The position numbers and the translations under genes are program-made. A stretch of 64,000 bases of DNA from Denitrovibrio acetiphilus DSM 12809 (GTDB lineage: Bacteria; Chrysiogenota; Deferribacteres; Deferribacterales; Geovibrionaceae), in assembly GCF_000025725.1 (NCBI RefSeq), contig NC_013943.1:744001-808000 (forward strand). Reading direction: 5' to 3'. Under the pieces are notes generated by a model. The model worked only from the letters and a program-made list of their open reading frames with translations, did not search any database and was not told where the DNA came from. Each line of letters starts with the position of its first letter. The first letter of the stretch is position 1. This document shows, one piece after another, positions 1-64,000 of this stretch.

Positions 1-622
1 GTTCGTATGTTAATTCCATGAGTAGGGGCAGGTCCTTGGAGAGTTTCCATGTTTTTCCTTTTCCCCCTTTGCCGAATGCCGGAGGGTCAAATATAAAGCC
101 ATCATATCTTTTGCCGCGCTTTACCTCTTTTTTCATGAAGGTGATAACATCTTCCTGTATAAAGCGGACTTTGTTGTCAGATTTGAAGGAAAACTCAAGA
201 TTTTGTTTGGCTCTTTTGATAGCTGGTTTGGAAGCATCAAGGTGTGTGACTTTGTTAATGTGATTGCTGGAAAAGAGAGTGGAACCGCCTGTGTATGCGA
301 ATCCGTTAAGGATGTGATGCCGCTCCCCCTGCGTTATCTCTGCCAGCCACTGCCAGTTTTTCTGTTGTTCAGGGAATACGCCCAGCTGTCCGGACTCCAT
401 CAGAGAGAGGCAGAAAGTTATATCGCTGAAGTGAACCGTGAAATCTTTTAGCTCAGTGTTCCATTTGTCGTTTTCAAATACTGCGTCAGCAGCCAGCCAC
501 TCTTCTTTCGGCAGAGAGGGAGCCCAGTCTGCCTGTTTTGCCGCCCGGACTATGCGTATCTTATTAAATTGCTCCAGACGCTTGCCGTTTCCCGTATCCA
601 GTAGATGATAGTCACTGTCCAT
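1..622 (-). CDS. Class I SAM-dependent methyltransferase, RlmI-like (3' end outside window)
   Basis: Only the first 207 codons are in the window; the gene runs off its left edge. The start is the ATG at 620-622 on the minus strand. The visible protein carries a Rossmann motif I of the form LNGFAYTGG (around residue 105), an acidic residue after beta 2 (THLDASK) and a catalytic DPPAFGKGG loop near residue 187. These are the marks of the RlmI/RlmK group of rRNA methyltransferases, which methylate cytosine or guanine in 23S rRNA. No PUA domain is present at the N terminus, so it is a shorter relative and the exact target is not known. It is divergent from the tetR gene at 769. Confidence 0.8.
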   Translation of the reverse strand, partial: MDSDYHLLDTGNGKRLEQFNKIRIVRAAKQADWAPSLPKEEWLAADAVFENDKWNTELKDFTVHFSDITFCLSLMESGQLGVFPEQQKNWQWLAEITQGERHHILNGFAYTGGSTLFSSNHINKVTHLDASKPAIKRAKQNLEFSFKSDNKVRFIQEDVITFMKKEVKRGKRYDGFIFDPPAFGKGGKGKTWKLSKDLPLLMELTYE

Positions 623-732
623 TTCACACCTTTAAATTGATAGTAACATATTACATTTTTATATATAGTTTTGTCAAAGCCTGCGTAGCTGTGTTAATAA
701 TTTCTGTAAAGAATGTATCATAAAATAATTGC

Positions 733-761
733 TTGACTGACTGACTAATCAGTCATATAAG
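733..761 (+). promoter_or_regulatory. Promoter with embedded TetR operator
   Basis: A -35 box TTGACT (733-738) and a -10 box TATAAG (756-761) are exactly 17 bp apart. Nearly all of the spacer is a dyad: TGACTGA (738-744), CTAA, TCAGTCA (749-755). The regulator encoded from 769 very probably binds here and represses its own operon. The predicted transcription start falls at about 767-769, so the mRNA would have almost no leader. Confidence 0.75.
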
Positions 762-768
762 AAGTGCT

Positions 769-1338
769 ATGGAAAAAACAAAAGAAACGAAAAGAAAATT
801 ACTGGATGCTGCATGTTGTGTCTTTCGTGAAAAGGGCTATGATAAAGCGAAGGTTTCAGACATTGTTGCTATTGCAAATGTGGCACAGGGAACGTTCTAT
901 CTGTACTTTAAATCAAAGAAGGATTGTCTCAATATCCTTGCAGAAGAACTTTTGGGAAGTTTTATGCGGGAACTGAGAGCCGAGACAGAGACTATGGACA
1001 ATAGTTCTATTCATCGTGTTGTGCAGAAGATGGCTGATGCCATAGAAAAACATAAAGAGATTGCTGCTATTGTACACTTTGAGCAGGCAAATATGGAAGA
1101 GAGAATAAGTGTCCTCCATAAAACGCTATACTCTGAAAAGATGCAGATGGTAAGGAACGCACTTCGAAAGCGACATAATGATGAGAGGACTGTCATTGCC
1201 AAAACTGCTTTGATAGATGCTTTGTTCAAGCAGTATCTTCTTGGACAGATATATATTCAGAATCCGGTTTTTAAAACGGATCGAGGGGAGCTTAATGAAA
1301 TGCTGAACGTTGTAATAGAAGAGGTTGTGCTGAAATGA
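769..1338 (+). CDS. TetR/AcrR-family transcriptional repressor
   Basis: A 189-residue protein with a typical TetR helix-turn-helix at residues 8-55, including the GYDKAKVSDIV and GTFYLYFKSK segments. The C-terminal part should bind an inducing ligand and is not recognisable by sequence. It is the first gene of an efflux operon; its stop overlaps the start of the next gene (ATGA at 1335-1338), so the genes are translationally coupled. A palindrome inside its own promoter indicates autoregulation. It most likely derepresses the RND pump when a substrate is present. No strong Shine-Dalgarno sequence precedes the ATG, consistent with a near-leaderless transcript. Confidence 0.88.
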   Translation: MEKTKETKRKLLDAACCVFREKGYDKAKVSDIVAIANVAQGTFYLYFKSKKDCLNILAEELLGSFMRELRAETETMDNSSIHRVVQKMADAIEKHKEIAAIVHFEQANMEERISVLHKTLYSEKMQMVRNALRKRHNDERTVIAKTALIDALFKQYLLGQIYIQNPVFKTDRGELNEMLNVVIEEVVLK

Positions 1339-3611
1339 AGAAATTTCTTATAGCTGTAATTATACTGTTGCCGGCTATTGTGTTTGCCCGCAATTATCAG
1401 ATAGGCGTTGTTGCCTCATCAAGTTTTCAATTTGCTGCTGAGAGTATAGAGCTTGAGATCGGAAGGCTTATTGCCGGAAATAATAGTGCAGACGTTAATG
1501 CATATATATACGAACCGTCTGTCCCGGTTACAAAGCTTGCTGAGACTATAAAAGAAGCTAACAGCCATTCAGATATACTTATACTTATCGGTGAAGTGGC
1601 AGCAGGGCGTACTATCGGCTTAAAAAACCTTAAGCCCACTGTGGCTGTTTTTTCGACAAAGGCTCCTGCTGGAGCATCCTTTACGTATACTATAACATCA
1701 GATATCGATTATAACGAAGAGTTTACAGTGTTCAGAAAGCTTTTCAGATACAAAAATCTGAAAGTTCTTACCAGCGGTTACGCTTCATGCAGCTCTGCCA
1801 TGTGTAAGTCCGGTGTTGACGAGATCATCGGTTCTGTTGAAGTTCCGTATGAAATTGTTTCTGCCGAAGACCTTTCCGGTGTTGACATCAGCACGTATTT
1901 TGATAAAGGCGATGTAGCGCTGGTTATGGAACAGCCCCAGATGACCGAGAATGAATATAAAAGCCTTCTGGAAAGACTTGCCAATGCAGGGGTGAGGACA
2001 TTCAGCTTTGGGGGCTACAGAGATGCCGAGCTTGGCGTTATAGCTGTTAATGCAAGAGACAAAGGGTATGTCAAGACTGCAAGGACTGCCGCTGTTGCTG
2101 TTTCCGAGATAATCGCAGGTCAAAAGGGTGGACAGCTTAAAGTGAATCGCACAAAAGGGCTTGTGATAAACATGGCACCGGCAGCTCTCACCGGTTTTTA
2201 TCCGGACAGGCATTATATACGATCTGAAGAGATAATTAATTATGACAAAACTATAATTTTTGATAAGTATATAGGTTACAAAGAGGCGCTTCTGCAAGCT
2301 GTGAAAAGAAATGAAGATGTGGCTACTGGCAGGATAGACCTTGAAACAGCCAGAGAGATGGTGAAAATGTCTGAATCCGCATTCAGACCAACTCTGAATC
2401 TTTCTGCCGGCTTTTCCCAGATAGACGACGACAGGGCGAGAATTTCACAGGGGACAAGTCCGGAGCGTACAGGAAGTGTTTCTGTTGCATTACAGCAGAT
2501 AATATATTCTGAAGAAGTTTTCAGCCTGAAAGATCAGGCAGTTTATAATGCAAAAGCGATGGAGTCACTTTCAAGGCAGGCTGAGCTTGACGTTTTGCAG
2601 GCGGCGGCAAAAGCATATTTGCAGGTTTTACTGGCAAAGACATATGTAAACATTGCGCAGGACAATCTTGAGACTACAAAATATAATTATGACCTTGCCA
2701 AAAACAGAGATGTCGCAGGGGCTGCAAATCCGGCAGAAATCCCCAGATGGGAAGCACGGATCGCTCTTTCCAAAATAGACGTTGTAAATGCCCTGAACAC
2801 TCATAAGAGTGCCATGACAGAGCTAGCCCGCATTATAAGCGAGGACATAGACGGCACATATAATCTGGAACCTGTGACTCTTGACAGTGACTATTCTATT
2901 CTCAGTTCTTTTAAGGGGAGTATGAATATTCTCGACCGGGCTGACGTGTTTGACCGCTTTAAAAAGACGATGACAGATGCCGCTGTAGAAAACTCTGTAG
3001 AACTCGCATCTCTCGAATACCTTACAGGTGCCGCTGACAGGTCTGTGCTTACTGCTGAAAGGAAATTTTACCTTCCGACTGTGACAGCAGGCGGAGAATA
3101 CAAAAGGTTCGTGATGAAGGACGGTGAGGCATCAGACACTGCCCCTGGTTGGTATGACGACACGGAATGGAACGTTGGTGTTACTGCCAGCATACCCATA
3201 TATGAAGGCGGGCGGAGAAGTGCTCAGCTCAGTATAGAAAAAACAGCAGTGAGAAAACTTTACCACGAAAAAGCAAAAGCGGTAAAGCTTGTCAGGCAGA
3301 GGATGATAACTGCTCTGGAAAATGCAAGGGCAGCATATGACAGTTTCAGCCTCGCCAACGAAAGTGCAGTTGCAGCGGCAAAAACTCTGAAAATTGTATC
3401 TGATCTGTATTCGAGGGGGGCTGTTTCTATAACCGAACTGATAGATTCCCAGAATGCAAAACTCAATGCGGATATGAACACAGCATCAAGTCAGTATAGT
3501 TTTATGGAAAGGATTGTAGATGTTGAGAGAGCATACGGATGCTTCTTTGCTTTTGCTCCTGATGACCAGTGTGAGAAGCTTGTAACAATATTAAAGAATT
3601 CGTCAAAATAA
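1335..3611 (+). CDS. TolC-family outer-membrane factor with N-terminal periplasmic-binding-protein-like domain
   Basis: 758 residues, much longer than the usual 420-480 of a TolC-type protein. A signal peptide (1-18) is followed by about 270 residues resembling the ABC_sub_bind type of periplasmic binding fold: alternating beta/alpha segments, an ILIGEVAAGRTI turn, an FSTKAP strand and a VALVMEQPQ strand. From about residue 290 to the end come the two OEP repeats, with long helices rich in Ala, Glu and Lys and the SIPIYEGGRRSAQ segment typical of the family. It should form the outer-membrane channel of the pump encoded by the next two genes. The binding-protein-like half is unusual and may sense or capture substrate in the periplasm; that is inference. 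Confidence 0.8.
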   Translation: MKKFLIAVIILLPAIVFARNYQIGVVASSSFQFAAESIELEIGRLIAGNNSADVNAYIYEPSVPVTKLAETIKEANSHSDILILIGEVAAGRTIGLKNLKPTVAVFSTKAPAGASFTYTITSDIDYNEEFTVFRKLFRYKNLKVLTSGYASCSSAMCKSGVDEIIGSVEVPYEIVSAEDLSGVDISTYFDKGDVALVMEQPQMTENEYKSLLERLANAGVRTFSFGGYRDAELGVIAVNARDKGYVKTARTAAVAVSEIIAGQKGGQLKVNRTKGLVINMAPAALTGFYPDRHYIRSEEIINYDKTIIFDKYIGYKEALLQAVKRNEDVATGRIDLETAREMVKMSESAFRPTLNLSAGFSQIDDDRARISQGTSPERTGSVSVALQQIIYSEEVFSLKDQAVYNAKAMESLSRQAELDVLQAAAKAYLQVLLAKTYVNIAQDNLETTKYNYDLAKNRDVAGAANPAEIPRWEARIALSKIDVVNALNTHKSAMTELARIISEDIDGTYNLEPVTLDSDYSILSSFKGSMNILDRADVFDRFKKTMTDAAVENSVELASLEYLTGAADRSVLTAERKFYLPTVTAGGEYKRFVMKDGEASDTAPGWYDDTEWNVGVTASIPIYEGGRRSAQLSIEKTAVRKLYHEKAKAVKLVRQRMITALENARAAYDSFSLANESAVAAAKTLKIVSDLYSRGAVSITELIDSQNAKLNADMNTASSQYSFMERIVDVERAYGCFFAFAPDDQCEKLVTILKNSSK

Positions 3612-3622
3612 AGGAGACTCCG

Positions 3623-4690
3623 ATGTTTCGTAAGATATTGATAATTATTTCAATTGCTATTTTTATCACAGCTTGTGGGGATGACGAGGCAGCCGGCTTT
3701 GATCCGGCAAAGCATGTTCGACCGATAAAGACATATAAGGTTACATCAGTGAAAAGAATGGACGTCCGTACATACCCCGGTAAGATCAGGGCGGGAAAAA
3801 AAGTCGACACATCTTTCATTCTGTCCGGTTCTCTTGTGGTTCTGAATGTTAAAGAAGGGGATTATGTTGAGAAAGGGAGCCTCATAGCAAAGCTTGATGA
3901 TGCCTCTTATAAGCATAACCTTAACACGATAAAGGCTCAGGTTGAGGAAGCCACGCTTGCTTTCCAGCGGGCAAAAAAACTTTGGATTTCCAATGCTATA
4001 TCAAAAGCGGACTACGACAAAGCAAAGTCTGCTTATGATGTTTTACAGTCTCAGAAAGAGCTTGCTGAAAAGAGTTTGCGTGATACGTCGCTTTATGCAC
4101 CGTTCTCGGGGTATATAGCGAAGAGATACGTAGATAATTTTCAGACAGTGTCGGCTGGGGCTCCCATTGCCAGTGTTCAGAACATCAAAGAAATTGAGGT
4201 TGTTGTTAATATACCCGAAAGCCTGATTATGAACTCAAGTCAGAATCTTGATTATAAGGCATATGCGGTGTTTGAAGTACCTTTTAATAAGCAATATGAG
4301 ATGGAGCTTAAGGAAGTTGGTACTGAAGCTGACCCCGTTACGCAGACATATCCTGTTAAGTTTATAATGCCGTCTCCTGATGAAATTACTGTTTTACCAG
4401 GTATGACTGTAGCGGCAAAAATAGTTGTAAGCGAAAGTTATGATGAAGGTGAATTCGAAATACCCGAGAGTGCGGTATTCAGTGACTCCAGCGGAAAGAT
4501 TTTTGTTTGGGTGCTGGATGAGAATATGACTGTACACAAAAGAGAAGTCAAAACAGATGGACTCAAAAACAACAGCGTGCTTGTGCTTGGTGGACTGAAA
4601 GAAGGTGAGGAGATCGCTTCAGCAGGCATTCAGCATCTTGTAGAAGGACTCGAAGTTAAACGTTTTGAGAAACCGGAGAATCTTAAATGA
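3623..4690 (+). CDS. RND efflux membrane fusion protein (HlyD/AcrA family), lipoprotein
   Basis: 355 residues. The signal peptide ends in the lipobox ITAC with Cys18, so the mature protein is anchored to a membrane by lipid. The lipoyl/barrel-sandwich halves surround a short alpha-hairpin (residues 90-145) and are followed by a beta-barrel and a membrane-proximal domain; the LYAPFSGYIAKR segment is typical of the family. A good Shine-Dalgarno sequence (AAGGAG) precedes the ATG. It links the inner-membrane RND pump encoded next to the TolC-like protein before it. Its stop overlaps the pump gene start by 4 bp (ATGA). Confidence 0.9.
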   Translation: MFRKILIIISIAIFITACGDDEAAGFDPAKHVRPIKTYKVTSVKRMDVRTYPGKIRAGKKVDTSFILSGSLVVLNVKEGDYVEKGSLIAKLDDASYKHNLNTIKAQVEEATLAFQRAKKLWISNAISKADYDKAKSAYDVLQSQKELAEKSLRDTSLYAPFSGYIAKRYVDNFQTVSAGAPIASVQNIKEIEVVVNIPESLIMNSSQNLDYKAYAVFEVPFNKQYEMELKEVGTEADPVTQTYPVKFIMPSPDEITVLPGMTVAAKIVVSESYDEGEFEIPESAVFSDSSGKIFVWVLDENMTVHKREVKTDGLKNNSVLVLGGLKEGEEIASAGIQHLVEGLEVKRFEKPENLK

Positions 4691-7600
4691 ATATTGCAGA
4701 GACGACTATACGGAAAAAAACATTTTTTCTGGCTCTGACAATCTGCCTGATGGCTATGGGGATTATTGCCTATGAGAAGCTCGGCAGGCTCGAAGATCCT
4801 GAATATACCATAAAAACGGCGGTAATTGTAACTCAGTACCCTGGGGCAACACCCCTTGAAGTCGAGCAAGAGGTTACAGACCCTCTGGAAAAAGCTATCC
4901 AGCAGCTCGGACAGCTTGACGAGGTTCGTTCATTTTCCCGTGACGGGCTGTCGTTTATATACGCTGATATTAAAGATAATTTTGATAAAGATGATCTGCC
5001 TCAGATATGGGATGAGCTGCGCAGGAAAGTGAGTGCCGGGCAGTCGGATCTCCCTCCGGGAGCAGGTCCATCGGTTGTAAATGATGATTTTGGTGATGTC
5101 TACGGTGTTTTTTACGCTTTCTATGGTGATGACTATGACTATAGCGAATTAAAAGATTATGTGGACATGCTCAAAAAAGAACTGCTGCTTGTAGAAAATG
5201 TTGCGAAGGTTGAGCTGTATGGGGAACAGGTTGAAACAGTCTTTATTGAAACACCGAGAGCAAAGCTTGCTCAGCTTGGTATAAGTCCTCTACAGATTCT
5301 ACAGACTTTTCAGCAGCAGAATCTTGTTGTCGACGAAGGGAAGATAACTGTCGGCGATGAATATATTTCCGTAAATACAACAGGTATTTTCCGCACCGTA
5401 GAGGAGATAGGCGACATGCTTATCCGCTCCGGTACGTCAGACAAGATGATTCATCTGAAAGATGTAGCTACTATTAAAAGGGGGTACTACGACCCTCCCC
5501 GTAAACTTCTGCGCTTTAACGGTAAGCCGGCGATAGGGCTGGGTATCTCCACTATTAAAGGCGGTAACGTCGTTGTGATGGGGCAGGCTGTTGCAGAAAG
5601 GCTTCAAGAGCTGGAGTCTGAACGTCCTATAGGCATTGAAAAGGGGACTATAGCCTATCAGTCAGGAACAGTTGAAAAAGCTGTTAACGGCTTTGTGCTG
5701 AATCTGGCTGAAGCTGTGGCTATTGTTATTATAGTCCTGCTTATATTTATGGGACTTCGTGTAGGGCTTTTAATAGGCGCTGTTCTGCTGATAACTATCC
5801 TGACGACTTTTATCTGTATGGATTTTATGGGAGTTACATTACAGAATATTTCTCTCGGGGCTCTTATCATTGCTCTTGGGATGCTTGTAGATAATGCAAT
5901 TGTTGTGGCTGAAGGGATATTGATCAAAGTCCAGATGGGGAGAGAGAGGCTTGAGGCTGCTGTTTCCACCGTAAAGGAAACCATGTGGCCGCTTCTTGGC
6001 GCTACCATGATCGCCATTATGGCGTTTGTTGCCATCGCTGTTTCTAATGATAAAACGGGTGAGTTTCTTTTAAGCCTGTTTCAGGTTATTGGTACTTCCC
6101 TTATGTTAAGCTGGGTTTTTGCTATAACGCTAACTCCGCTCTTCTGCCATATGGTTCTGCGTCCGAGTAAGAGTGGAAATGTTGAAGACCCCTACGCAGG
6201 ATGGGTTTATCGATCTTATAAAAAAGTTTTATGCAAAATGATTCATTTCCGGTGGGTGACTATCGGTGTGATGGTGTTTCTGCTTTTTGCTGCACTTTAC
6301 GGTTTTGGCTTTGTTAAACAGAGTTTCTTTCCGGAGTCAACCAGACCCCAGGTAATGATTAATATGTGGCTTCGTGAAGGGGTACATATTAATACAACAG
6401 AGAGAGCTGTAAAAAAAGCAGAAGAAGGTCTTGCGCAGCTTGAACACGTTGACGATGTCATTTCCTTTATAGGGGAGGGGGCACTGAGGTTTATTCTGAC
6501 TTATGATCCTGAACAGAATAACTCGTCATATGCGCAGATACTGCTGACTGTGGATGATTATAACTCTATTGAAGAGCTCATACCCCAGATAGAAAAATAC
6601 TATTTTGAAAACCTGCCTGAAGTTCAGCTCAGTGTTAAACGTTTTCAGTACGGACCTGGCAGCGGATCTAAAATTGCAGCAAGGTTTAGCGGAAAAGATA
6701 CGAAGGTACTCAGAATGCTTTCTGAGCAGGCTATGGAGATAATGAGACAGGATAACGCTGCGACATTTATACATGATGACTGGCGGCAGAAAGTAAAAAC
6801 CATAGATGTTAAACTTGCTGAAGCTCAGGCTAAAAGTGCAGGAATTACCAGAAGCATGATCAATGATGCGATAAAAGCGTCTTTCAGCGGTACTATGGCA
6901 GGGCTTTTCAGAGAAGGAACCGACATGATCCCTATAGTTTTCCGGTCACCGGAGCGTGAGAGAAGAAATGTTGATTCACTTCTTGATGTTCAGGTGTTTT
7001 CAACTTTGCACGGCAAATATGTTCCGATACAGCAGGTGGTTGAATCTGTTGAGACCGGCTATGTGGACAGTGTTATAAGGAGAAAGAACAGATCGAGAAC
7101 AATCACAGCCCAGTGCGACCCTAAATTCGGAACTGCTGATGAGCTTTTTAAAAGGCTTCGTCCTCATATAGAGGCGATCTCTATGCCTGAAGGCTACAGC
7201 CTCGAATGGGGGGGGGAATATGAAGATTCGCGTGATGCACAATCCAAGCTAATGGCAAATGTGCCCGGAGCTTTCCTTGTTATGGTGCTGATAATGATTC
7301 TGCTTTTTAATAGACTTAAGCAGCCGTTGATAATTGTTATGACTCTCCCGTTGGCACTTATAGGTGTTTCGGCGGGGCTTATCATAATGAATATGCCCTT
7401 CGGCTTTATGTCTTTGCTGGGATTCCTGAGTTTGTCGGGGATGCTTATAAAAAATGCTATTGTTCTTCTGGATCAGATAGATATTGAGATACGTGGCGGA
7501 AAGGATAGTCTGCCGGCTGTTATTGATGCCTCTGTCAGCAGGATAAGACCTGTTGCAATGGCTGCTTTGACAACTATTCTTGGTATGGCTCCGCTTTTGA

Positions 7601-7731
7601 TTGATGCATTTTTTGCATCAATGTCTGTGACTATTATGTTCGGGCTTGCATTTGCGACGTTGCTGACGTTGTTTTTTGTACCTGTGATGTATACAGTCCT
7701 TTTCAGGATAAAGTGGTCAAAGACAGATTAA
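4687..7731 (+). CDS. RND efflux pump permease (AcrB/HAE1 superfamily)
   Basis: 1014 residues with the RND architecture: one N-terminal transmembrane helix, a large periplasmic loop, five helices, a second large loop and the C-terminal helices. The TM4 motif reads GMLVDNAIVV (about residues 398-407), so the second of the two aspartates of AcrB is Asn here, and TM10 has GMLIKNAIVLLDQ (about 917) with the conserved Lys. It exports drugs or other amphiphilic compounds by proton motive force; the substrate is not evident. It is the last gene of the tetR-OMF-MFP-RND operon and a hairpin terminator follows 25 bp later. Confidence 0.92.
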   Translation: MNIAETTIRKKTFFLALTICLMAMGIIAYEKLGRLEDPEYTIKTAVIVTQYPGATPLEVEQEVTDPLEKAIQQLGQLDEVRSFSRDGLSFIYADIKDNFDKDDLPQIWDELRRKVSAGQSDLPPGAGPSVVNDDFGDVYGVFYAFYGDDYDYSELKDYVDMLKKELLLVENVAKVELYGEQVETVFIETPRAKLAQLGISPLQILQTFQQQNLVVDEGKITVGDEYISVNTTGIFRTVEEIGDMLIRSGTSDKMIHLKDVATIKRGYYDPPRKLLRFNGKPAIGLGISTIKGGNVVVMGQAVAERLQELESERPIGIEKGTIAYQSGTVEKAVNGFVLNLAEAVAIVIIVLLIFMGLRVGLLIGAVLLITILTTFICMDFMGVTLQNISLGALIIALGMLVDNAIVVAEGILIKVQMGRERLEAAVSTVKETMWPLLGATMIAIMAFVAIAVSNDKTGEFLLSLFQVIGTSLMLSWVFAITLTPLFCHMVLRPSKSGNVEDPYAGWVYRSYKKVLCKMIHFRWVTIGVMVFLLFAALYGFGFVKQSFFPESTRPQVMINMWLREGVHINTTERAVKKAEEGLAQLEHVDDVISFIGEGALRFILTYDPEQNNSSYAQILLTVDDYNSIEELIPQIEKYYFENLPEVQLSVKRFQYGPGSGSKIAARFSGKDTKVLRMLSEQAMEIMRQDNAATFIHDDWRQKVKTIDVKLAEAQAKSAGITRSMINDAIKASFSGTMAGLFREGTDMIPIVFRSPERERRNVDSLLDVQVFSTLHGKYVPIQQVVESVETGYVDSVIRRKNRSRTITAQCDPKFGTADELFKRLRPHIEAISMPEGYSLEWGGEYEDSRDAQSKLMANVPGAFLVMVLIMILLFNRLKQPLIIVMTLPLALIGVSAGLIIMNMPFGFMSLLGFLSLSGMLIKNAIVLLDQIDIEIRGGKDSLPAVIDASVSRIRPVAMAALTTILGMAPLLIDAFFASMSVTIMFGLAFATLLTLFFVPVMYTVLFRIKWSKTD

Positions 7732-7755
7732 ATTTATATATGATTTGTTAAAATT

Positions 7756-7783
7756 AAAAGCATCCTTCGGGGTGCTTTTTTTG
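7756..7783 (+). terminator. Rho-independent terminator of the efflux operon
   Basis: Stem AAGCATCC / GGGTGCTT around a TTCG tetraloop, followed by a run of seven T. It lies just after the RND pump gene. Confidence 0.9.
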
Positions 7784-7810
7784 GTCAAAGAGATAATCAA
7801 AGGGGGTGTT

Positions 7811-8134
7811 TTATTTGTTTTCGTTCTCTTTGAGGAACTGAAGGTATCTTTCCTGATCAATGCATTTCAGTAGTGATTTTATATATTTCGCCTGCATGAC
7901 AAAGAGCGTTTTACGACCTTCTTTATACGGCTTGATGACTCCTGCATTCTTCAAGATATTGATATGTTTGGTTATATTTGAGCGTTCACATTCGAAATGT
8001 TCTTCTATCTCGTAGCTGTATCTTGGCTCCATGCATATCATTCTGGCGATCTCCAGCCTTAGCGGGTTTGCCATTGCCTTAAAGAATTTCAGCAGGTTGT
8101 CGAGTTCTTCTTCTGTACAGTCTCTTAGTGCCAT
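7811..8134 (-). CDS. ArsR/SmtB-family winged-helix regulator
   Basis: 107 residues. FFKAMANPLRLEIARMI (residues 17-33) and the recognition helix region CERSNITKHINILKNAGVI are the standard ArsR helix-turn-helix, followed by a beta wing KEGRKTLFV. Cysteines occur at 6, 34, 49 and 91, but the classical ELCVCDL metal motif of ArsR is replaced by a CMEPRYSYEI segment, so metal sensing is not shown. No arsenic or metal gene is adjacent. It is a lone gene, convergent with the efflux operon; its target is not apparent. Confidence 0.82.
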   Translation of the reverse strand: MALRDCTEEELDNLLKFFKAMANPLRLEIARMICMEPRYSYEIEEHFECERSNITKHINILKNAGVIKPYKEGRKTLFVMQAKYIKSLLKCIDQERYLQFLKENENK

Positions 8135-8247
8135 ATTTTCTTATACATCAAAATTTATTCCTAAGCAAATTTAATTTATGTTTAAACTAAAATTAACTTA
8201 AGGTGTATTTTATTTGTTAGTGAAATTTTCTTATTGAACTAAATTTT

Positions 8248-8277
8248 ACAAAAACAAAATCTGCTGTATTAAGCAGA
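8248..8277 (-). terminator. Terminator overlapping the end of the 8269 gene
   Basis: On the minus strand TCTGCT, TAATAC, AGCAGA forms a hairpin followed by TTTTGTTTTTGT. The stop codon of the upstream gene lies inside the hairpin. Confidence 0.7.
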
Positions 8278-9309
8278 AAGGCTTGTTTCAAAGCACTGGT
8301 TTATGTAGTCCATGGCTTTTTGCGCCTGTTCAATGTGCTTATCCTCAAAAGAGTAATCCTGCTCAGTATCCATAGCATCCGGAACGAAATTGTTTACTCT
8401 GTGAGCTTTTGCATACTCTTTTATAGTGTCCGGCATAGTCTGGTCGTAGCGTGCAATATGTACTCTATTTTTGACCTGACGGATATCGTGAGCTGCTTTT
8501 TCGTATATGTATGTCCACCAGAGGATACATTTTTCATAAAAGTCTATCTGATCAAATTTCTCTTTGGTTACAAAACCTTTTGTAATGAGAATATTTTCCC
8601 ATGCCGGAGGCGTACTGCTGTCTTTGAAGCTTTCAAGCTTTTTGAATGCATGAGCTGAATGCAGCGGGTTTCTTATTGTTATGAAGAAGTTTGCGTCTTC
8701 CCCAAAGATTCCGTTAAGCAGACTAATGCATACAGTTGAATTAATACTTTTATGTACAACGTGCAGCAGGTTATTTTGTTCTCTTTTGACCCATGTGATG
8801 TACTGTGCGAAGTCAAAGAGCACCTGTTTGAGGTATCCGGGTGTGTCTATGTAATGTATCTCGCCCCCTCTGGGGATGGAGTCATAGGTCATTGTGGAAG
8901 AGTAGTCCTGATGGTTATAACCGTGGATTTTGCAAAGCTCGCTCATTGCGTATGAACCGCCCGTATGCATGAACCCAAGCACAAAAGTAAATTTCTTACC
9001 GCCAAGGTATTCTCTGCTCACCCATTCTTTGTCAAATTTGAAAAGCCCTAGAAGGACGTTGGATGATTCCTGCATAAAGTCCTTCATCTTCTGCTGCCCC
9101 TCATCACTCTGTAGGAACTGAGGGATTTTTTCAAGCTGGCTGTTAAGCCTTGTTATTGCTTCGGGGTTTGGGGTTTGTGCACTGAAGCTTCTCGCCTGCC
9201 ACTCGTCATGTGCTGATATGCCGCCGAGGTATTTCAGTATGGAGTTGTGAAGTACAAGGTCGAGTCCTGTCAGTGATGCTTTGAATTTTGGTGCGTAAAA
9301 TGTATTCAT
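8269..9309 (-). CDS. Putative sulfotransferase-like P-loop protein
   Basis: About 346 residues from the ATG at 9309; an in-frame GTG at 9348 would add 13 residues, and neither start has a strong Shine-Dalgarno sequence. The segment FVLGFMHTGGSYAMSEL resembles the 5'-phosphosulfate-binding loop of sulfotransferases, and FFITIRNPLHSAHAFKKLE resembles the 3'-phosphate-binding motif (RNPxxxxxS/A). The family transfers sulfate from PAPS to sugars, lipids or proteins; the acceptor cannot be predicted. No neighbouring gene suggests a pathway. The match rests on two short motifs, so the assignment is moderate. Confidence 0.55.
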   Translation of the reverse strand: MNTFYAPKFKASLTGLDLVLHNSILKYLGGISAHDEWQARSFSAQTPNPEAITRLNSQLEKIPQFLQSDEGQQKMKDFMQESSNVLLGLFKFDKEWVSREYLGGKKFTFVLGFMHTGGSYAMSELCKIHGYNHQDYSSTMTYDSIPRGGEIHYIDTPGYLKQVLFDFAQYITWVKREQNNLLHVVHKSINSTVCISLLNGIFGEDANFFITIRNPLHSAHAFKKLESFKDSSTPPAWENILITKGFVTKEKFDQIDFYEKCILWWTYIYEKAAHDIRQVKNRVHIARYDQTMPDTIKEYAKAHRVNNFVPDAMDTEQDYSFEDKHIEQAQKAMDYINQCFETSLSA

Positions 9310-9463
9310 AATATAAAAAACTAACACAAAGGGGTGGTAAATGTCCACGAAAAGCTAAAAAACTGTTACATCTATTATTTCTGTTTAATGTGCAGCTTGC
9401 AGCCGTTCAGGTGAATATATCGGAAATATTATGAACGCCTGAATGGAAAGATGGCTTAAAATC

Positions 9464-9492
9464 AAAAAAGCCCATCCGGAGATGAGCTTTTC
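9464..9492 (-). terminator. Terminator after tRNA-Cys
   Basis: Minus-strand hairpin AAGCTCATC, TCCG, GATGGGCTT followed by a T run, directly downstream of the tRNA-Cys gene. Confidence 0.85.
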
Positions 9493-9503
9493 TTATTCTC
9501 TAA

Positions 9504-9574
9504 AGGCGACGCCCAGGATCGAACTGGGGTACACGGCTTTGCAGGCCGCTGCCTAACCACTCGGCCACGTCGCC
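9504..9574 (-). tRNA. tRNA-Cys (GCA)
   Basis: Cloverleaf on the minus strand with acceptor arms GGCGACG / CGTCGCC, anticodon loop CTGCAAA (anticodon GCA), T-loop GTTCGAT and a U discriminator base, which is an identity base of tRNA-Cys. The 71-nt length is usual for this tRNA. CCA is not encoded. Confidence 0.95.
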
Positions 9575-9586
9575 ATCAGTATAAAC

Positions 9587-9614
9587 TAAAAAGACCGACC
9601 AGAAGTCGGCCTTT
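9587..9614 (-). terminator. Hairpin between tRNA-Gly and tRNA-Cys
   Basis: Minus-strand GCCGAC, TTCT, GGTCGGTC followed by five T. It could terminate or attenuate transcription from tRNA-Gly into tRNA-Cys. Confidence 0.65.
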
Positions 9615-9623
9615 CGTAAAAAA

Positions 9624-9696
9624 AGCGGGTGACCGGACTCGAACCGGCGACCTCAACCTTGGCAAGGTCGCGCTCTACCAGCTGAGCTACACCCGC
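9624..9696 (-). tRNA. tRNA-Gly (GCC)
   Basis: Acceptor GCGGGTG / CACCCGC, D-arm with AGCTCAGCTGGTAGAGC, anticodon loop TTGCCAA (GCC), T-arm GGTTCGAGTCC and discriminator U. 73 nt, no encoded CCA. Confidence 0.95.
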
Positions 9697-9755
9697 TTGG
9701 GAGATGTTTTATATCGCATTATATGAATGGTGTCAACAAAATATTTGAAAAAATG

Positions 9756-10439
9756 TCATTCTTTTGAAAAGACCGTACCTTCCTGAAAAGCTCCTTCGGG
9801 TTTTGGCGTACTTGTGAACTTGAAGCCTGCTGCTACAAAGTCCTGACGTATGACTTTTCCTGATGAATATGTCACCACTTTTGCTTTGTCTGAGCATAGC
9901 CTGTGGAGTTGCCGGAAAACCTCTACTGTCCACATTTCCGGATTTTTTCTTTTCCCGAAAGGGTCAAAATATATCACGTCAAAACTCCACATGAGTTTAC
10001 TGAGAATTTCTCTTGCGTCGCCAATGGCTATGTCCAGCCGGACATTTTTGTGGTTTGCGTTGACTATGAGTTCCCTGAGGATATTATATCCCCTCAGAGG
10101 CCATAGATAAGGCGTGTCCATTATTGTTTCAAACAGCGAAGCTTGTCTTTCGACGGTTACGATATGGAGTTTGTACGGGGTGTCTATGTCTGCAATTTTG
10201 TCCAGCGTGACAGAAAGATTGCTTCCGCCCCCAAGGCATATGTCAAGCAGACGCACATCCTGCTTTTTCAGCAGCTCACCAATGCAAGATGCATGATAGA
10301 ATTTATGGAGACTCTCGGTATATGCACCGACACTCTTTGCCCTGTAACCTTCGTGGTATTCCATGCTGTAAAGCGACATGGAGCCGTCTGCTGTGTGCAG
10401 CGGCTTATTTTTACCTTTTAACGGGACTAAACAGTGCAT
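9756..10439 (-). CDS. MnmC-like SAM-dependent methyltransferase (Methyltransf_30)
   Basis: About 227 residues from the ATG at 10439, which overlaps the nadB stop by 29 bp; an upstream start at 10469 is also open. The N-terminal pattern TADGSMSLYSMEYHEGYRAKSVGAYTESLHKFY matches the MnmC methyltransferase domain, and LLDICLGGGSNL is motif I of a class I methyltransferase; DVIYFDPFGKRKNPEMW is motif IV. In MnmC this domain methylates the aminomethyl group of 5-aminomethyl-2-thiouridine at tRNA position 34. The FAD-dependent oxidase half of MnmC is absent. It is the last gene of an operon with nadB. Confidence 0.8.
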   Translation of the reverse strand: MHCLVPLKGKNKPLHTADGSMSLYSMEYHEGYRAKSVGAYTESLHKFYHASCIGELLKKQDVRLLDICLGGGSNLSVTLDKIADIDTPYKLHIVTVERQASLFETIMDTPYLWPLRGYNILRELIVNANHKNVRLDIAIGDAREILSKLMWSFDVIYFDPFGKRKNPEMWTVEVFRQLHRLCSDKAKVVTYSSGKVIRQDFVAAGFKFTSTPKPEGAFQEGTVFSKE

Positions 10440-11973
10440 TTTCAAAATATATGTGCCAGTTTTCGGCAATCCTTTCCGGATAATCTTCTCTGTATTGCGC
10501 GCCTCTGCTCCCTTTGCGTTCTTTTGCCGCTTTGGAGATCAGAAGTCCCACAGTGGCGAGGTTGCGCAGCTCTGCCGTTGCTCTGTTTTTAGCAACTTTG
10601 CCATCGAACTGAGCAAGAAACCCGCTGAGGTAAGCGATTGCTTCATCCAGGTCTGCCTCGTTTCTGGATACGCTGACGTTTTTCCACATGCACGTATGTA
10701 TAGCTTCCAGATCTTTTTTCGGGTCTGCTATCTCCAGTATGGTTTCAATTTTGATGTCCTGTTCTCTTACTTCCCTGTTGTTATTGTCTTTGACGGCTGC
10801 TTTTGCGCTTCTGCCTCCGTAGACAACGCCTTCGAGGAGAGAATTGCTTGCCAGCCTGTTTGCGCCGTGTACGCCAGTACATGCTGCCTCACCACAGGCG
10901 TAAAGTCCTTTCAGCGTGGAACGTCCCCAGTCGTCTGTGAGTATCCCCCCCATAAAGTAGTGAGCAGCGGGGCTGACCGGTATGGGGTCTTTGGAAATAT
11001 CCAGTCCGTATTCAAGACAGGTGGAATATATTTTTGGGAATCTGTTTTTAACAAAGTTAGAGTCTAGGTGGGACAGGTCGAGGAAAACGTGTGACGAATC
11101 TGTCTCTTTCATCTCAAAGAATATTGAGCGGCTCACGACGTCTCTCGGGGCAAGCTCACCGTCCGGATGGTATTTGGTGCAGAAGCGTTCCATGTATTTA
11201 TTTTTGAGAACACCGCCTTCACCGCGCATCGCCTCGCTGAGCAGAAACGCAGGTGCGCCCTCAACAGTCAGTCCTGTGGGGTGAAACTGGAAGAACTCCA
11301 TGTCACGCATCACAGCCTGAGCTCTGAATGCCATAGCCATTCCGTCGCCGGTGACGACCTCCGGGTTGGTTGTTCTGGTGTAAAGTCTGCCTGCGCCGCC
11401 TGTGGCGACAATGACAGCTTTTGCATAGTAGAGGCTTATTTCGCCTGTTTTTTCGTTCAGCGCGATCACCCCTGCGACACTGTCCGGAGCATCTTTGATG
11501 AAGTCCAGCGCATAGGTGTATTCCAGTTTTTCGATGTTTTCTATGCCTGCGGAGTGCTCTTTCAGAGTGCGTACGATTTCATGCCCTGTGGCGTCCCCTT
11601 TTGCATGGATAATGCGTTTGACGCTGTGTGCCGCCTCTCTGGTGAAGTCCAGCAGGCTGCCGTGCATATCGAACTTCGCACCCCAGGATATTAGCTGTTT
11701 GATATACTGCGGTCCTTCCTCCACGAGTGTGGAGACAGCTTTGAGATCGCAGAGCCCGTCGCCTGCACGCAGAGTGTCTTCTATGTGCAGTGAGATGTCG
11801 TCGTCGTCAGAGAGAGCAACTGCTACCCCCCCCTGAGCATATTCTGATGAGCTTTCGCCTAGAAAGCATTTGGTTACCACGGCAACACGTCCGTGACCGG
11901 AGAGCTCTATTGCTGCTCTGAGTCCAGCCACGCCGCTGCCTAAGACCAGATAGTCGTAAAAATTTGTGTTCAT
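10411..11973 (-). CDS. nadB: L-aspartate oxidase NadB
   Basis: About 520 residues. The FAD-binding DYLVLGSGVAGLRAA fold opens the protein; SSSEYAQGGVA and the H-x-x-D-T-LRAGDGL region are typical of L-aspartate oxidases, and the C-terminal half has the ACTGVHGANRLASNSLLEG motif. The enzyme oxidises L-aspartate to iminoaspartate in de novo NAD synthesis, using fumarate as acceptor in anaerobes. The ATG at 11973 with AAGG upstream is a better start than the TTG at 11985. It follows an outer-membrane protein gene by 13 bp. nadA and nadC are not in the window. Confidence 0.95.
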   Translation of the reverse strand: MNTNFYDYLVLGSGVAGLRAAIELSGHGRVAVVTKCFLGESSSEYAQGGVAVALSDDDDISLHIEDTLRAGDGLCDLKAVSTLVEEGPQYIKQLISWGAKFDMHGSLLDFTREAAHSVKRIIHAKGDATGHEIVRTLKEHSAGIENIEKLEYTYALDFIKDAPDSVAGVIALNEKTGEISLYYAKAVIVATGGAGRLYTRTTNPEVVTGDGMAMAFRAQAVMRDMEFFQFHPTGLTVEGAPAFLLSEAMRGEGGVLKNKYMERFCTKYHPDGELAPRDVVSRSIFFEMKETDSSHVFLDLSHLDSNFVKNRFPKIYSTCLEYGLDISKDPIPVSPAAHYFMGGILTDDWGRSTLKGLYACGEAACTGVHGANRLASNSLLEGVVYGGRSAKAAVKDNNNREVREQDIKIETILEIADPKKDLEAIHTCMWKNVSVSRNEADLDEAIAYLSGFLAQFDGKVAKNRATAELRNLATVGLLISKAAKERKGSRGAQYREDYPERIAENWHIYFENALFSPVKR

Positions 11974-11986
11974 TTCAACCTTCAAG

Positions 11987-12703
11987 CTAGAATCTGAGTC
12001 CAGCCTTTAAACCATATGAAGTTACAGTTCCCACAGCAATCTCTCCGTTGATTGATATTAGTGGGAGAGGTGAGAACTGGAGACCAACGATACCTCTGAC
12101 TGCGTTGACATTTTCATCGTCAAGGTCAGCATCGGAGTCGTCAGAAGCCATGGTATAGACAGTTTCAAGACCGCCGTACGGAGTGAACATGAGGATACCC
12201 TTGCTGACATAAATGCCTGCGGAAAGAGTCTGGAGGTCAATGTCGTCCAGACCGAAAACTTTTGTATAAGAGCCTTTAACGCTAAGTGCGGGAGTAACTG
12301 TTGTCCCTTTAAGGATAGCGTATTTTACTTCACCTGTAATAGCGGTAAAATCTATGTTTGTTCCTTTGGTAACGCTGAGCCCAAGGTCAATCCCGAAAGG
12401 AAATCCTTTCTGAACATGTACTCTGTAAAGCAGTGCCATGCTGTCGGGGTCGCCGTTATCCCATGCGTTTTTCCAGTGGGAGTCACCGTCGCTGATATTA
12501 ACTAGTGTTGTTTCAAGGGCAATATCAAATCCGAGAGTTTTCAGTGGTTCCGCCGGGCTGTTTGGAGTTGGGGTTACCATCTGTCCCATCTCTTTTGACA
12601 GGTCCTGGAACTGTGACTGTGTCATGCTGTTTTGGATTTTGAATTCGTCAGCAAAAACAACACTGGACACCATCATTGCGGCAAGTACTAGTAATTTTTT
12701 CAT
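11987..12703 (-). CDS. Outer-membrane beta-barrel protein of unknown function
   Basis: 238 residues with a clear signal peptide (MKKLLVLAAMMVSSVVFA). The mature part alternates polar and hydrophobic residues, with glycine turns, and ends in a phenylalanine (GLKAGLRF), the usual C-terminal signature of outer-membrane barrels. The length suggests 8-10 strands. Its start overlaps the stop of the upstream radical SAM gene by 4 bp, so the two are co-translated. No specific family is recognised; a porin or structural role is a guess. Confidence 0.65.
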   Translation of the reverse strand: MKKLLVLAAMMVSSVVFADEFKIQNSMTQSQFQDLSKEMGQMVTPTPNSPAEPLKTLGFDIALETTLVNISDGDSHWKNAWDNGDPDSMALLYRVHVQKGFPFGIDLGLSVTKGTNIDFTAITGEVKYAILKGTTVTPALSVKGSYTKVFGLDDIDLQTLSAGIYVSKGILMFTPYGGLETVYTMASDDSDADLDDENVNAVRGIVGLQFSPLPLISINGEIAVGTVTSYGLKAGLRF

Positions 12704-13995
12704 TTACCTCTCCTTTTCAAGTCCGGCAGCCCCAGATCTTTGTGAAAATTCTCTCTGGTGCGGTTGAAATAACCGAATTTGATTGTCTTCTTTTTTTTCT
12801 TTATTAATTTTAGCATGTTCTTTATGCCTAATATCTCTTCTTTTTTAAATTTGAGCTTATCGAAAAGAAAATCAGGGTCGATGTTCAGATTACGCAGTTG
12901 TATAAGGTCTATCTCGTAGGCATTTAAGAAGTCGAGCATTGTTTCTGTTTCGCTCTCTCTGTCGTTTACTCCGGGGATTGTAAGCAGGTTCAGCGCAGTA
13001 TAAACTTTATAGCTGTTAGCAAGCTCTATACTTTGCAGCACATTGTCCAGGCTATATCCCACCGGCTGATAATAGCTTTCATATGTGGAGTGGACGACAG
13101 AGTTTATGCTTACACGTATACTGTCGAGCCCTGCGTCGAACAGCATTTTCATCTTTTCAGGATTGCTGCAGTTGGAGTTGAAGTTGACAGTGAGATCCGG
13201 AGCTTTCTTTTTGATTATCGTAACAGCTTTTGCGATGACATCCGCTGTCATGATCGGGTCGCCTTCACACCCTTGTCCGAAGCTCACAATAGGCTCCTCC
13301 GCAACTTCGTAGTGGTTCAGAGCGACTTCGACAATTTCGTTGACTTTCGGTACAAACTTAAGTCTTTGCTGAGGAGATTCTATACGTTTGTCCTCCTGGA
13401 GAGATATGCACCCGAGGCACCTGCTGTTGCAAGTCGGGGCTGTGGGGAGGGGACACTCCCATCTGCCTATGAAAGCATTTTTAGCGGCTGTGCAGTGGTA
13501 TTCCAGAGCGCATTTTGAAAGCTGCTTATAGACACGGTTTTTGGGGAACTGTTCAAGTTTTGCATCAACAACTTCTTTGAACTTGTCTGTGTAGTCGAAA
13601 TTTTTCGGGTTCCATTTCGAGTCGTCATCAACTTTTATAGCCGGCACAACGAATTTTCCGTTAAGCCAGCCTACAGCGGTATATGCATACATGGGCAGTA
13701 TTACATCACTTAGCTTTTTAAATGAGGGGAGGAAAAGGCGTAGATATCCCGGGTCTAGAAATGCACTGACAGCGTACCCGCCCGTAAAAACTTCCATTCC
13801 TGCTGTGTCTGGATTATAAGCGTGGGGATGTGTGTCCGGCACGAAGAATAGTCGTGAGCTTGCCGGAAGTTCAATCAGTTCTATTTCATAGGGTACAAAG
13901 TTATAATTTTCGCTTCTGACAGTCATTTTCAGATGCGGATGATCGTATATGTTTCCCTGCCTGTCGGCAAAGAGTAGGTTTGGTATTTCGTACAT
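12700..13995 (-). CDS. Radical SAM protein
   Basis: About 431 residues from the ATG at 13995, preceded by AAGGA; an in-frame TTG at 14046 is less likely. The [4Fe-4S]-binding motif is CNSRCLGC (CxxxCxxC, near residue 190), followed by VSFGQGCEGDP, a glycine-rich segment that fits the SAM-contacting strand of radical SAM barrels. The roughly 185-residue N-terminal extension before the cluster is unusual and unassigned. The specific reaction is not known. It heads the operon radical SAM - outer-membrane protein - nadB - MnmC-like. Confidence 0.82.
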   Translation of the reverse strand: MYEIPNLLFADRQGNIYDHPHLKMTVRSENYNFVPYEIELIELPASSRLFFVPDTHPHAYNPDTAGMEVFTGGYAVSAFLDPGYLRLFLPSFKKLSDVILPMYAYTAVGWLNGKFVVPAIKVDDDSKWNPKNFDYTDKFKEVVDAKLEQFPKNRVYKQLSKCALEYHCTAAKNAFIGRWECPLPTAPTCNSRCLGCISLQEDKRIESPQQRLKFVPKVNEIVEVALNHYEVAEEPIVSFGQGCEGDPIMTADVIAKAVTIIKKKAPDLTVNFNSNCSNPEKMKMLFDAGLDSIRVSINSVVHSTYESYYQPVGYSLDNVLQSIELANSYKVYTALNLLTIPGVNDRESETETMLDFLNAYEIDLIQLRNLNIDPDFLFDKLKFKKEEILGIKNMLKLIKKKKKTIKFGYFNRTRENFHKDLGLPDLKRRGK

Positions 13996-14088
13996 TTTTT
14001 TCCTTGACTCGCTTTTGTTGAATATTTGAATAATAGTATAGTGCAAAACGACAAGTCAAGGTGTTAAACCAATGTAAGCGTTATTTGT

Positions 14089-15957
14089 TTATGCCGAAAC
14101 GACTCTGTTTCTACCTGTTTGTTTGGCTTTGTAGAGGGCTTCGTCTGCTCTGTTTATGAAGTGAGCTATGGTTTCACCTCTGCTATATTCTGCGACACCA
14201 ATGCTGACTGTCACTTTTTCTACCGGGGTAAAGTCTGTCTCTTCGACAGCCTTGCGCAGTTTGTCGGCTAAAAAAGCTGTATTGGTAATGTCTGTTTCAA
14301 GGGCAACAACGAGAAATTCTTCCCCGCCCCATCTTCCGCAAAAATCGGATTCTCTGGTGTTTTCTTTTATAATAGCAGCAAGTTTCACGAGGACATCGTC
14401 ACCTACCTGGTGACCATAAGTGTCGTTAACTCTTTTGAAATGATCAGCATCAAGGATAGCTGCGCAAAACCTTGTATTGTGTCTTTCATTTCTGATTCGC
14501 TCAGCCTTAAGAACGGCATCAAGTTTATGTCTGTTATAAAGTCCTGTCAGTCTATCTGTAATGGAGAGTTCTTCTATCTTCTTTTTCTCTGTGATGTTGT
14601 GTATAACGGCTGTATATCCCGTTACATTTCCCTTGTCGTCTATTGCAGGGGTGGCAGTCTGTTTTGTCCAGAAGAGCTCACCGTCTTTATTGATGTTCTT
14701 GAATTCCCCCTGCCATATTTCTTTTTTTAATATGGTTTTCCAAAGGTCGTCCAGCTGTTTTTGTGTTGTGTCAGGGTGTCGTATGAGGCTGTGTGTGTTG
14801 CCTATCAATTCTGTGTGATTGTATCCTGTCATCTCGGCATATTTTGCGCTGACAGCAGTAAAGTTACCTTTCAGGTCTATTTCTGTTGTGGCTATGTTAC
14901 TGTCTATTATGAAGTTGAACCTACGTATCTTGTCGAAAGCTTTCAGCAGGCTTGACTGAAGCTTTGATGGAGCATATGACGCTACCCATGACAGCGGGAA
15001 GCTTATCAGTAAGATAACAAGTGCAACAATTTGGGCAGATATCAGATTGTTCTTTTTTATCTGGTGCAGCATGCTTGCTTTAGGTTTCATAATGAGTTTG
15101 ACACCTTCGCCGTTATCGAATATCTGGTTTAGGCTATACACAAAAAGATTACTTTTTTGTAGTGAGGACTGATTCATGTCGTTATTAAATGCACCGGGGA
15201 ATATATTGTTAATTTTAATATCGGATTTGAGATATTTGCTCCACGCAAGACTTGCGTCAGAGGCAGAGATTATTTCTCCTTCGTTATCAATTAAGTATGT
15301 GCTGAAGTTAGCATATTCAGTCAAGAGGTCAATAACTCTCTGCATGAGCAGATTAACTATAACGATACCTTTATGTTCGCCGTTGACTACAACCGGAGCA
15401 GCGATTCTGTAGGTAGGCTTATACGGCAGCTCAATCTTGCCATGTTCAATGTTAAGGTCAATTCTGGAATGCCATAACTGTGTTTTGTTAAGTTGGTTGC
15501 TCTCTTGAAAGTAGTATCTGTCATATTTGCTTTGTAAATATATCTGAGGATAAGTGAATATTTCGTTATCGATCCTGTCGACACGGATTCTCTCCAGACC
15601 GTTACTGTTTATAAACCGAAGCTGCATTATATCGGGGTTTGCGAAAACTACAGACTGGAAAAATGAATTGACTCTTGCCCGTTCGTCTACTCCCTCTGAT
15701 GTGATAAAATCATTTAAAAGCAGGTGCCTTGCCAGTATTGTGACAACTAATTCTTTATGTGTTATATAGTCTTCAAGGTAAAGCTTTTTATACGATAGTT
15801 CAGAGCTTGCTCTGAGGTTTATCTGTTCAATATTTTGTTTTGATGCGAGTTTGTAGTTGACTATGGCTGTAGTTATTGCGATCAGTATGCCAAAGAATAT
15901 AAAGAAAGAGACGGAAAGAAGATAAAAACGCTTACGTGAGTACATCATCTCTGTCAT
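14089..15957 (-). CDS. Diguanylate cyclase with periplasmic dCache sensor, PAS and GGDEF
   Basis: 622 residues. Order: TM helix (about 13-35), a periplasmic sensor of dCache type (40-310), a second TM (about 312-335), a PAS domain (345-455, with GYNHTELIGNTHSLIRHPD and the PAC stretch) and a GGDEF domain with intact active site WGGEEF (about 542). An RxxD inhibition site (RESD) stands five residues before it, so product inhibition by c-di-GMP is expected. It should make cyclic-di-GMP in response to an extracellular ligand. The ATG follows an AGGAGC Shine-Dalgarno sequence. It is a close paralogue of the next gene. Confidence 0.92.
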   Translation of the reverse strand: MTEMMYSRKRFYLLSVSFFIFFGILIAITTAIVNYKLASKQNIEQINLRASSELSYKKLYLEDYITHKELVVTILARHLLLNDFITSEGVDERARVNSFFQSVVFANPDIMQLRFINSNGLERIRVDRIDNEIFTYPQIYLQSKYDRYYFQESNQLNKTQLWHSRIDLNIEHGKIELPYKPTYRIAAPVVVNGEHKGIVIVNLLMQRVIDLLTEYANFSTYLIDNEGEIISASDASLAWSKYLKSDIKINNIFPGAFNNDMNQSSLQKSNLFVYSLNQIFDNGEGVKLIMKPKASMLHQIKKNNLISAQIVALVILLISFPLSWVASYAPSKLQSSLLKAFDKIRRFNFIIDSNIATTEIDLKGNFTAVSAKYAEMTGYNHTELIGNTHSLIRHPDTTQKQLDDLWKTILKKEIWQGEFKNINKDGELFWTKQTATPAIDDKGNVTGYTAVIHNITEKKKIEELSITDRLTGLYNRHKLDAVLKAERIRNERHNTRFCAAILDADHFKRVNDTYGHQVGDDVLVKLAAIIKENTRESDFCGRWGGEEFLVVALETDITNTAFLADKLRKAVEETDFTPVEKVTVSIGVAEYSRGETIAHFINRADEALYKAKQTGRNRVVSA

Positions 15958-16048
15958 TGATAGCTCCTGAATATAATTCTACCTTAAAACAGATTATTCT
16001 CAAGTTAAGCTAACGGTTATAGCATTTAAAATCAATGTTTTTGTTTAT

Positions 16049-17929
16049 TTATTCTGCATTTACAAGCTTGTTTCTACCTGTTTGTTTAGCAGTATACAGA
16101 GCGTCATCTGCTCTGTTTATGAAGTGAGCTATAGTTTCTCCGGTTTTATACTGTGCAGCGCCAAGGCTGATCGTGATTTTTCCGACAATAGGGAAATCTG
16201 TTTCTTCAACCATTCTTCTAAGTTTTTCCGCCAAGAATGCAGTCCCTTCAAGGTTTGATTCCACAGCGATAATCAGGAACTCTTCTCCGCCCCACCTGCC
16301 TATATAGTCTGACTCTCTTGTATTGGCTTTGAGTAATTCTGCCAGCTTTACAAGTACTTTATCCCCTGTCTGATGCCCATGAGTGTCATTGACGTTTTTG
16401 AAGTGATCTATGTCAATGAGAACCGCACAGAAATCAGTATTGTGTCTCTGGTGCCTGCTGTATTCAGATTGAAGTACGTCATCAAGTTTATGTCTGTTAT
16501 ACAGGCTTGTGAGTCTGTCGGTTACCGACAGCTCCTCTATCCGTTTTTTGTCTGTTATATCTCTTGAAATGGAATTAAATCCGATTATGGTTTGGTATTT
16601 GTCAACTTCAGGTGAGATAGTCTGGTGTACCCAGTATTCTTCTCCTGTTTTATTGACATTCTTTATCTCTCCCTGCCATGTGTCACCGTTGCTTATGGTT
16701 AGCCACATACTTTCGAAGAGCTCTGAAGGGTTGTCCGGATGGCGGAGGATTCTATGGGTTTTGCCTACTATTTCACTTTTGCTGAAACCTGTTATTTCGG
16801 TGAATTTGCTGCTCACTTCTGTTATTCTGCCGTGTATATCTGTTTTGCTGGTAGAGATATGTCTGTCTATCATTTTGTTGTACTCTTTTATCTTTTCATA
16901 GGCGTTGAGCAGACTGGACTGGAGTCTGGACGGCAGATATGATGCAAGCCATGAAAGAGGGATGGATATCAGCAACACGATGAGAGTTATGAGTATAGCA
17001 GACAGTATATTAGATTTTTTGAGCTGCCCCATGACCTCGTCTTTCGGCGCAAGAATAAGCTTAACCCCTTCGTTGTTAAGGAAGATATCCTCAAGACAAA
17101 ACATATAAAATTCATCCCGGATGGCGTCCCCTTTCTTTTTTATTACATCAATGTGTTCGGGGAAGATATCTTCTGCATTTGGTCTGTTAGGAAGGTATCT
17201 GCTCCACGACTTATCCGGTTCAGGACTGACGAGAATATCACCGTAAACATCAGCAACATATACGCTGAAATAGGCAGAGTTTGATAAGGTGCTGAGTATG
17301 TTGTTCATTAAGAGGTTTGCTATAACTATACCCTTGAATTTGTGTCCAACATATAATGGGGCTGCAACTCTGTATGTCGGTTTGTAAGGGACTTCAATTG
17401 TGCCGTGTTCAATATTTAGGTCGAGGTTAGAGTGCCAGAAAGATTTTTCAGGTAATTTTGATGCCTGCCTGAAGTAGTACCTTCCGCTTTTGTCCTGCAT
17501 ATCCTGTTGCTCAACGATTTTTATACCTCCGTCATAATCAGGGCGGTCTATTCTTATGACCTCCATGCCGGCTGCATCAATAAATCTGAGCTGCATGAGA
17601 TCTTTGTTAGAGAACATGACAGAGTAAAAGAGGCTCTGGAGCTGGTTTCTTCTGTCTGCGGTTTCTTGGTGGATAAAGTTAAGGGTGATCTGGTTATTTA
17701 AAAGAGATTCGAGTTCCTGCTCTATGTTCCACACATAGCTTGTAAGAAAGTCTATTTTTAATGCCGCTTCAGACTGTGAACGGGACTTTAGCTGTTTCTC
17801 AATATCTGTATATTTTATGTTGTAATTTATAAAGGACGTGAGCAAGGCGATGACTACACCAAATGTTAGAAAGTAGCCTGAGAAAAGGAGGTAATACTTT
17901 TTCTTAGTATAAATAAAGCTTTTCAACAT
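16049..17929 (-). CDS. Diguanylate cyclase, paralogue of the 14089 gene
   Basis: 626 residues with the same order of domains as its neighbour: TM, periplasmic dCache-like region, TM, PAS (GFSKSEIVGKTHRILRHPD) and GGDEF with WGGEEF near residue 545 and the I-site RESD. The two proteins align over their full length, with the GGDEF half the most alike and the periplasmic half more diverged, which suggests tandem duplication followed by change of ligand. Both are on the minus strand 91 bp apart. An AGAGG Shine-Dalgarno sequence precedes the ATG at 17929. Confidence 0.92.
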   Translation of the reverse strand: MLKSFIYTKKKYYLLFSGYFLTFGVVIALLTSFINYNIKYTDIEKQLKSRSQSEAALKIDFLTSYVWNIEQELESLLNNQITLNFIHQETADRRNQLQSLFYSVMFSNKDLMQLRFIDAAGMEVIRIDRPDYDGGIKIVEQQDMQDKSGRYYFRQASKLPEKSFWHSNLDLNIEHGTIEVPYKPTYRVAAPLYVGHKFKGIVIANLLMNNILSTLSNSAYFSVYVADVYGDILVSPEPDKSWSRYLPNRPNAEDIFPEHIDVIKKKGDAIRDEFYMFCLEDIFLNNEGVKLILAPKDEVMGQLKKSNILSAILITLIVLLISIPLSWLASYLPSRLQSSLLNAYEKIKEYNKMIDRHISTSKTDIHGRITEVSSKFTEITGFSKSEIVGKTHRILRHPDNPSELFESMWLTISNGDTWQGEIKNVNKTGEEYWVHQTISPEVDKYQTIIGFNSISRDITDKKRIEELSVTDRLTSLYNRHKLDDVLQSEYSRHQRHNTDFCAVLIDIDHFKNVNDTHGHQTGDKVLVKLAELLKANTRESDYIGRWGGEEFLIIAVESNLEGTAFLAEKLRRMVEETDFPIVGKITISLGAAQYKTGETIAHFINRADDALYTAKQTGRNKLVNAE

Positions 17930-18109
17930 ATAACCTCTGTTCGTACCTTTCAGATGTCTAATAATATAAAAATAGACTGATTTTGTAATAATACCAATAA
18001 AAATATTTTTAAGACTTAAATAATGTTGTTTTTTGATCCTACATCAATATATACTGAGGGCGGAAAAGGGGGGCACGGGCGCCTCTTATATTTCATACCA
18101 AAAAGTTAA

Positions 18110-19432
<1,323 letters not shown>

Positions 19433-19504
19433 AGTTATTGCCGGCATTCCGGCATAAACGAGAGTGACCGTGTTTTGGCGGTTACAGTAACATTCGATAA
19501 AAAA

Positions 19505-19530
19505 CAGAGGGGGCTTTTTGCCCCCTTATT
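19505..19530 (+). terminator. Terminator after eno
   Basis: Stem GGGGGC / GCCCCC with a TTTTT loop, followed by TTATTGT. It lies between eno and the aminopeptidase gene and may only partly stop transcription. Confidence 0.75.
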
Positions 19531-19554
19531 GTATTTGAAAGGAGATATCTTTTT

Positions 19555-20652
19555 ATGAGTTTAGAGAAAAAGATGGCACAGCTTATTTGTGAATATTCTC
19601 TCGATCTGAAAGAGGGGGACATATTCCTCATAAGGTCAGAAACAGTGGCAGAGCCGCTTGTCAAAGAGTTCGTAAGAAAGACGCTTGAGATGGGCGCACA
19701 CCCGGTTCTGCGTATGATGATTTCAGAGCAGCAGTCTGTCTTTTATAAATACGCAACTGAAAAACAGCTCGAATTTATCCCCCCCTCAGTTATGGCAGAT
19801 GCAGAGAACATTACTGCACAAGTATATATAGATAGCACGGACAACACAAAACAGCTCACAAACACTGATAAATCCAAAGTTTCCCTCTATGCAAAATCAA
19901 TGCGTAAAGTTCGTGACGTGCTTATGGACAGAGAAGAGAAGGGAGAATTCCGCTGGTCGCTCTGTCCGTATCCGACACAGGCTATGGCGCAGGATGCGGA
20001 GATGTCTCTTGATGAGTATACAGAATTTGTATTTAACGCATGTAAGCTGAACGAAGCTGATCCGGTTGCCGCATGGAAAGAAGTAGATGAGTTTCAGAAT
20101 AAAGTTGTCGATATTCTCACAGGGACAAAAGAGATACGCATCGAAGGGAAGAATACTGATATAACCTTCAATGTGGAAGGGCGTAAATGGATTAATTGTA
20201 ACGGTCATCACAATATGCCGGACGGAGAGGTTTTTACAAGTCCTGTGGAAGACGGCGTTAACGGACAGATATACTTTGACCTGCCGACATCGTATATGGG
20301 GGTTGAAGCCGGCGGTATTACGCTGAAAATCGATAAAGGGCGCATAATTGAGGCAAGTGCAGAGAAGGGGGATGATTTTCTTCAGTCTGTTCTCGACACT
20401 GATGAAGGCTCCAGACTCATTGGAGAGATAGCTTTCGGGCTGAATGATAATATTAATAAGCCGACTAAGAATATACTCTTTGACGAAAAGATCGGACGCA
20501 CAATACATATGGCTGTGGGTGCAAGCTATCCTGAGGCTGGCGGGAAAAACAAGTCAGGAATACACTGGGATATGATAAAGGGAATGGCTGACGGCAAAGT
20601 CTATGCCGATGGTGTTATGATATATAGCGAAGGCAGATTTCACGGAGTTTGA
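19555..20652 (+). CDS. Aminopeptidase, M29 family (AmpS/T-like)
   Basis: 365 residues, close to the family length. The N-terminal LCEYSLDLKEGD-type segment (here LICEYSLDLKEGD) is typical of M29 enzymes. Metal-binding residues appear to be the Glu in NMPDGEVF, the Glu in IGEIAFG, the His in IHMAVG and the His/Asp of IHWDMI. These enzymes are co-catalytic metallo-aminopeptidases with broad specificity, acting in the cytoplasm on peptides. A strong GAAAGGAGA Shine-Dalgarno sequence precedes the ATG. The stop is 2 bp before the asnS start, so the two form an operon. Confidence 0.9.
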   Translation: MSLEKKMAQLICEYSLDLKEGDIFLIRSETVAEPLVKEFVRKTLEMGAHPVLRMMISEQQSVFYKYATEKQLEFIPPSVMADAENITAQVYIDSTDNTKQLTNTDKSKVSLYAKSMRKVRDVLMDREEKGEFRWSLCPYPTQAMAQDAEMSLDEYTEFVFNACKLNEADPVAAWKEVDEFQNKVVDILTGTKEIRIEGKNTDITFNVEGRKWINCNGHHNMPDGEVFTSPVEDGVNGQIYFDLPTSYMGVEAGGITLKIDKGRIIEASAEKGDDFLQSVLDTDEGSRLIGEIAFGLNDNINKPTKNILFDEKIGRTIHMAVGASYPEAGGKNKSGIHWDMIKGMADGKVYADGVMIYSEGRFHGV

Positions 20653-20654
20653 TA

Positions 20655-22016
20655 ATGAGAAACAAAATCAAAGACCTTTTAAACGCAGAGCATCCTGAGA
20701 GTGATATTACTGTTCATGGGTGGGTGCGAAGCAAAAGAGATTCGAAGAATTTTACGTTTCTGGAACTGAACGACGGTTCATGTCTGAAAAATCTTCAGGC
20801 GATTGCTGATGAAGATATCGGAACTTACGATGTTTTAAAGGATATTAATACCGGAGCATCTGTTGAGATAAAAGGTGATCTTATAGAATCACCAGGGAAA
20901 GGTCAGAAGTGGGAGCTTAAGGCGAAGGCAGTTGCTCTTGTTGGTGGTGCAGACCAGGAGACATATCCTCTGCAAAAGAAACGCCACTCAGACGAATTCC
21001 TGCGCCAGATAGCTCATCTGCGCCCCAGAACGAATAAATATGGAGCGATATTTCGTATCCGCTCCGAGGCTTCATTTGCTGTGCATCAGTTTTTCCGTGA
21101 GCGTGGATTTCACTATGTTCATACACCGATAATTACAGGTTCTGACTGTGAGGGTGCCGGGCAGATGTTCCGCGTGACAACCCTTGAGGATACGAAAAAA
21201 CCTGTTGCGGAAGATTTTTTCGGCAAAGCGGCGTATCTTACAGTTTCAGGTCAGCTTGATGCTGAAAGCTATGCGTGTGCACTTGGCAGTGTTTATACTT
21301 TTGGACCGACATTCCGCGCCGAAAACAGTAATACCCCAAGGCACGCAGCAGAGTTCTGGATGATTGAACCGGAAATGGCGTTTGCTGATATTCACGACAA
21401 TATGACTCTTGCCGAAGAGTTTGTGAAGTATCTTATCTGGTTTTTGATGGAGAATTGCAAAGAAGACCTTGAACTGTTTTTTAATTTTGTCGACAAAGAG
21501 CTTGAGGCCAAGCTTACAAATATGCTTACGAATGATTTTGAGCGTGTCGAATATCGCGAAGCGGTGAAGATTCTTGAGAATTCCGGCGAAAAGTTCGAGT
21601 ACCCTGTTGGGTTCGGTGTGGATTTGCAGACTGAGCATGAGAGATATCTGACTGAAAAGCACTTTAAAAAGCCGGTTTTTGTTTATAACTACCCGAAAAG
21701 CATTAAGCCGTTCTATATGCGTCAGAACGATGATGGTGAGACTGTCGCCGCTATGGATCTTCTTGTCCCTTCAGTTGGGGAGCTTATCGGCGGAAGCCAG
21801 CGTGAGGAGAGGCTTGATGTTCTGGATAGTGCTATAGAAAAGATGGGACTCAGTATGGAAGAATACGGCTGGTATGCTGAGCTAAGGAAATACGGCACAG
21901 TGCCCCATGCAGGGTTCGGGCTTGGGTTTGAACGACTTCTGATGTTCGTTACAGGTGTGACAAATATCAGAGATGTAATACCTTTTGCCAGAACTCCGAA
22001 AAATCTTGAATTTTAA
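20655..22016 (+). CDS. asnS: Asparaginyl-tRNA synthetase
   Basis: 454 residues. An OB-fold anticodon-binding domain (residues 15-105, VHGWVRSKRDSKNFTF) precedes a class II synthetase core with motif 2 (FRAENSNTPRHAAEFWMIEPE) broken here only by position and motif 3 (GFGLGFERLLMFVTG). The NTPRHAAEFWM form and the length favour AsnRS over AspRS. It charges tRNA-Asn, so this organism need not rely on the amidotransferase route. The ATG at 20655 is preferred to the in-frame TTG at 20649. Confidence 0.95.
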   Translation: MRNKIKDLLNAEHPESDITVHGWVRSKRDSKNFTFLELNDGSCLKNLQAIADEDIGTYDVLKDINTGASVEIKGDLIESPGKGQKWELKAKAVALVGGADQETYPLQKKRHSDEFLRQIAHLRPRTNKYGAIFRIRSEASFAVHQFFRERGFHYVHTPIITGSDCEGAGQMFRVTTLEDTKKPVAEDFFGKAAYLTVSGQLDAESYACALGSVYTFGPTFRAENSNTPRHAAEFWMIEPEMAFADIHDNMTLAEEFVKYLIWFLMENCKEDLELFFNFVDKELEAKLTNMLTNDFERVEYREAVKILENSGEKFEYPVGFGVDLQTEHERYLTEKHFKKPVFVYNYPKSIKPFYMRQNDDGETVAAMDLLVPSVGELIGGSQREERLDVLDSAIEKMGLSMEEYGWYAELRKYGTVPHAGFGLGFERLLMFVTGVTNIRDVIPFARTPKNLEF

Positions 22017-22078
22017 TCACTGACTGAAGGGGCAGGGTAGTCTGTTTTTTCTTGTACTTTATAGGTAAATATGAAGAT

Positions 22079-22116
22079 AAAGCCGGAGCCTGAAAACTTC
22101 GGCTTTTCATTTTTGA
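22079..22116 (+). terminator. Terminator after asnS
   Basis: AAAGCCGGAG pairs with CTTCGGCTTT across an 8-nt loop, followed by TCATTTTT. The rest of the 366-bp gap up to the tRNA fragment (22117-22323) shows no gene and no clear motif. Confidence 0.85.
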
Positions 22117-22323
22117 GTTATACTTATTCGATCCATTTACGAATGAGAGGATTACCCTATCTCTTCAAAGGTATACCTATCAGGGATGTATACTGAGCTA
22201 GAGCGGGGCTTACAGAATACGAATGATACCATAACAGTTCAGCACAGCCTTGATAATTATGAGTTATAAAATGCTGTTAGCTGGAATTGTCAGCAATTGA
22301 CCGAAAATAACAGTAATTAATAG

Positions 22324-22352
22324 TTGATGTTTAGAACATGAATAGCTATAAT
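22324..22352 (+). promoter_or_regulatory. Promoter of the split tRNA-Leu gene
   Basis: TTGATG (22324-22329) and TATAAT (22347-22352) with a 17-bp spacer. The start would be near 22359, 24 bp before the tRNA. It now drives the broken 5' half and, by read-through, the intact tRNA-Leu at 22463. Confidence 0.7.
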
Positions 22353-22382
22353 CTGCCGAATATCAAGTATATAAACCTTTTT

Positions 22383-22424
22383 GCCCGGGTGGCGGAATTG
22401 GTAGACGCAAGGGACTTAAAATCC
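22383..22424 (+). pseudogene. 5' half of a disrupted tRNA-Leu(UAA)
   Basis: Acceptor 5' strand GCCCGGG, D-arm with AATTGGTAGACGCAA, then GGGACTTAAAATCC, i.e. anticodon stem and loop with anticodon UAA. After 22424 the match to a tRNA ends. The missing 3' half, with the complementary CCCGGGC, is at 41665-41717. Confidence 0.9.
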
Positions 22425-22462
22425 TTGTAAATGTTTGAAAATTGAATAAGAATTAACACCAT

Positions 22463-22548
22463 GCCCGAGTGGTGGAATTGGTAGACACAAGAGACTTAAA
22501 ATCTCTCGAAACGCTTGTTTCGTACCGGTTCGATTCCGGTCTCGGGCA
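22463..22548 (+). tRNA. tRNA-Leu (UAA), carried by the island
   Basis: Complete 86-nt tRNA: acceptor GCCCGAG / CTCGGGC, anticodon stem AGAGA / TCTCT around CTTAAAA (anticodon UAA), a variable arm CGAAACGCTTGTTTCG, T-arm GGTTCGATTCC and discriminator A. It lies 38 bp inside the left junction, so it came with the island and can replace the host gene that the insertion destroyed. No separate promoter is evident between the junction and this gene. Confidence 0.95.
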
Positions 22549-22569
22549 TTTTTAATGCCGATAAAATAG

Positions 22570-22606
22570 GAAGCCTCAGCATTCGCTGAGGCTTTTCTAT
22601 TTTTTA
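22570..22606 (+). terminator. Terminator after tRNA-Leu
   Basis: Perfect stem AAGCCTCAGC / GCTGAGGCTT with ATTC loop, followed by TTCTATTTTTT. Confidence 0.9.
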
Positions 22607-22707
22607 GATTTCTAACGTTTTTTCTAACCATATTGCTGCATAGCAGTAGATGATCTGTATTCAGTTCGCAGTACTAGTCAACATAGAATGAATCAAATAC
22701 CATTGAT

Positions 22708-22738
22708 ATATTGATTCAATATCATTTTAGAGTACAAT
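22708..22738 (+). promoter_or_regulatory. Promoter and dyad before the first island operon
   Basis: A perfect 7-1-7 dyad (ATATTGA, T, TCAATAT at 22708-22722) overlaps a -35 box TTGATT (22711-22716). A -10 box TACAAT (22733-22738) follows after 16 bp. The dyad is a likely repressor site; the regulator is not known. Confidence 0.5.
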
Positions 22739-22782
22739 AGTTATATAGGTTTCTAGTAAAACACTTAGATTGTGAGAAAAAT

Positions 22783-24147
22783 ATGATTATTAGACCGAGA
22801 TTAAATGATTTTCATAATTTAACATTCACTCAAACAGATGTAGACTTTGCTATACCATTTCTAGACGAAGATATACCTTTATATCTAGACCCTTTTTTGT
22901 TGTGGAAAAGTCCATCTCAGCAAGATAATTCATTACACACAACTATTACCAATTCATTTAACCAGCTTGGGAATATGTTTTTGAAAGATGAAAATCAAGC
23001 TGTGTCAATTTTAAAAGAGATTTCAGAATGCGATGCGGTAGGTTTGGGTAACTCCAAGAGTAAGCAAGGAAAAAAGATTGGTGATAAAATGGCTTACTCT
23101 GTATTGTCTACATTTAGAGATATTCCGCAAATTAATAAACAGGGATATACTCATTTTGAAGAGCTACAATTATTGGTTGATAGCTTTTCTAAAGATAGGG
23201 TTAGTGATATAGCGTGTAATTTACTTGAATCTTTTCTCATTGATTATACTATCCAGCAATGCGAGAAACACAATGTCCCTATGGAAATTGTAAATATTGA
23301 TTTTTTTGATTTAAAGAAAATGGCATTTGTGTCTGAAAAAGTCCAACTACCTACGAATCCAATTTCTAAAGACCAGATATTATTTGTTCCAAAAAGATGG
23401 CTTCGTTTTGTACCTTGGATCAACTATGAGGACTTCTATAAAGATTATGTTTCTATGTCTGACAAGCTAGATGCAGGTACAACAATACCAAGGGTACAAC
23501 TTCTTGACTATAATAGGCAAAACTACGATCAAGTTCAGGAATTTATCAAAAGAAAGCAACTATCTCAAAAAGATTGCCAAAATGATCCATTGTTTTCTCA
23601 AATACCAATTCTCTCATCAAAAAGGAAACTCGGCAATATTCTTAAATTACCTACTGGTAAAACGGATAACGCAGATCAACAATATGAGAAAGATCTATGC
23701 CCTCTACTTGCATCCATGCTGTTTCCTGAGTTAGATTTTGCAAAACCCCAAGCGAGAACAGCCGATGGTGTTTTGATAAGAGATCTTATATTTTATAACA
23801 ATACATCCCATGATTTTCTAAAAGAGATTTACGATAAGTACAACAGTAGGCAAATTGTATTTGAATTAAAAAATGTCAAAGAAGTTACGACGACTCATGT
23901 AAATCAGCTAAATCGCTATCTTAACAATGAGTTTGGAAGTTTTGGAGTTATTTTCACTAGGAATGAACCTCCCAAAAGTGTGTACAAAAACACAATAGAC
24001 CTTTGGTCTGGTCAGAGGAAATGTATACTCATTATGACAGATAACGATTTAGAGTTAATGTCTCAGGTGTATGAAAATAAACAAAGACTACCTATAGATG
24101 TGCTAAAGAAGAAATACGTAGAGTTCACAAGACAGTGCCCATCTTAG
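22783..24147 (+). CDS. Uncharacterised protein with C-terminal PD-(D/E)XK nuclease-like domain
   Basis: 454 residues, no signal peptide or membrane helix. The C-terminal third has a restriction-endonuclease-like pattern: a helix with YEKDLCPLLASML (about 303-315), GVLIRDLIFYN supplying an Asp (about 335), IVFELKNV supplying the E-x-K pair (about 364-371), then a helix HVNQLNRYL and the FGVIFTRN strand. The N-terminal 290 residues are unassigned and start with RPRLNDFHNLTFTQTDVDFAIPFLDED. It is the first gene of an operon with two small paralogous proteins. A defence role (nucleic-acid cleavage) is inference from the fold and island location; no known defence family was recognised. Confidence 0.6.
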   Translation: MIIRPRLNDFHNLTFTQTDVDFAIPFLDEDIPLYLDPFLLWKSPSQQDNSLHTTITNSFNQLGNMFLKDENQAVSILKEISECDAVGLGNSKSKQGKKIGDKMAYSVLSTFRDIPQINKQGYTHFEELQLLVDSFSKDRVSDIACNLLESFLIDYTIQQCEKHNVPMEIVNIDFFDLKKMAFVSEKVQLPTNPISKDQILFVPKRWLRFVPWINYEDFYKDYVSMSDKLDAGTTIPRVQLLDYNRQNYDQVQEFIKRKQLSQKDCQNDPLFSQIPILSSKRKLGNILKLPTGKTDNADQQYEKDLCPLLASMLFPELDFAKPQARTADGVLIRDLIFYNNTSHDFLKEIYDKYNSRQIVFELKNVKEVTTTHVNQLNRYLNNEFGSFGVIFTRNEPPKSVYKNTIDLWSGQRKCILIMTDNDLELMSQVYENKQRLPIDVLKKKYVEFTRQCPS

Positions 24148-24162
24148 TATAAGGAGAAATGT

Positions 24163-24537
24163 ATGACAGAAGAACAGGTAGAAATATTTCTTAAACTTCA
24201 GCCTCAAATTAAGAGTGCTTATGACGAAATAACACTTTTATCTAAAAAGAAACCAACAGAACCCCTTAATAAATTTAAATTAAAATTTATTAATAGCATG
24301 CTTAATCAAGCAAATCATATCTTGCAAAATGACTATATCCCTTTTCCTGATGAGTTTGAACAGTTTGATGTAGACGATATGCCAAATAATGGAGATGTGG
24401 TATTTATTCTGTCTCACTATTTAACATCTCTAGAAAAGTTGAGATGCGATAATATTAAATATCAAAAGCACTACTATTACTGGGTGATAGATGGTGAAGT
24501 CTCTACTTTAAAGACTTCTCCACCTTGTATAAAATAA
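24163..24537 (+). CDS. Small uncharacterised protein, partner of the 22783 nuclease-like gene
   Basis: 124 residues, mostly helical, acidic in the middle. The segment LLSKKKPTEPLNKFKLKFINSMLNQ and the later DDMPNNGDVVFILSHYLTSLEK recur in the next gene, so the two are paralogues. A GGAGAA Shine-Dalgarno sequence precedes the ATG, 15 bp after the nuclease-like gene. No family is recognised. The operon position suggests a regulator, immunity factor or complex subunit; none of these is shown by the sequence. Confidence 0.65.
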   Translation: MTEEQVEIFLKLQPQIKSAYDEITLLSKKKPTEPLNKFKLKFINSMLNQANHILQNDYIPFPDEFEQFDVDDMPNNGDVVFILSHYLTSLEKLRCDNIKYQKHYYYWVIDGEVSTLKTSPPCIK

Positions 24538-24754
24538 TTTGTTTGGAGTTAATAATGAAAAAACAAAGCATGTGGCTACCTAGTAATAACGATATAGCAA
24601 GCTATAAACTGCTTAGTGAGATGCTTAAATCTTTAAAAAATGAATTTGATCTTTTGTCTAAAAAGAAATCAGACGAGCAGCTTAATAAGATGAAAATTAA
24701 AATGGTTAATAAAGTGCTTGGACAATTGAAAGAACTATTCCAGAATGAAGATTC

Positions 24755-26041
24755 GAGCCTGTCATATTAACTGTGTAAAGTCGTAATTCTGTCTTCATAG
24801 TTGATATATAGCTGTGAGTATATTACACCCCAATCCCTGATTGGCATAGTCCATTTCTTTTCGATACCTAAAATAGCTAAATATAAGAGCTTTACAAGGG
24901 AGTCTTCCGTCGGGAAGGCTCCCTTTCCTTTAGTCGATTTCCTGATGGCAGAATGGAAGCTCTCAACCGGATTCGTGGTATAAATCAGTTTCCTGAGCTC
25001 CTTGGAATATTTGAAATACGTAGAAAGCTCAGTCCAGTTGTTCCGCCATGATTTCGAGATGTTAGGATATTTGCTGTCCCACTTCTCAGCAAAGGCATCC
25101 AGCTCAGCTCTGGCTTGTTCCTCGGTCGCTGCGGCATAGATTTTCTTGAGGTCAGCAGCCACAGTCTTACGCTCCTTCCAGGGCACAAAGCGGAGAGAGT
25201 TGCGTATCTGATGGACTACGCATTTCTGAATCTCAGACTGTGGAAAAGCGGCTGTTATAGCTTCTGAGATGCCCTTGAGGTTGTCTACGGCAAAGATAAG
25301 AATATCCTGTACTCCACGGTTCTTTAGCTCGTTCATAACTGTCAGCCAGTATTTAGCGGATTCTGTCTCGGCAAGATATAGCCCCAGACAGGATTTATGA
25401 CCTTCCATGCTGATGCCGATCACAAAGTAGATAGTGACGTTGCGAACAGCTCCGTCCACACGCATCTTTAAAACCATGCCGTCCATAAAGACGATGGCGT
25501 ATATCTCTTCCAAGGCTCTGTTCTGCCATTCTTTAGCCTGTGGGAGAATCTTGTCTGTAATAACGCTGACTGTCTCCGGCGATAGCTCATGACCGTAGAT
25601 ATCAAAGATGTGCTCTTTGATGTCACGGTTACTCATACCCTTGGCATACATGGAAATTACTTTAGCTTCAATGCCTGATATATCTGTCTGGCGTTTCTTG
25701 ACTATTTCAGGCGAAAAGGTTGATAGGCGATCACGGGGTACTTCGAGTTCCATTTCGCCCATTTGTGATTGTACTTTCTTGGAAGAACGACCGTTACGGC
25801 TGTTGCCGTCACTTACGTTCGGTTCATGTTTCTTATAGCCTAAATGGGCTTCAAGCTCACCTTCGTAGAGCGTTTCTATGACTTCTTTCATCATGTCACG
25901 CATAAACACCTGAAGGTCTTCTGTGGTTTTTACATCGCTTTCAGCAAGCAGTTCTTTCAGTTTGTCCTTGTCTAATTTCATCATAAACCTCGCATGTTAG
26001 TTTAACACATACGACGTTTACACACTTTTATTTACACGCTC
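24755..26041 (-). mobile_element. IS256-family insertion sequence, copy 1
   Basis: 1287 bp, bounded by the 8-bp target duplication GAAGATTC (24747-24754 and 26042-26049). Ends begin GAGCCTGTCATATTAACTG on the left and, on the other strand at the right, GAGCGTGTAAATAAAAGTG. It holds one transposase gene. A second copy of the same length is at 36052. Confidence 0.95.
24767..25984 (-). CDS. IS256-family (Mutator-type) transposase
   Basis: 405 residues, intact. Catalytic residues of the DDE set are visible in VFMDGMVLKM, FAVDNLKGISEA and YTTNPVESFHSAIRK, and CVVHQIRNSLRFV is the conserved C-x(2)-H helix of the family. The translated product is the same as that of the copy at 36064. It fills almost the whole IS. 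Confidence 0.95.
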   Translation of the reverse strand: MMKLDKDKLKELLAESDVKTTEDLQVFMRDMMKEVIETLYEGELEAHLGYKKHEPNVSDGNSRNGRSSKKVQSQMGEMELEVPRDRLSTFSPEIVKKRQTDISGIEAKVISMYAKGMSNRDIKEHIFDIYGHELSPETVSVITDKILPQAKEWQNRALEEIYAIVFMDGMVLKMRVDGAVRNVTIYFVIGISMEGHKSCLGLYLAETESAKYWLTVMNELKNRGVQDILIFAVDNLKGISEAITAAFPQSEIQKCVVHQIRNSLRFVPWKERKTVAADLKKIYAAATEEQARAELDAFAEKWDSKYPNISKSWRNNWTELSTYFKYSKELRKLIYTTNPVESFHSAIRKSTKGKGAFPTEDSLVKLLYLAILGIEKKWTMPIRDWGVIYSQLYINYEDRITTLHS

Positions 26042-26255
26042 GAAGATTCGCTCCAATTTCTAGAAATCCTTGAGGAAGATGATATACCTTCTAATAGCGA
26101 TGTTGTTGTCATCTTAAGTCAATATGAAACAGCGATAACTCTCTTTAAGAGACATTATTTTAAGGACTATAAATGGATAACTTCAGATTAATGTTATGTA
26201 GTTTATAATTAATATAGTTTATGTTATCTGAGATTCAATTATAATATTTAATCTA

Positions 26256-27082
26256 GGGGCTGTTCACATTTATTTTAACCATATGATTACAGCCACCAAT
26301 GTTACCATTGCCTCATAGTTTCTTGCAAGTTTTTCATATCTTGTGGCAATTCGCCGGAATTCTTTCATTCGCTGAAAGAGCCTTTCAACCAGATTGCGCT
26401 CTTTATACAAATGCTTGTCATATTTCCGTTGTTCTAATCTATTACATTTAGGCGGGATAACTGCAACAGCACCAGCCTGTATTATTGAAGACACAAAAGC
26501 ATTGGAATCGTACCCTCTGTCAGCAATCACATAAGCAGGTGAAAATCCTGCGATGAGATTATCTGCCTGAGCGTATTCCGACTCCTGTCCTCCCGTAAGG
26601 ATAAACCTTACAGGGTTGCCATGTGAATCCACAGATGCATGAATCTTAGTACTCAGACCGCCTCTGGAACGCCCTTGGCATTCTTGGTTTTGGCAGTTTT
26701 TTTTGATGCACCATGTTGATGAACCCTTACAATACTGCCGTCTACCATAAGGTACTCAAGGTCTGCATCTCCAGACAGCTCTGCAAATACTTTCTGCCAA
26801 ACATCCTTTTTAGCCCATCTGTCATAACGTACGTATACACTATGCCATTTGCCAAAGCAGGGGTGCATGTCACGCCAAGGACTACCTGTTCTGGCTATCC
26901 ATAAGACTGCTTCTACAAAAAGACGGTTATCTTTAGCTGTTACTCCGCTGTCGCTCTTTTTTCCGGGGAGCATATCTTTGATGCGTTCCCATTGTTCATC
27001 TGATAATTGAGCTCTATACATAAAATACTCCAATTATTTCATTGGAATATATATCGGCATTAATTTAAATGTGAACAGCCCC
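26256..27082 (-). mobile_element. IS5-family (IS427-like) insertion sequence, copy 1
   Basis: 827 bp with ends GGGGCTGTTCACATTT and AAATGTGAACAGCCCC, inserted at CTAG with TA duplicated on each side. An identical-length copy in opposite orientation is at 40103. Confidence 0.92.
26270..27021 (-). CDS. IS5-family transposase made by -1 frameshift from two frames
   Basis: Frame A (ATG at 27021, GGAG upstream) encodes about 122 residues including LSDEQWERIKDMLPGK and ARTGSPWRDMHP. A run of eight A near 26697-26704 is a likely -1 slippery site; the second frame continues with GRSRGGLSTKIHAS and then SHGNPVRFILTGGQ, VIADRGYDSNAF and RNLVERLFQRMKEFRRIATRYEK, which hold the remaining DDE residues. 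This two-frame layout is usual in the IS427 group. The gene appears intact in this form. Confidence 0.88.
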
Positions 27083-27097
27083 TAGTTAAATGGCTTT

Positions 27098-27126
27098 TAA
27101 TTTAGAATATTTTTCGTTCTGAATTA
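27098..27126 (-). repeat. 29-bp dyad site, copy a
   Basis: Read on the minus strand: arm TAATTCAGAAC, spacer GAAAAAT, arm ATTCTAAATTA. It overlaps the stop codon of the RHH gene. It has the same spacer as copy b and lies inverted to it. Confidence 0.7.
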
Positions 27127-27366
27127 GTCCTGTCTTTCTCTTAGTTCTCTGATTAGGTCGGCTGTGCTGATTGGTTGCATTTCAGGTTTCATGACCTCCT
27201 GTTCCTGAACAGTATTACTTCTTGTACTCTCAGTACCATGCCTGTAATGATGCTCCTTAACCAGATCACAGATAAATGAACTCATATTGTTTGACGATGT
27301 TTTCAGAATCTCATAAATCTCTTCTGTCACTGATATTGTCATTGCCTTCTTCTTGTAGTTTTTCAT
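27124..27366 (-). CDS. Small ribbon-helix-helix-like DNA-binding protein
   Basis: 80 residues. MTISVTEEIYEILKTSSNNMSSFICDLVKEH fits a short beta strand followed by two helices, as in CopG/Arc-type regulators; the remaining 40 residues are polar and may bind a partner. A good AAAGGAGA site precedes the ATG. It stands between two inverted 29-bp sites (27098 and 27438). It could be an orphan antitoxin or plasmid-type regulator; no toxin gene is next to it. Confidence 0.6.
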   Translation of the reverse strand: MKNYKKKAMTISVTEEIYEILKTSSNNMSSFICDLVKEHHYRHGTESTRSNTVQEQEVMKPEMQPISTADLIRELRERQD

Positions 27367-27431
27367 TGCTTTATCTCCTTTAAATAAAATTATTTATAAC
27401 TCTATATAGGCTTTTAAATACTCACGGCATC

Positions 27432-28100
27432 GTGATACAATTCGGAACGAAAAATGGTCTGAATTGGTGGCGTTTGAAAACAGATAAGAAAATCAAAAGA
27501 ATTGAACAGTTAATAAAGCGTCTTGAGTCTGGCAGAGATGTTCCAAGAAAGGATTTGAAAGTTGTCCTGACCGATGAAGAAATGCAGAAACTTGATGATG
27601 AGTGGGAAATCGAGAAACAGAGCAGAACGGACAAGCCTAAAGAGATCGTAGAGTATGAGAAAAGGCTAGGCATTGCTGTAAGGAAATTTGGGCTGTACGA
27701 AAACCTGTTAACCAAGATCGAGCAGGATAAATCGACAACTCTCCATAATAACTGCCAAGATTATTGTTATAAACTGATTGACTATCTCAGAGAACATATC
27801 GAAATGAATCCTGAGCTAGCTTTATGGCTTGACCGTGATATAAACGATAGTCAGCCTGAACCGTCAGGAATGCCCCGAATAGTAACCTCTAAAAGCTATG
27901 AAAATCTGAACAGGCAGAGAGGACCGCTCCCTGCCACAAAGAGGATATTGAAAGAACAGGCATTGCAAGCTGCTTTAGAAAAATTAAAACCTGCTGATTT
28001 GTCTTGGACTGATGCCTCCATCTCAGATACAATTAAGCCTTTAAAAACTGATAAGTCTGATAGTGAGGCTGAAATCATTAAACTACTGGGCTTAGATTAA
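27432..28100 (+). CDS. Uncharacterised, highly charged helical protein
   Basis: 222 codons from a GTG at 27432. The first dozen codons lie within the 29-bp site at 27438 and there is no ribosome binding site before the GTG, so the gene may have been cut at its 5' end by recombination at that site, or may start at ATG 27582. The protein is rich in Lys and Glu with long helices (KKIKRIEQLIKRLESG, EIVEYEKRLGIAVRKFGLYENLL). No family is recognised. It is followed after 26 bp by another unknown gene. Confidence 0.5.
   Translation: MIQFGTKNGLNWWRLKTDKKIKRIEQLIKRLESGRDVPRKDLKVVLTDEEMQKLDDEWEIEKQSRTDKPKEIVEYEKRLGIAVRKFGLYENLLTKIEQDKSTTLHNNCQDYCYKLIDYLREHIEMNPELALWLDRDINDSQPEPSGMPRIVTSKSYENLNRQRGPLPATKRILKEQALQAALEKLKPADLSWTDASISDTIKPLKTDKSDSEAEIIKLLGLD
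27438..27466 (+). repeat. 29-bp dyad site, copy b
   Basis: Arm CAATTCGGAAC, spacer GAAAAAT, arm GGTCTGAATTG. It lies at the start of the 27432 reading frame. Confidence 0.7.
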
Positions 28101-28477
28101 AATAAATTGAACACAGGAGGGTTAAATTGAGAAGCACAATCCGCATGAATTGTAAGTATTATCTTCAAAATAATTATCCAGAATTAATAAACTTCAAAAG
28201 GGGTACAAGCCGATTCTATGAGTATATAAAGAAGACAACGATTGGAGGTTGGTGGTTCACCATAAACACGAAATATATAAAATATGAAGATTATTTTATC
28301 CTCGCTGGTGCTTTAGATAAAACAGAAAATGATTTCAGATTATACAAGATTCCAACTGATTATTTACAAAACCATATAAGTACTTTCTATGAAGATAAGA
28401 GCAGAATTCACCTATTTGTTTCTAAGCTGTCAACGCCGATGAATTTTTACGCCATTCGCCGGCGAATAATTACGCCA

Positions 28478-30294
<1,817 letters not shown>

Positions 30295-30492
30295 GTTCCC
30301 TCCTTTATGAAAGGAGAGAATAGCATTATTATAAAGTGGAGTAAAAATTCACCGGCGTTTGGCGTACTTTATCACCGGCGTTGACAAAGCAATCATCTCT
30401 TAACACAAGAAGAAAGAGTGGGCTCCCACTTATTCAATATATGTACCCGTAAGCTAAAATTCAGTTACAGAAAGAAAATCCTCATAAACTGA

Positions 30493-30522
30493 AAAGGAGC
30501 CTCCTACCAGAAGACTCCTTTC
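30493..30522 (-). terminator. Terminator after the lipoprotein genes
   Basis: Minus-strand stem AAAGGAG / CTCCTTTT with an approximately 16-nt loop, just after the 30534 gene. Confidence 0.55.
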
Positions 30523-30533
30523 AAGATATTTGA

Positions 30534-30890
30534 TTATTCCAAGCCTGAAACGCTTACATAAAAGCTCTTGCCATCATCAGTAGATTCCACTGTGTACGTG
30601 ATTGAGCTACTCTCTGCTAATGGATACCCTTCAAATTTCAAATCAGCCGCACATTCATAGGAATCAACCTGTTTGTTGTAGTTTGTAGTTCTTATGCTTT
30701 CAATTTTGTATTTGACTGATGATATGTCAAGAAATCCCATTGATTCCTTTGCTTGTTGATCTAAATGTTCTTGTACAATTTCAAGAACTAGATTTTGGGT
30801 TTCCTGATCTGAACATTTAGGAGTATTGTTCCCACATGCAACTAAGAATGTCATAGAGGCAAGCAGTAAGATTTTGAGCATAAATTTCAT
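30534..30890 (-). CDS. Small lipoprotein of unknown function
   Basis: 118 residues. Signal peptide with lipobox LVAC and Cys19, followed by a soluble domain with two further cysteines (residues 26 and about 77) that could form a disulfide. The pattern SVKYKIESIRTTNYNK then CAADLKFEGYP suggests a small alpha/beta fold. It lies 28 bp after another lipoprotein gene on the same strand and probably shares its transcript. No family is recognised. Confidence 0.65.
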   Translation of the reverse strand: MKFMLKILLLASMTFLVACGNNTPKCSDQETQNLVLEIVQEHLDQQAKESMGFLDISSVKYKIESIRTTNYNKQVDSYECAADLKFEGYPLAESSSITYTVESTDDGKSFYVSVSGLE

Positions 30891-30918
30891 TGTATTATCC
30901 CCTTTGTAGATTTAGTGA

Positions 30919-32172
30919 TTATAAAGAACTGGCATAGCCGATGAGTTCATTGTAATCCAGAGTCCCGTAGTTATCTGAGAAATTGAACCAGCCTGAAAGA
31001 CCGAATGGTGCTGTTTCTGTATTTTGCTCTGAGACGGAATCAATTCTTGTAATGATATTCCTTGTTGTTGCCTCAAGCTCAAAATCATCGACAGCACAGC
31101 CGTCAAAATCAGCAGACGATTTATTCACCATGTTTATAATCTCGTACATGTTCTGAGTTCCGGCAATGTCATTCAGAATATCTTCATCAGCATAGATGTA
31201 ACCCTCTGAACTCTGACATGTATAATCGGAATCATCACCGAGCCTTGATTCAAAAGTAGTGAATGTATAAACCTCTGTGTTCGAGTCTGGATTCTGCCTC
31301 ACTCTTTCGCTGTAAGATATTGGTCTGATTTCTGTTTCAAGATCATCATCTACTTTAGTGAGTTCATAGATTGTTCTCTCGTTAGTGAACACGATTACGT
31401 CCTTGTACCAAGCATCTGGATAAGCATTTTCGTTGTCGATTTCACTGCCCTGATAGTATTGAACCATGACAAAGTTTGTGTCACCGTACTGAGCTTTGAG
31501 AGCAAGCGTGTCCTCAAGAGACTTGGCAAGGATAGGTACAATGTCTCCTGCAAGGTCATGAGCGACAGCATTCTGTTCTTCTACATAGTCGGAATAGAGT
31601 TCTTCTTCTGTAAGCCCAAGTGTCTGAGACACGTTCTGCACTGTTTCATCCATGAGCAGAAGAATGTCCTGAACCGCTGATGGGTTCGCTGAGAAATAGT
31701 CACATGTTACATCTGCGCCATATTCCTGAAATATCATACTCTGAACCTTAGTCCAGAGAACAGATGTTAAAGGTGTGATATGAGCTGTTGTTTCCTCAGT
31801 TGTTCCGCCAAAGTTAGGTGCTCTGAACATCTGATATGCTTCTGTTACTGTACCGTTCTCTAGGTCAACAGCACCGACAGGAACATCAACCACGAGTGGC
31901 GAGTTCCAAGCACATGCTTTCTGTGTTTCATCTTCAAAAGTCAGGTTAAAGAGTCCACCTTCTCCAGAAACAACCGATGGTTCACCATCATCAAGCTCAC
32001 CGTTGTAGTTCAGGTCATAATAGATTGTTGCACCTTCTATGTAACCATCAATTACCTTGCCAGCCACATCAGCAGTAGTTGAGTCTGAATTTGATGAACT
32101 GGAAGATGAACCGCCACCGCCACAAGCGGTTAGTAAAAATAATGCCATAATTATTAAAAAATATCTCTTCAC
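30919..32172 (-). CDS. Lipoprotein with calcium-loop-like motif, unknown function
   Basis: 417 residues. Lipobox LTAC with Cys17, then a Gly/Ser linker (GGGGSSSSSS). The first domain has GKVIDGYIEGATIYYDLN and the loop DLNYNGELDDGEP, which resembles the calcium-binding D-x-N-x-NG loop seen at the start of many secreted adhesin or cell-surface proteins. The rest is acidic and unassigned, with several cysteines. An outer-surface location is likely. It is divergent from the XRE gene at 32297 with a 124-bp gap between them. Confidence 0.65.
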   Translation of the reverse strand: MKRYFLIIMALFLLTACGGGGSSSSSSNSDSTTADVAGKVIDGYIEGATIYYDLNYNGELDDGEPSVVSGEGGLFNLTFEDETQKACAWNSPLVVDVPVGAVDLENGTVTEAYQMFRAPNFGGTTEETTAHITPLTSVLWTKVQSMIFQEYGADVTCDYFSANPSAVQDILLLMDETVQNVSQTLGLTEEELYSDYVEEQNAVAHDLAGDIVPILAKSLEDTLALKAQYGDTNFVMVQYYQGSEIDNENAYPDAWYKDVIVFTNERTIYELTKVDDDLETEIRPISYSERVRQNPDSNTEVYTFTTFESRLGDDSDYTCQSSEGYIYADEDILNDIAGTQNMYEIINMVNKSSADFDGCAVDDFELEATTRNIITRIDSVSEQNTETAPFGLSGWFNFSDNYGTLDYNELIGYASSL

Positions 32173-32296
32173 TATAAAACCTCCGTTAAATGATTGTAAT
32201 AGTTAGACCTTATAGGATTAATCATTTATCAATACTATACAGCCTCACCGTATATATGCGGTGTTTAAAGTGTAAACTTTAACGCAATATTTGTAA

Positions 32297-32515
32297 ATGG
32301 ATAATATCAATTTAAAATTTGGGAAAAAACTTAGACAGTTACGAACTGAAAGGAACATGACTCAGGAAGAACTGGCAGAAAAGTCAGGTATTGATTATAA
32401 GTATCTTCAGAAATTAGAAGGGCAAAGCCCTTCATCGCCAACATTATCGACCCTTGAAAAACTTGCCGTAGGGTTGGATATAACAATAATACAGCTTTTA
32501 TCAGATATTCAGTAA
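32297..32515 (+). CDS. XRE-family helix-turn-helix regulator
   Basis: 72 residues, a single HTH_3 domain: FGKKLRQLRTERNMTQEELAEKSGIDYKYLQKLEGQ followed by TLSTLEKLAVGLDITIIQLL. The small size and position between divergent genes suggest it controls the lipoprotein genes or the nuclease-like genes after it. It resembles the host-region XRE protein at 42504. Confidence 0.82.
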   Translation: MDNINLKFGKKLRQLRTERNMTQEELAEKSGIDYKYLQKLEGQSPSSPTLSTLEKLAVGLDITIIQLLSDIQ

Positions 32516-32516
32516 G

Positions 32517-32786
32517 ACACGCAGTATTTCAGCCGTGTTACTGAACGATATTTCTGTTGCTCTTAATGTGTCAATTTCAGAGCTAATACAACACGACCAC
32601 AAATATAACAGCGAACTTTTAAAAAAGAGGTCACAAAATACATCAACAGTGCCAGTTCAGAAACCATCCAGAAGATTTATTTCTTTATTAAAAATATTTT
32701 ATAGTAACGATACATACTTGTCTGGTCTTTCCTGTTTTGTTAATATAGCATGCCACATGTTAAAGAGGCGTACTAATAATGTCTAA
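32517..32786 (+). pseudogene. C-terminal remnant of a second XRE regulator
   Basis: The frame opens inside sequence equivalent to the middle of an XRE domain: SISAVLLNDISVALNVSISELIQ corresponds to NVSAALLNDIASALNIPIAEL in the 42504 protein. The N-terminal half of the HTH is missing, and only GTG 32535 could start it. It is probably a remnant joined by recombination. Confidence 0.6.
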
Positions 32787-33879
32787 GCAAGTGTTTACTA
32801 GCTTCGAAAGAGAAGCGATTTGGACTGCATATAATCGAAAATGTGCTTATACTGGTAGACAGTTAGAAATTGATAATTTTCACATAGAGCACATAATCCC
32901 TGAATCAATAGCCCAAAACAAAAATGAATTAGATAAGATTATCAGAAATTTTGGTTTACCAAATGATTTTGATATTTTCGGTTATGAGAACCTATTGCCC
33001 TCCCATCCTAGCGCAAATCTAACAAAAGGTAATAAGACGTTAATATCGACACCTTTCTTTATTAATCTCGCAATTGAGAAAAAACCAATCATTGAAAATA
33101 ATATTAAAAAACTACAGGAAATGGCATCGAGAAGTAAATTTATCATGTCTATTAAACAAGCATTTGAAAGGGACATAATTACCGAACAAAAAATGAACGA
33201 ACTAATAACTTTATTTGACAGCAAACCAAATGATGCTTTTAACATATTAGTGGAATTGGAATTCAAGAACAAAGTAGTTTTTAATAAAGTTAGTAAAAAT
33301 GAAATAAATGAGTTGTTAAATATGCCTCTTGATACAATTGATAAATTATTCCGAACTAAAGATGGAAAAAAAGAGGAATATGTAATTCAAACATGCAATG
33401 ACTATTTTAAAGCATTAGAGAATGGATTCTATCCGTTTACTACTTATGATATGGCACGCACCACTCACCTAGAACAAAAATGTGGACTATTAAAAGCTAT
33501 ACAAGATGCAAGATTACCACTCACTTCTTATATCTCTGAACCCAAAAAAAGTATTCTTGATACCAATTTGCTATCATTTAACTTTTTCCCTTGGATTGCA
33601 GAAAATTCTTCAAGACCAATATATCGTGAAACCTATAGTGACATGATAAAGAGGGGTGAGGCAAAAGTGATATCCACAACATCGCATAGCATTACAATTG
33701 AACATGCTGGGCTCAGACAATCACTGACGGAAGTCATGCGAGCTGATTTTGATAACGATGGAATAGAAGACATTCTACTATTTGAATCATATCATGTAAC
33801 ACAAGGAACTTTTGGATACGGTGAAATCAGGATTATCTCAATAAAAGAAAAAGATGGAAACTTTGTTATTGTCAAATAG
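32779..33879 (+). CDS. HNH endonuclease-like protein with C-terminal VCBS-like loop
   Basis: 366 residues. N-terminal HNH site: KCAYTGRQL, DNFHIEHIIPES, then NLLPSHPSANLTKGN (the second H/N element), residues about 12-90. A long helical middle follows. The last 70 residues contain ADFDNDGIEDILLF, a DxDxDGxxD calcium-type loop, then a beta-rich end. No zinc CxxC pairs are present. It may cut DNA in defence against phages; a toxin or other effector role is also possible. AGAGG lies upstream of the ATG. Confidence 0.7.
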   Translation: MSKQVFTSFEREAIWTAYNRKCAYTGRQLEIDNFHIEHIIPESIAQNKNELDKIIRNFGLPNDFDIFGYENLLPSHPSANLTKGNKTLISTPFFINLAIEKKPIIENNIKKLQEMASRSKFIMSIKQAFERDIITEQKMNELITLFDSKPNDAFNILVELEFKNKVVFNKVSKNEINELLNMPLDTIDKLFRTKDGKKEEYVIQTCNDYFKALENGFYPFTTYDMARTTHLEQKCGLLKAIQDARLPLTSYISEPKKSILDTNLLSFNFFPWIAENSSRPIYRETYSDMIKRGEAKVISTTSHSITIEHAGLRQSLTEVMRADFDNDGIEDILLFESYHVTQGTFGYGEIRIISIKEKDGNFVIVK

Positions 33880-33916
33880 CTTAAATCTCAAAGCTATAAA
33901 ATAACTCATCTCAAAG

Positions 33917-33945
33917 CAATTCAGAACGATTTTTGTTCTAAATTG
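33917..33945 (+). repeat. 29-bp dyad site, copy c
   Basis: Arm CAATTCAGAAC, spacer GATTTTT, arm GTTCTAAATTG; arms match at 10 of 11 positions. It is just before the 33958 gene. Spacer identical to copy e. Confidence 0.75.
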
Positions 33946-33957
33946 ATAGGTGAATAT

Positions 33958-35520
33958 ATGCGGACTGAGGAACAGATAATAGCCGAATTAAAGGAACTAT
34001 GTGTTCAAGATGGTTATCTAAATGCTGTTGCACACTTTTGTTTAATGACCGGATACATTTTTTATTCAGAAGAAATTGGCTCCAATGAGGTATCTGACCG
34101 TTATTCACGTAAAAATCTAATTGATACAGAAATTAAGACTATCTTGGGATTTGCGATAAAAAACGGAATTAATACTCAAGAAGTAAAACCTGTAACAGTA
34201 CAATCATACATCGATCAAACAGAAGAGCTTTTAAAAGAATTACACGATTCAATGGGACTGACTATTCGTGATGAGTTATTTAGTAACTCTCAAAGTGAAG
34301 CGATTCCTGTAAGAACACCAGATGAGTTTCCTAACAGTTTCTTCCGTGAAGTCATCTTTTACTGTGGCATGTCAGCACACAATTTTCAGTTTCATGAGTT
34401 TGCTATTGAGAAATACAAGAATGATAATGATTGGCTTCAGAAAACTTATGGGGTATCTATTCAAGATTGTGTGACAATTTGTAAAGCAATTTCTGATAGA
34501 GTTTTAGAAAACATTAATTCCACTCGCTCAGATAAAACTAAATCATCAAAAGTTTTAACTGATGGAAATTTTCTAATAAATCTTTTTAAGTTCAACCTTT
34601 CTGAAATTGCTAAGCAATCTGAGTTAGACAAAAATATCGTTCAAAGTTTTATGAAGTTATTTTCTGTAGATGATACAGAAAGGAATAATTTGTTTAGTGA
34701 GTTAAACGATTATAACGTTATTCAAGCAAAGCCTATAATACAAATTAGTTCTCATGAGTATCTCAGCTTGGATAGCACATCACTTTATCAGGCTATTTAT
34801 GAATCGCCTTTTTACTGGATGATGCGAGACACGGGTTACACAAATATTGCTGTCGAAAATAGAGGTCGTTTTGCCGAAGAATTTGTGTTTAATAAGCTAT
34901 CTGAAATATTTGGGATTAATAATGTTTATAAAAATATCGATATATATTCCTCCCCAAGTAATAGGCTAGGTGAAATAGACATATTAGTTCAATATTCTGA
35001 CAGAATATTTATTGTGCAGACGAAATCAAAGGGCTTAACTTTAGCGGCTCAGAAATGCAATGATAATACTTTAAGAGGGGATTTTAAAAAAGCTGTTCAG
35101 GATGCTTACGATCAAGGTCTGATTTGTGCTAAAGCGTTGCTTGAGAATAAGAACTACCTGCTAGACTCTGAAAAAAATAGAGTCGAAATAAAGCACAAGA
35201 TTAATGATATTTTCATTATTTGCTCAACTTCTTCTCACTACCCAGCCATTAGTGTTCAGTCAGCACATTTTCTAAAGTATGAAACGAGCAACATTATACA
35301 TCCTCCCTATGTTTTGGATATCTTCTTTTTTGATATACTGTGTGAGTTTTTAAATGACCCTTTGTACTTCATGGATTTTCTTAAAAAACGCTTACGATAC
35401 ATAAAATCTTTAAGAGCAACCCATGAACATACTATCCTAAGTTACCATCTACAACATAATCTGTATTTTTCAGAAAAATATGATTGTATGTCCTTGGATG
35501 ACGACATTGCACAGGATTAG
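33958..35520 (+). CDS. Uncharacterised protein with C-terminal PD-(D/E)XK nuclease-like domain
   Basis: About 520 residues from ATG 33958, with AGGTGA upstream. The N-terminal 290 residues are helical and unassigned. From about 300: RGRFAEEFVFNKLSEIFG (helix with Glu), then RLGEIDILVQYSDRIFIVQTKSKGL, giving the D-x(n)-Q-x-K signature of restriction-like and NERD-like nucleases. Cytoplasmic, no membrane helix. The next gene, 8 bp on, encodes a SEC-C protein, and both stand inside a module bounded by 29-bp sites. A defence function is likely but inferred. Confidence 0.65.
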   Translation: MRTEEQIIAELKELCVQDGYLNAVAHFCLMTGYIFYSEEIGSNEVSDRYSRKNLIDTEIKTILGFAIKNGINTQEVKPVTVQSYIDQTEELLKELHDSMGLTIRDELFSNSQSEAIPVRTPDEFPNSFFREVIFYCGMSAHNFQFHEFAIEKYKNDNDWLQKTYGVSIQDCVTICKAISDRVLENINSTRSDKTKSSKVLTDGNFLINLFKFNLSEIAKQSELDKNIVQSFMKLFSVDDTERNNLFSELNDYNVIQAKPIIQISSHEYLSLDSTSLYQAIYESPFYWMMRDTGYTNIAVENRGRFAEEFVFNKLSEIFGINNVYKNIDIYSSPSNRLGEIDILVQYSDRIFIVQTKSKGLTLAAQKCNDNTLRGDFKKAVQDAYDQGLICAKALLENKNYLLDSEKNRVEIKHKINDIFIICSTSSHYPAISVQSAHFLKYETSNIIHPPYVLDIFFFDILCEFLNDPLYFMDFLKKRLRYIKSLRATHEHTILSYHLQHNLYFSEKYDCMSLDDDIAQD

Positions 35521-36051
35521 ATATTGCAATGCTAGTGAGGCGTACAGGTGCGCCTGCAAAAGAGACTCCAGAAGGCATCTTGACAAGGTTAAAAGACACG
35601 CCTTTTAGTAAACTGATTTCCCAGATTAAGTATAATGATGATCCTGCCATTATTAAGTTCGGCGAAACGCTTCTCGGTTTAAGTGAAGACTCTGTTTTAG
35701 AATTAAGTGGCTATATTGAAAATATGGCTAAAGACACAAAGAAAACAGGTCAGCAGCATGATTTTACAATAGCGAATGATTTATTTGGCTTAACAATTCA
35801 CTGTAATAATGGAAGCGATAAAGAAGCTCTAAAACTCTTGAAAAACCATTGTGAAAAAAGAAAGTACAAACAAAAATTGCATGATTATTATGGAGCATGT
35901 ATTGATGAAAATTTGAATATCAGATTTTGTATTACTTTAGAGTATCCATATGTTTATGCGTATTCCGGTGTAATTGGACACTGAATCCGGAAATGACTGG
36001 ACAGTGATTCCGGTTTTGATTGGTCAGTTTGAATTCAGTTAATCTTCCTAC

Positions 36052-37338
36052 GAGCCTGTCATATTAACTGTGTAAAGTCGTAATTCTGTCTTCATAGTTG
36101 ATATATAGCTGTGAGTATATTACACCCCAATCCCTGATTGGCATAGTCCATTTCTTTTCGATACCTAAAATAGCTAAATATAAGAGCTTTACAAGGGAGT
36201 CTTCCGTCGGGAAGGCTCCCTTTCCTTTAGTCGATTTCCTGATGGCAGAATGGAAGCTCTCAACCGGATTCGTGGTATAAATCAGTTTCCTGAGCTCCTT
36301 GGAATATTTGAAATACGTAGAAAGCTCAGTCCAGTTGTTCCGCCATGATTTCGAGATGTTAGGATATTTGCTGTCCCACTTCTCAGCAAAGGCATCCAGC
36401 TCAGCTCTGGCTTGTTCCTCGGTCGCTGCGGCATAGATTTTCTTGAGGTCAGCAGCCACAGTCTTACGCTCCTTCCAGGGCACAAAGCGGAGAGAGTTGC
36501 GTATCTGATGGACTACGCATTTCTGAATCTCAGACTGTGGAAAAGCGGCTGTTATAGCTTCTGAGATGCCCTTGAGGTTGTCTACGGCAAAGATAAGAAT
36601 ATCCTGTACTCCACGGTTCTTTAGCTCGTTCATAACTGTCAGCCAGTATTTAGCGGATTCTGTCTCGGCAAGATATAGCCCCAGACAGGATTTATGACCT
36701 TCCATGCTGATGCCGATCACAAAGTAGATAGTGACGTTGCGAACAGCTCCGTCCACACGCATCTTTAAAACCATGCCGTCCATAAAGACGATGGCGTATA
36801 TCTCTTCCAAGGCTCTGTTCTGCCATTCTTTAGCCTGTGGGAGAATCTTGTCTGTAATAACGCTGACTGTCTCCGGCGATAGCTCATGACCGTAGATATC
36901 AAAGATGTGCTCTTTGATGTCACGGTTACTCATACCCTTGGCATACATGGAAATTACTTTAGCTTCAATGCCTGATATATCTGTCTGGCGTTTCTTGACT
37001 ATTTCAGGCGAAAAGGTTGATAGGCGATCACGGGGTACTTCGAGTTCCATTTCGCCCATTTGTGATTGTACTTTCTTGGAAGAACGACCGTTACGGCTGT
37101 TGCCGTCACTTACGTTCGGTTCATGTTTCTTATAGCCTAAATGGGCTTCAAGCTCACCTTCGTAGAGCGTTTCTATGACTTCTTTCATCATGTCACGCAT
37201 AAACACCTGAAGGTCTTCTGTGGTTTTTACATCGCTTTCAGCAAGCAGTTCTTTCAGTTTGTCCTTGTCTAATTTCATCATAAACCTCGCATGTTAGTTT
37301 AACACATACGACGTTTACACACTTTTATTTACACGCTC
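36052..37338 (-). mobile_element. IS256-family insertion sequence, copy 2 (nested)
   Basis: 1287 bp, flanked by CTTCCTAC (36044-36051 and 37339-37346), inserted in the left end region of IS21 copy 2, downstream of istB. Sequence appears the same as copy 1 at 24755. Confidence 0.95.
36064..37281 (-). CDS. IS256-family transposase, copy 2
   Basis: 405 residues, same translation as the 24767 gene, with the same DDE residues. Intact. Two identical copies 11 kb apart show recent movement. Confidence 0.95.
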   Translation of the reverse strand: MMKLDKDKLKELLAESDVKTTEDLQVFMRDMMKEVIETLYEGELEAHLGYKKHEPNVSDGNSRNGRSSKKVQSQMGEMELEVPRDRLSTFSPEIVKKRQTDISGIEAKVISMYAKGMSNRDIKEHIFDIYGHELSPETVSVITDKILPQAKEWQNRALEEIYAIVFMDGMVLKMRVDGAVRNVTIYFVIGISMEGHKSCLGLYLAETESAKYWLTVMNELKNRGVQDILIFAVDNLKGISEAITAAFPQSEIQKCVVHQIRNSLRFVPWKERKTVAADLKKIYAAATEEQARAELDAFAEKWDSKYPNISKSWRNNWTELSTYFKYSKELRKLIYTTNPVESFHSAIRKSTKGKGAFPTEDSLVKLLYLAILGIEKKWTMPIRDWGVIYSQLYINYEDRITTLHS

Positions 37339-37397
37339 CTTCCTACTCCTCTTAAATATCTAAATGTCCATCTTTGGTCAAGCTTTCAGTGGTAACT

Positions 37398-38153
37398 CTA
37401 TTCATTTTTCATGTTAACAGAGCTCTGCTCTTTCTCTTTCCTGAGCGACTCGCCAGTAAGCTGTAAGTGTTCGGCGTTATGCACAAGCCTGTCACATATG
37501 GCGTCAGCGATAGTGTGATCACCTATGATGTCATGCCATTTATCAACAGGTATCTGAGTAGCGATAATAGTGGACCTAGCGGAGTAGCGGTCTTCCATGA
37601 CCTCAAGGAAGTCCTTCCTCTCATGGTCGTTGAGAGTATCAAGCCCCCAGTCGTCAACTATCAGTACGTTTACCTTGGACAGCTGAGTAAGCACCTTTAC
37701 GTAAGAACCATCTGTTCTTGCCACCTTAAGCTCCTGAAGGAGCCTCGGAAGTCTGACATAGAGGGACTTTATTCCGTTTCGGCATGCGCTGTTGCCGAGA
37801 GCGCAGGCGATATAAGTCTTCCCAACTCCAGAGGCTCCGGTGATTATGATATTCCTGTGTTTGCGAACCCAATCATTCTTGCCAAGCTCCAGCATCATCT
37901 GCTTTGTAATGTTCCTGCCGTTCCTGTACCGAATGTCCTCTATGCAAGCACCAGTATACCTGAGTTTAGCTTTCTTTAGAAGCAGGCTGAGCTGTCTGTC
38001 TTCCCTGTACAGAGACTCATGTTCCAGAAGGATTCTCAGCCTCTCATCGAAACTGAGCTCATCCACCTCCAGCATCTTGCGCTGTAGCTCATACGCCTGA
38101 ATGAATCCTTTAAGTCTGAGCTGTGTCATCATTTCCGTTAGTTCCATATTCAA
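37398..38153 (-). CDS. istB: IS21 helper ATPase IstB (copy 2)
   Basis: 251 residues. Walker A GASGVGKTYIACAL (about 105-118), Walker B VLIVDDWGLD, and IIATQIPVDKWHDIIGD after it. AAA+ partner of the IstA encoded upstream; its start overlaps the istA stop by 4 bp. Different subgroup from the IstB at 28478. Confidence 0.95.
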   Translation of the reverse strand: MNMELTEMMTQLRLKGFIQAYELQRKMLEVDELSFDERLRILLEHESLYREDRQLSLLLKKAKLRYTGACIEDIRYRNGRNITKQMMLELGKNDWVRKHRNIIITGASGVGKTYIACALGNSACRNGIKSLYVRLPRLLQELKVARTDGSYVKVLTQLSKVNVLIVDDWGLDTLNDHERKDFLEVMEDRYSARSTIIATQIPVDKWHDIIGDHTIADAICDRLVHNAEHLQLTGESLRKEKEQSSVNMKNE

Positions 38154-39688
38154 TCATCTCCTTTTATACGGTAGTACTCATTGCCCCTGATATTCTCATG
38201 GACAAGATTCTTTCTTGGTTCTCCTTCAAGGTAGTGTATTTTATCCAGACCTTTTTCAAGGATAGACTTAATGCTGTTATATCTGACAGTGCCGCTCTCC
38301 AGAACCATACGGCATGCCTTCTCAAGTCTTTCCGGCGGGTAATACTTCGAAAGCTTAATAACACCCATACAGCTCTTGTAAGCCTGTTCCGGAAACTGCC
38401 TGCTGTCTATAATGGCATCTATTGCTTTGGCGGTGTACACTCCGGCTGTCTTTGACGCCCATTTGTTCATTCTCTCTGGTGTCCAGCCTGAGGCGACGAA
38501 CTGATGATTGGGCGGCATGTGGGCGGCAGAGGTAGCATAGTATCCACGCTTAAAAGACCGAGGGTGTGATGCTATACATTTATTCTTATGCAGTATCTGA
38601 ACTATCCTGCTGTTGTATTTGATATCTACAGTTTCGCCCATAAGTCGCCATGGGACACTGTAGTGAGCATCTCCAATCTGCACATGATAGTTGAAATTCA
38701 CCTTGGCTTTTTTCCAGCTGTACTGTTCGAATCTTTCAAATGGGAGAGGTTTCAGTGCAGGCTGGTCTAATTCTTTGAACAGCTGTCTGCGGGATGACTT
38801 CATGTGCTGCATGGGTCTGTCGTTAAGATTTACAAGCTCTTCCGCCACTGCGCTGTTGAGTTCCTGTATGCTGTTGAATGTGCGGTTACGGAGTACAGCA
38901 AGGATACGGCGCTGAACGTTAAGTACGCCGTTCTCTACTTTACCCTTATCCTTTGGTTTACCTGGTCTTGCGGGGACAACTGCGATGCCGTAATGCGCCG
39001 CCATGTCTGCGTAACCGGGATTTATATCAGGATCGTAAAAGCATGGGGACGTTACTCCAGACTTAAGATTATCCGGCACTATGCATTCAGGAACGCCGCC
39101 GAAGAAATCGAACATCTTTACATGGGCTTCTATCCAGAACTCTTTCGTCTGGTCAGGAACACATACCGCATAGGTGTATGAACTTGCTCCTAAGGTCGCT
39201 ACAAAGAGATCTACTGATGTCACCTCGCCTGTTATTGGATTTACGATCTCAGGCTTGTAACCGGAGAAGTCTACAAATACCTTCTCGCCTGCTTTATGAT
39301 TAAACCGCATCGTCGGATTAATCTTTTTACTCCACTGCTGATAGTGGTAAGAGAACTGGGAACGGCTGTAGCCTCCGGGATTCTCACGAATATACTCTTC
39401 CCAGAGAAGCTGAAGAGTCACCCCTTTGCGCTTAAGCTCTTTGCAAAGGTACTCCATATCCGGCATTGGGCGGGAGTATACTGGCTGATCTGGTTCTTTG
39501 GGGTAAAAGATTGACTCAAGCTTCTCGTCCGGAAGCTCGGCAAATGTTTCATAAGGTATGCCTGAATCTATGTACTTGTTGATGCATCCGCCTGCTGTCG
39601 TTGGTGATACATTGCAGGCTTTGGCTATCTGACGGTTGCTGAGACCGCCCAGATTGTAAAGGCGGATTACTTCACGAAGATATTTCAT
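38150..39688 (-). CDS. istA: IS21 transposase IstA (copy 2)
   Basis: About 512 residues from the ATG at 39688, which has AAGGAAGG upstream; an ATG at 39718 is also in frame. Helix-turn-helix GGLSNRQIAKACNVSPTTAGG, then VFVDFSGYKPEI, CIVPDNLKSGV and KGKVENGVLNV with the D, D and E residues, and a Mu-type C-terminal domain. The gene is intact. Confidence 0.93.
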   Translation of the reverse strand: MKYLREVIRLYNLGGLSNRQIAKACNVSPTTAGGCINKYIDSGIPYETFAELPDEKLESIFYPKEPDQPVYSRPMPDMEYLCKELKRKGVTLQLLWEEYIRENPGGYSRSQFSYHYQQWSKKINPTMRFNHKAGEKVFVDFSGYKPEIVNPITGEVTSVDLFVATLGASSYTYAVCVPDQTKEFWIEAHVKMFDFFGGVPECIVPDNLKSGVTSPCFYDPDINPGYADMAAHYGIAVVPARPGKPKDKGKVENGVLNVQRRILAVLRNRTFNSIQELNSAVAEELVNLNDRPMQHMKSSRRQLFKELDQPALKPLPFERFEQYSWKKAKVNFNYHVQIGDAHYSVPWRLMGETVDIKYNSRIVQILHKNKCIASHPRSFKRGYYATSAAHMPPNHQFVASGWTPERMNKWASKTAGVYTAKAIDAIIDSRQFPEQAYKSCMGVIKLSKYYPPERLEKACRMVLESGTVRYNSIKSILEKGLDKIHYLEGEPRKNLVHENIRGNEYYRIKGDD

Positions 39689-40102
39689 TGTTAACCTTCC
39701 TTTCTTGCGTCGTCGCATCTGTCTCTCCTGTTTTTGAGACAGATTCTATAGGCTCGGAAGATTAACGTAAAATTCAATTCAAATGATAAAACAGGACACA
39801 AATACAAATCCGGCTGTTGCACTTAAGTGTCCAGTCATTTCCGGATTCACTGTCCAGTTAATTACGGATTGAGTGTCCAATCAATTCCGGAAATGGTGTC
39901 CAATTAAAACCGGATTGACTGTCCAATCAACTCCGGATTTCGCATGTTTATTCAGATTCCATGAATTTTAGATCAATGTCTTTATCGAACTTAAATTTAA
40001 TAAATTGAGACAAGCATAATACTAAAGAAAAACAAAAGACTGGTAGGAATGAACCATGCCCTTGTGGTAGCGGTAAAAAATATAAAAAATGTTGTTTATC
40101 TA

Positions 40103-40929
40103 GGGGCTGTTCACATTTAAATTAATGCCGATATATATTCCAATGAAATAATTGGAGTATTTTATGTATAGAGCTCAATTATCAGATGAACAATGGGAAC
40201 GCATCAAAGATATGCTCCCCGGAAAAAAGAGCGACAGCGGAGTAACAGCTAAAGATAACCGTCTTTTTGTAGAAGCAGTCTTATGGATAGCCAGAACAGG
40301 TAGTCCTTGGCGTGACATGCACCCCTGCTTTGGCAAATGGCATAGTGTATACGTACGTTATGACAGATGGGCTAAAAAGGATGTTTGGCAGAAAGTATTT
40401 GCAGAGCTGTCTGGAGATGCAGACCTTGAGTACCTTATGGTAGACGGCAGTATTGTAAGGGTTCATCAACATGGTGCATCAAAAAAAACTGCCAAAACCA
40501 AGAATGCCAAGGGCGTTCCAGAGGCGGTCTGAGTACTAAGATTCATGCATCTGTGGATTCACATGGCAACCCTGTAAGGTTTATCCTTACGGGAGGACAG
40601 GAGTCGGAATACGCTCAGGCAGATAATCTCATCGCAGGATTTTCACCTGCTTATGTGATTGCTGACAGAGGGTACGATTCCAATGCTTTTGTGTCTTCAA
40701 TAATACAGGCTGGTGCTGTTGCAGTTATCCCGCCTAAATGTAATAGATTAGAACAACGGAAATATGACAAGCATTTGTATAAAGAGCGCAATCTGGTTGA
40801 AAGGCTCTTTCAGCGAATGAAAGAATTCCGGCGAATTGCCACAAGATATGAAAAACTTGCAAGAAACTATGAGGCAATGGTAACATTGGTGGCTGTAATC
40901 ATATGGTTAAAATAAATGTGAACAGCCCC
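40103..40929 (+). mobile_element. IS5-family (IS427-like) insertion sequence, copy 2
   Basis: 827 bp, same ends as copy 1 (GGGGCTGTTCAC / GTGAACAGCCCC), at CTAG inside the last codons of the SEC-C frame. Opposite orientation to copy 1, so recombination between them could invert the 13 kb in between. Confidence 0.92.
40164..40915 (+). CDS. IS5-family transposase made by -1 frameshift, copy 2
   Basis: Same two-frame product as copy 1: frame A from ATG 40164 to its stop near 40532, a run of eight A near 40482-40489 for slippage, then frame B through VIADRGYDSNAF and RNLVERLFQRMKEFRRIATRYEK to 40915. The translations agree with those of copy 1. Confidence 0.88.
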
Positions 40930-40962
40930 TAGATGAACTTCGAATTAATGTTTGAGTTAAAG

Positions 40963-40991
40963 CAATTCAGAATGGTTATTGTTCTAAATTA
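40963..40991 (+). repeat. 29-bp dyad site, copy d
   Basis: Arm CAATTCAGAAT, spacer GGTTATT, arm GTTCTAAATTA, 27 bp after the end of the SEC-C frame. It shares the AAAG before the arm with copy c. Confidence 0.7.
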
Positions 40992-41016
40992 TTTAGTATA
41001 GACATTAATATGAAAT

Positions 41017-41400
41017 TTATAAATTCAATTCATCTCTGCACAGTTTACTTATTTCGTGGTGAAGTTCATTTGTTCTTTCATTAGCATATCTTGCAGCCTT
41101 TTCATACAAATCATCTGAAAGTACGACACTTGCGCTTAATACAACAGCCTGATATTCTGTGATCACTTTATTATAGGATTCCGCATCCGGTTCAGCATAT
41201 TCCATGTTATTAATTTTAGCTATTTTGTGGTTTAAATCTGCCATAGCTTGAATTAACTTGAAAATTACTCGTGTCTTTTCTTCAAAAGCAATTTTTCTTA
41301 ATTCTCTTTTATGATTTCTCCATGACATAAACCATTGTCCAGCAATACCAATACTTGCACCACCTAGTGCGCCGATAACGCCTATCCACGCGTCACTCAT
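41017..41400 (-). CDS. Small single-pass membrane protein with helical cytoplasmic tail
   Basis: About 127 residues from ATG 41400, preceded by AGGTG; a longer start at 41466 is in frame but overlaps the dyad region. Residues 4-22 form a transmembrane helix with glycine zipper spacing (GVIGALGGASIGIAG), followed by a basic stretch (SWRNHKRELRK) that favours a cytoplasmic tail, then long helices. No family is recognised. It is alone between 29-bp sites d and e, which marks it as a single-gene module. A membrane effector role is a guess. Confidence 0.6.
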   Translation of the reverse strand: MSDAWIGVIGALGGASIGIAGQWFMSWRNHKRELRKIAFEEKTRVIFKLIQAMADLNHKIAKINNMEYAEPDAESYNKVITEYQAVVLSASVVLSDDLYEKAARYANERTNELHHEISKLCRDELNL

Positions 41401-41471
41401 AATACACCTGCTTAAATTTATTATTTCATTTATTACATCATAATGCTTTTCAAACTTAACAGGCAATGGAT

Positions 41472-41499
41472 AAAATGGAACGATTTTTGTTCTAAATTG
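41472..41499 (+). repeat. 29-bp dyad site, copy e
   Basis: Left arm degenerate (AAAATGGAAC), spacer GATTTTT, right arm GTTCTAAATTG. The spacer and right arm are identical to copy c and lie in the same orientation. The 165 bp from here to the right island junction hold no gene. Confidence 0.65.
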
Positions 41500-41664
41500 A
41501 AATACTCCTCATAAACACAATAATCCAACGTGGTACAAAAAGTCAAATTCTACAGGTGTAACTTATTTATATTGTTAGATAAATCTTAGAAAACAGGATT
41601 TGGTACATTCTTGAGTTTTAGCTAATTATCAATCCTATTAATAATTTAGAATACACACATTTAC

Positions 41665-41717
41665 CTTAAAATCCCTCGAGATATAATCTTGTACGGGTTC
41701 GATTCCCGTCCCGGGCA
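41665..41717 (+). pseudogene. 3' half of the disrupted tRNA-Leu(UAA)
   Basis: From the shared core CTTAAAATCC onward: 3' anticodon stem TCCC, variable arm GAGATATAATCTTG, T-arm ACGGGTTCGATTCCCGT, acceptor CCCGGGC and discriminator A. The acceptor pairs with GCCCGGG at 22383. Confidence 0.92.
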
Positions 41718-41735
41718 TTTCATATACTAATAACG

Positions 41736-41766
41736 CAAGGCGATGAGGTAACTCACCGCCTTTTTT
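41736..41766 (+). terminator. Original terminator of the host tRNA-Leu gene
   Basis: Stem AAGGCGATGAG / CTCACCGCCTT with a GTAA loop and a T run. It follows the 3' tRNA half, as expected for the ancestral gene. Confidence 0.88.
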
Positions 41767-41839
41767 ATGTCTGTATCGCACCATGTATGTTTATTATTCT
41801 GTTTGTGTTTTTTGGTTTATTGGCAGGTGATTTTAGCAT

Positions 41840-42271
41840 TTAGTGGGTGATTTCGTAGAGCTGATATTCTATGTCAATGTCTGAGCAGAAGTCATAGGTA
41901 TTTGACGCGATAGCTTTGACTTTACTCATGAGGATACTGAGATTCACAGGTTTTTTGACCAGGTCAATTTTTAGGTCAAATACCTCCTGATTCGCAGATG
42001 TGACTATTATAGGGGTCTCTCTGTCTATTTCTCTTATATTTCTGATGAGAATGCAGCCACACATAACAGGCATGTTCAGGTCAGTTATCACCAGGTCTGG
42101 TTTTATCTCCTTGTATCTGGCGAAAGCATCTAAGCCGTTGTATTCAGAGTAAACATTAGGGTATACTCTTTTCAGAAATTTGGTAACCAGCAGATTAGCT
42201 ACTGGTTCATCTTCTACATACAATATTTTAAAATCGCTATTTTTATTAGTATGGTAATCTTTTGCTTTCAC
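41840..42271 (-). CDS. Single-domain response regulator
   Basis: About 143 residues from a GTG at 42271 with AGGGG 7 bp upstream; an in-frame TTG at 42292 lacks such a site. One receiver domain: KILYVEDEP (acidic pair), LVITDLNMPVMCG with the phospho-acceptor Asp, IIVTSANQ, and the Lys of VKKPVN. No output domain follows. Such proteins pass phosphate or bind a partner; no kinase is adjacent. Confidence 0.85.
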   Translation of the reverse strand: MKAKDYHTNKNSDFKILYVEDEPVANLLVTKFLKRVYPNVYSEYNGLDAFARYKEIKPDLVITDLNMPVMCGCILIRNIREIDRETPIIVTSANQEVFDLKIDLVKKPVNLSILMSKVKAIASNTYDFCSDIDIEYQLYEITH

Positions 42272-42402
42272 TACCTTACCCCTGCTAAACAATTAGTTAC
42301 TTGGGGTGAACAAAGAAATATACAAGTATAAGCTGAGATATCTTTGATCGCCGCTGCCCTTGTTCCGGGTTAAGTAATAATAACTATATGTTATATTGTT
42401 CC

Positions 42403-42419
42403 CACATATAGCACATATG
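42403..42419 (+). promoter_or_regulatory. Possible operator before the 42504 XRE gene
   Basis: Two adjacent copies of CACATAT (in CACATATAG and CACATATGG) framed by GTTCC on both sides, 85-100 bp before the gene. Its role is a guess. Confidence 0.25.
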
Positions 42420-42503
42420 GTTCCATATTAAAATACTAATCTCACCTAGAGAGGGTTTTGTTTAAGGAAAAGTCACCTACTTTTATTATCTAAAGGTGAT
42501 ACT

Positions 42504-42821
42504 ATGGCAAAATTTATTGTGAAATTAGGGCGTCGCATAAGAGAGGTGAGAAGAAGTAAAAACTTTTCTCAGGAAACTCTGGCAGAAAAAGCGAACATAA
42601 GCTCTAAATATCTTGGAGAAGTAGAAAGAGGGGAGTCAAATGTCTCGGCAGCACTTCTGAATGATATTGCAAGTGCTCTAAACATACCGATAGCAGAACT
42701 TATGGACTATGGTCATGTGGATGACGATAGAAATTTAAAAGTTGAAATTATTGATTATGTTAACCGAGCGAATGCTGAATGCCTTCAGAAAATTTATGTT
42801 TTTATAAAAAAGATATTATAA
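42504..42821 (+). CDS. XRE-family helix-turn-helix regulator
   Basis: 105 residues. LGRRIREVRRSKNFSQETLAEKANISSKYLGEVERGESNVS is a full HTH_3 domain (residues 7-62), followed by a 40-residue helical tail. AAAGGTGAT precedes the ATG. It stands alone on its strand; its targets are not clear. It is related to the island XRE protein and to the XRE remnant at 32517. Confidence 0.85.
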   Translation: MAKFIVKLGRRIREVRRSKNFSQETLAEKANISSKYLGEVERGESNVSAALLNDIASALNIPIAELMDYGHVDDDRNLKVEIIDYVNRANAECLQKIYVFIKKIL

Positions 42822-42946
42822 CTTTCTTTATAATGTTTGCAATATCTTAACTGCGAGCAGTGCAATTGCTAAAAGAGATGATTTGATATTAATATTATTT
42901 GTGTGTAAAGTATCTTGATATAAAGATAATTGATATGGAGATATAT

Positions 42947-43450
42947 GTGAGTAAAAAACAATATGATCATGTTGATACAATATTAAGGCAATGGCAAGAG
43001 ATTTTACCTGAAACAGACACCTCTCCGATGGCGGTTTTTACCAGAATTTTACGCATAAACAAGCTTATACAGCATGAGATTACACAAGTCTTTCAGAAGC
43101 ACGGTCTGCACGACGGGGACTTTGATCTGATGGCTACTCTTTATCGCAACGACAAACCTGAAGGGCTGACACCTAATGAGTTGCGGAACTCAATTGTGCT
43201 GAGTTCCGGTGCTATGACAAATCGACTGGACAGACTTGAGGCAGCGGGCAGGATATACAGGGTAGCGAATCCGCAGGACAGGCGGAGCATATTGATAAGG
43301 CTGACAGATGAAGGACGAAAATCTCTGGATGATGCCCTCGGGGAATATCTTGAGGTTTTGCGTTTGCTTGAAAAACCTCTGGATGATGAGACCAGATTAA
43401 GCCTGACAAAAAGCCTTAGAATTTTATTGATAAATATGGAGAATAATTGA
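42947..43450 (+). CDS. MarR-family transcriptional regulator
   Basis: About 168 residues from GTG 42947, which has GGAG 6 bp upstream; ATG 42935 and TTG 42899 are in frame but worse placed. The winged-helix core is GLTPNELRNSIVLSSGAMTNRLDRLEAAGRIYRVANPQDRRSILIRLTDEG divided over residues 80-135, the classical MarR pattern with the DxRxx wing. It is followed 1 bp later by an EamA exporter gene, whose expression it probably controls. Confidence 0.88.
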   Translation: MSKKQYDHVDTILRQWQEILPETDTSPMAVFTRILRINKLIQHEITQVFQKHGLHDGDFDLMATLYRNDKPEGLTPNELRNSIVLSSGAMTNRLDRLEAAGRIYRVANPQDRRSILIRLTDEGRKSLDDALGEYLEVLRLLEKPLDDETRLSLTKSLRILLINMENN

Positions 43451-43451
43451 T

Positions 43452-44378
43452 ATGAGCGATATCGAACGCAAAATGCTTTTTGCACATCTTAATATGTTTT
43501 TGTGGGCGCTGATAGTAGGGTTGTCATTTCCTGCTGTGGGGATCCTGACAGAGGGGTTGCCGCCCATGTTTCTCACTTCAATACGTTTTATCGTCGCCAT
43601 TTTTGCGCTTGTACCGTTTCTGTTTAACAAAAAAGGAGTGATTCCTGATCTGAAAGGGTTCCTGTTATACGCACTTATGGCTTTGTGTCTGGCAGGTTTT
43701 TTCTGCGGGATGTTCTGGTCAGCCCATAAAGCGAGTTCTATCGCCATGTCGACCTTATATCTCAGTGTTCCTTTAATTGCTTACATCTTTGGCAGGTTTG
43801 TTATGGTGGAAAAGAGGAATCTTTCTCTTCTTCTCATGCTTATGGCTGGTGCTGGTGGTGCTTTCTGGCTGGCTCTTGCAGACGCAGGAGGTGGCTCAGA
43901 CGGCTTTCATTTCGGGATAGGGGAATTTATATTTTTTCTGGGCTGCATAGCTTCTGCTCTGTACCCGGTTTTAAGTAAGCTGGGTATAAACAGGGGGTGG
44001 CTTTCAGGCGTTGCACTTGTCCGAACATTCTGGAGTTTATTTCTCGGCAGCATTATTATGGCATTGGCTGGATTCATTTTTGAGTCGCCGGCAGACCTGC
44101 TCAATATGAACATAATTGATTTAGTGCTGGTAGTTTATCTTGGTATTTTTTCGAGCGGGCTGACCTTCTGGCTTCAGCAGAGTGCAACTGGAGTTCTGAC
44201 CCCTGCCACTGTGACAGCGTACAGCTATATGATTCCATTTGTTTCTATGTTTATAGTGTTCCGGGAAAATCCTTCTGTTATAGGTTGGGAGTGGCTTCCT
44301 GGAAGCGTTATTGTTCTTGGAGCGGTTGCAGCTCTGCTAAAACAGGATGTGGGAACACTATTCAGAAAGCGAATGTGA
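43452..44378 (+). CDS. EamA/DMT-family transporter
   Basis: 308 residues with ten predicted membrane helices in two repeats, the layout of the drug/metabolite transporter family (RhaT/YdcZ-like). The second repeat includes YLGIFSSGLTFWLQQSATGVLTPATVTAYSYMIPF, typical of EamA. It is likely to export a metabolite, amino acid or drug. The pairing with a MarR regulator supports a detoxification or export role. Confidence 0.88.
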   Translation: MSDIERKMLFAHLNMFLWALIVGLSFPAVGILTEGLPPMFLTSIRFIVAIFALVPFLFNKKGVIPDLKGFLLYALMALCLAGFFCGMFWSAHKASSIAMSTLYLSVPLIAYIFGRFVMVEKRNLSLLLMLMAGAGGAFWLALADAGGGSDGFHFGIGEFIFFLGCIASALYPVLSKLGINRGWLSGVALVRTFWSLFLGSIIMALAGFIFESPADLLNMNIIDLVLVVYLGIFSSGLTFWLQQSATGVLTPATVTAYSYMIPFVSMFIVFRENPSVIGWEWLPGSVIVLGAVAALLKQDVGTLFRKRM

Positions 44379-44474
44379 TATTATGATTATTGTCAATATG
44401 AAATAATTTTCTTAATAAAATTAACATGATGAAATCATTTGCCGGTGATATACTGTAATTGTCATGAGGTGTGA

Positions 44475-46274
44475 ATGATTTGTAAAAAATGCTGTTTAAT
44501 TATATTTATCTTCTTCACGTTTTTTTTATGCTCTATCGCAGCAGACCGTACATATCGCCTTCAGCTAGTGTGGCACCACCAGTTTCAGTTTGCTGGTTAC
44601 TATATGGCTCTGGAAAAAGGCTTTTATGCGGAAGCAGGGCTTGATGTTGAAATCCTTCCTGTTAAAAAAGATTCTACTCCTATAAATGAAGTGCTTAGTA
44701 ACAACGCTGATTTCGGTATAACAACTTCCGGTGTTGTGCTGAATTATTTCGACGGATACCCACTGGTTTCAGTGGCTGCGATATTTCAGAAAAGTCCATT
44801 GGTGTTTATAACAAAAGCTGATTCGGGTATTGAGACAATATGGGACATGGAAGGCAGGAAAGTTATGCTGCTTGACGATATGAGCAGCCTTGAGCTTGTC
44901 TCTCTTTTGAAAAAATATGGGATGCTGAACAAAATAATCAGACAGCCGTCCTCTTTTGAAATACAGGATATTATAGACGGAAGAACCGAGGTCTTTAATG
45001 GATACAGAAGCAACGAACCTTACGAACTGGAGAGTAAGAATGTTAAGACAAATATTATTGACCCTTTCGATTATGGCGTAAAATTCTACGGTGATATTCT
45101 TTTTACTACTTCCCAGATGATTTTTGACTACCCCGAAGATGTGGAAGCTTTTAAGCAGGCAAGCATCAGAGGGTGGAAGTACGCCCTCGCACATACAGAA
45201 GAGGCGATAGATGTTATTAAAAATGTATATAATTCCCCCAAAACAAAAGCACATCTGCGTTATGAAGCAAATATTATACAGGAGCTAACACAATATGACC
45301 TTGTGCCGCTGGGGTTTCAGAGCAGCGAGAGGTGGGAGCAGATAGCAGATATGCTCATGGGGATAGGAGTTGTCGGGCGAACCCGTGACCTGAGCGGATT
45401 CATTTATGAAGCACCGGAGGCTATAAACTGGGAGCAGATGAAGGCTGTGGTTTTTGTGTTTACGATAGTGCTTTTGCTAGTTGTTCTATGGCGTTATATC
45501 ACGCTTTTTAATGCTAAGAAAACTATTCTGGAAAAAGAGAATATGATGATTCTACAATCAAAATATGCGGCTCTCGGTGAAATGTTGGGCGCAATCACCC
45601 ACCAGCTGAAACAGCCTCTTAACGGGATCAGTATTATTTTGCAGAATATTGAAGATTCGTCCGGCAGAAAAGATGAGCAGAAGTGGGTGGGACATGGGCT
45701 GGAGCTCGTTCAGCATATGTCTGCCACTATTGATGGTTTTCGTATGTTCTACCGCAATGAGCGCATGGACAGAGAGTTCAGTGTTGCGTTATCTGTTTGC
45801 GGCGCTTTTGAGCTCAGCAGCGGGTATCTGAAATATTATAACATCAATTACATTTTGAGCTGTTCATGCGGAAAGCGTGAAACTTTATGTGATCCATCAA
45901 ATTGTGAAGATGCCCATAAGCATTGTGATATAACACTTTACGGTAACTCAAATGAATTCAAGCAGGTCATAATGAATCTGATTCAAAACTCCAGAGAAGC
46001 ACTGATGAATCTGGAACAGGAAGAAAAAGAGATCAGAGTTAATCTGGCATTTGACGGAGAGTTAATTCGTATTGAGTTCAGTGATAACGGACCAGGCATA
46101 CAACCGGAAATTCTGGATCAGATATTTGAGCCGGATTTCACAGAAAAAGATGACGGAACAGGTCTTGGATTGTATATGTCTAAAAAGATCGTAGAGGATC
46201 ATTATAACGGAACTATACGAGCAGAGAATGCAGACTTCGGTGCGCGTTTTATAATCTCATTTCCTGTAAACTGA
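44475..46274 (+). CDS. Sensor histidine kinase with N-terminal NMT1/THI5-like binding domain
   Basis: 599 residues. Signal anchor (1-22), then an NMT1-type periplasmic binding domain (25-310: LVWHHQFQFAGYYMALEKGFY, NNADFGITTSG), a TM helix (about 324-345), a dimerisation helix with the phospho-acceptor His in GAITHQLKQPLNGI (about 375) and a HATPase_c domain with N box (NLIQNSREAL), DNGPGI and GTGLGLY. A cysteine-rich insert (CxC, then C, C and C with two His) lies just before the N box. No response regulator is adjacent. It probably senses a small molecule such as a pyrimidine-like or nitrogenous ligand; that is inference from the domain family. GAGGTG precedes the ATG. Confidence 0.88.
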   Translation: MICKKCCLIIFIFFTFFLCSIAADRTYRLQLVWHHQFQFAGYYMALEKGFYAEAGLDVEILPVKKDSTPINEVLSNNADFGITTSGVVLNYFDGYPLVSVAAIFQKSPLVFITKADSGIETIWDMEGRKVMLLDDMSSLELVSLLKKYGMLNKIIRQPSSFEIQDIIDGRTEVFNGYRSNEPYELESKNVKTNIIDPFDYGVKFYGDILFTTSQMIFDYPEDVEAFKQASIRGWKYALAHTEEAIDVIKNVYNSPKTKAHLRYEANIIQELTQYDLVPLGFQSSERWEQIADMLMGIGVVGRTRDLSGFIYEAPEAINWEQMKAVVFVFTIVLLLVVLWRYITLFNAKKTILEKENMMILQSKYAALGEMLGAITHQLKQPLNGISIILQNIEDSSGRKDEQKWVGHGLELVQHMSATIDGFRMFYRNERMDREFSVALSVCGAFELSSGYLKYYNINYILSCSCGKRETLCDPSNCEDAHKHCDITLYGNSNEFKQVIMNLIQNSREALMNLEQEEKEIRVNLAFDGELIRIEFSDNGPGIQPEILDQIFEPDFTEKDDGTGLGLYMSKKIVEDHYNGTIRAENADFGARFIISFPVN

Positions 46275-46277
46275 CGG

Positions 46278-47645
46278 CTAGTTTGACGGAAGAGTGATCT
46301 CGACAGTAAGACCGTTGTTTCCATTGTTAAAAGCTGTTATCTCTCCCGAGTGAGCGTCAATTATTGCTTTCGCTATTGCAAGTCCTAAGCCTGTGCCGCC
46401 TGTTTTTCGGTCTCTGTCGTCCTGCACACGGTAAAATGGGGTGAATATGCTCTCCAGGTGTTCCTCTTTTACTCCGGAGCCATCGTCGCTGATTCTCAGA
46501 ACAACTGCTTTTGCATTTTCTGTAATATCTATATTTACTGTATGTTCAGAGTATTTGATAGCGTTTCTGACAATATTCTCCACAGCGCTCGTTATAAGCT
46601 CTGTGTTTCCTTTTATTTTTACGTCCGGGAGATAATGTACATTCAGTTTTTTACCGGTATTCTCAGCTTCAAACCCGCAGTCTCTCAGTACAGGTTTAAT
46701 TATAGTCTCGATTTTGAGTATCTCCATGCGGATGTCATCGGAGCCTTTTATTCTGGATATTTCAAGGAGTTTGCCTATCATTTCATTAAGGCGTTCAGAT
46801 TCCTTTTCTATTCTGTCCAGTGCAGGATATATTTTTTTGTCTGATTTGGTTCTGGCAAGTTCCAGTGACAGCCTGAGTCGTGTCAGCGGTGAGCGTAACT
46901 CATGTGAGATATTACGCAGGATTGTTTCCTGATTTTGCCTGTTTTGCTCGAGTTTTCCTGCCATAAGGTCGAAATCTTTTGCAAGTTTGCCTATTTCGTC
47001 TTTTGACTTGACCTGATGAGAAACTCTCACGGAAAAGTCCCCTTCTGCAATTTTCTGTGATGCCTGACTTATTGTCAGCAGTGGTTTTACAAAGTACCTT
47101 ACTATAACAAAGCTGGCTATCGCAGCCAGAAGAAATATGTGTATGAGTATATGAAGGTGATAAGACAAAATTGGCAGAATAGAGAGATGAGTGTCTGTGT
47201 CTTCAGGATAGCTTATCAGTATAAAGTCCCCTGCTTTAACAACCTTTATCAACCGCATATCTGCCGGATCTTCTGAAAAACGTTTAATAAGTACGACCTT
47301 GCCGTCGTGCATCTCTTTAATAAGTTTTCTTGTGCCTTCCGGATATTTTCTATTTTGAAGCTCAGACATGTTGTTGTCTTTAAAGATATATATGCTGGAA
47401 CCGAGCTTTTTTTCTGCTTCATTTATCAGGCTTAAGAGCTGGTTTATGCTGTTTTCATGTGCGGCTTGTTTGATTTCGCTGTAAAGCTCTTTTGCTGTTT
47501 GTTTTTTGGTGAGGTTGGAAAATGTCTCCCTGTTGTCCTGACTGCCAAGCAGAAAAAGGAAAAGAGGAGTAAGTGCAAACACCATAAGTGTTATCCAGAG
47601 TCCGAAGAAAACTTTGAAGTAAATACTTCGTGAGGGCATTTTCAT
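46278..47645 (-). CDS. cpxA: Sensor histidine kinase, CpxA-like
   Basis: 455 residues. TM helix (10-32), a periplasmic domain of about 130 residues, a second TM (165-185), HAMP (185-238), HisKA with ISHELRSPLTRLRLSLELA (His about 247) and HATPase_c (NIVRNAIKYS, DDGSGV, GGTGLGLAIAKA). The H-box is very close to that of CpxA. Its start overlaps the stop of the response regulator gene by one base (TAATG). It probably senses envelope stress and phosphorylates the partner encoded upstream. Confidence 0.88.
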   Translation of the reverse strand: MKMPSRSIYFKVFFGLWITLMVFALTPLFLFLLGSQDNRETFSNLTKKQTAKELYSEIKQAAHENSINQLLSLINEAEKKLGSSIYIFKDNNMSELQNRKYPEGTRKLIKEMHDGKVVLIKRFSEDPADMRLIKVVKAGDFILISYPEDTDTHLSILPILSYHLHILIHIFLLAAIASFVIVRYFVKPLLTISQASQKIAEGDFSVRVSHQVKSKDEIGKLAKDFDLMAGKLEQNRQNQETILRNISHELRSPLTRLRLSLELARTKSDKKIYPALDRIEKESERLNEMIGKLLEISRIKGSDDIRMEILKIETIIKPVLRDCGFEAENTGKKLNVHYLPDVKIKGNTELITSAVENIVRNAIKYSEHTVNIDITENAKAVVLRISDDGSGVKEEHLESIFTPFYRVQDDRDRKTGGTGLGLAIAKAIIDAHSGEITAFNNGNNGLTVEITLPSN

Positions 47646-48334
47646 TAATCATTCTCCGGAATGAGCTGATAACCCGCCCCTCTGATACTTTTGATTATGT
47701 CGGTATCAGATGCTTTCTTTCTGATATTGCTTATGTGTACGTCTATACTGCGGTCAAATGATGATAATTCTCTACCCAGAACTTTCAGTGCTATCTCTTC
47801 CCTTGTGACAACCCTGCCTATATTAATGAGCAGCATTTCAAGGATATTGAATTCAACTACTGTTAATCCGAGGGGAAAGCCTCTGTAGCTTGCTGTGAGT
47901 TTACCTGTGTCCAGCACGAAGTTTCCGCCGGTAAGCTCCTGTGCTTTTTCTGAGTAGTGAGGACTGGTATATCTCCGGAGTATTGCTTTGATTCTCGCTA
48001 GGAGTTCTCTCGGGTTATACGGTTTAGGCAGATAGTCATCCGCACCTATTTCCAGCCCGAGTATCTTGTCTATGTCATCGCCTTTGGCAGTGAGCATCAG
48101 TATAGGCGTCATCTTGACCGACCGGATAGTTTTCAGCACATCGAACCCACCCATTCCCGGCAGCATGACATCGAGTATTATCAAGTCAAAGTCACTGTCA
48201 ATGACAGTGCTCGCTCCCTCTTTACCGTTATGCACAGCTTTTATAGAGAAACCTTCAGCTTCGAGATATTCGCTAAGCAGTTCACAAAGTTCAACGTCAT
48301 CATCGATGACAAGTATTTTGCTATTTTTGTTCAT
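47645..48334 (-). CDS. cpxR: OmpR-family response regulator, CpxR-like
   Basis: 229 residues. Receiver domain with VIDDDVEL, the phospho-acceptor in IILDVMLPGMGG (Asp about 54) and the Lys in YLPKPYNPREL, then a winged-helix output domain. VLGRELSSFDRSIDVHISNIRKKA is strongly CpxR-like. Transcribed divergently from the efflux operon at 50024; candidate CpxR boxes lie in between. The pair probably controls the efflux operon and itself. Confidence 0.88.
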   Translation of the reverse strand: MNKNSKILVIDDDVELCELLSEYLEAEGFSIKAVHNGKEGASTVIDSDFDLIILDVMLPGMGGFDVLKTIRSVKMTPILMLTAKGDDIDKILGLEIGADDYLPKPYNPRELLARIKAILRRYTSPHYSEKAQELTGGNFVLDTGKLTASYRGFPLGLTVVEFNILEMLLINIGRVVTREEIALKVLGRELSSFDRSIDVHISNIRKKASDTDIIKSIRGAGYQLIPEND

Positions 48335-48369
48335 AACAGCATAATATATAAAAAAAGCGCAAAAAGCCC

Positions 48370-48414
48370 GTAAATTTCTGCAAAGATAACCGCTATATGT
48401 TTACATTAATTTAC
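48370..48414. promoter_or_regulatory. Candidate CpxR-binding boxes
   Basis: At 48400-48414 TTTAC, ATTAA, TTTAC reads on the minus strand as GTAAA-N5-GTAAA, the exact CpxR consensus of enteric bacteria. At 48370-48384 GTAAA, TTTCT, GCAAA is a second box with one mismatch. They are 36-66 bp before cpxR and would face both divergent promoters before the IS4 insertion. Confidence 0.6.
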
Positions 48415-48473
48415 AGTTCTGCAATATTAATTAACAACATTATTCTTCAAACCAGAGTATCTTATATTAACTA

Positions 48474-49999
48474 CTCAAGTTTCGCATCTCGTATCTTTGC
48501 GCTAACTTATTGTTATAGTTAATATAATAATAGAAAAAGTCTCACATAAATGGTATATTGATTTTCGAAGAACAATTACATCTAGGAGACTTTTTCTATG
48601 TTTGAGAATAAATCAATACAAACCGAAGTTCAAGCGGCATTATGGAAAGAATTTGAGATATTCCGAGTAATAAGGGCTCTGCAGCTGCGTACAATTGCCT
48701 ATAGGTGCGGTATCTCAAAGAATCAGGGCGTTGAACCGTTTTCTGTTCTTATTGCCTTGGTTTTTCTGACGTTTCTCGGCAAAAGCGTTCACCATTTTGT
48801 TTCCCACTGCCGGAATAGCTTATTCGATTTAGGCGGTAAAGATGTTTTTTATCGTTTAAGTACACGTACAAGTATCAATTGGCGACGTTTTATGATGGAT
48901 ATATCGTTAAGGGTGATCAAGCATTTTAAATCATTCAGCAGCTGGCAACAGCGTGTTCTTGTCATTGATGACACAGTGATTCCGAAAGCCGGTAAGAAGA
49001 TTGAAGAAGTCTCCTGGGTGTTTGACCATAGCAAAGGTAAAAGCGTGAAAGGCTTCAGTGCTGTTGTACTTGGCTGGAGTGATCGTTCGTCATTTGTTCC
49101 TGTAGATTTTGCTTTGCAGCGGAGCAGCAGAAAAGTATTCAACCAATCGACAGAGACTGAAATGGATAAGCGGATGCTGGCGTGGCATCGTAGACAGGAA
49201 GCAGTAAAAGACAAACCAACACTGGTAAAAGAAATGCTCAAACGGGCGAAACAGAAAGGGCTGGATGCAGGAGCGGTTCTGTTTGACAGCTGGTACTGTA
49301 CGCCGAAGCTTGTTTCATCAATCTTTCATGAGATAGGCTATGACGTGATTGCCATGCTTAAAACTACACCGACATTAACTGTTGTATTAAATGGCAAGGT
49401 ATACTCAACCAAACGCTTATGGGAATGCGTTGTTCCAGCTTTAAAGAAAGAAACAGTTACTATTGGTAAAGACAGGGTATTTGTATCATCCACTAATGCT
49501 TTTTTCGGTGAAACTCTTGTTAAGCTTGTCTTCTGTCAGCCATCAGAGAAAAGTAAATCGAAGAAGCCTATTATTCTGCTGTCAACGGATACCTCTTTGA
49601 CATCGGCAAAAATAATTGAAACCTATGGGCAACGATGGGCGGTGGAAGTACTGTTTAAAGAAGCTAAGAGCAAGCTCTTCTTTGGGAAAAATCAATCCAG
49701 AAGCTTTGAGGCTAACATTTGCTTCCTGACACTGTCACTCGTTAGGTTTATCATTCTGAGCTATATGGAACGGATAAATGGTGATTTCCGTCACAAAGGC
49801 AGTCTGTATGAGGGTTTACGTTATGAAGTTGAAGAACTGAACATTCTGGCGTTTATGGAAAAATTCATAAACCAACTATTATCGATAATTGATGGTGCAA
49901 AAGAAACATTCGCATTTTTTATGGATAAATTAACTGGGATTCAAGAAATGGTAAGGCATTCTATCCAAAATTTACTATTTCAAAGATGCGAAACTTGAG
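48474..49999 (+). mobile_element. IS4-superfamily insertion sequence
   Basis: 1526 bp with perfect 16-bp inverted ends (CTCAAGTTTCGCATCT / AGATGCGAAACTTGAG) and a 7-bp target duplication TTAACTA (48467-48473 and 50000-50006). It separates the cpxR side of the intergenic region from the efflux operon start at 50024. Confidence 0.95.
48598..49998 (+). CDS. IS4-superfamily transposase
   Basis: 466 residues. The catalytic D, D and E appear in VLVIDDTVIPK (about 120), AVLFDSWYCTPK (about 225) and GQRWAVEVLFKEAKSKLFFG (about 350), with the Y-x-x-RW-type signature around the Glu. Same direction as the efflux operon. Its stop codon lies inside the right inverted repeat. Intact. Confidence 0.93.
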   Translation: MFENKSIQTEVQAALWKEFEIFRVIRALQLRTIAYRCGISKNQGVEPFSVLIALVFLTFLGKSVHHFVSHCRNSLFDLGGKDVFYRLSTRTSINWRRFMMDISLRVIKHFKSFSSWQQRVLVIDDTVIPKAGKKIEEVSWVFDHSKGKSVKGFSAVVLGWSDRSSFVPVDFALQRSSRKVFNQSTETEMDKRMLAWHRRQEAVKDKPTLVKEMLKRAKQKGLDAGAVLFDSWYCTPKLVSSIFHEIGYDVIAMLKTTPTLTVVLNGKVYSTKRLWECVVPALKKETVTIGKDRVFVSSTNAFFGETLVKLVFCQPSEKSKSKKPIILLSTDTSLTSAKIIETYGQRWAVEVLFKEAKSKLFFGKNQSRSFEANICFLTLSLVRFIILSYMERINGDFRHKGSLYEGLRYEVEELNILAFMEKFINQLLSIIDGAKETFAFFMDKLTGIQEMVRHSIQNLLFQRCET

Positions 50000-50023
50000 T
50001 TAACTATTTTTCAGGAGAATGAC

Positions 50024-51463
50024 ATGGCGTTACGCTATTGCAGACTTGTTTTAGTTTTTTTTGTACTTGCTGCACTCGCAGGCTGTGCCGGAACAACGCA
50101 TAGGGTTTCTAAAAGCAAACTGGACGAAGAGATAAAATATCCGGATGCTTTTAGTTTCAGCGGTACAGGTGCAGTTTATGATGGCAAATGGTGGGAAGTT
50201 TTCGGCATCTCCGAGTTGAATATCCTGATGGAGCAAATGCTTGAAAACAATAAGGAGATCGCAGGATCTTATGAAGGTTTGAAAGCTCTCCAGGCAGCTC
50301 TGGGGATAAGTACGGCAGACAGGATGCCTTCACTCAGTCTGGAAACTTCTGCCGGAGATACTTACAGCACAACAGGCGGTTCCAGAGAGTGGAGAGACAG
50401 TTATGATATTTCCCTTACTGCTTCTTATGAAGTGGATATATGGGGACGTATCCGGTCGGCTGTGGAGTCGGACAGAATGGCGCTGCTGTCGGGCAGGTTC
50501 GATACAGAAAGTCTTTATATGACGCTGACAGCTGAGTTTGCTGACAGATATTTTTTATATAAGTCCCTCGCCTCTGTTCTGAAGATGCAGGAAGAAATTC
50601 TGACTCTGCGTCAGAAGCAGGTTAAGGTGCTGGAGATGACTTATACGTCGGGGATAGGCAGTCTTGACAGTATTTATACAAAGCAGACGACTATTGCAGT
50701 TTTGCTGGAGGATATTTCGGAGACAAAGCAGTCTATGCTGGAGGCGAAATACCAGATGGCTCTTCTGCTGGGGGAGGCGGATGCAGGTTCTGTCAAGATA
50801 TCGGATAGCTACAACCTCGCTATACCTGATCTGCCGGAAATTATTCCCGGAAACATAGCAGAAAAGAGACCTGACATACGCTCAGCCTATGCTTCGGTTC
50901 TTCAGATTAACAGTGACGTAGCTCAGGCTATGGCAAACAGATACCCTAAGCTCAGCTTTTCTGCTTCTGCCGGTTACAGCGGCGATGAGATAAGCAGCCT
51001 TATTACTCCTGAGAACTTCGTAACTAAGCTCATTGCAAACCTCACAGCTCCGATTTTTGATGCAGGAAATCTAAAAAATCAGCAGCTAAGGCAGGAATAC
51101 CTTCTTAAACAGGAGATACAGAATTATTATCAGGCGGTACTCGAAGGGCTGAAAGAGGTCAGCGACTCTCTTGCAGACAATATGCAAAACGAGCAGGCGC
51201 TAAAACTCAGCCAGAAAAAGGTCGGAATAGAAGAGAATCGTTTACGTATAGCAGAGATGAAATATAAATCAGGCATTGAAGACTATTCAACTGTTTTGGA
51301 TAATAAAATCAGCCTGCTGTCAGGGTGGATCACCGAGGTGAATGCCAGAAGATCGCTTATCAGCTCAAGAGTCGAGCTGGCGAGAGCATCTGGCGGCAGC
51401 TGGGCAGATGGACTTGTGGATGAAAGACTTGCAGGACTTCCAGATTTACAGGAGACAAGATGA
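50024..51463 (+). CDS. RND efflux outer-membrane lipoprotein (NodT/OprM family)
   Basis: 479 residues. Lipobox LAGC with Cys21, then two OEP repeats with long helices; SYEVDIWGRIRSAVESDR and LTAPIFDAGNLKNQQ are the standard family signatures. It forms the outer-membrane channel for the pump encoded downstream. CAGGAGAA is its ribosome binding site, only 17 bp after the target duplication of the IS4 element, so its native promoter has been moved 1.5 kb away. It overlaps the next gene by 4 bp. Confidence 0.93.
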   Translation: MALRYCRLVLVFFVLAALAGCAGTTHRVSKSKLDEEIKYPDAFSFSGTGAVYDGKWWEVFGISELNILMEQMLENNKEIAGSYEGLKALQAALGISTADRMPSLSLETSAGDTYSTTGGSREWRDSYDISLTASYEVDIWGRIRSAVESDRMALLSGRFDTESLYMTLTAEFADRYFLYKSLASVLKMQEEILTLRQKQVKVLEMTYTSGIGSLDSIYTKQTTIAVLLEDISETKQSMLEAKYQMALLLGEADAGSVKISDSYNLAIPDLPEIIPGNIAEKRPDIRSAYASVLQINSDVAQAMANRYPKLSFSASAGYSGDEISSLITPENFVTKLIANLTAPIFDAGNLKNQQLRQEYLLKQEIQNYYQAVLEGLKEVSDSLADNMQNEQALKLSQKKVGIEENRLRIAEMKYKSGIEDYSTVLDNKISLLSGWITEVNARRSLISSRVELARASGGSWADGLVDERLAGLPDLQETR

Positions 51464-52686
51464 TGATAAGAAGTATTATTAAGGTCGCTGTACCTGTTTT
51501 GATTATAATTGCCGCTTTAGCTGTCGTTGCGTGGCAGATGAACAGCAAGCCGGTACCGAGAACTATACAGGCGAAAAAGATTACTCCGATTGTTCGTACT
51601 GATTATGTTGAGCTTGTGGAAAACTATAGATATCAGGTTGCCGGATACGGTGCAGTTGCTGCTGCCGGTGAGGTGAATATTGTTTCTGAGGTTTCCGGCA
51701 AGATTATATGGGTCAGCGACAAAATGAAAACCGGCGGTATGTTCAGAAAGGGGGAGCCTCTGTACAGGATTGATGATACAGATTATGTTGCTGCGCTTGA
51801 CTCTTCCCTGTCTGCACTCAGAAATGCCGAATACGAACTAAAAAAGGTTGAAGAGGAAGCGGGCGTCTCTCTGAAAGAGTGGGAGATGTGGAACTCCTCT
51901 CCCGGGCAGAAAGATGAGCCTGGTGAGCTTATTGCTTACGGCCCCCAGCTTGCAGCGTCAAGAGCTGCTGTAAAAGATGCTGAGTCTGCTGTCGTGAGTG
52001 CCCGTTCTGATCTGGCAAAAGTTGTTTACAAAGCTCCTTTTGATTCAATTGTTACGGAAGAGTCTATTGAGTATGGCAAAGTGATAAATAACGGAGAATC
52101 AGCAGGCACTCTTGTCCGTACAGACAGATATGAGATTAATCTGCCAATGGCGGCGAAAGATGCAGTACGCATCAGATTCTCTGAAGACACGGAGCTTGCC
52201 TCTGACGGCTATGTTGAACTTGCCGAAGGGGAGTACAACTGGAAATGGGACATATACGCTGAACGTATCCTGCCTGATGCAGACAGTTCGACAGGGATGC
52301 TTCAGGCGATACTTGTTGTCAGCGACCCATTCGATACCAGAGAAGGAGCAAGACCGATACTTCCCATTGGTGCGAATGTGCGTGCAGTTGTCAAAGACCA
52401 CAGAGAACAGACTATGGTGCGCATACCCGATCAGGCATTACATGAAGGAACTGTCGTGTGGGTGCTCTCTGATGATAATAAAGTTCAGATAAGAGACGTT
52501 AAGGTTGTTGAAGTGAGAGGAGATTATATCTACATAGGAGAAGGTCTTTCGGCTGGCGAGGAAATAATCATCTCTGACCTTGAAGGTATCCTTGACGGTA
52601 TGCCTGTAAGAACTACGGGCGGTAAAACTGCTGATAAGGGTGCACAGGACAGACCGGATGTCAAGCAGCCCGGAGGTGACGTGTGA
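51460..52686 (+). CDS. RND efflux membrane fusion protein
   Basis: 408 residues. An N-terminal signal anchor (IIKVAVPVLIIIAALAVVAW) is followed by a barrel-sandwich domain (GEVNIVSEVSGKIIWVSD), a hairpin with Ala/Glu-rich helices, VVYKAPFDSIVTEES (the second lipoyl half), a beta-barrel and a membrane-proximal domain with VRIPDQALHEGTVVWVL. It bridges the RND permease and the NodT-type channel. Overlaps both neighbours by 4 bp. Confidence 0.92.
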   Translation: MMIRSIIKVAVPVLIIIAALAVVAWQMNSKPVPRTIQAKKITPIVRTDYVELVENYRYQVAGYGAVAAAGEVNIVSEVSGKIIWVSDKMKTGGMFRKGEPLYRIDDTDYVAALDSSLSALRNAEYELKKVEEEAGVSLKEWEMWNSSPGQKDEPGELIAYGPQLAASRAAVKDAESAVVSARSDLAKVVYKAPFDSIVTEESIEYGKVINNGESAGTLVRTDRYEINLPMAAKDAVRIRFSEDTELASDGYVELAEGEYNWKWDIYAERILPDADSSTGMLQAILVVSDPFDTREGARPILPIGANVRAVVKDHREQTMVRIPDQALHEGTVVWVLSDDNKVQIRDVKVVEVRGDYIYIGEGLSAGEEIIISDLEGILDGMPVRTTGGKTADKGAQDRPDVKQPGGDV

Positions 52687-55600
52687 GCCCGAAAGGTCCT
52701 ATCGCATGGATAGCTAAAAACCATGTCGCCGCAAATCTTCTGATGCTTGTTTTGCTTGTGGGCGGTCTGGTTACATTCACTACGATGAAAACAGAGGTTT
52801 TTCCCAGTATAGATCAGGATGAGGTTGAGATATCTGTATCTTACTCCGGAGCGTCGCCGTCAGAAGTGGTGGAAGGGGTTATACTCGTTATTGAAGATGC
52901 TGTGAGTTCTTTGGAGTGGACAGATAAGGTTATATCCACAGCTACAGAGGGGAGTGGTACTGTTGTTGTTGAGCTTGTGGACGGAACAGACAGACAGCAG
53001 GCATATCAGGATATCAAAGCTGAGGTGGATAGGATAACAACTTTCCCGGACGAAGCAGATGATCCTGTTATATCGCTTTCCAGCAGAAAGCGGTCGGTTG
53101 TTGATATTACTCTTTATGGTGATATGCCGGAGCTTGATCTTAGGTACTATGCTGACACTTTCCGTCAGGAACTTCTTAATAATGAAAATATTACACTTGC
53201 GGACTATGCATATTCTGTAAAAGACCGTGAGATAAGAATAAAAATATCTGAAAACGAGCTTCGCAAATATAATTTGACACTCTCTGATGTTGCAGAAAAA
53301 GTTTCTGCGGCATCAGTTGATCTGCCTGTAGGTAAGCTCGACAGGGAGCAGGGTGAGCTTGTCCTGCGTATGAAAGATAAACGTTATTATGCAAAGGATT
53401 ATAAAAACATACCCATTGTTTCCGGAGCAGAGAGCGGAACTGTTTTTCTGGGAGATGTGGCAGATATAGAAGAGGGGTTCGAGGATTCTGATATTGTCGA
53501 GACCTTCAACGGGCAGAAAGGGCTAACTATAAGGGTTTATCGTGTAGGCAAGCAAACCCCTAACAGTATATCTAAAGCTGTGCAGGAAACAGTGGCGGAT
53601 ACAGAGCTTAAAATGCCTGATAACGTCCATATAACGGTATGGGATGATGACTCAGAGCTTTTGCAGAGCAGACTTGATCTCCTGATGCGTAATGCTGCTA
53701 TGGGGCTTGCGCTCGTGCTTGTGATACTTGCTGTTTTTCTGGAGTTCAGGCTTGCGATGTGGGTTGCTATGGGTATTCCGATATCATTTTTTGGTGCAGT
53801 GCTGTTTATGCCTTCCCTCGGAGTATCTATAAATATGATCAGTTCATTTGCGTTTATACTCGCTCTGGGGATAGTTGTGGATGATGCTATCGTTGTCGGG
53901 GAAAATATACATGCACACCGCATGATGGGGAAATCAAAATATCAGGCTGCGGTTGACGGCACTCACGAGGTTTTGGGAGCTGTGACGTTCTCTGTGTTAA
54001 CGACTGTTACAGCTTTTATCCCACTGCTCTTTATAGAAGGGCCGATGAAACTTCTTATGAGCAATATACCTTATGTTGTTATATCTGTTCTGGTGGTTTC
54101 GCTTTTGGAGTCATTTTTCATACTCCCTGCTCACCTGAACAGTTCAGACAAACCGAAGAAAGACAAGAAAAGGCTTTCTTTCGGTGTCAGGCAGAAGATA
54201 CGAAACGGACTTGAATTCCTCATAGAAAAAGTGTACGGCGGCTTTATGCATGTGGCAATGAGCTACAGGTATATCACAATTACTGTTTTTGTGGCTTTGC
54301 TGATTATAACCTATGGCAGTATTAAGTCCGGTCATATGAAATTTACATTTATGCCGAAGGTTGAACGGGATGTTATACGCATCTATGTCACTATGCCGGA
54401 AGGGACTAATATTGAGAAGCTGAACAAAGTTATACAGCATATTGATGCCAGTACAAAAGTTGTTGATGAGGAGATGAGGTCTAAGACTGGATTTGATAAG
54501 TCATATGTCGATTATGTTATTACTGGAGCGGTAAGCGGTTCAAGCGGACGTGTTTCGGTTGCTCTTATTCCTTCTGAAGACAGGGATATCAGCACGGGAA
54601 AATTTGAAAATCTACTCAGAAAAACTGTTGGTGACGTTCAGGGTGTCGAGTCTATAACTTATTCTTCGAAAGGACTTAATTTTGGAGATAATCTGAATGT
54701 AAGGTACGCACACAGTAGTGAAGCTGTTTTGATGGCTGTTTCGGATGAGCTGAAGGCAAAGTTTGCAACATATGAAGGTGTTACAGACATAGAAGATTCG
54801 TTTGACCGAGGTAAAAAAGAACTTCTGTTTCGTGTTAATGATCTTGGAAAGAAGTATGGGCTGACTAATGAAGAGGTCGGCAGACAGGTGCGTGCAGCTT
54901 TCAATGGGCTGGAAGCACTTAAATTTCAGCGTGGGCTGGACGAAGTTACAGTGCGGGTGGAGTATCCCGATAACGAAAAGACCGGACTCGATAATCTGCT
55001 TCAGATGTATATAAAAACATCAGATGGTATGCAGGTTCCTTTTTATATGGTTGCCGAGGTGCAGCGTGGACAGGGACTTGCTTCGATAAACAGGACAGAC
55101 CGAAAGCAAGTTGTTAACGTTAGCGCTGCTGCTGACGGGAATGCGAACCCCACTGAAATAATGAGAGAGCTTGCGGCAACTATGCTTCCGCGTCAGGTGG
55201 CAGAACATCCGGGGCTGACATGGAAATTTGAAGGAGAAGAGGAGCGCCGACAGGAATCAATGAGTGGTATTGCACGCTTTATTCCAGTTGCTATGCTCGC
55301 TATGTACGCTCTGCTGGCTGTGCCTTTTGGTAGTTATGTACAGCCGTTGATAGTGCTGATGGCTATCCCCTGCGGTCTTGCCGGTGCAGTATGGGGGCAC
55401 ATGTTGATGGGGTTTAATATATCTCTCATGAGTATATTTGGTATGGTTGCTGTGGCTGGAGTGGTGGTTAACGATTCACTGGTGCTTGTGGACTTTATCA
55501 ACAAGTTTGTAGATAAAAATCATTTAAGTATTGAGGTTATTGTTAATGCAGCAAAGAGACGCTTCAGACCTATACTTATGACCTCGCTTACGACATTTTT

Positions 55601-55757
55601 TGGTTTGTTTCCGATGATCCTGGAGAAATCTCTTCATGCACGTTTCTTGGTGCCTATGGCTGTTTCGCTCGCTTTTGGAGTTCTTTTTACGACTGTTGTT
55701 GCATTGGTGCTTGTGCCGTGTGTGTATATGGTCATAGAAGATATCAAAAAAATATAA
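52683..55757 (+). CDS. RND efflux pump permease
   Basis: 1024 residues with the full RND layout. TM4 carries GIVVDDAIVVGENIHAH with both aspartates of the proton relay (about 398-399). TM10 reads VAGVVVNDSLVLVDFINK (about 925-940), with no Lys where AcrB has Lys940, a pattern found in a separate subgroup of RND proteins. It therefore differs from the pump at 4687. The GTG start overlaps the fusion protein stop. Substrate unknown; the CpxR-like context fits an envelope-stress-linked exporter. Confidence 0.93.
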   Translation: MSPKGPIAWIAKNHVAANLLMLVLLVGGLVTFTTMKTEVFPSIDQDEVEISVSYSGASPSEVVEGVILVIEDAVSSLEWTDKVISTATEGSGTVVVELVDGTDRQQAYQDIKAEVDRITTFPDEADDPVISLSSRKRSVVDITLYGDMPELDLRYYADTFRQELLNNENITLADYAYSVKDREIRIKISENELRKYNLTLSDVAEKVSAASVDLPVGKLDREQGELVLRMKDKRYYAKDYKNIPIVSGAESGTVFLGDVADIEEGFEDSDIVETFNGQKGLTIRVYRVGKQTPNSISKAVQETVADTELKMPDNVHITVWDDDSELLQSRLDLLMRNAAMGLALVLVILAVFLEFRLAMWVAMGIPISFFGAVLFMPSLGVSINMISSFAFILALGIVVDDAIVVGENIHAHRMMGKSKYQAAVDGTHEVLGAVTFSVLTTVTAFIPLLFIEGPMKLLMSNIPYVVISVLVVSLLESFFILPAHLNSSDKPKKDKKRLSFGVRQKIRNGLEFLIEKVYGGFMHVAMSYRYITITVFVALLIITYGSIKSGHMKFTFMPKVERDVIRIYVTMPEGTNIEKLNKVIQHIDASTKVVDEEMRSKTGFDKSYVDYVITGAVSGSSGRVSVALIPSEDRDISTGKFENLLRKTVGDVQGVESITYSSKGLNFGDNLNVRYAHSSEAVLMAVSDELKAKFATYEGVTDIEDSFDRGKKELLFRVNDLGKKYGLTNEEVGRQVRAAFNGLEALKFQRGLDEVTVRVEYPDNEKTGLDNLLQMYIKTSDGMQVPFYMVAEVQRGQGLASINRTDRKQVVNVSAAADGNANPTEIMRELAATMLPRQVAEHPGLTWKFEGEEERRQESMSGIARFIPVAMLAMYALLAVPFGSYVQPLIVLMAIPCGLAGAVWGHMLMGFNISLMSIFGMVAVAGVVVNDSLVLVDFINKFVDKNHLSIEVIVNAAKRRFRPILMTSLTTFFGLFPMILEKSLHARFLVPMAVSLAFGVLFTTVVALVLVPCVYMVIEDIKKI

Positions 55758-55772
55758 TAAAATAATTTCTGC

Positions 55773-55808
55773 AACCGGCAGGGGATCACTTCTGCCGGTT
55801 CTTTCTTT
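55773..55808 (+). terminator. Terminator of the second efflux operon
   Basis: Perfect 9-bp stem AACCGGCAG / CTGCCGGTT with a 10-nt loop, then CTTTCTTT. Confidence 0.85.
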
Positions 55809-55828
55809 ATGCGGTCGAAGACGGAACA

Positions 55829-56060
55829 CCACGCATTTCTGCGTGGATGTATGAGCTAATCACAGCTTTAGAGCTTATAAGTCATTGCGAGGAATGTAAT
55901 GACGAAGCAATCTCAGGATTAACTAACGAGTCCAGAGACTGCCACAGCCCTGCGGGCTTCGCAGTGAAGTATTTTTTATATACTCTAGCTGTGACAGCGA
56001 AGTTGTAAATCCGTGTGTTAAGCACGTGCGAAGCAATAGAACCACGGGGTTCCCCGTGGG
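55829..56060. repeat. Composite noncoding repeat with hairpins at both ends
   Basis: Starts with hairpin CCACGCA, TTTC, TGCGTGG (55829-55846) and ends with CCACGGGG, TT, CCCCGTGG (56042-56059). Between them are GTCATT..AATGAC with the well-known dispersed string GACGAAGCAATCTC (55911 region), and a G+C-rich hairpin CCCTGCGGGCTTCGCAGTG. This kind of sequence is scattered through many anaerobe genomes as an intergenic repeat. No coding gene is convincing here. Confidence 0.65.
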
Positions 56061-56639
56061 GATCCATAGTTTCCTCTTTAGTTATTAATCCTTGTTCATA
56101 ACTTTTTTCTATAGCAGATAACATACTGTAAATTTCACTTGAGAGTTATTTTACATGTCAGCAAATATTATGCTTGGCAAAGGATTAGTAAATAACAAAT
56201 TGTGAGAGTCTGGCTGCGGACATGTGGACGTAGGTTCTATAGGTAATTTCGATAATACTGCTTGTTAATAATTGTGTTTTGTGCTGAATGCGCCTATTTA
56301 TAGGACATATGGTCGTAATTGTTGCTGAGGCAGTTTGTTGTGGTTTATATAGAATTAATTATAAAATAATATTAAGTTTTGGATATATGTTCGTTTAACG
56401 ATGGTTAAGCAAAGGTATTTTCTGAAAATTGCAAATAGGTAAAGTTTAGTAATAATGAACAGTTTTTGTTTTGTGTACTCATTATACATATATGGTAATT
56501 TTGGAATAAATAGTTGTTTTAAAGCTGTGACGTCCTGTAATAGGGTTTTTGATCATATGGTGAAAACTATTTTATTCAATTTTAATTAAAAATGAATTAG
56601 CGTTTGTCGGGGACAAGTAAGGCTATGGTTAAGTTCAGT
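56061..56639. other. AT-rich intergenic stretch, no gene seen
   Basis: About 580 bp of AT-rich sequence between the repeat and the cytochrome promoter. Stop codons are dense in all frames and no hairpin terminator, tRNA or clear RNA fold was seen. It may hold regulatory sites for the cytochrome genes. Confidence 0.5.
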
Positions 56640-56667
56640 TTGACATGTAAATATTCTTTGATATACT
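56640..56667 (+). promoter_or_regulatory. Promoter of the cytochrome cluster
   Basis: Consensus -35 TTGACA (56640-56645), 16-bp spacer and -10 TATACT (56662-56667). The start would be near 56674, giving a leader of about 134 nt before the ATG at 56808. Confidence 0.65.
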
Positions 56668-56807
56668 CTTAATTGATGTTGGAACTATGTAAATACTATT
56701 TTTATTGATGAAGCCTGTATGGAAACATTGTTAACCAGGGATAGACAGATGTTTAGATGTTTTCGTTAGGTTTACATAGAGAGGCATAAAACAAAGGAGG
56801 AAAGTTT

Positions 56808-59175
56808 ATGTCAAAGCGTATTTTATTGTTTTTGATGGTAGTGTTGACCTGCTCGATGGTCACAGTGGGCTGTGGTGGTGATGACGGCTCCGACGGTACA
56901 AGCTGTTTCCGTTGATGATGTCATCAATGACCCGGGATTTGGTGATGCGATAGATGATGCTATTGGCGACAATACTGACTCAGTTGAGCAGATTGCATCC
57001 AAAGTGGATAGTGAATCCTGCTCTGTATGTCACAATGGGTCTGCTGAGTTTGATGGCGCTGCGCATCAGGCTATTTATACTCAATATACTGACACTGGTC
57101 AATATTCTGCTACTATTACAGGAGTCACCAGAGCGGACAATGGCGGAAAAGCCGATCTTGAAATAACATTTCAGATTTTGAAGGACGCCGTTGCAGGTGA
57201 CTGGATTGCTGACTTTACTTCTAGTACGTTTAAGGTAGCTCAGTATGACAGTACAGAAAACTCTGTTGGTGAGGGCTTTGTAGCATCTTTGTCTAATCCT
57301 GTTTATAACGGCGGAGCTCAAGAATATACTGTAACTGCAACAGCTACAGACCTTGACCCCACAATGACAGATTATTTTGGTTATGTTCAGCTTCTCAAAG
57401 ATAAGCTTGCAATAGCTGATAATCCTGGCGGCTATTTTGGCATGTATGACGAAGTTATCAATGAGGTTTACGCTGTTGGCGCAGCGGCTGCCGATGATTC
57501 TGCTGCTGTTGCTTCAGGATGTGAAAGCTGTCACGGCGATCCTTACAGAAAGCATGGTAATATTCAGGCTGATGCCGGCGGTCTTGATTTTCTTGTTTGT
57601 AAAACCTGCCACTTTTACGACAAAACAGGTGGGCACGAATCATGGCAGCTTATCGTTGACAACCCAGCAAAAGCTGGTCTTTACTATAAAGATGGGGATG
57701 GTGACATAGAAAGCCAGATGACAACTGCTGAACTGGCTCAATATGGTTACACTGCAAACCTTATGAATGACGTTCACATGTCTCACGCAATGGAGTTCGG
57801 TTATCCTCAGAGTATGAGAAACTGTGCAACTTGCCACGACGGCAAACTTAGCGTTGTTCTTGCGGATGCAAACTTTCAGTATGAAACCTGTATAAGCTGT
57901 CACCCTGTAACTGGGGGTACCGACACCGCTGATGCAGATGGTAACTATACATCCGACACGACAACATATGCCCTTACAACACTTGCTAATGCAGGTTATC
58001 CTAACCATTCAAACATTTTGAATGCATCAACTGACTGTACAACATGTCACTCTGCTGCCGGTGGTATGCCGACATTTGCAGAGATACATACAGGCGGTTA
58101 TGATCCGGCTATTTACACAACTACAGGTGACAAATATGCTGAGGATGTTACAGTTACGATAGACTCTGTAGCGCTTTCCGGTACATCTCTTACAATAGCT
58201 TTCAGCGCAGCAAGCACAATTGCAGGCGTTGATGCTGCTGATATAGTTCCTTCTGTATACGTTGCTGCTTACGGCTATGATACAAAAGACTTTATCATTT
58301 CCAACCACGGCAGAGATGCTGACGGTAACAGGCTTGGTGAGTATACATTCGGCGGTGACGCTAATCCGTACTTCACTAATGCAACTGCATCCGGCGCATC
58401 ATGGTCTGTGACTTACGATATCAGTGCTTTTGATACTGACAGCATGGTTACGGACGGCGTGATTAAAAGAGTTGAGGTCGCTGTTGCTCCTTCTCTTGAA
58501 GTTGGTGATGTTACTGTTGGTCTGAATGCTGTTTCTACTACATTCAACCTGGAAGATGCTGCTGTTGAAGCTGGCTTTTTCGGACATGATATAGCTGATG
58601 CAAACAGTTGTAACACTTGTCACGATCAGCTTGCTACAACATTCCACAGCCCTGACAGAGGCGGAAGCATTACTGTATGTCGTATGTGTCACGTGACAAC
58701 CAGCGGTGGTTCCCACCTTGAAATGCAGTCACGTTCGATTGACTCATATGTACACGCTATTCACACATTCCAGCCTTTCGATACTGATGATATCGACTTC
58801 AGTGACCCGTTTGAGCAAATGGAGTATGACCACCATATTGGCAGCACATACCCAATGTTTACAACAACTAACTGCGAGTCATGTCACAACTCAGACAAGT
58901 ACAATGTACCTGATCAGTCTAAATCTCTTCCGGGTCTGCTTTCTGCAGCCGGCGAGTGGAGTATGGACAGAGATATAGGTGCTGTGCCTAGCTATGTGAA
59001 CGGTCCTGCTTCAAGAGCTTGTGGATCATGTCACAGATCAGAGTTTATTAATGCCGATGAGGCAGGGAAGCTGGCTTCCTTTAATGCTCATACAAAAACT
59101 TTCGGGTTTTTAGAAGAGAATCAGGATGGTCTGCTTAACGCTGTTATTGATGCTGTTATGGCTAAATTTCAGTAA
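56808..59175 (+). CDS. OmcA/MtrC-family decahaem c-type cytochrome, with apparent frameshift after the signal peptide
   Basis: The ribosome binding site AAAGGAGGAAAG and ATG 56808 start a 35-codon frame with a lipoprotein signal peptide (MSKRILLFLMVVLTCSM, VGCGGDDGSDG) that stops at TGA 56913. The long frame, open from 56872, continues in the +1 frame with SVDDVINDPGFGDAIDD and carries ten CXXCH sites (CSVCH, CESCH, CKTCH, CATCH, CISCH, CTTCH, CNTCH, CRMCH, CESCH, CGSCH). Ten haems and about 780 residues fit cell-surface OmcA/MtrC proteins that pass electrons to extracellular acceptors. As read, the mature protein lacks its export signal, so this is either a sequencing error or a recent mutation. 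A terminator follows. Confidence 0.88.
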
Positions 59176-59195
59176 TAGAAAATAAACGAAATTTT

Positions 59196-59226
59196 AGGGG
59201 CGCTCGTTTTGGGCGCCCTGTTTTTC
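59196..59226 (+). terminator. Terminator after the decahaem cytochrome gene
   Basis: GGGCGC and GCGCCC arms around TCGTTTTG, then TGTTTTTC. Between this and the next gene (59227-59478) no gene is seen. Confidence 0.75.
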
Positions 59227-59478
59227 AATAATTAAACTGTTTTAATATGATATCACTTTGTCGGAAATTGTTGCTGGTTTTAGGGCGGCAGTAAATTAAG
59301 AATAGGGCTTATGCTGGGAGTATGTTCGTTTATGAATACTCAGATACACGGCAATTCCGGTGGTTAAGTGCTGATTCTGTGATATATTTTATTTATAGTG
59401 ATGTGAAGCTCTTTTTTTAAGTGTGAATCTTGATTAATGGCTGCATCAATCTTTTTTTTATTTATTTTGGAGCTGATG

Positions 59479-60534
59479 ATGAGAATATATGCGATTATTG
59501 CTGTCATGGTCTTCAGCGTCTTTTTAAGCTTCAACTCGTACAGTGCGCCAACGGCAGTCCTAGATGACGAAAACTGTATGATGTGTCACAAATATCCGGG
59601 GCTTACCCGCGTTAATGATGAAGGTTATCTCCGACTATTTTTTGTAGAATCAGAGCGGTATGACCATTCTGTCCACACGAAAGTGAAATGTTCGGGGTGC
59701 CATACTGACGTGACTGAGATACCCCACAAAGAAGCTAAAAAAGTTGACTGTACTACAGAATGCCACATAAAAAATAGTGGCTCAGAAAAACCATTCTCCC
59801 ACAAAAAAATACAGGATGACCTGCAAGCCAGTATACATAATCCGGAAAATGAATATGTCAGGGCGAAGATAATAGAAGATTTTCCTACCTGCACTAATTG
59901 CCACAATAACCCGTCTTATAGGTTTCTTGAAAATGATATAGACAGTGTATCTGACGCCAGACATAAAAAGAGAGTTTTGCAGAAATGTAATGTTTGTCAC
60001 GACAACACTGCTGAATATACATATTTTTTTAACCACGTTACCCACAGGATAAAAGATCTTGCACCTTCTGAGGATGTTGTTGAAACCTGCAGCAAATGCC
60101 ACTCCAAAGACGATATGGCAAAGAAACATAAACTTAAGAATGCTGCTGCTACATATCTTGATACCTTCCACGGAAAAGCTGTTGAGTTCGGGCTGGAGAA
60201 TGCACCGACCTGTATTGACTGCCATGTTAAAACAGGTGAATCAGCTCACAAGATTATGAGCTATAAAAATCCTCAAAGCGCAACTTTCGAAGAGAACAGG
60301 TACCTGGCATGTAAAGATTCTGACTGTCATGCAAACCCTGGTAAAGGATTCGGAACCATAAGGATGCACACTGTTATAGACAAGAACATCTATCCGGTTG
60401 AATTCTATACGGCACTTGGTTTTACCATTCTTACCATCGGCGCATTTTATCCGCTGCTTGGTTTGATGATTCTTGAGCTGATACGGGAGCTGTTCCCTAA
60501 CTTCAGCTTCAGAAGAAAAAAGAAAAAGGACTAA
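59479..60534 (+). CDS. Multihaem cytochrome c with C-terminal membrane anchor, about eight haem sites
   Basis: About 351 residues from ATG 59479 (GGAG 6 bp upstream). A signal peptide (IYAIIAVMVFSVFLSFNSYSA) is followed by six canonical CXXCH sites (CMMCH, CSGCH, CTNCH, CNVCH, CSKCH, CIDCH) and two with wider spacing, CTTECH and CKDSDCH. Many extra His can act as distal ligands. Near the end a hydrophobic helix (YTALGFTILTIGAFYPLLGLM) anchors it, with a very basic tail. It probably takes electrons from the cytochrome b encoded next. Four further genes follow with small gaps or overlaps. Confidence 0.85.
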   Translation: MRIYAIIAVMVFSVFLSFNSYSAPTAVLDDENCMMCHKYPGLTRVNDEGYLRLFFVESERYDHSVHTKVKCSGCHTDVTEIPHKEAKKVDCTTECHIKNSGSEKPFSHKKIQDDLQASIHNPENEYVRAKIIEDFPTCTNCHNNPSYRFLENDIDSVSDARHKKRVLQKCNVCHDNTAEYTYFFNHVTHRIKDLAPSEDVVETCSKCHSKDDMAKKHKLKNAAATYLDTFHGKAVEFGLENAPTCIDCHVKTGESAHKIMSYKNPQSATFEENRYLACKDSDCHANPGKGFGTIRMHTVIDKNIYPVEFYTALGFTILTIGAFYPLLGLMILELIRELFPNFSFRRKKKKD

Positions 60535-60546
60535 GAGGGTACTGAC

Positions 60547-61440
60547 ATGATGAGAAAAATGCCACTGATTAAAGTGAAAAACGGCGAAAAACATTATTTG
60601 AAAATTACGCACGGGCAGAAGCGTCAGCACTATATTCTTATGACAACATTCTTGCTTCTCGTCCTTACAGGGTTCCCTCTTAAGTTTCATTATTATGGCT
60701 GGGCGGGTTCCACAATAGAGTTTCTGGGCGGACTGACTGTCACCAGAATAATCCACCGGATCTCCGGGGTGATCATGGTCGGTCTGTTCTTTTACCACTG
60801 GTATTACCTTATAAAGAACGTCATGAACTATTATGTGACACCGGCAAGAAAGACAGGCACATATTCCTTTAAAGAGCTGATGTTGTTTATGTATTATTCT
60901 CCAATGTGTCCACGTAAAAAAGACTGGGACGATATAGTAGACTTTGTTAAGTTTGCTCTTTTCATCTCCGACGAGAGACCTAAACATGAAAGATTTCACT
61001 GGAGAGAGAAGTTCGATTACTGGGCTGTTTTCTGGGGTATCCCCGTGCTTGGGATAACGGGTATTTTTTTGTGGTTTCCCGTATGGGCATCTTCTTTTAT
61101 GCCGGGCTGGGCGGTTAATATTAGTTACATAGCTCACTCAGATGAGGCAATGCTTGCTGTCAGTGTTATTTTTATCTGGCACATGTACAACGCCCATGTC
61201 AATTACGATAAATTTCCTATGTCGCCTCTGTTTATCACCGGATATCTGCCGGAAGACCTTATGAAGCATGAATACTATGTGGAGTGGGCAAGGATAAACA
61301 ACGTTGTCGAGAAAGATCCGTCTCTTATGGTGGATATAGACAAGCAGGAGGAAAACGAGAAGCTTTCACACGAAGAGAAGCTGAAGATCGTCAGAGATCA
61401 GATGTCCTTTCTCAGGAAAAATGACAGGGGAGAGGAATAA
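60547..61440 (+). CDS. Membrane cytochrome b (formate-dehydrogenase-gamma/Ni-hydrogenase b-type)
   Basis: 297 residues with four membrane helices. Histidines that can bind two haems b lie in HGQKRQHYILM (helix 1), RIIHRISGVIMVGLFFYHWYY (helix 2) and IFIWHMYNAHVNY (helix 4). This is the layout of quinol-oxidising or quinone-reducing b-type subunits. With the cytochromes c on both sides it should move electrons between the menaquinone pool and the periplasm. The stop overlaps the next start (AATGA). Confidence 0.85.
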   Translation: MMRKMPLIKVKNGEKHYLKITHGQKRQHYILMTTFLLLVLTGFPLKFHYYGWAGSTIEFLGGLTVTRIIHRISGVIMVGLFFYHWYYLIKNVMNYYVTPARKTGTYSFKELMLFMYYSPMCPRKKDWDDIVDFVKFALFISDERPKHERFHWREKFDYWAVFWGIPVLGITGIFLWFPVWASSFMPGWAVNISYIAHSDEAMLAVSVIFIWHMYNAHVNYDKFPMSPLFITGYLPEDLMKHEYYVEWARINNVVEKDPSLMVDIDKQEENEKLSHEEKLKIVRDQMSFLRKNDRGEE

Positions 61441-62294
61441 TGAGCAGAAAACCAACAATACTGAAAAAAATATACTGTATCCTCGGCATTGCCCTGATGG
61501 TCTACTGCGGATACATAGTCGAGATATTAGTAATGCACATCTGGCACAAAGCTCCGCATAGTGAGCATTCAGATGTTGTCATGACAGAAGACGACAGGCT
61601 TTTTAAAGAGATGCTCGAAGGGGTTGAAAAAGACCACAAAGGCGTAGCCCGTAAAGATATGAACGAAACACATAAACTTTATGAGTTTCATAAATCTGAA
61701 CGCAAAGCTGTGCTCGATACACAGAGCTTATGTGTTGCCTGCCATGGTGATGTCCCCCATGATAAAAAGAAAGAGATCAGAGCTTTTCTGAATATGCATA
61801 CTTTTTTTATGGCTTGCGAAACATGTCATATCAAAACCGGCGAAGGTGTAGAAACAAAATTCGTCTGGTATGACAAACAGTCTGGTGAACAGAAAGATAC
61901 GATAGGTCTTAATGTGTACCTTGGCGACACTCCTTACAAGTTGCTGCCGCTGAAAAAGGGTGTGGAAGACGGCAGGATATATGACACTGACCCAATGATA
62001 AAGTATGTTGCAGAGTTCAGGGCGAACGTCACCAATATGCTCCCGTCTGCTAAAAGTGCTTCTCTTAAGGTTATCCACAGACCTATGTCTGAGCTTAAAG
62101 ATGTTGTCCGTTGTGATGACTGCCATACTAAAGACAGAGCTACAGCTTATCTGCCTTATAAAGAGATCGGATACCCTGACAGACGTGTTGACCAGCTTAT
62201 AGGAAACGAAGTCGTTGGTATGATTGAAAAGTATAAGAAGTTCTATCTGCCGGATTTTCTGATCCCTAAAGAGGAAACTGAGAGTGAAAATTAA
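61440..62294 (+). CDS. Membrane-anchored trihaem cytochrome c
   Basis: 284 residues. An uncleaved N-terminal helix (IYCILGIALMVYCGYIVEILVM) anchors a periplasmic domain with three haem sites, CVACH (about 98), CETCH (about 123) and CDDCH (about 224). The gap of about 100 residues between sites two and three holds a folded region. Encoded between cytochrome b and an NHL protein, it is probably a subunit of the quinone-linked complex. Confidence 0.82.
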   Translation: MSRKPTILKKIYCILGIALMVYCGYIVEILVMHIWHKAPHSEHSDVVMTEDDRLFKEMLEGVEKDHKGVARKDMNETHKLYEFHKSERKAVLDTQSLCVACHGDVPHDKKKEIRAFLNMHTFFMACETCHIKTGEGVETKFVWYDKQSGEQKDTIGLNVYLGDTPYKLLPLKKGVEDGRIYDTDPMIKYVAEFRANVTNMLPSAKSASLKVIHRPMSELKDVVRCDDCHTKDRATAYLPYKEIGYPDRRVDQLIGNEVVGMIEKYKKFYLPDFLIPKEETESEN

Positions 62295-63165
62295 AATATA
62301 TTTAGCTGTTTTTCTGTTCTGCGTCAGTTTAAGTGCTTCCGCAGAAAGGGTTACAGCGTCTTTACTATATAAAATACAGATGGGAGACCACTCTGCACCA
62401 ACGGATGTTGTTTTAGAAAGCGACGGTTCGGTTGGTGTTTATGATGCTTATGCCGGGAGCTATACCGTTTATGTGGATGGTGCTGCCGGTAATACTGTGA
62501 GCAGAGACTTTCTTAAAGGCGGAAACTGCCTTGTCAGAAACGGCAACTATTTTCTGTTCTGCAACAGTGAGCACGAGAGCCTTGATATGCTTTCGGCAGG
62601 GTTTGGAGTGTATCAGTCTTTCCGTCTGCCTGCAGAGCTGAAAGGGAGATATGACCCCACAGATGCTCTTGTTGCTGATGGTCACATATTCAGCGTAGAT
62701 AATGATAACCATAGGATTATTAAAACTGATATCACAACAAATAGGTTTGAAAAATCCGTTGGAGTGTACGGAGGCAGAAAGCTGGAGTTCTGGTATCCCT
62801 TTGCTCTTGCGGTTGACTCCAAAGGTGTTTTGTATGTTTCAGAAGTGCTCAACACCAGAGTGCAGAAGATCACAAAAGAGCTGAAGTTTTATGAAATATT
62901 CGGTAAGTGGGGGATAAAACCAGGGGAATTTTACAGACCGACGGGTATTGCGGTTCATAAAGGGGGCACATTATTAATCGCTGACGGTTATACAGGTGTG
63001 GTTCAATATCTGGACAGAGATGGTCGTTTCGAAGGTGTTCTGAAAGATGAAGCCGGCAAAAGGCTTGAGTTTGGCTCTGTAACCCATATAAGGATCAACG
63101 GAGATAAACTTGCGGTTGTCGATGCATTTAACAGATCAGTTTTTATATACGAATTAGGGGATTAA
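62284..63165 (+). CDS. Periplasmic NHL-repeat (beta-propeller) protein
   Basis: 293 residues from GTG 62284, with GAGGA upstream, overlapping the previous gene by 11 bp. A signal peptide (IYLAVFLFCVSLSASA) precedes a propeller with repeats such as DALVADGHIFSVDNDNHRIIK, ALAVDSKGVLYVSEVLNTRVQKI and GIAVHKGGTLLIADGYTGVVQYL, each of the NHL pattern. It has no haem site. NHL proteins often accompany multihaem cytochrome genes in metal-reducing bacteria, perhaps as assembly or docking parts. Confidence 0.85.
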   Translation: MKIKIYLAVFLFCVSLSASAERVTASLLYKIQMGDHSAPTDVVLESDGSVGVYDAYAGSYTVYVDGAAGNTVSRDFLKGGNCLVRNGNYFLFCNSEHESLDMLSAGFGVYQSFRLPAELKGRYDPTDALVADGHIFSVDNDNHRIIKTDITTNRFEKSVGVYGGRKLEFWYPFALAVDSKGVLYVSEVLNTRVQKITKELKFYEIFGKWGIKPGEFYRPTGIAVHKGGTLLIADGYTGVVQYLDRDGRFEGVLKDEAGKRLEFGSVTHIRINGDKLAVVDAFNRSVFIYELGD

Positions 63166-63167
63166 CA

Positions 63168-64000
63168 TTGAGAAAGCTTTTATTCATTATCCCTGTGCTG
63201 GCGCTCTGCTTGTGGAGTGCTTACGCAGAAGATGTAACAAAACTTAACCCTGATTCATCAAAGCAGTGTGCGCTCTGCCACTATGAATGGATGCCCCAGT
63301 TCCTGTTTGAGCTGAAGGGCACAGAGCTTGTTGATTACCAGAAAGAGAAAGTCGTTGCCGAGGATAAGATGTGTTTCAGCTGTCACAACGGAACAGTGGA
63401 TGACAGCAGGATAAGGGTTTGGTCAGGGGATATGCACAATATGTCTGATAAGATTCCCGAACACATGAATATCCCTGTTGATCTCCCGCTGGAGGGCAAA
63501 TCTCTGGGGTGTCGAACCTGCCATACTGCACATGCCACAGGAAATCCGACGCAGGAAGGTGTCGCCGGAAGTATTTTTCTGCGTAGAGAGAATGGTGAGT
63601 CGCAGCTTTGTGAAGCGTGCCATACAGAAATAGGCGGCGGCATCCATAAGTCCCACCCTCTTAAAGAGTTAAAAGAGAATAGAGCAGTCATTGAAAAAGA
63701 CCTGAAAGCCTCCTATGGGAAACTTGGCAGTGAAGGTCGTGTGATTTGCGAAAGCTGCCATACCCCGCATTCGCCAAAAGATAAAAATCTCTTAGTTTAT
63801 AAAATAGATAACTCCAGAATATGCTCTGTCTGCCATGAGGATAAACTGAATATCGGCGGGCATACATATGTTAAGGGGATGATGAATCACCCAGTAAATG
63901 TTGTGCAGGAAGACGCCTCTGCTGTGCAGAAAACAAAAGACTCCGGAGGGAAATACACCGAAGGAGATAAAATTATCTGCATGACCTGCCATACTCCGCA
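63168..64000 (+). CDS. Multihaem cytochrome c, truncated by the window end
   Basis: Starts at TTG 63168, 2 bp after the NHL stop, with AGGGG 7 bp upstream. Signal peptide MRKLLFIIPVLALCLWSAYA. In the 277 codons visible there are seven haem sites (CALCH, CFSCH, CRTCH, CEACH, CESCH, CSVCH, CMTCH), and the frame continues past the right edge, so more are likely. The spacing resembles doubled CXXCH cytochromes (NapC-type soluble or cytochrome c7-like). It is likely the periplasmic shuttle or surface partner in the cluster. Confidence 0.85.
   Translation, partial: MRKLLFIIPVLALCLWSAYAEDVTKLNPDSSKQCALCHYEWMPQFLFELKGTELVDYQKEKVVAEDKMCFSCHNGTVDDSRIRVWSGDMHNMSDKIPEHMNIPVDLPLEGKSLGCRTCHTAHATGNPTQEGVAGSIFLRRENGESQLCEACHTEIGGGIHKSHPLKELKENRAVIEKDLKASYGKLGSEGRVICESCHTPHSPKDKNLLVYKIDNSRICSVCHEDKLNIGGHTYVKGMMNHPVNVVQEDASAVQKTKDSGGKYTEGDKIICMTCHTP

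Follow-up and report, generated by a model that had tools for sequence, protein, structure and literature searches.

How does a bacterium live with an element that cuts a tRNA gene in two and does not repair it? An island in Denitrovibrio acetiphilus DSM 12809 raises this question: it lies inside a tRNA-Leu(UAA) gene and carries an intact tRNA-Leu(UAA) gene of its own (Table 1). The stretch of DNA analyzed here, hereafter the window, is 64,000 nucleotides long. A preliminary description had proposed that the element breaks the host tRNA, leaves its 3′ end unrestored, and supplies a complete, different tRNA with the same anticodon. Our analysis supports this proposal: the island swaps in a new tRNA for the one it destroys, instead of restoring the 3′ end.

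The split host tRNA-Leu(UAA) gene

The host gene is cut at the anticodon loop, and its two parts are separated by 19,250 bp (19.25 kb). When rejoined, they give a canonical tRNA-Leu(UAA) in which all stems are paired in the predicted fold. The same 10-bp core is found at both junctions, and its first seven bases, CTTAAAA, are the 7-nt anticodon loop. An attP rebuilt from the two island ends (...acatttacCTTAAAATCCttgtaaatg...) has inverted arms, CATTTAC...GTAAATG, flanking this core. Because these arms are not tRNA sequence, the host tRNA is not restored: the 42-nt 5′ stub left at attL runs on into non-tRNA sequence, the 3′ half lies 19 kb off, and restoration by an attP fragment was found at neither junction of the window island. 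With only 10 bp in common between attP and attB, integration would split the tRNA irreparably.

Members of the family have a single tRNA-Leu(UAA) gene each, and the rejoined host tRNA is 88–91% identical to it over the full length (e.g., in G002, G009, and G003). In the genus-mate G002 (91% identity), this gene lies below the same synthetase gene as in D. acetiphilus. The relatives do not share the sequence on the right of the island, so the empty site is backed on the left side only.

Table 1. Features of the island and its junctions in the window (positions are those of the window)
Feature	Position	Strand	Remarks
Host tRNA-Leu(UAA) promoter	22324-22352	+	TTGATG-17-TATAAT; now upstream of broken tRNA
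Host tRNA-Leu(UAA), 5′ part	22383-22424	+	GCCCGGG...GGGACTTAAAATCC; cut at anticodon loop
attL, left core copy	22415-22424	+	10 bp, CTTAAAATCC
Spacer, attL core to delivered tRNA	22425-22462	+	38 bp; contains left attP arm GTAAATG and AT-rich leader TTGAATAA
Delivered intact tRNA-Leu(UAA)	22463-22548	+	Sole one in genome; ARAGORN, Rfam
Intrinsic terminator of delivered tRNA	22569-22596	+	
Candidate defence gene PDC-M36A	22783-24147	+	454 aa; E=2e-224
Candidate defence gene PDC-M36B	24163-24537	+	124 aa; E=3e-46
IS256-type (Transposase_mut) transposase	24767-25984	-	24754-25053 identical to 36051-36350 at second copy
IS4/5-type insertion sequence	26248-27090	-	Inverted copy 40095-40937, 100% identical
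IS21-type transposase pair (IstA/IstB)	28478-30294	-	
HNH nuclease-like protein	32779-33879	+	366 aa
NERD / DUF4143-like protein	33943-35520	+	525 aa
Second IS21-type transposase pair	37398-39718	-	
attR	41658-41674	+	Right attP arm CATTTAC and right core copy CTTAAAATCC (41665-41674)
Host tRNA-Leu(UAA), 3′ part	41665-41718	+	CTTAAAATCCCTCGAG...CCCGGGCA

The delivered tRNA-Leu(UAA) gene

An intact tRNA-Leu(UAA) gene followed by a terminator was found 38 bp inside the left junction, as first described. It scores 58.8 bits in Rfam (cut-off, 29), has the same orientation as the host tRNA, and retains an anticodon loop CTTAAAA of its own; over the common 5′ part, the two are 82% identical, that is, different in sequence. 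The layout of a half followed by an intact gene is not a product of chance, with zero matches expected in shuffled sequences.

A second tRNA-Leu(UAA) elsewhere in the genome would have made the delivered copy dispensable. This possibility fails on the gene count. The D. acetiphilus genome (3.22 Mb) gives 42 tRNA-model matches, in which the Leu genes besides UAA are UAG, CAG, AAG, and CAA, and a pattern count of Leu(UAA) 5′ parts returned the stub and the delivered gene and no more. The delivered copy is the only intact one, and UUA is in use, accounting for 65 of the 879 Leu codons in the window genes. A tandem pair in island-free relatives, which would have pointed away from replacement, was not seen; each has one gene. 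Since the delivered gene is the sole one in the genome and the relatives have a single tRNA and no tandem pair, the island replaces the tRNA rather than restoring it.

Transcription of the delivered tRNA

The host promoter is intact, on the same strand as the delivered tRNA and 110 bp upstream of it. With 10/12 matches, it is the best site in the region (score 12.9, p = 0.013 versus shuffles). Between the two tRNAs, the best site is TTGTAA-17-AAGAAT in the spacer, with a score of 8.1 (p = 0.21, or p = 0.13 for the spacer alone), and scoring against shuffles revealed no significant promoter in 22392–22461. These values bear out the earlier impression of a good −35/−10 pair before the broken tRNA and none evident that belongs to the delivered one. 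Native tRNA-Leu(UAA) promoters of relatives are good in five of the eight tested, with scores of 11.5–12.2 (G003, G004, G006, G009, and G011). Given this geometry and the lack of a significant internal site in the window, it is plausible that the orphaned host promoter drives the delivered tRNA.

The same swap could also have involved a delivered tRNA with its own promoter, its nearness to the host promoter being accidental. The weak spacer site would then serve as promoter; at some loci of the scan described later, the best site is one inside the spacer (a strong one at L138), and the actinophage Fionnbharth supplies its tRNA with a strong promoter (PMC10865867). A simple promoter scan over all loci did not separate host from internal sites. 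We nevertheless consider an own promoter unlikely, as the internal site in the window does not rise above shuffles and an intact host promoter stands upstream on the same strand. In addition, near placement is seen in several phyla with 41–43 nt preferred, though in a scan that allowed only about 18–48 nt.

Overall, the best explanation, which we consider probable, is that the tRNA-Leu(UAA) was split on entry and replaced by the delivered copy, into which the host promoter would read through. A tyrosine integrase would have recombined the element into the 7-bp loop CTTAAAA of the only tRNA-Leu(UAA) gene that the host had. What would let it survive in its host is the complete tRNA-Leu(UAA) close inside attL, in the same orientation and with its own terminator. 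Transcription from the orphaned promoter would most likely continue past the 42-nt stub and through the delivered tRNA, and RNase P and 3′ processing would then release the latter. The split, the short core, the cognate delivered tRNA, and its uniqueness are direct observations, as is the layout elsewhere, with both halves seen twice, the window included. In the equilibrium fold predicted for the precursor, the acceptor strand of the stub pairs with the 3′ strand of the delivered tRNA. Such pairing could hinder maturation, and the order of folding and processing may matter.

The element had also been thought hard to lose or to delete at this end, which is too strong. Deleting only the end with the delivered tRNA would presumably kill the cell, but if the island were excised precisely, the host tRNA would be whole again. 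Neither an integrase nor a recognizable remnant of one was found in the window island, and this absence would by itself make the island immobile; we infer that the island once had an integrase, since lost.

Classical islands at the same gene

In three relatives (G005, G006, and G011), classical islands occupy the same tRNA gene, with a full tRNA followed by a 3′ fragment 4–16 kb on. The tRNA-Leu(UAA) gene is therefore a hotspot in the family, and the solution found in the window island differs from that of these relatives. In G002 (L099, about 3858–3930) and G001 (L097:12590–12626), a degenerate tRNA-Leu(UAA) 5′ half lies ~130 bp before the intact gene; a common two-hairpin sequence, ACTTACTCGCTTGCGAGTGGCGAACTTGTTCGTC, follows these halves, and the upstream or promoter region is duplicated.

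A composite or nested origin, in which an older, classical 3′-restoring element brought the intact tRNA and the first copy was truncated later, could draw on this hotspot and on the many insertion sequences in the island. It is nonetheless very unlikely: a classical insertion gives a full tRNA plus a 3′ fragment, whereas here an intact gene stands behind a 5′ stub, and the dyad attP arms at the two ends fit a single insertion.

Recurrence of the layout across bacteria

In 84,980 species genomes, we looked for the 5′ half of a tRNA-Leu(UAA) with another tRNA-Leu start behind it, too near for an ordinary tandem. The pattern admitted spacers of about 18–48 nt only and is thus biased to close placement. 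The same tRNA type, which the preliminary description had proposed to look for in related islands, recurs in this layout at 32 loci, mostly genuine: by eye, most consist of a stub cut at the anticodon and then a tRNA-Leu(UAA) of different sequence. The loci come from Clostridia, Lentisphaeria, Bacteroidota, Desulfovibrionaceae, Rhodospirillales, Neomarinimicrobiota, Acidobacteria, and alphaproteobacteria, and in nearly all genomes checked, the pattern found no other Leu(UAA) genes. Two loci, L121 and L143, proved to be ordinary tandems of tRNA genes, and a third, L135, is doubtful as a swap locus.

Both ends were seen in two loci only, the window and L149, and an integrase beside the delivered tRNA in three genomes. 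In L149, from a clostridial MAG, the host halves are 11.9 kb apart and give a canonical tRNA when rejoined. The insert holds the intact tRNA and, convergent with it, the gene for a 404-aa tyrosine integrase; it also encodes a Mob_Pre relaxase, a YhcG nuclease, and restriction proteins, namely an N6/N4 methylase and an accompanying ResIII helicase. Related integrases (33–49% identity) adjoin the delivered tRNA in G074 and G082. Viral contigs gave no match to a single integrase sequence and only two distant, uninformative loci with an alignment, and a plasmid collection gave distant integrases only. A related integrase (about 35% identity) occurs in the inovirus PQ006185, in which no tRNA gene accompanies it. 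The tRNA-Leu(UAA) phages EBPR podovirus 3, MT121960, MT839839, MT837313, and AbIPP1 show no clear swap next to attP.

Many other loci show the left-end footprint alone, on MAG contigs with no integrase nearby, and some of these may be duplications. For the window, too, one might suppose a decayed partial duplication of the tRNA gene without any integration, in line with the many database loci that lack an integrase or a 3′ half, the repeats at L127, and the degenerate 5′ copies with duplicated promoter regions in G001 and G002. However, stub and intact acceptor stems usually differ at several positions across the loci, the cuts fall at the anticodon core, and in the window and L149 a matching 3′ half lies at the far end of the insert. 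A duplication is highly improbable as an account of the left-end footprint and is refuted for the window by the rejoining of the two parts. Three loci do resemble decayed duplications: L128, L136, and L127 (Mongoliibacter), where the repeats look duplicated.

The least probable account is that the island struck the first of two tRNA-Leu(UAA) genes standing in tandem in the host: tRNA tandems are common and the two 5′ parts in the window are 82% identical, but the relatives carry a single Leu(UAA) gene, a full first gene would not fit into the distance, and the far 3′ half contradicts it. The intact gene is placed between the two halves of the broken gene and hence came in with the insertion.

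Some genomes show more than one stub. G074 has two stubs (acceptor stems GCTTCCG and GCTGGTG) ahead of an intact tRNA whose stem is GCTTGTA, and G062 has two stubs and one intact tRNA gene. The simplest reading of these ladders is successive insertions, each cutting the tRNA brought by the previous one; the delivered tRNA would therefore itself be a target.

In 12 of 18 sequences, 41–43 nt separate the loop from the delivered tRNA, within the roughly 18–48 nt allowed by the scan, and spacers of this length occur in Deferribacterota, Clostridia, Desulfovibrionaceae, and Neomarinimicrobiota (four phyla). The motif GAATAW is present in 11 of the 18 delivered-tRNA leaders (0.7 in shuffles), as compared with 3 of 17 stub leaders and 1 of 27 native leaders of the order. 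At the sequence level, these features suggest a conserved att–leader–tRNA cassette, in which the motif might serve in processing or in binding of the integrase.

Variants of the layout were also observed. In four Lentisphaeria genomes (L120, L133, L137, and L140), the stub runs directly into its own acceptor 3′ strand, ACTTAAAATCCGGGCA, and this mini-tRNA with an internal deletion has been kept in all four. At L126:3142–3349 (−), the stub is followed by a tRNA-Leu(UAA) with a group I intron after the anticodon, which was confirmed with Rfam for this locus only; the second tRNA-Leu(UAA) of L111, L114, L115, L118, L129, and L139 probably has a group I intron too. The att core of the new gene would be interrupted by such an intron, which might prevent renewed targeting.

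Comparison with known systems

tRNA-dependent lysogeny has been shown experimentally for the actinophages Fionnbharth, cluster L, and Gaia, with cores of 8–17 bp and tRNA-Lys(UUU) and tRNA-Leu(CAA) as targets, and its spread beyond actinophages was left open (Guerrero-Bustamante & Hatfull 2024, PMC10865867). As in these phages, the core in the window is short (10 bp), the split host tRNA is not rebuilt, and the element has a tRNA of the same isotype that would complement the sole host gene. The actinophages have a tyrosine integrase, whereas the window island does not; L149, G074, and G082 have one beside the delivered tRNA. Furthermore, the carriers described here are non-phage islands with defence and mobilization genes, and their target is tRNA-Leu(UAA). 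The Fionnbharth tRNA is on the opposite strand and overlaps gene 37 (PMC10865867), whereas the tRNA in the window lies 38 bp inside attL, in line with the host promoter.

In the Rhizobium Paadamvirus vTRX32-1 / RHEph01, a 12-bp core lies in a tRNA-Leu, the host gene is interrupted, and a phage tRNA-Leu is the presumed replacement (PMC8631192). The anticodon there is UAG, and in RHEph01 the integrase lies between attP and the tRNA, which is on the other strand at a distance of about 1.1 kb. This tRNA lacks the core, whereas the delivered tRNA in the window retains the CTTAAAA loop and the ladders show re-targeting. In the Lactobacillus johnsonii prophage Lj965, known to us by citation (in PMC10865867), the tRNA is likewise not rebuilt at the junction and the prophage bears a cognate. 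Classical Islander-type islands (PMC4383910) share the integrase crossover at the tRNA anticodon loop but restore the tRNA from an attP fragment, leaving a full gene and a fragment, as in the three relatives described above.

The principle is thus already published. What is added here are non-phage islands as carriers, tRNA-Leu(UAA) as the target, an apparent spread over several phyla, and the ladders, as well as the placement of the delivered tRNA in line behind the orphaned promoter, whose use as the driver we infer. These data place the strategy in non-phage islands and suggest it, at one preferred gene, in several further phyla. They also outline a simple way for a foreign copy to displace an essential tRNA gene, with a geometry in which the orphaned promoter of the host would drive the replacement. 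Footprints of a stub plus an intact tRNA can be missed or misread by tRNA annotation pipelines and by island finders that look for one full gene plus one fragment.

We are evenly divided on a broader proposal, namely that promoter capture is the means by which a widespread class of non-phage islands, mobilizable and defence islands, replaces tRNA-Leu(UAA). Such islands would deliver a complete tRNA, always equally far behind the stub, and regenerate a fresh target, leaving ladders of dead 5′ halves; the host gene would be steadily swapped for a foreign one, and the swap would be fixed after the island decays.

Other content of the island and the genome

No virion genes were found among the island proteins scanned, which instead include insertion sequences (two IS256-type, two IS4/5-type, and two IS21-type) and candidate defence genes. 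The identical copies of the IS256-type and IS4/5-type elements, the latter pair inverted, point to recent bursts, which could have removed the integrase or could invert the middle of the island. The PDC-M36A/B pair (22783–24537) lies directly behind the delivered tRNA, and no other M36A copies were found in viral contigs or in 51 genomes of the phylum.

Elsewhere in the genome, outside the window, a weak partial tRNA match (C1:2705793–2705849) adjoins a tyrosine integrase domain (2706607–2707086), and the two probably belong to another tRNA-targeted island. Also outside the window, a tRNA-Leu with the anticodon AAG is encoded at C1:1970467–1970552 (L035), and no Leu(GAG) gene was found in the D. 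acetiphilus genome. CUU is the most frequent Leu codon in the window genes (321 of 879). An AAG tRNA-Leu without a Leu(GAG) gene, together with frequent CUU, suggests inosine decoding of Leu, which is unusual in bacteria.
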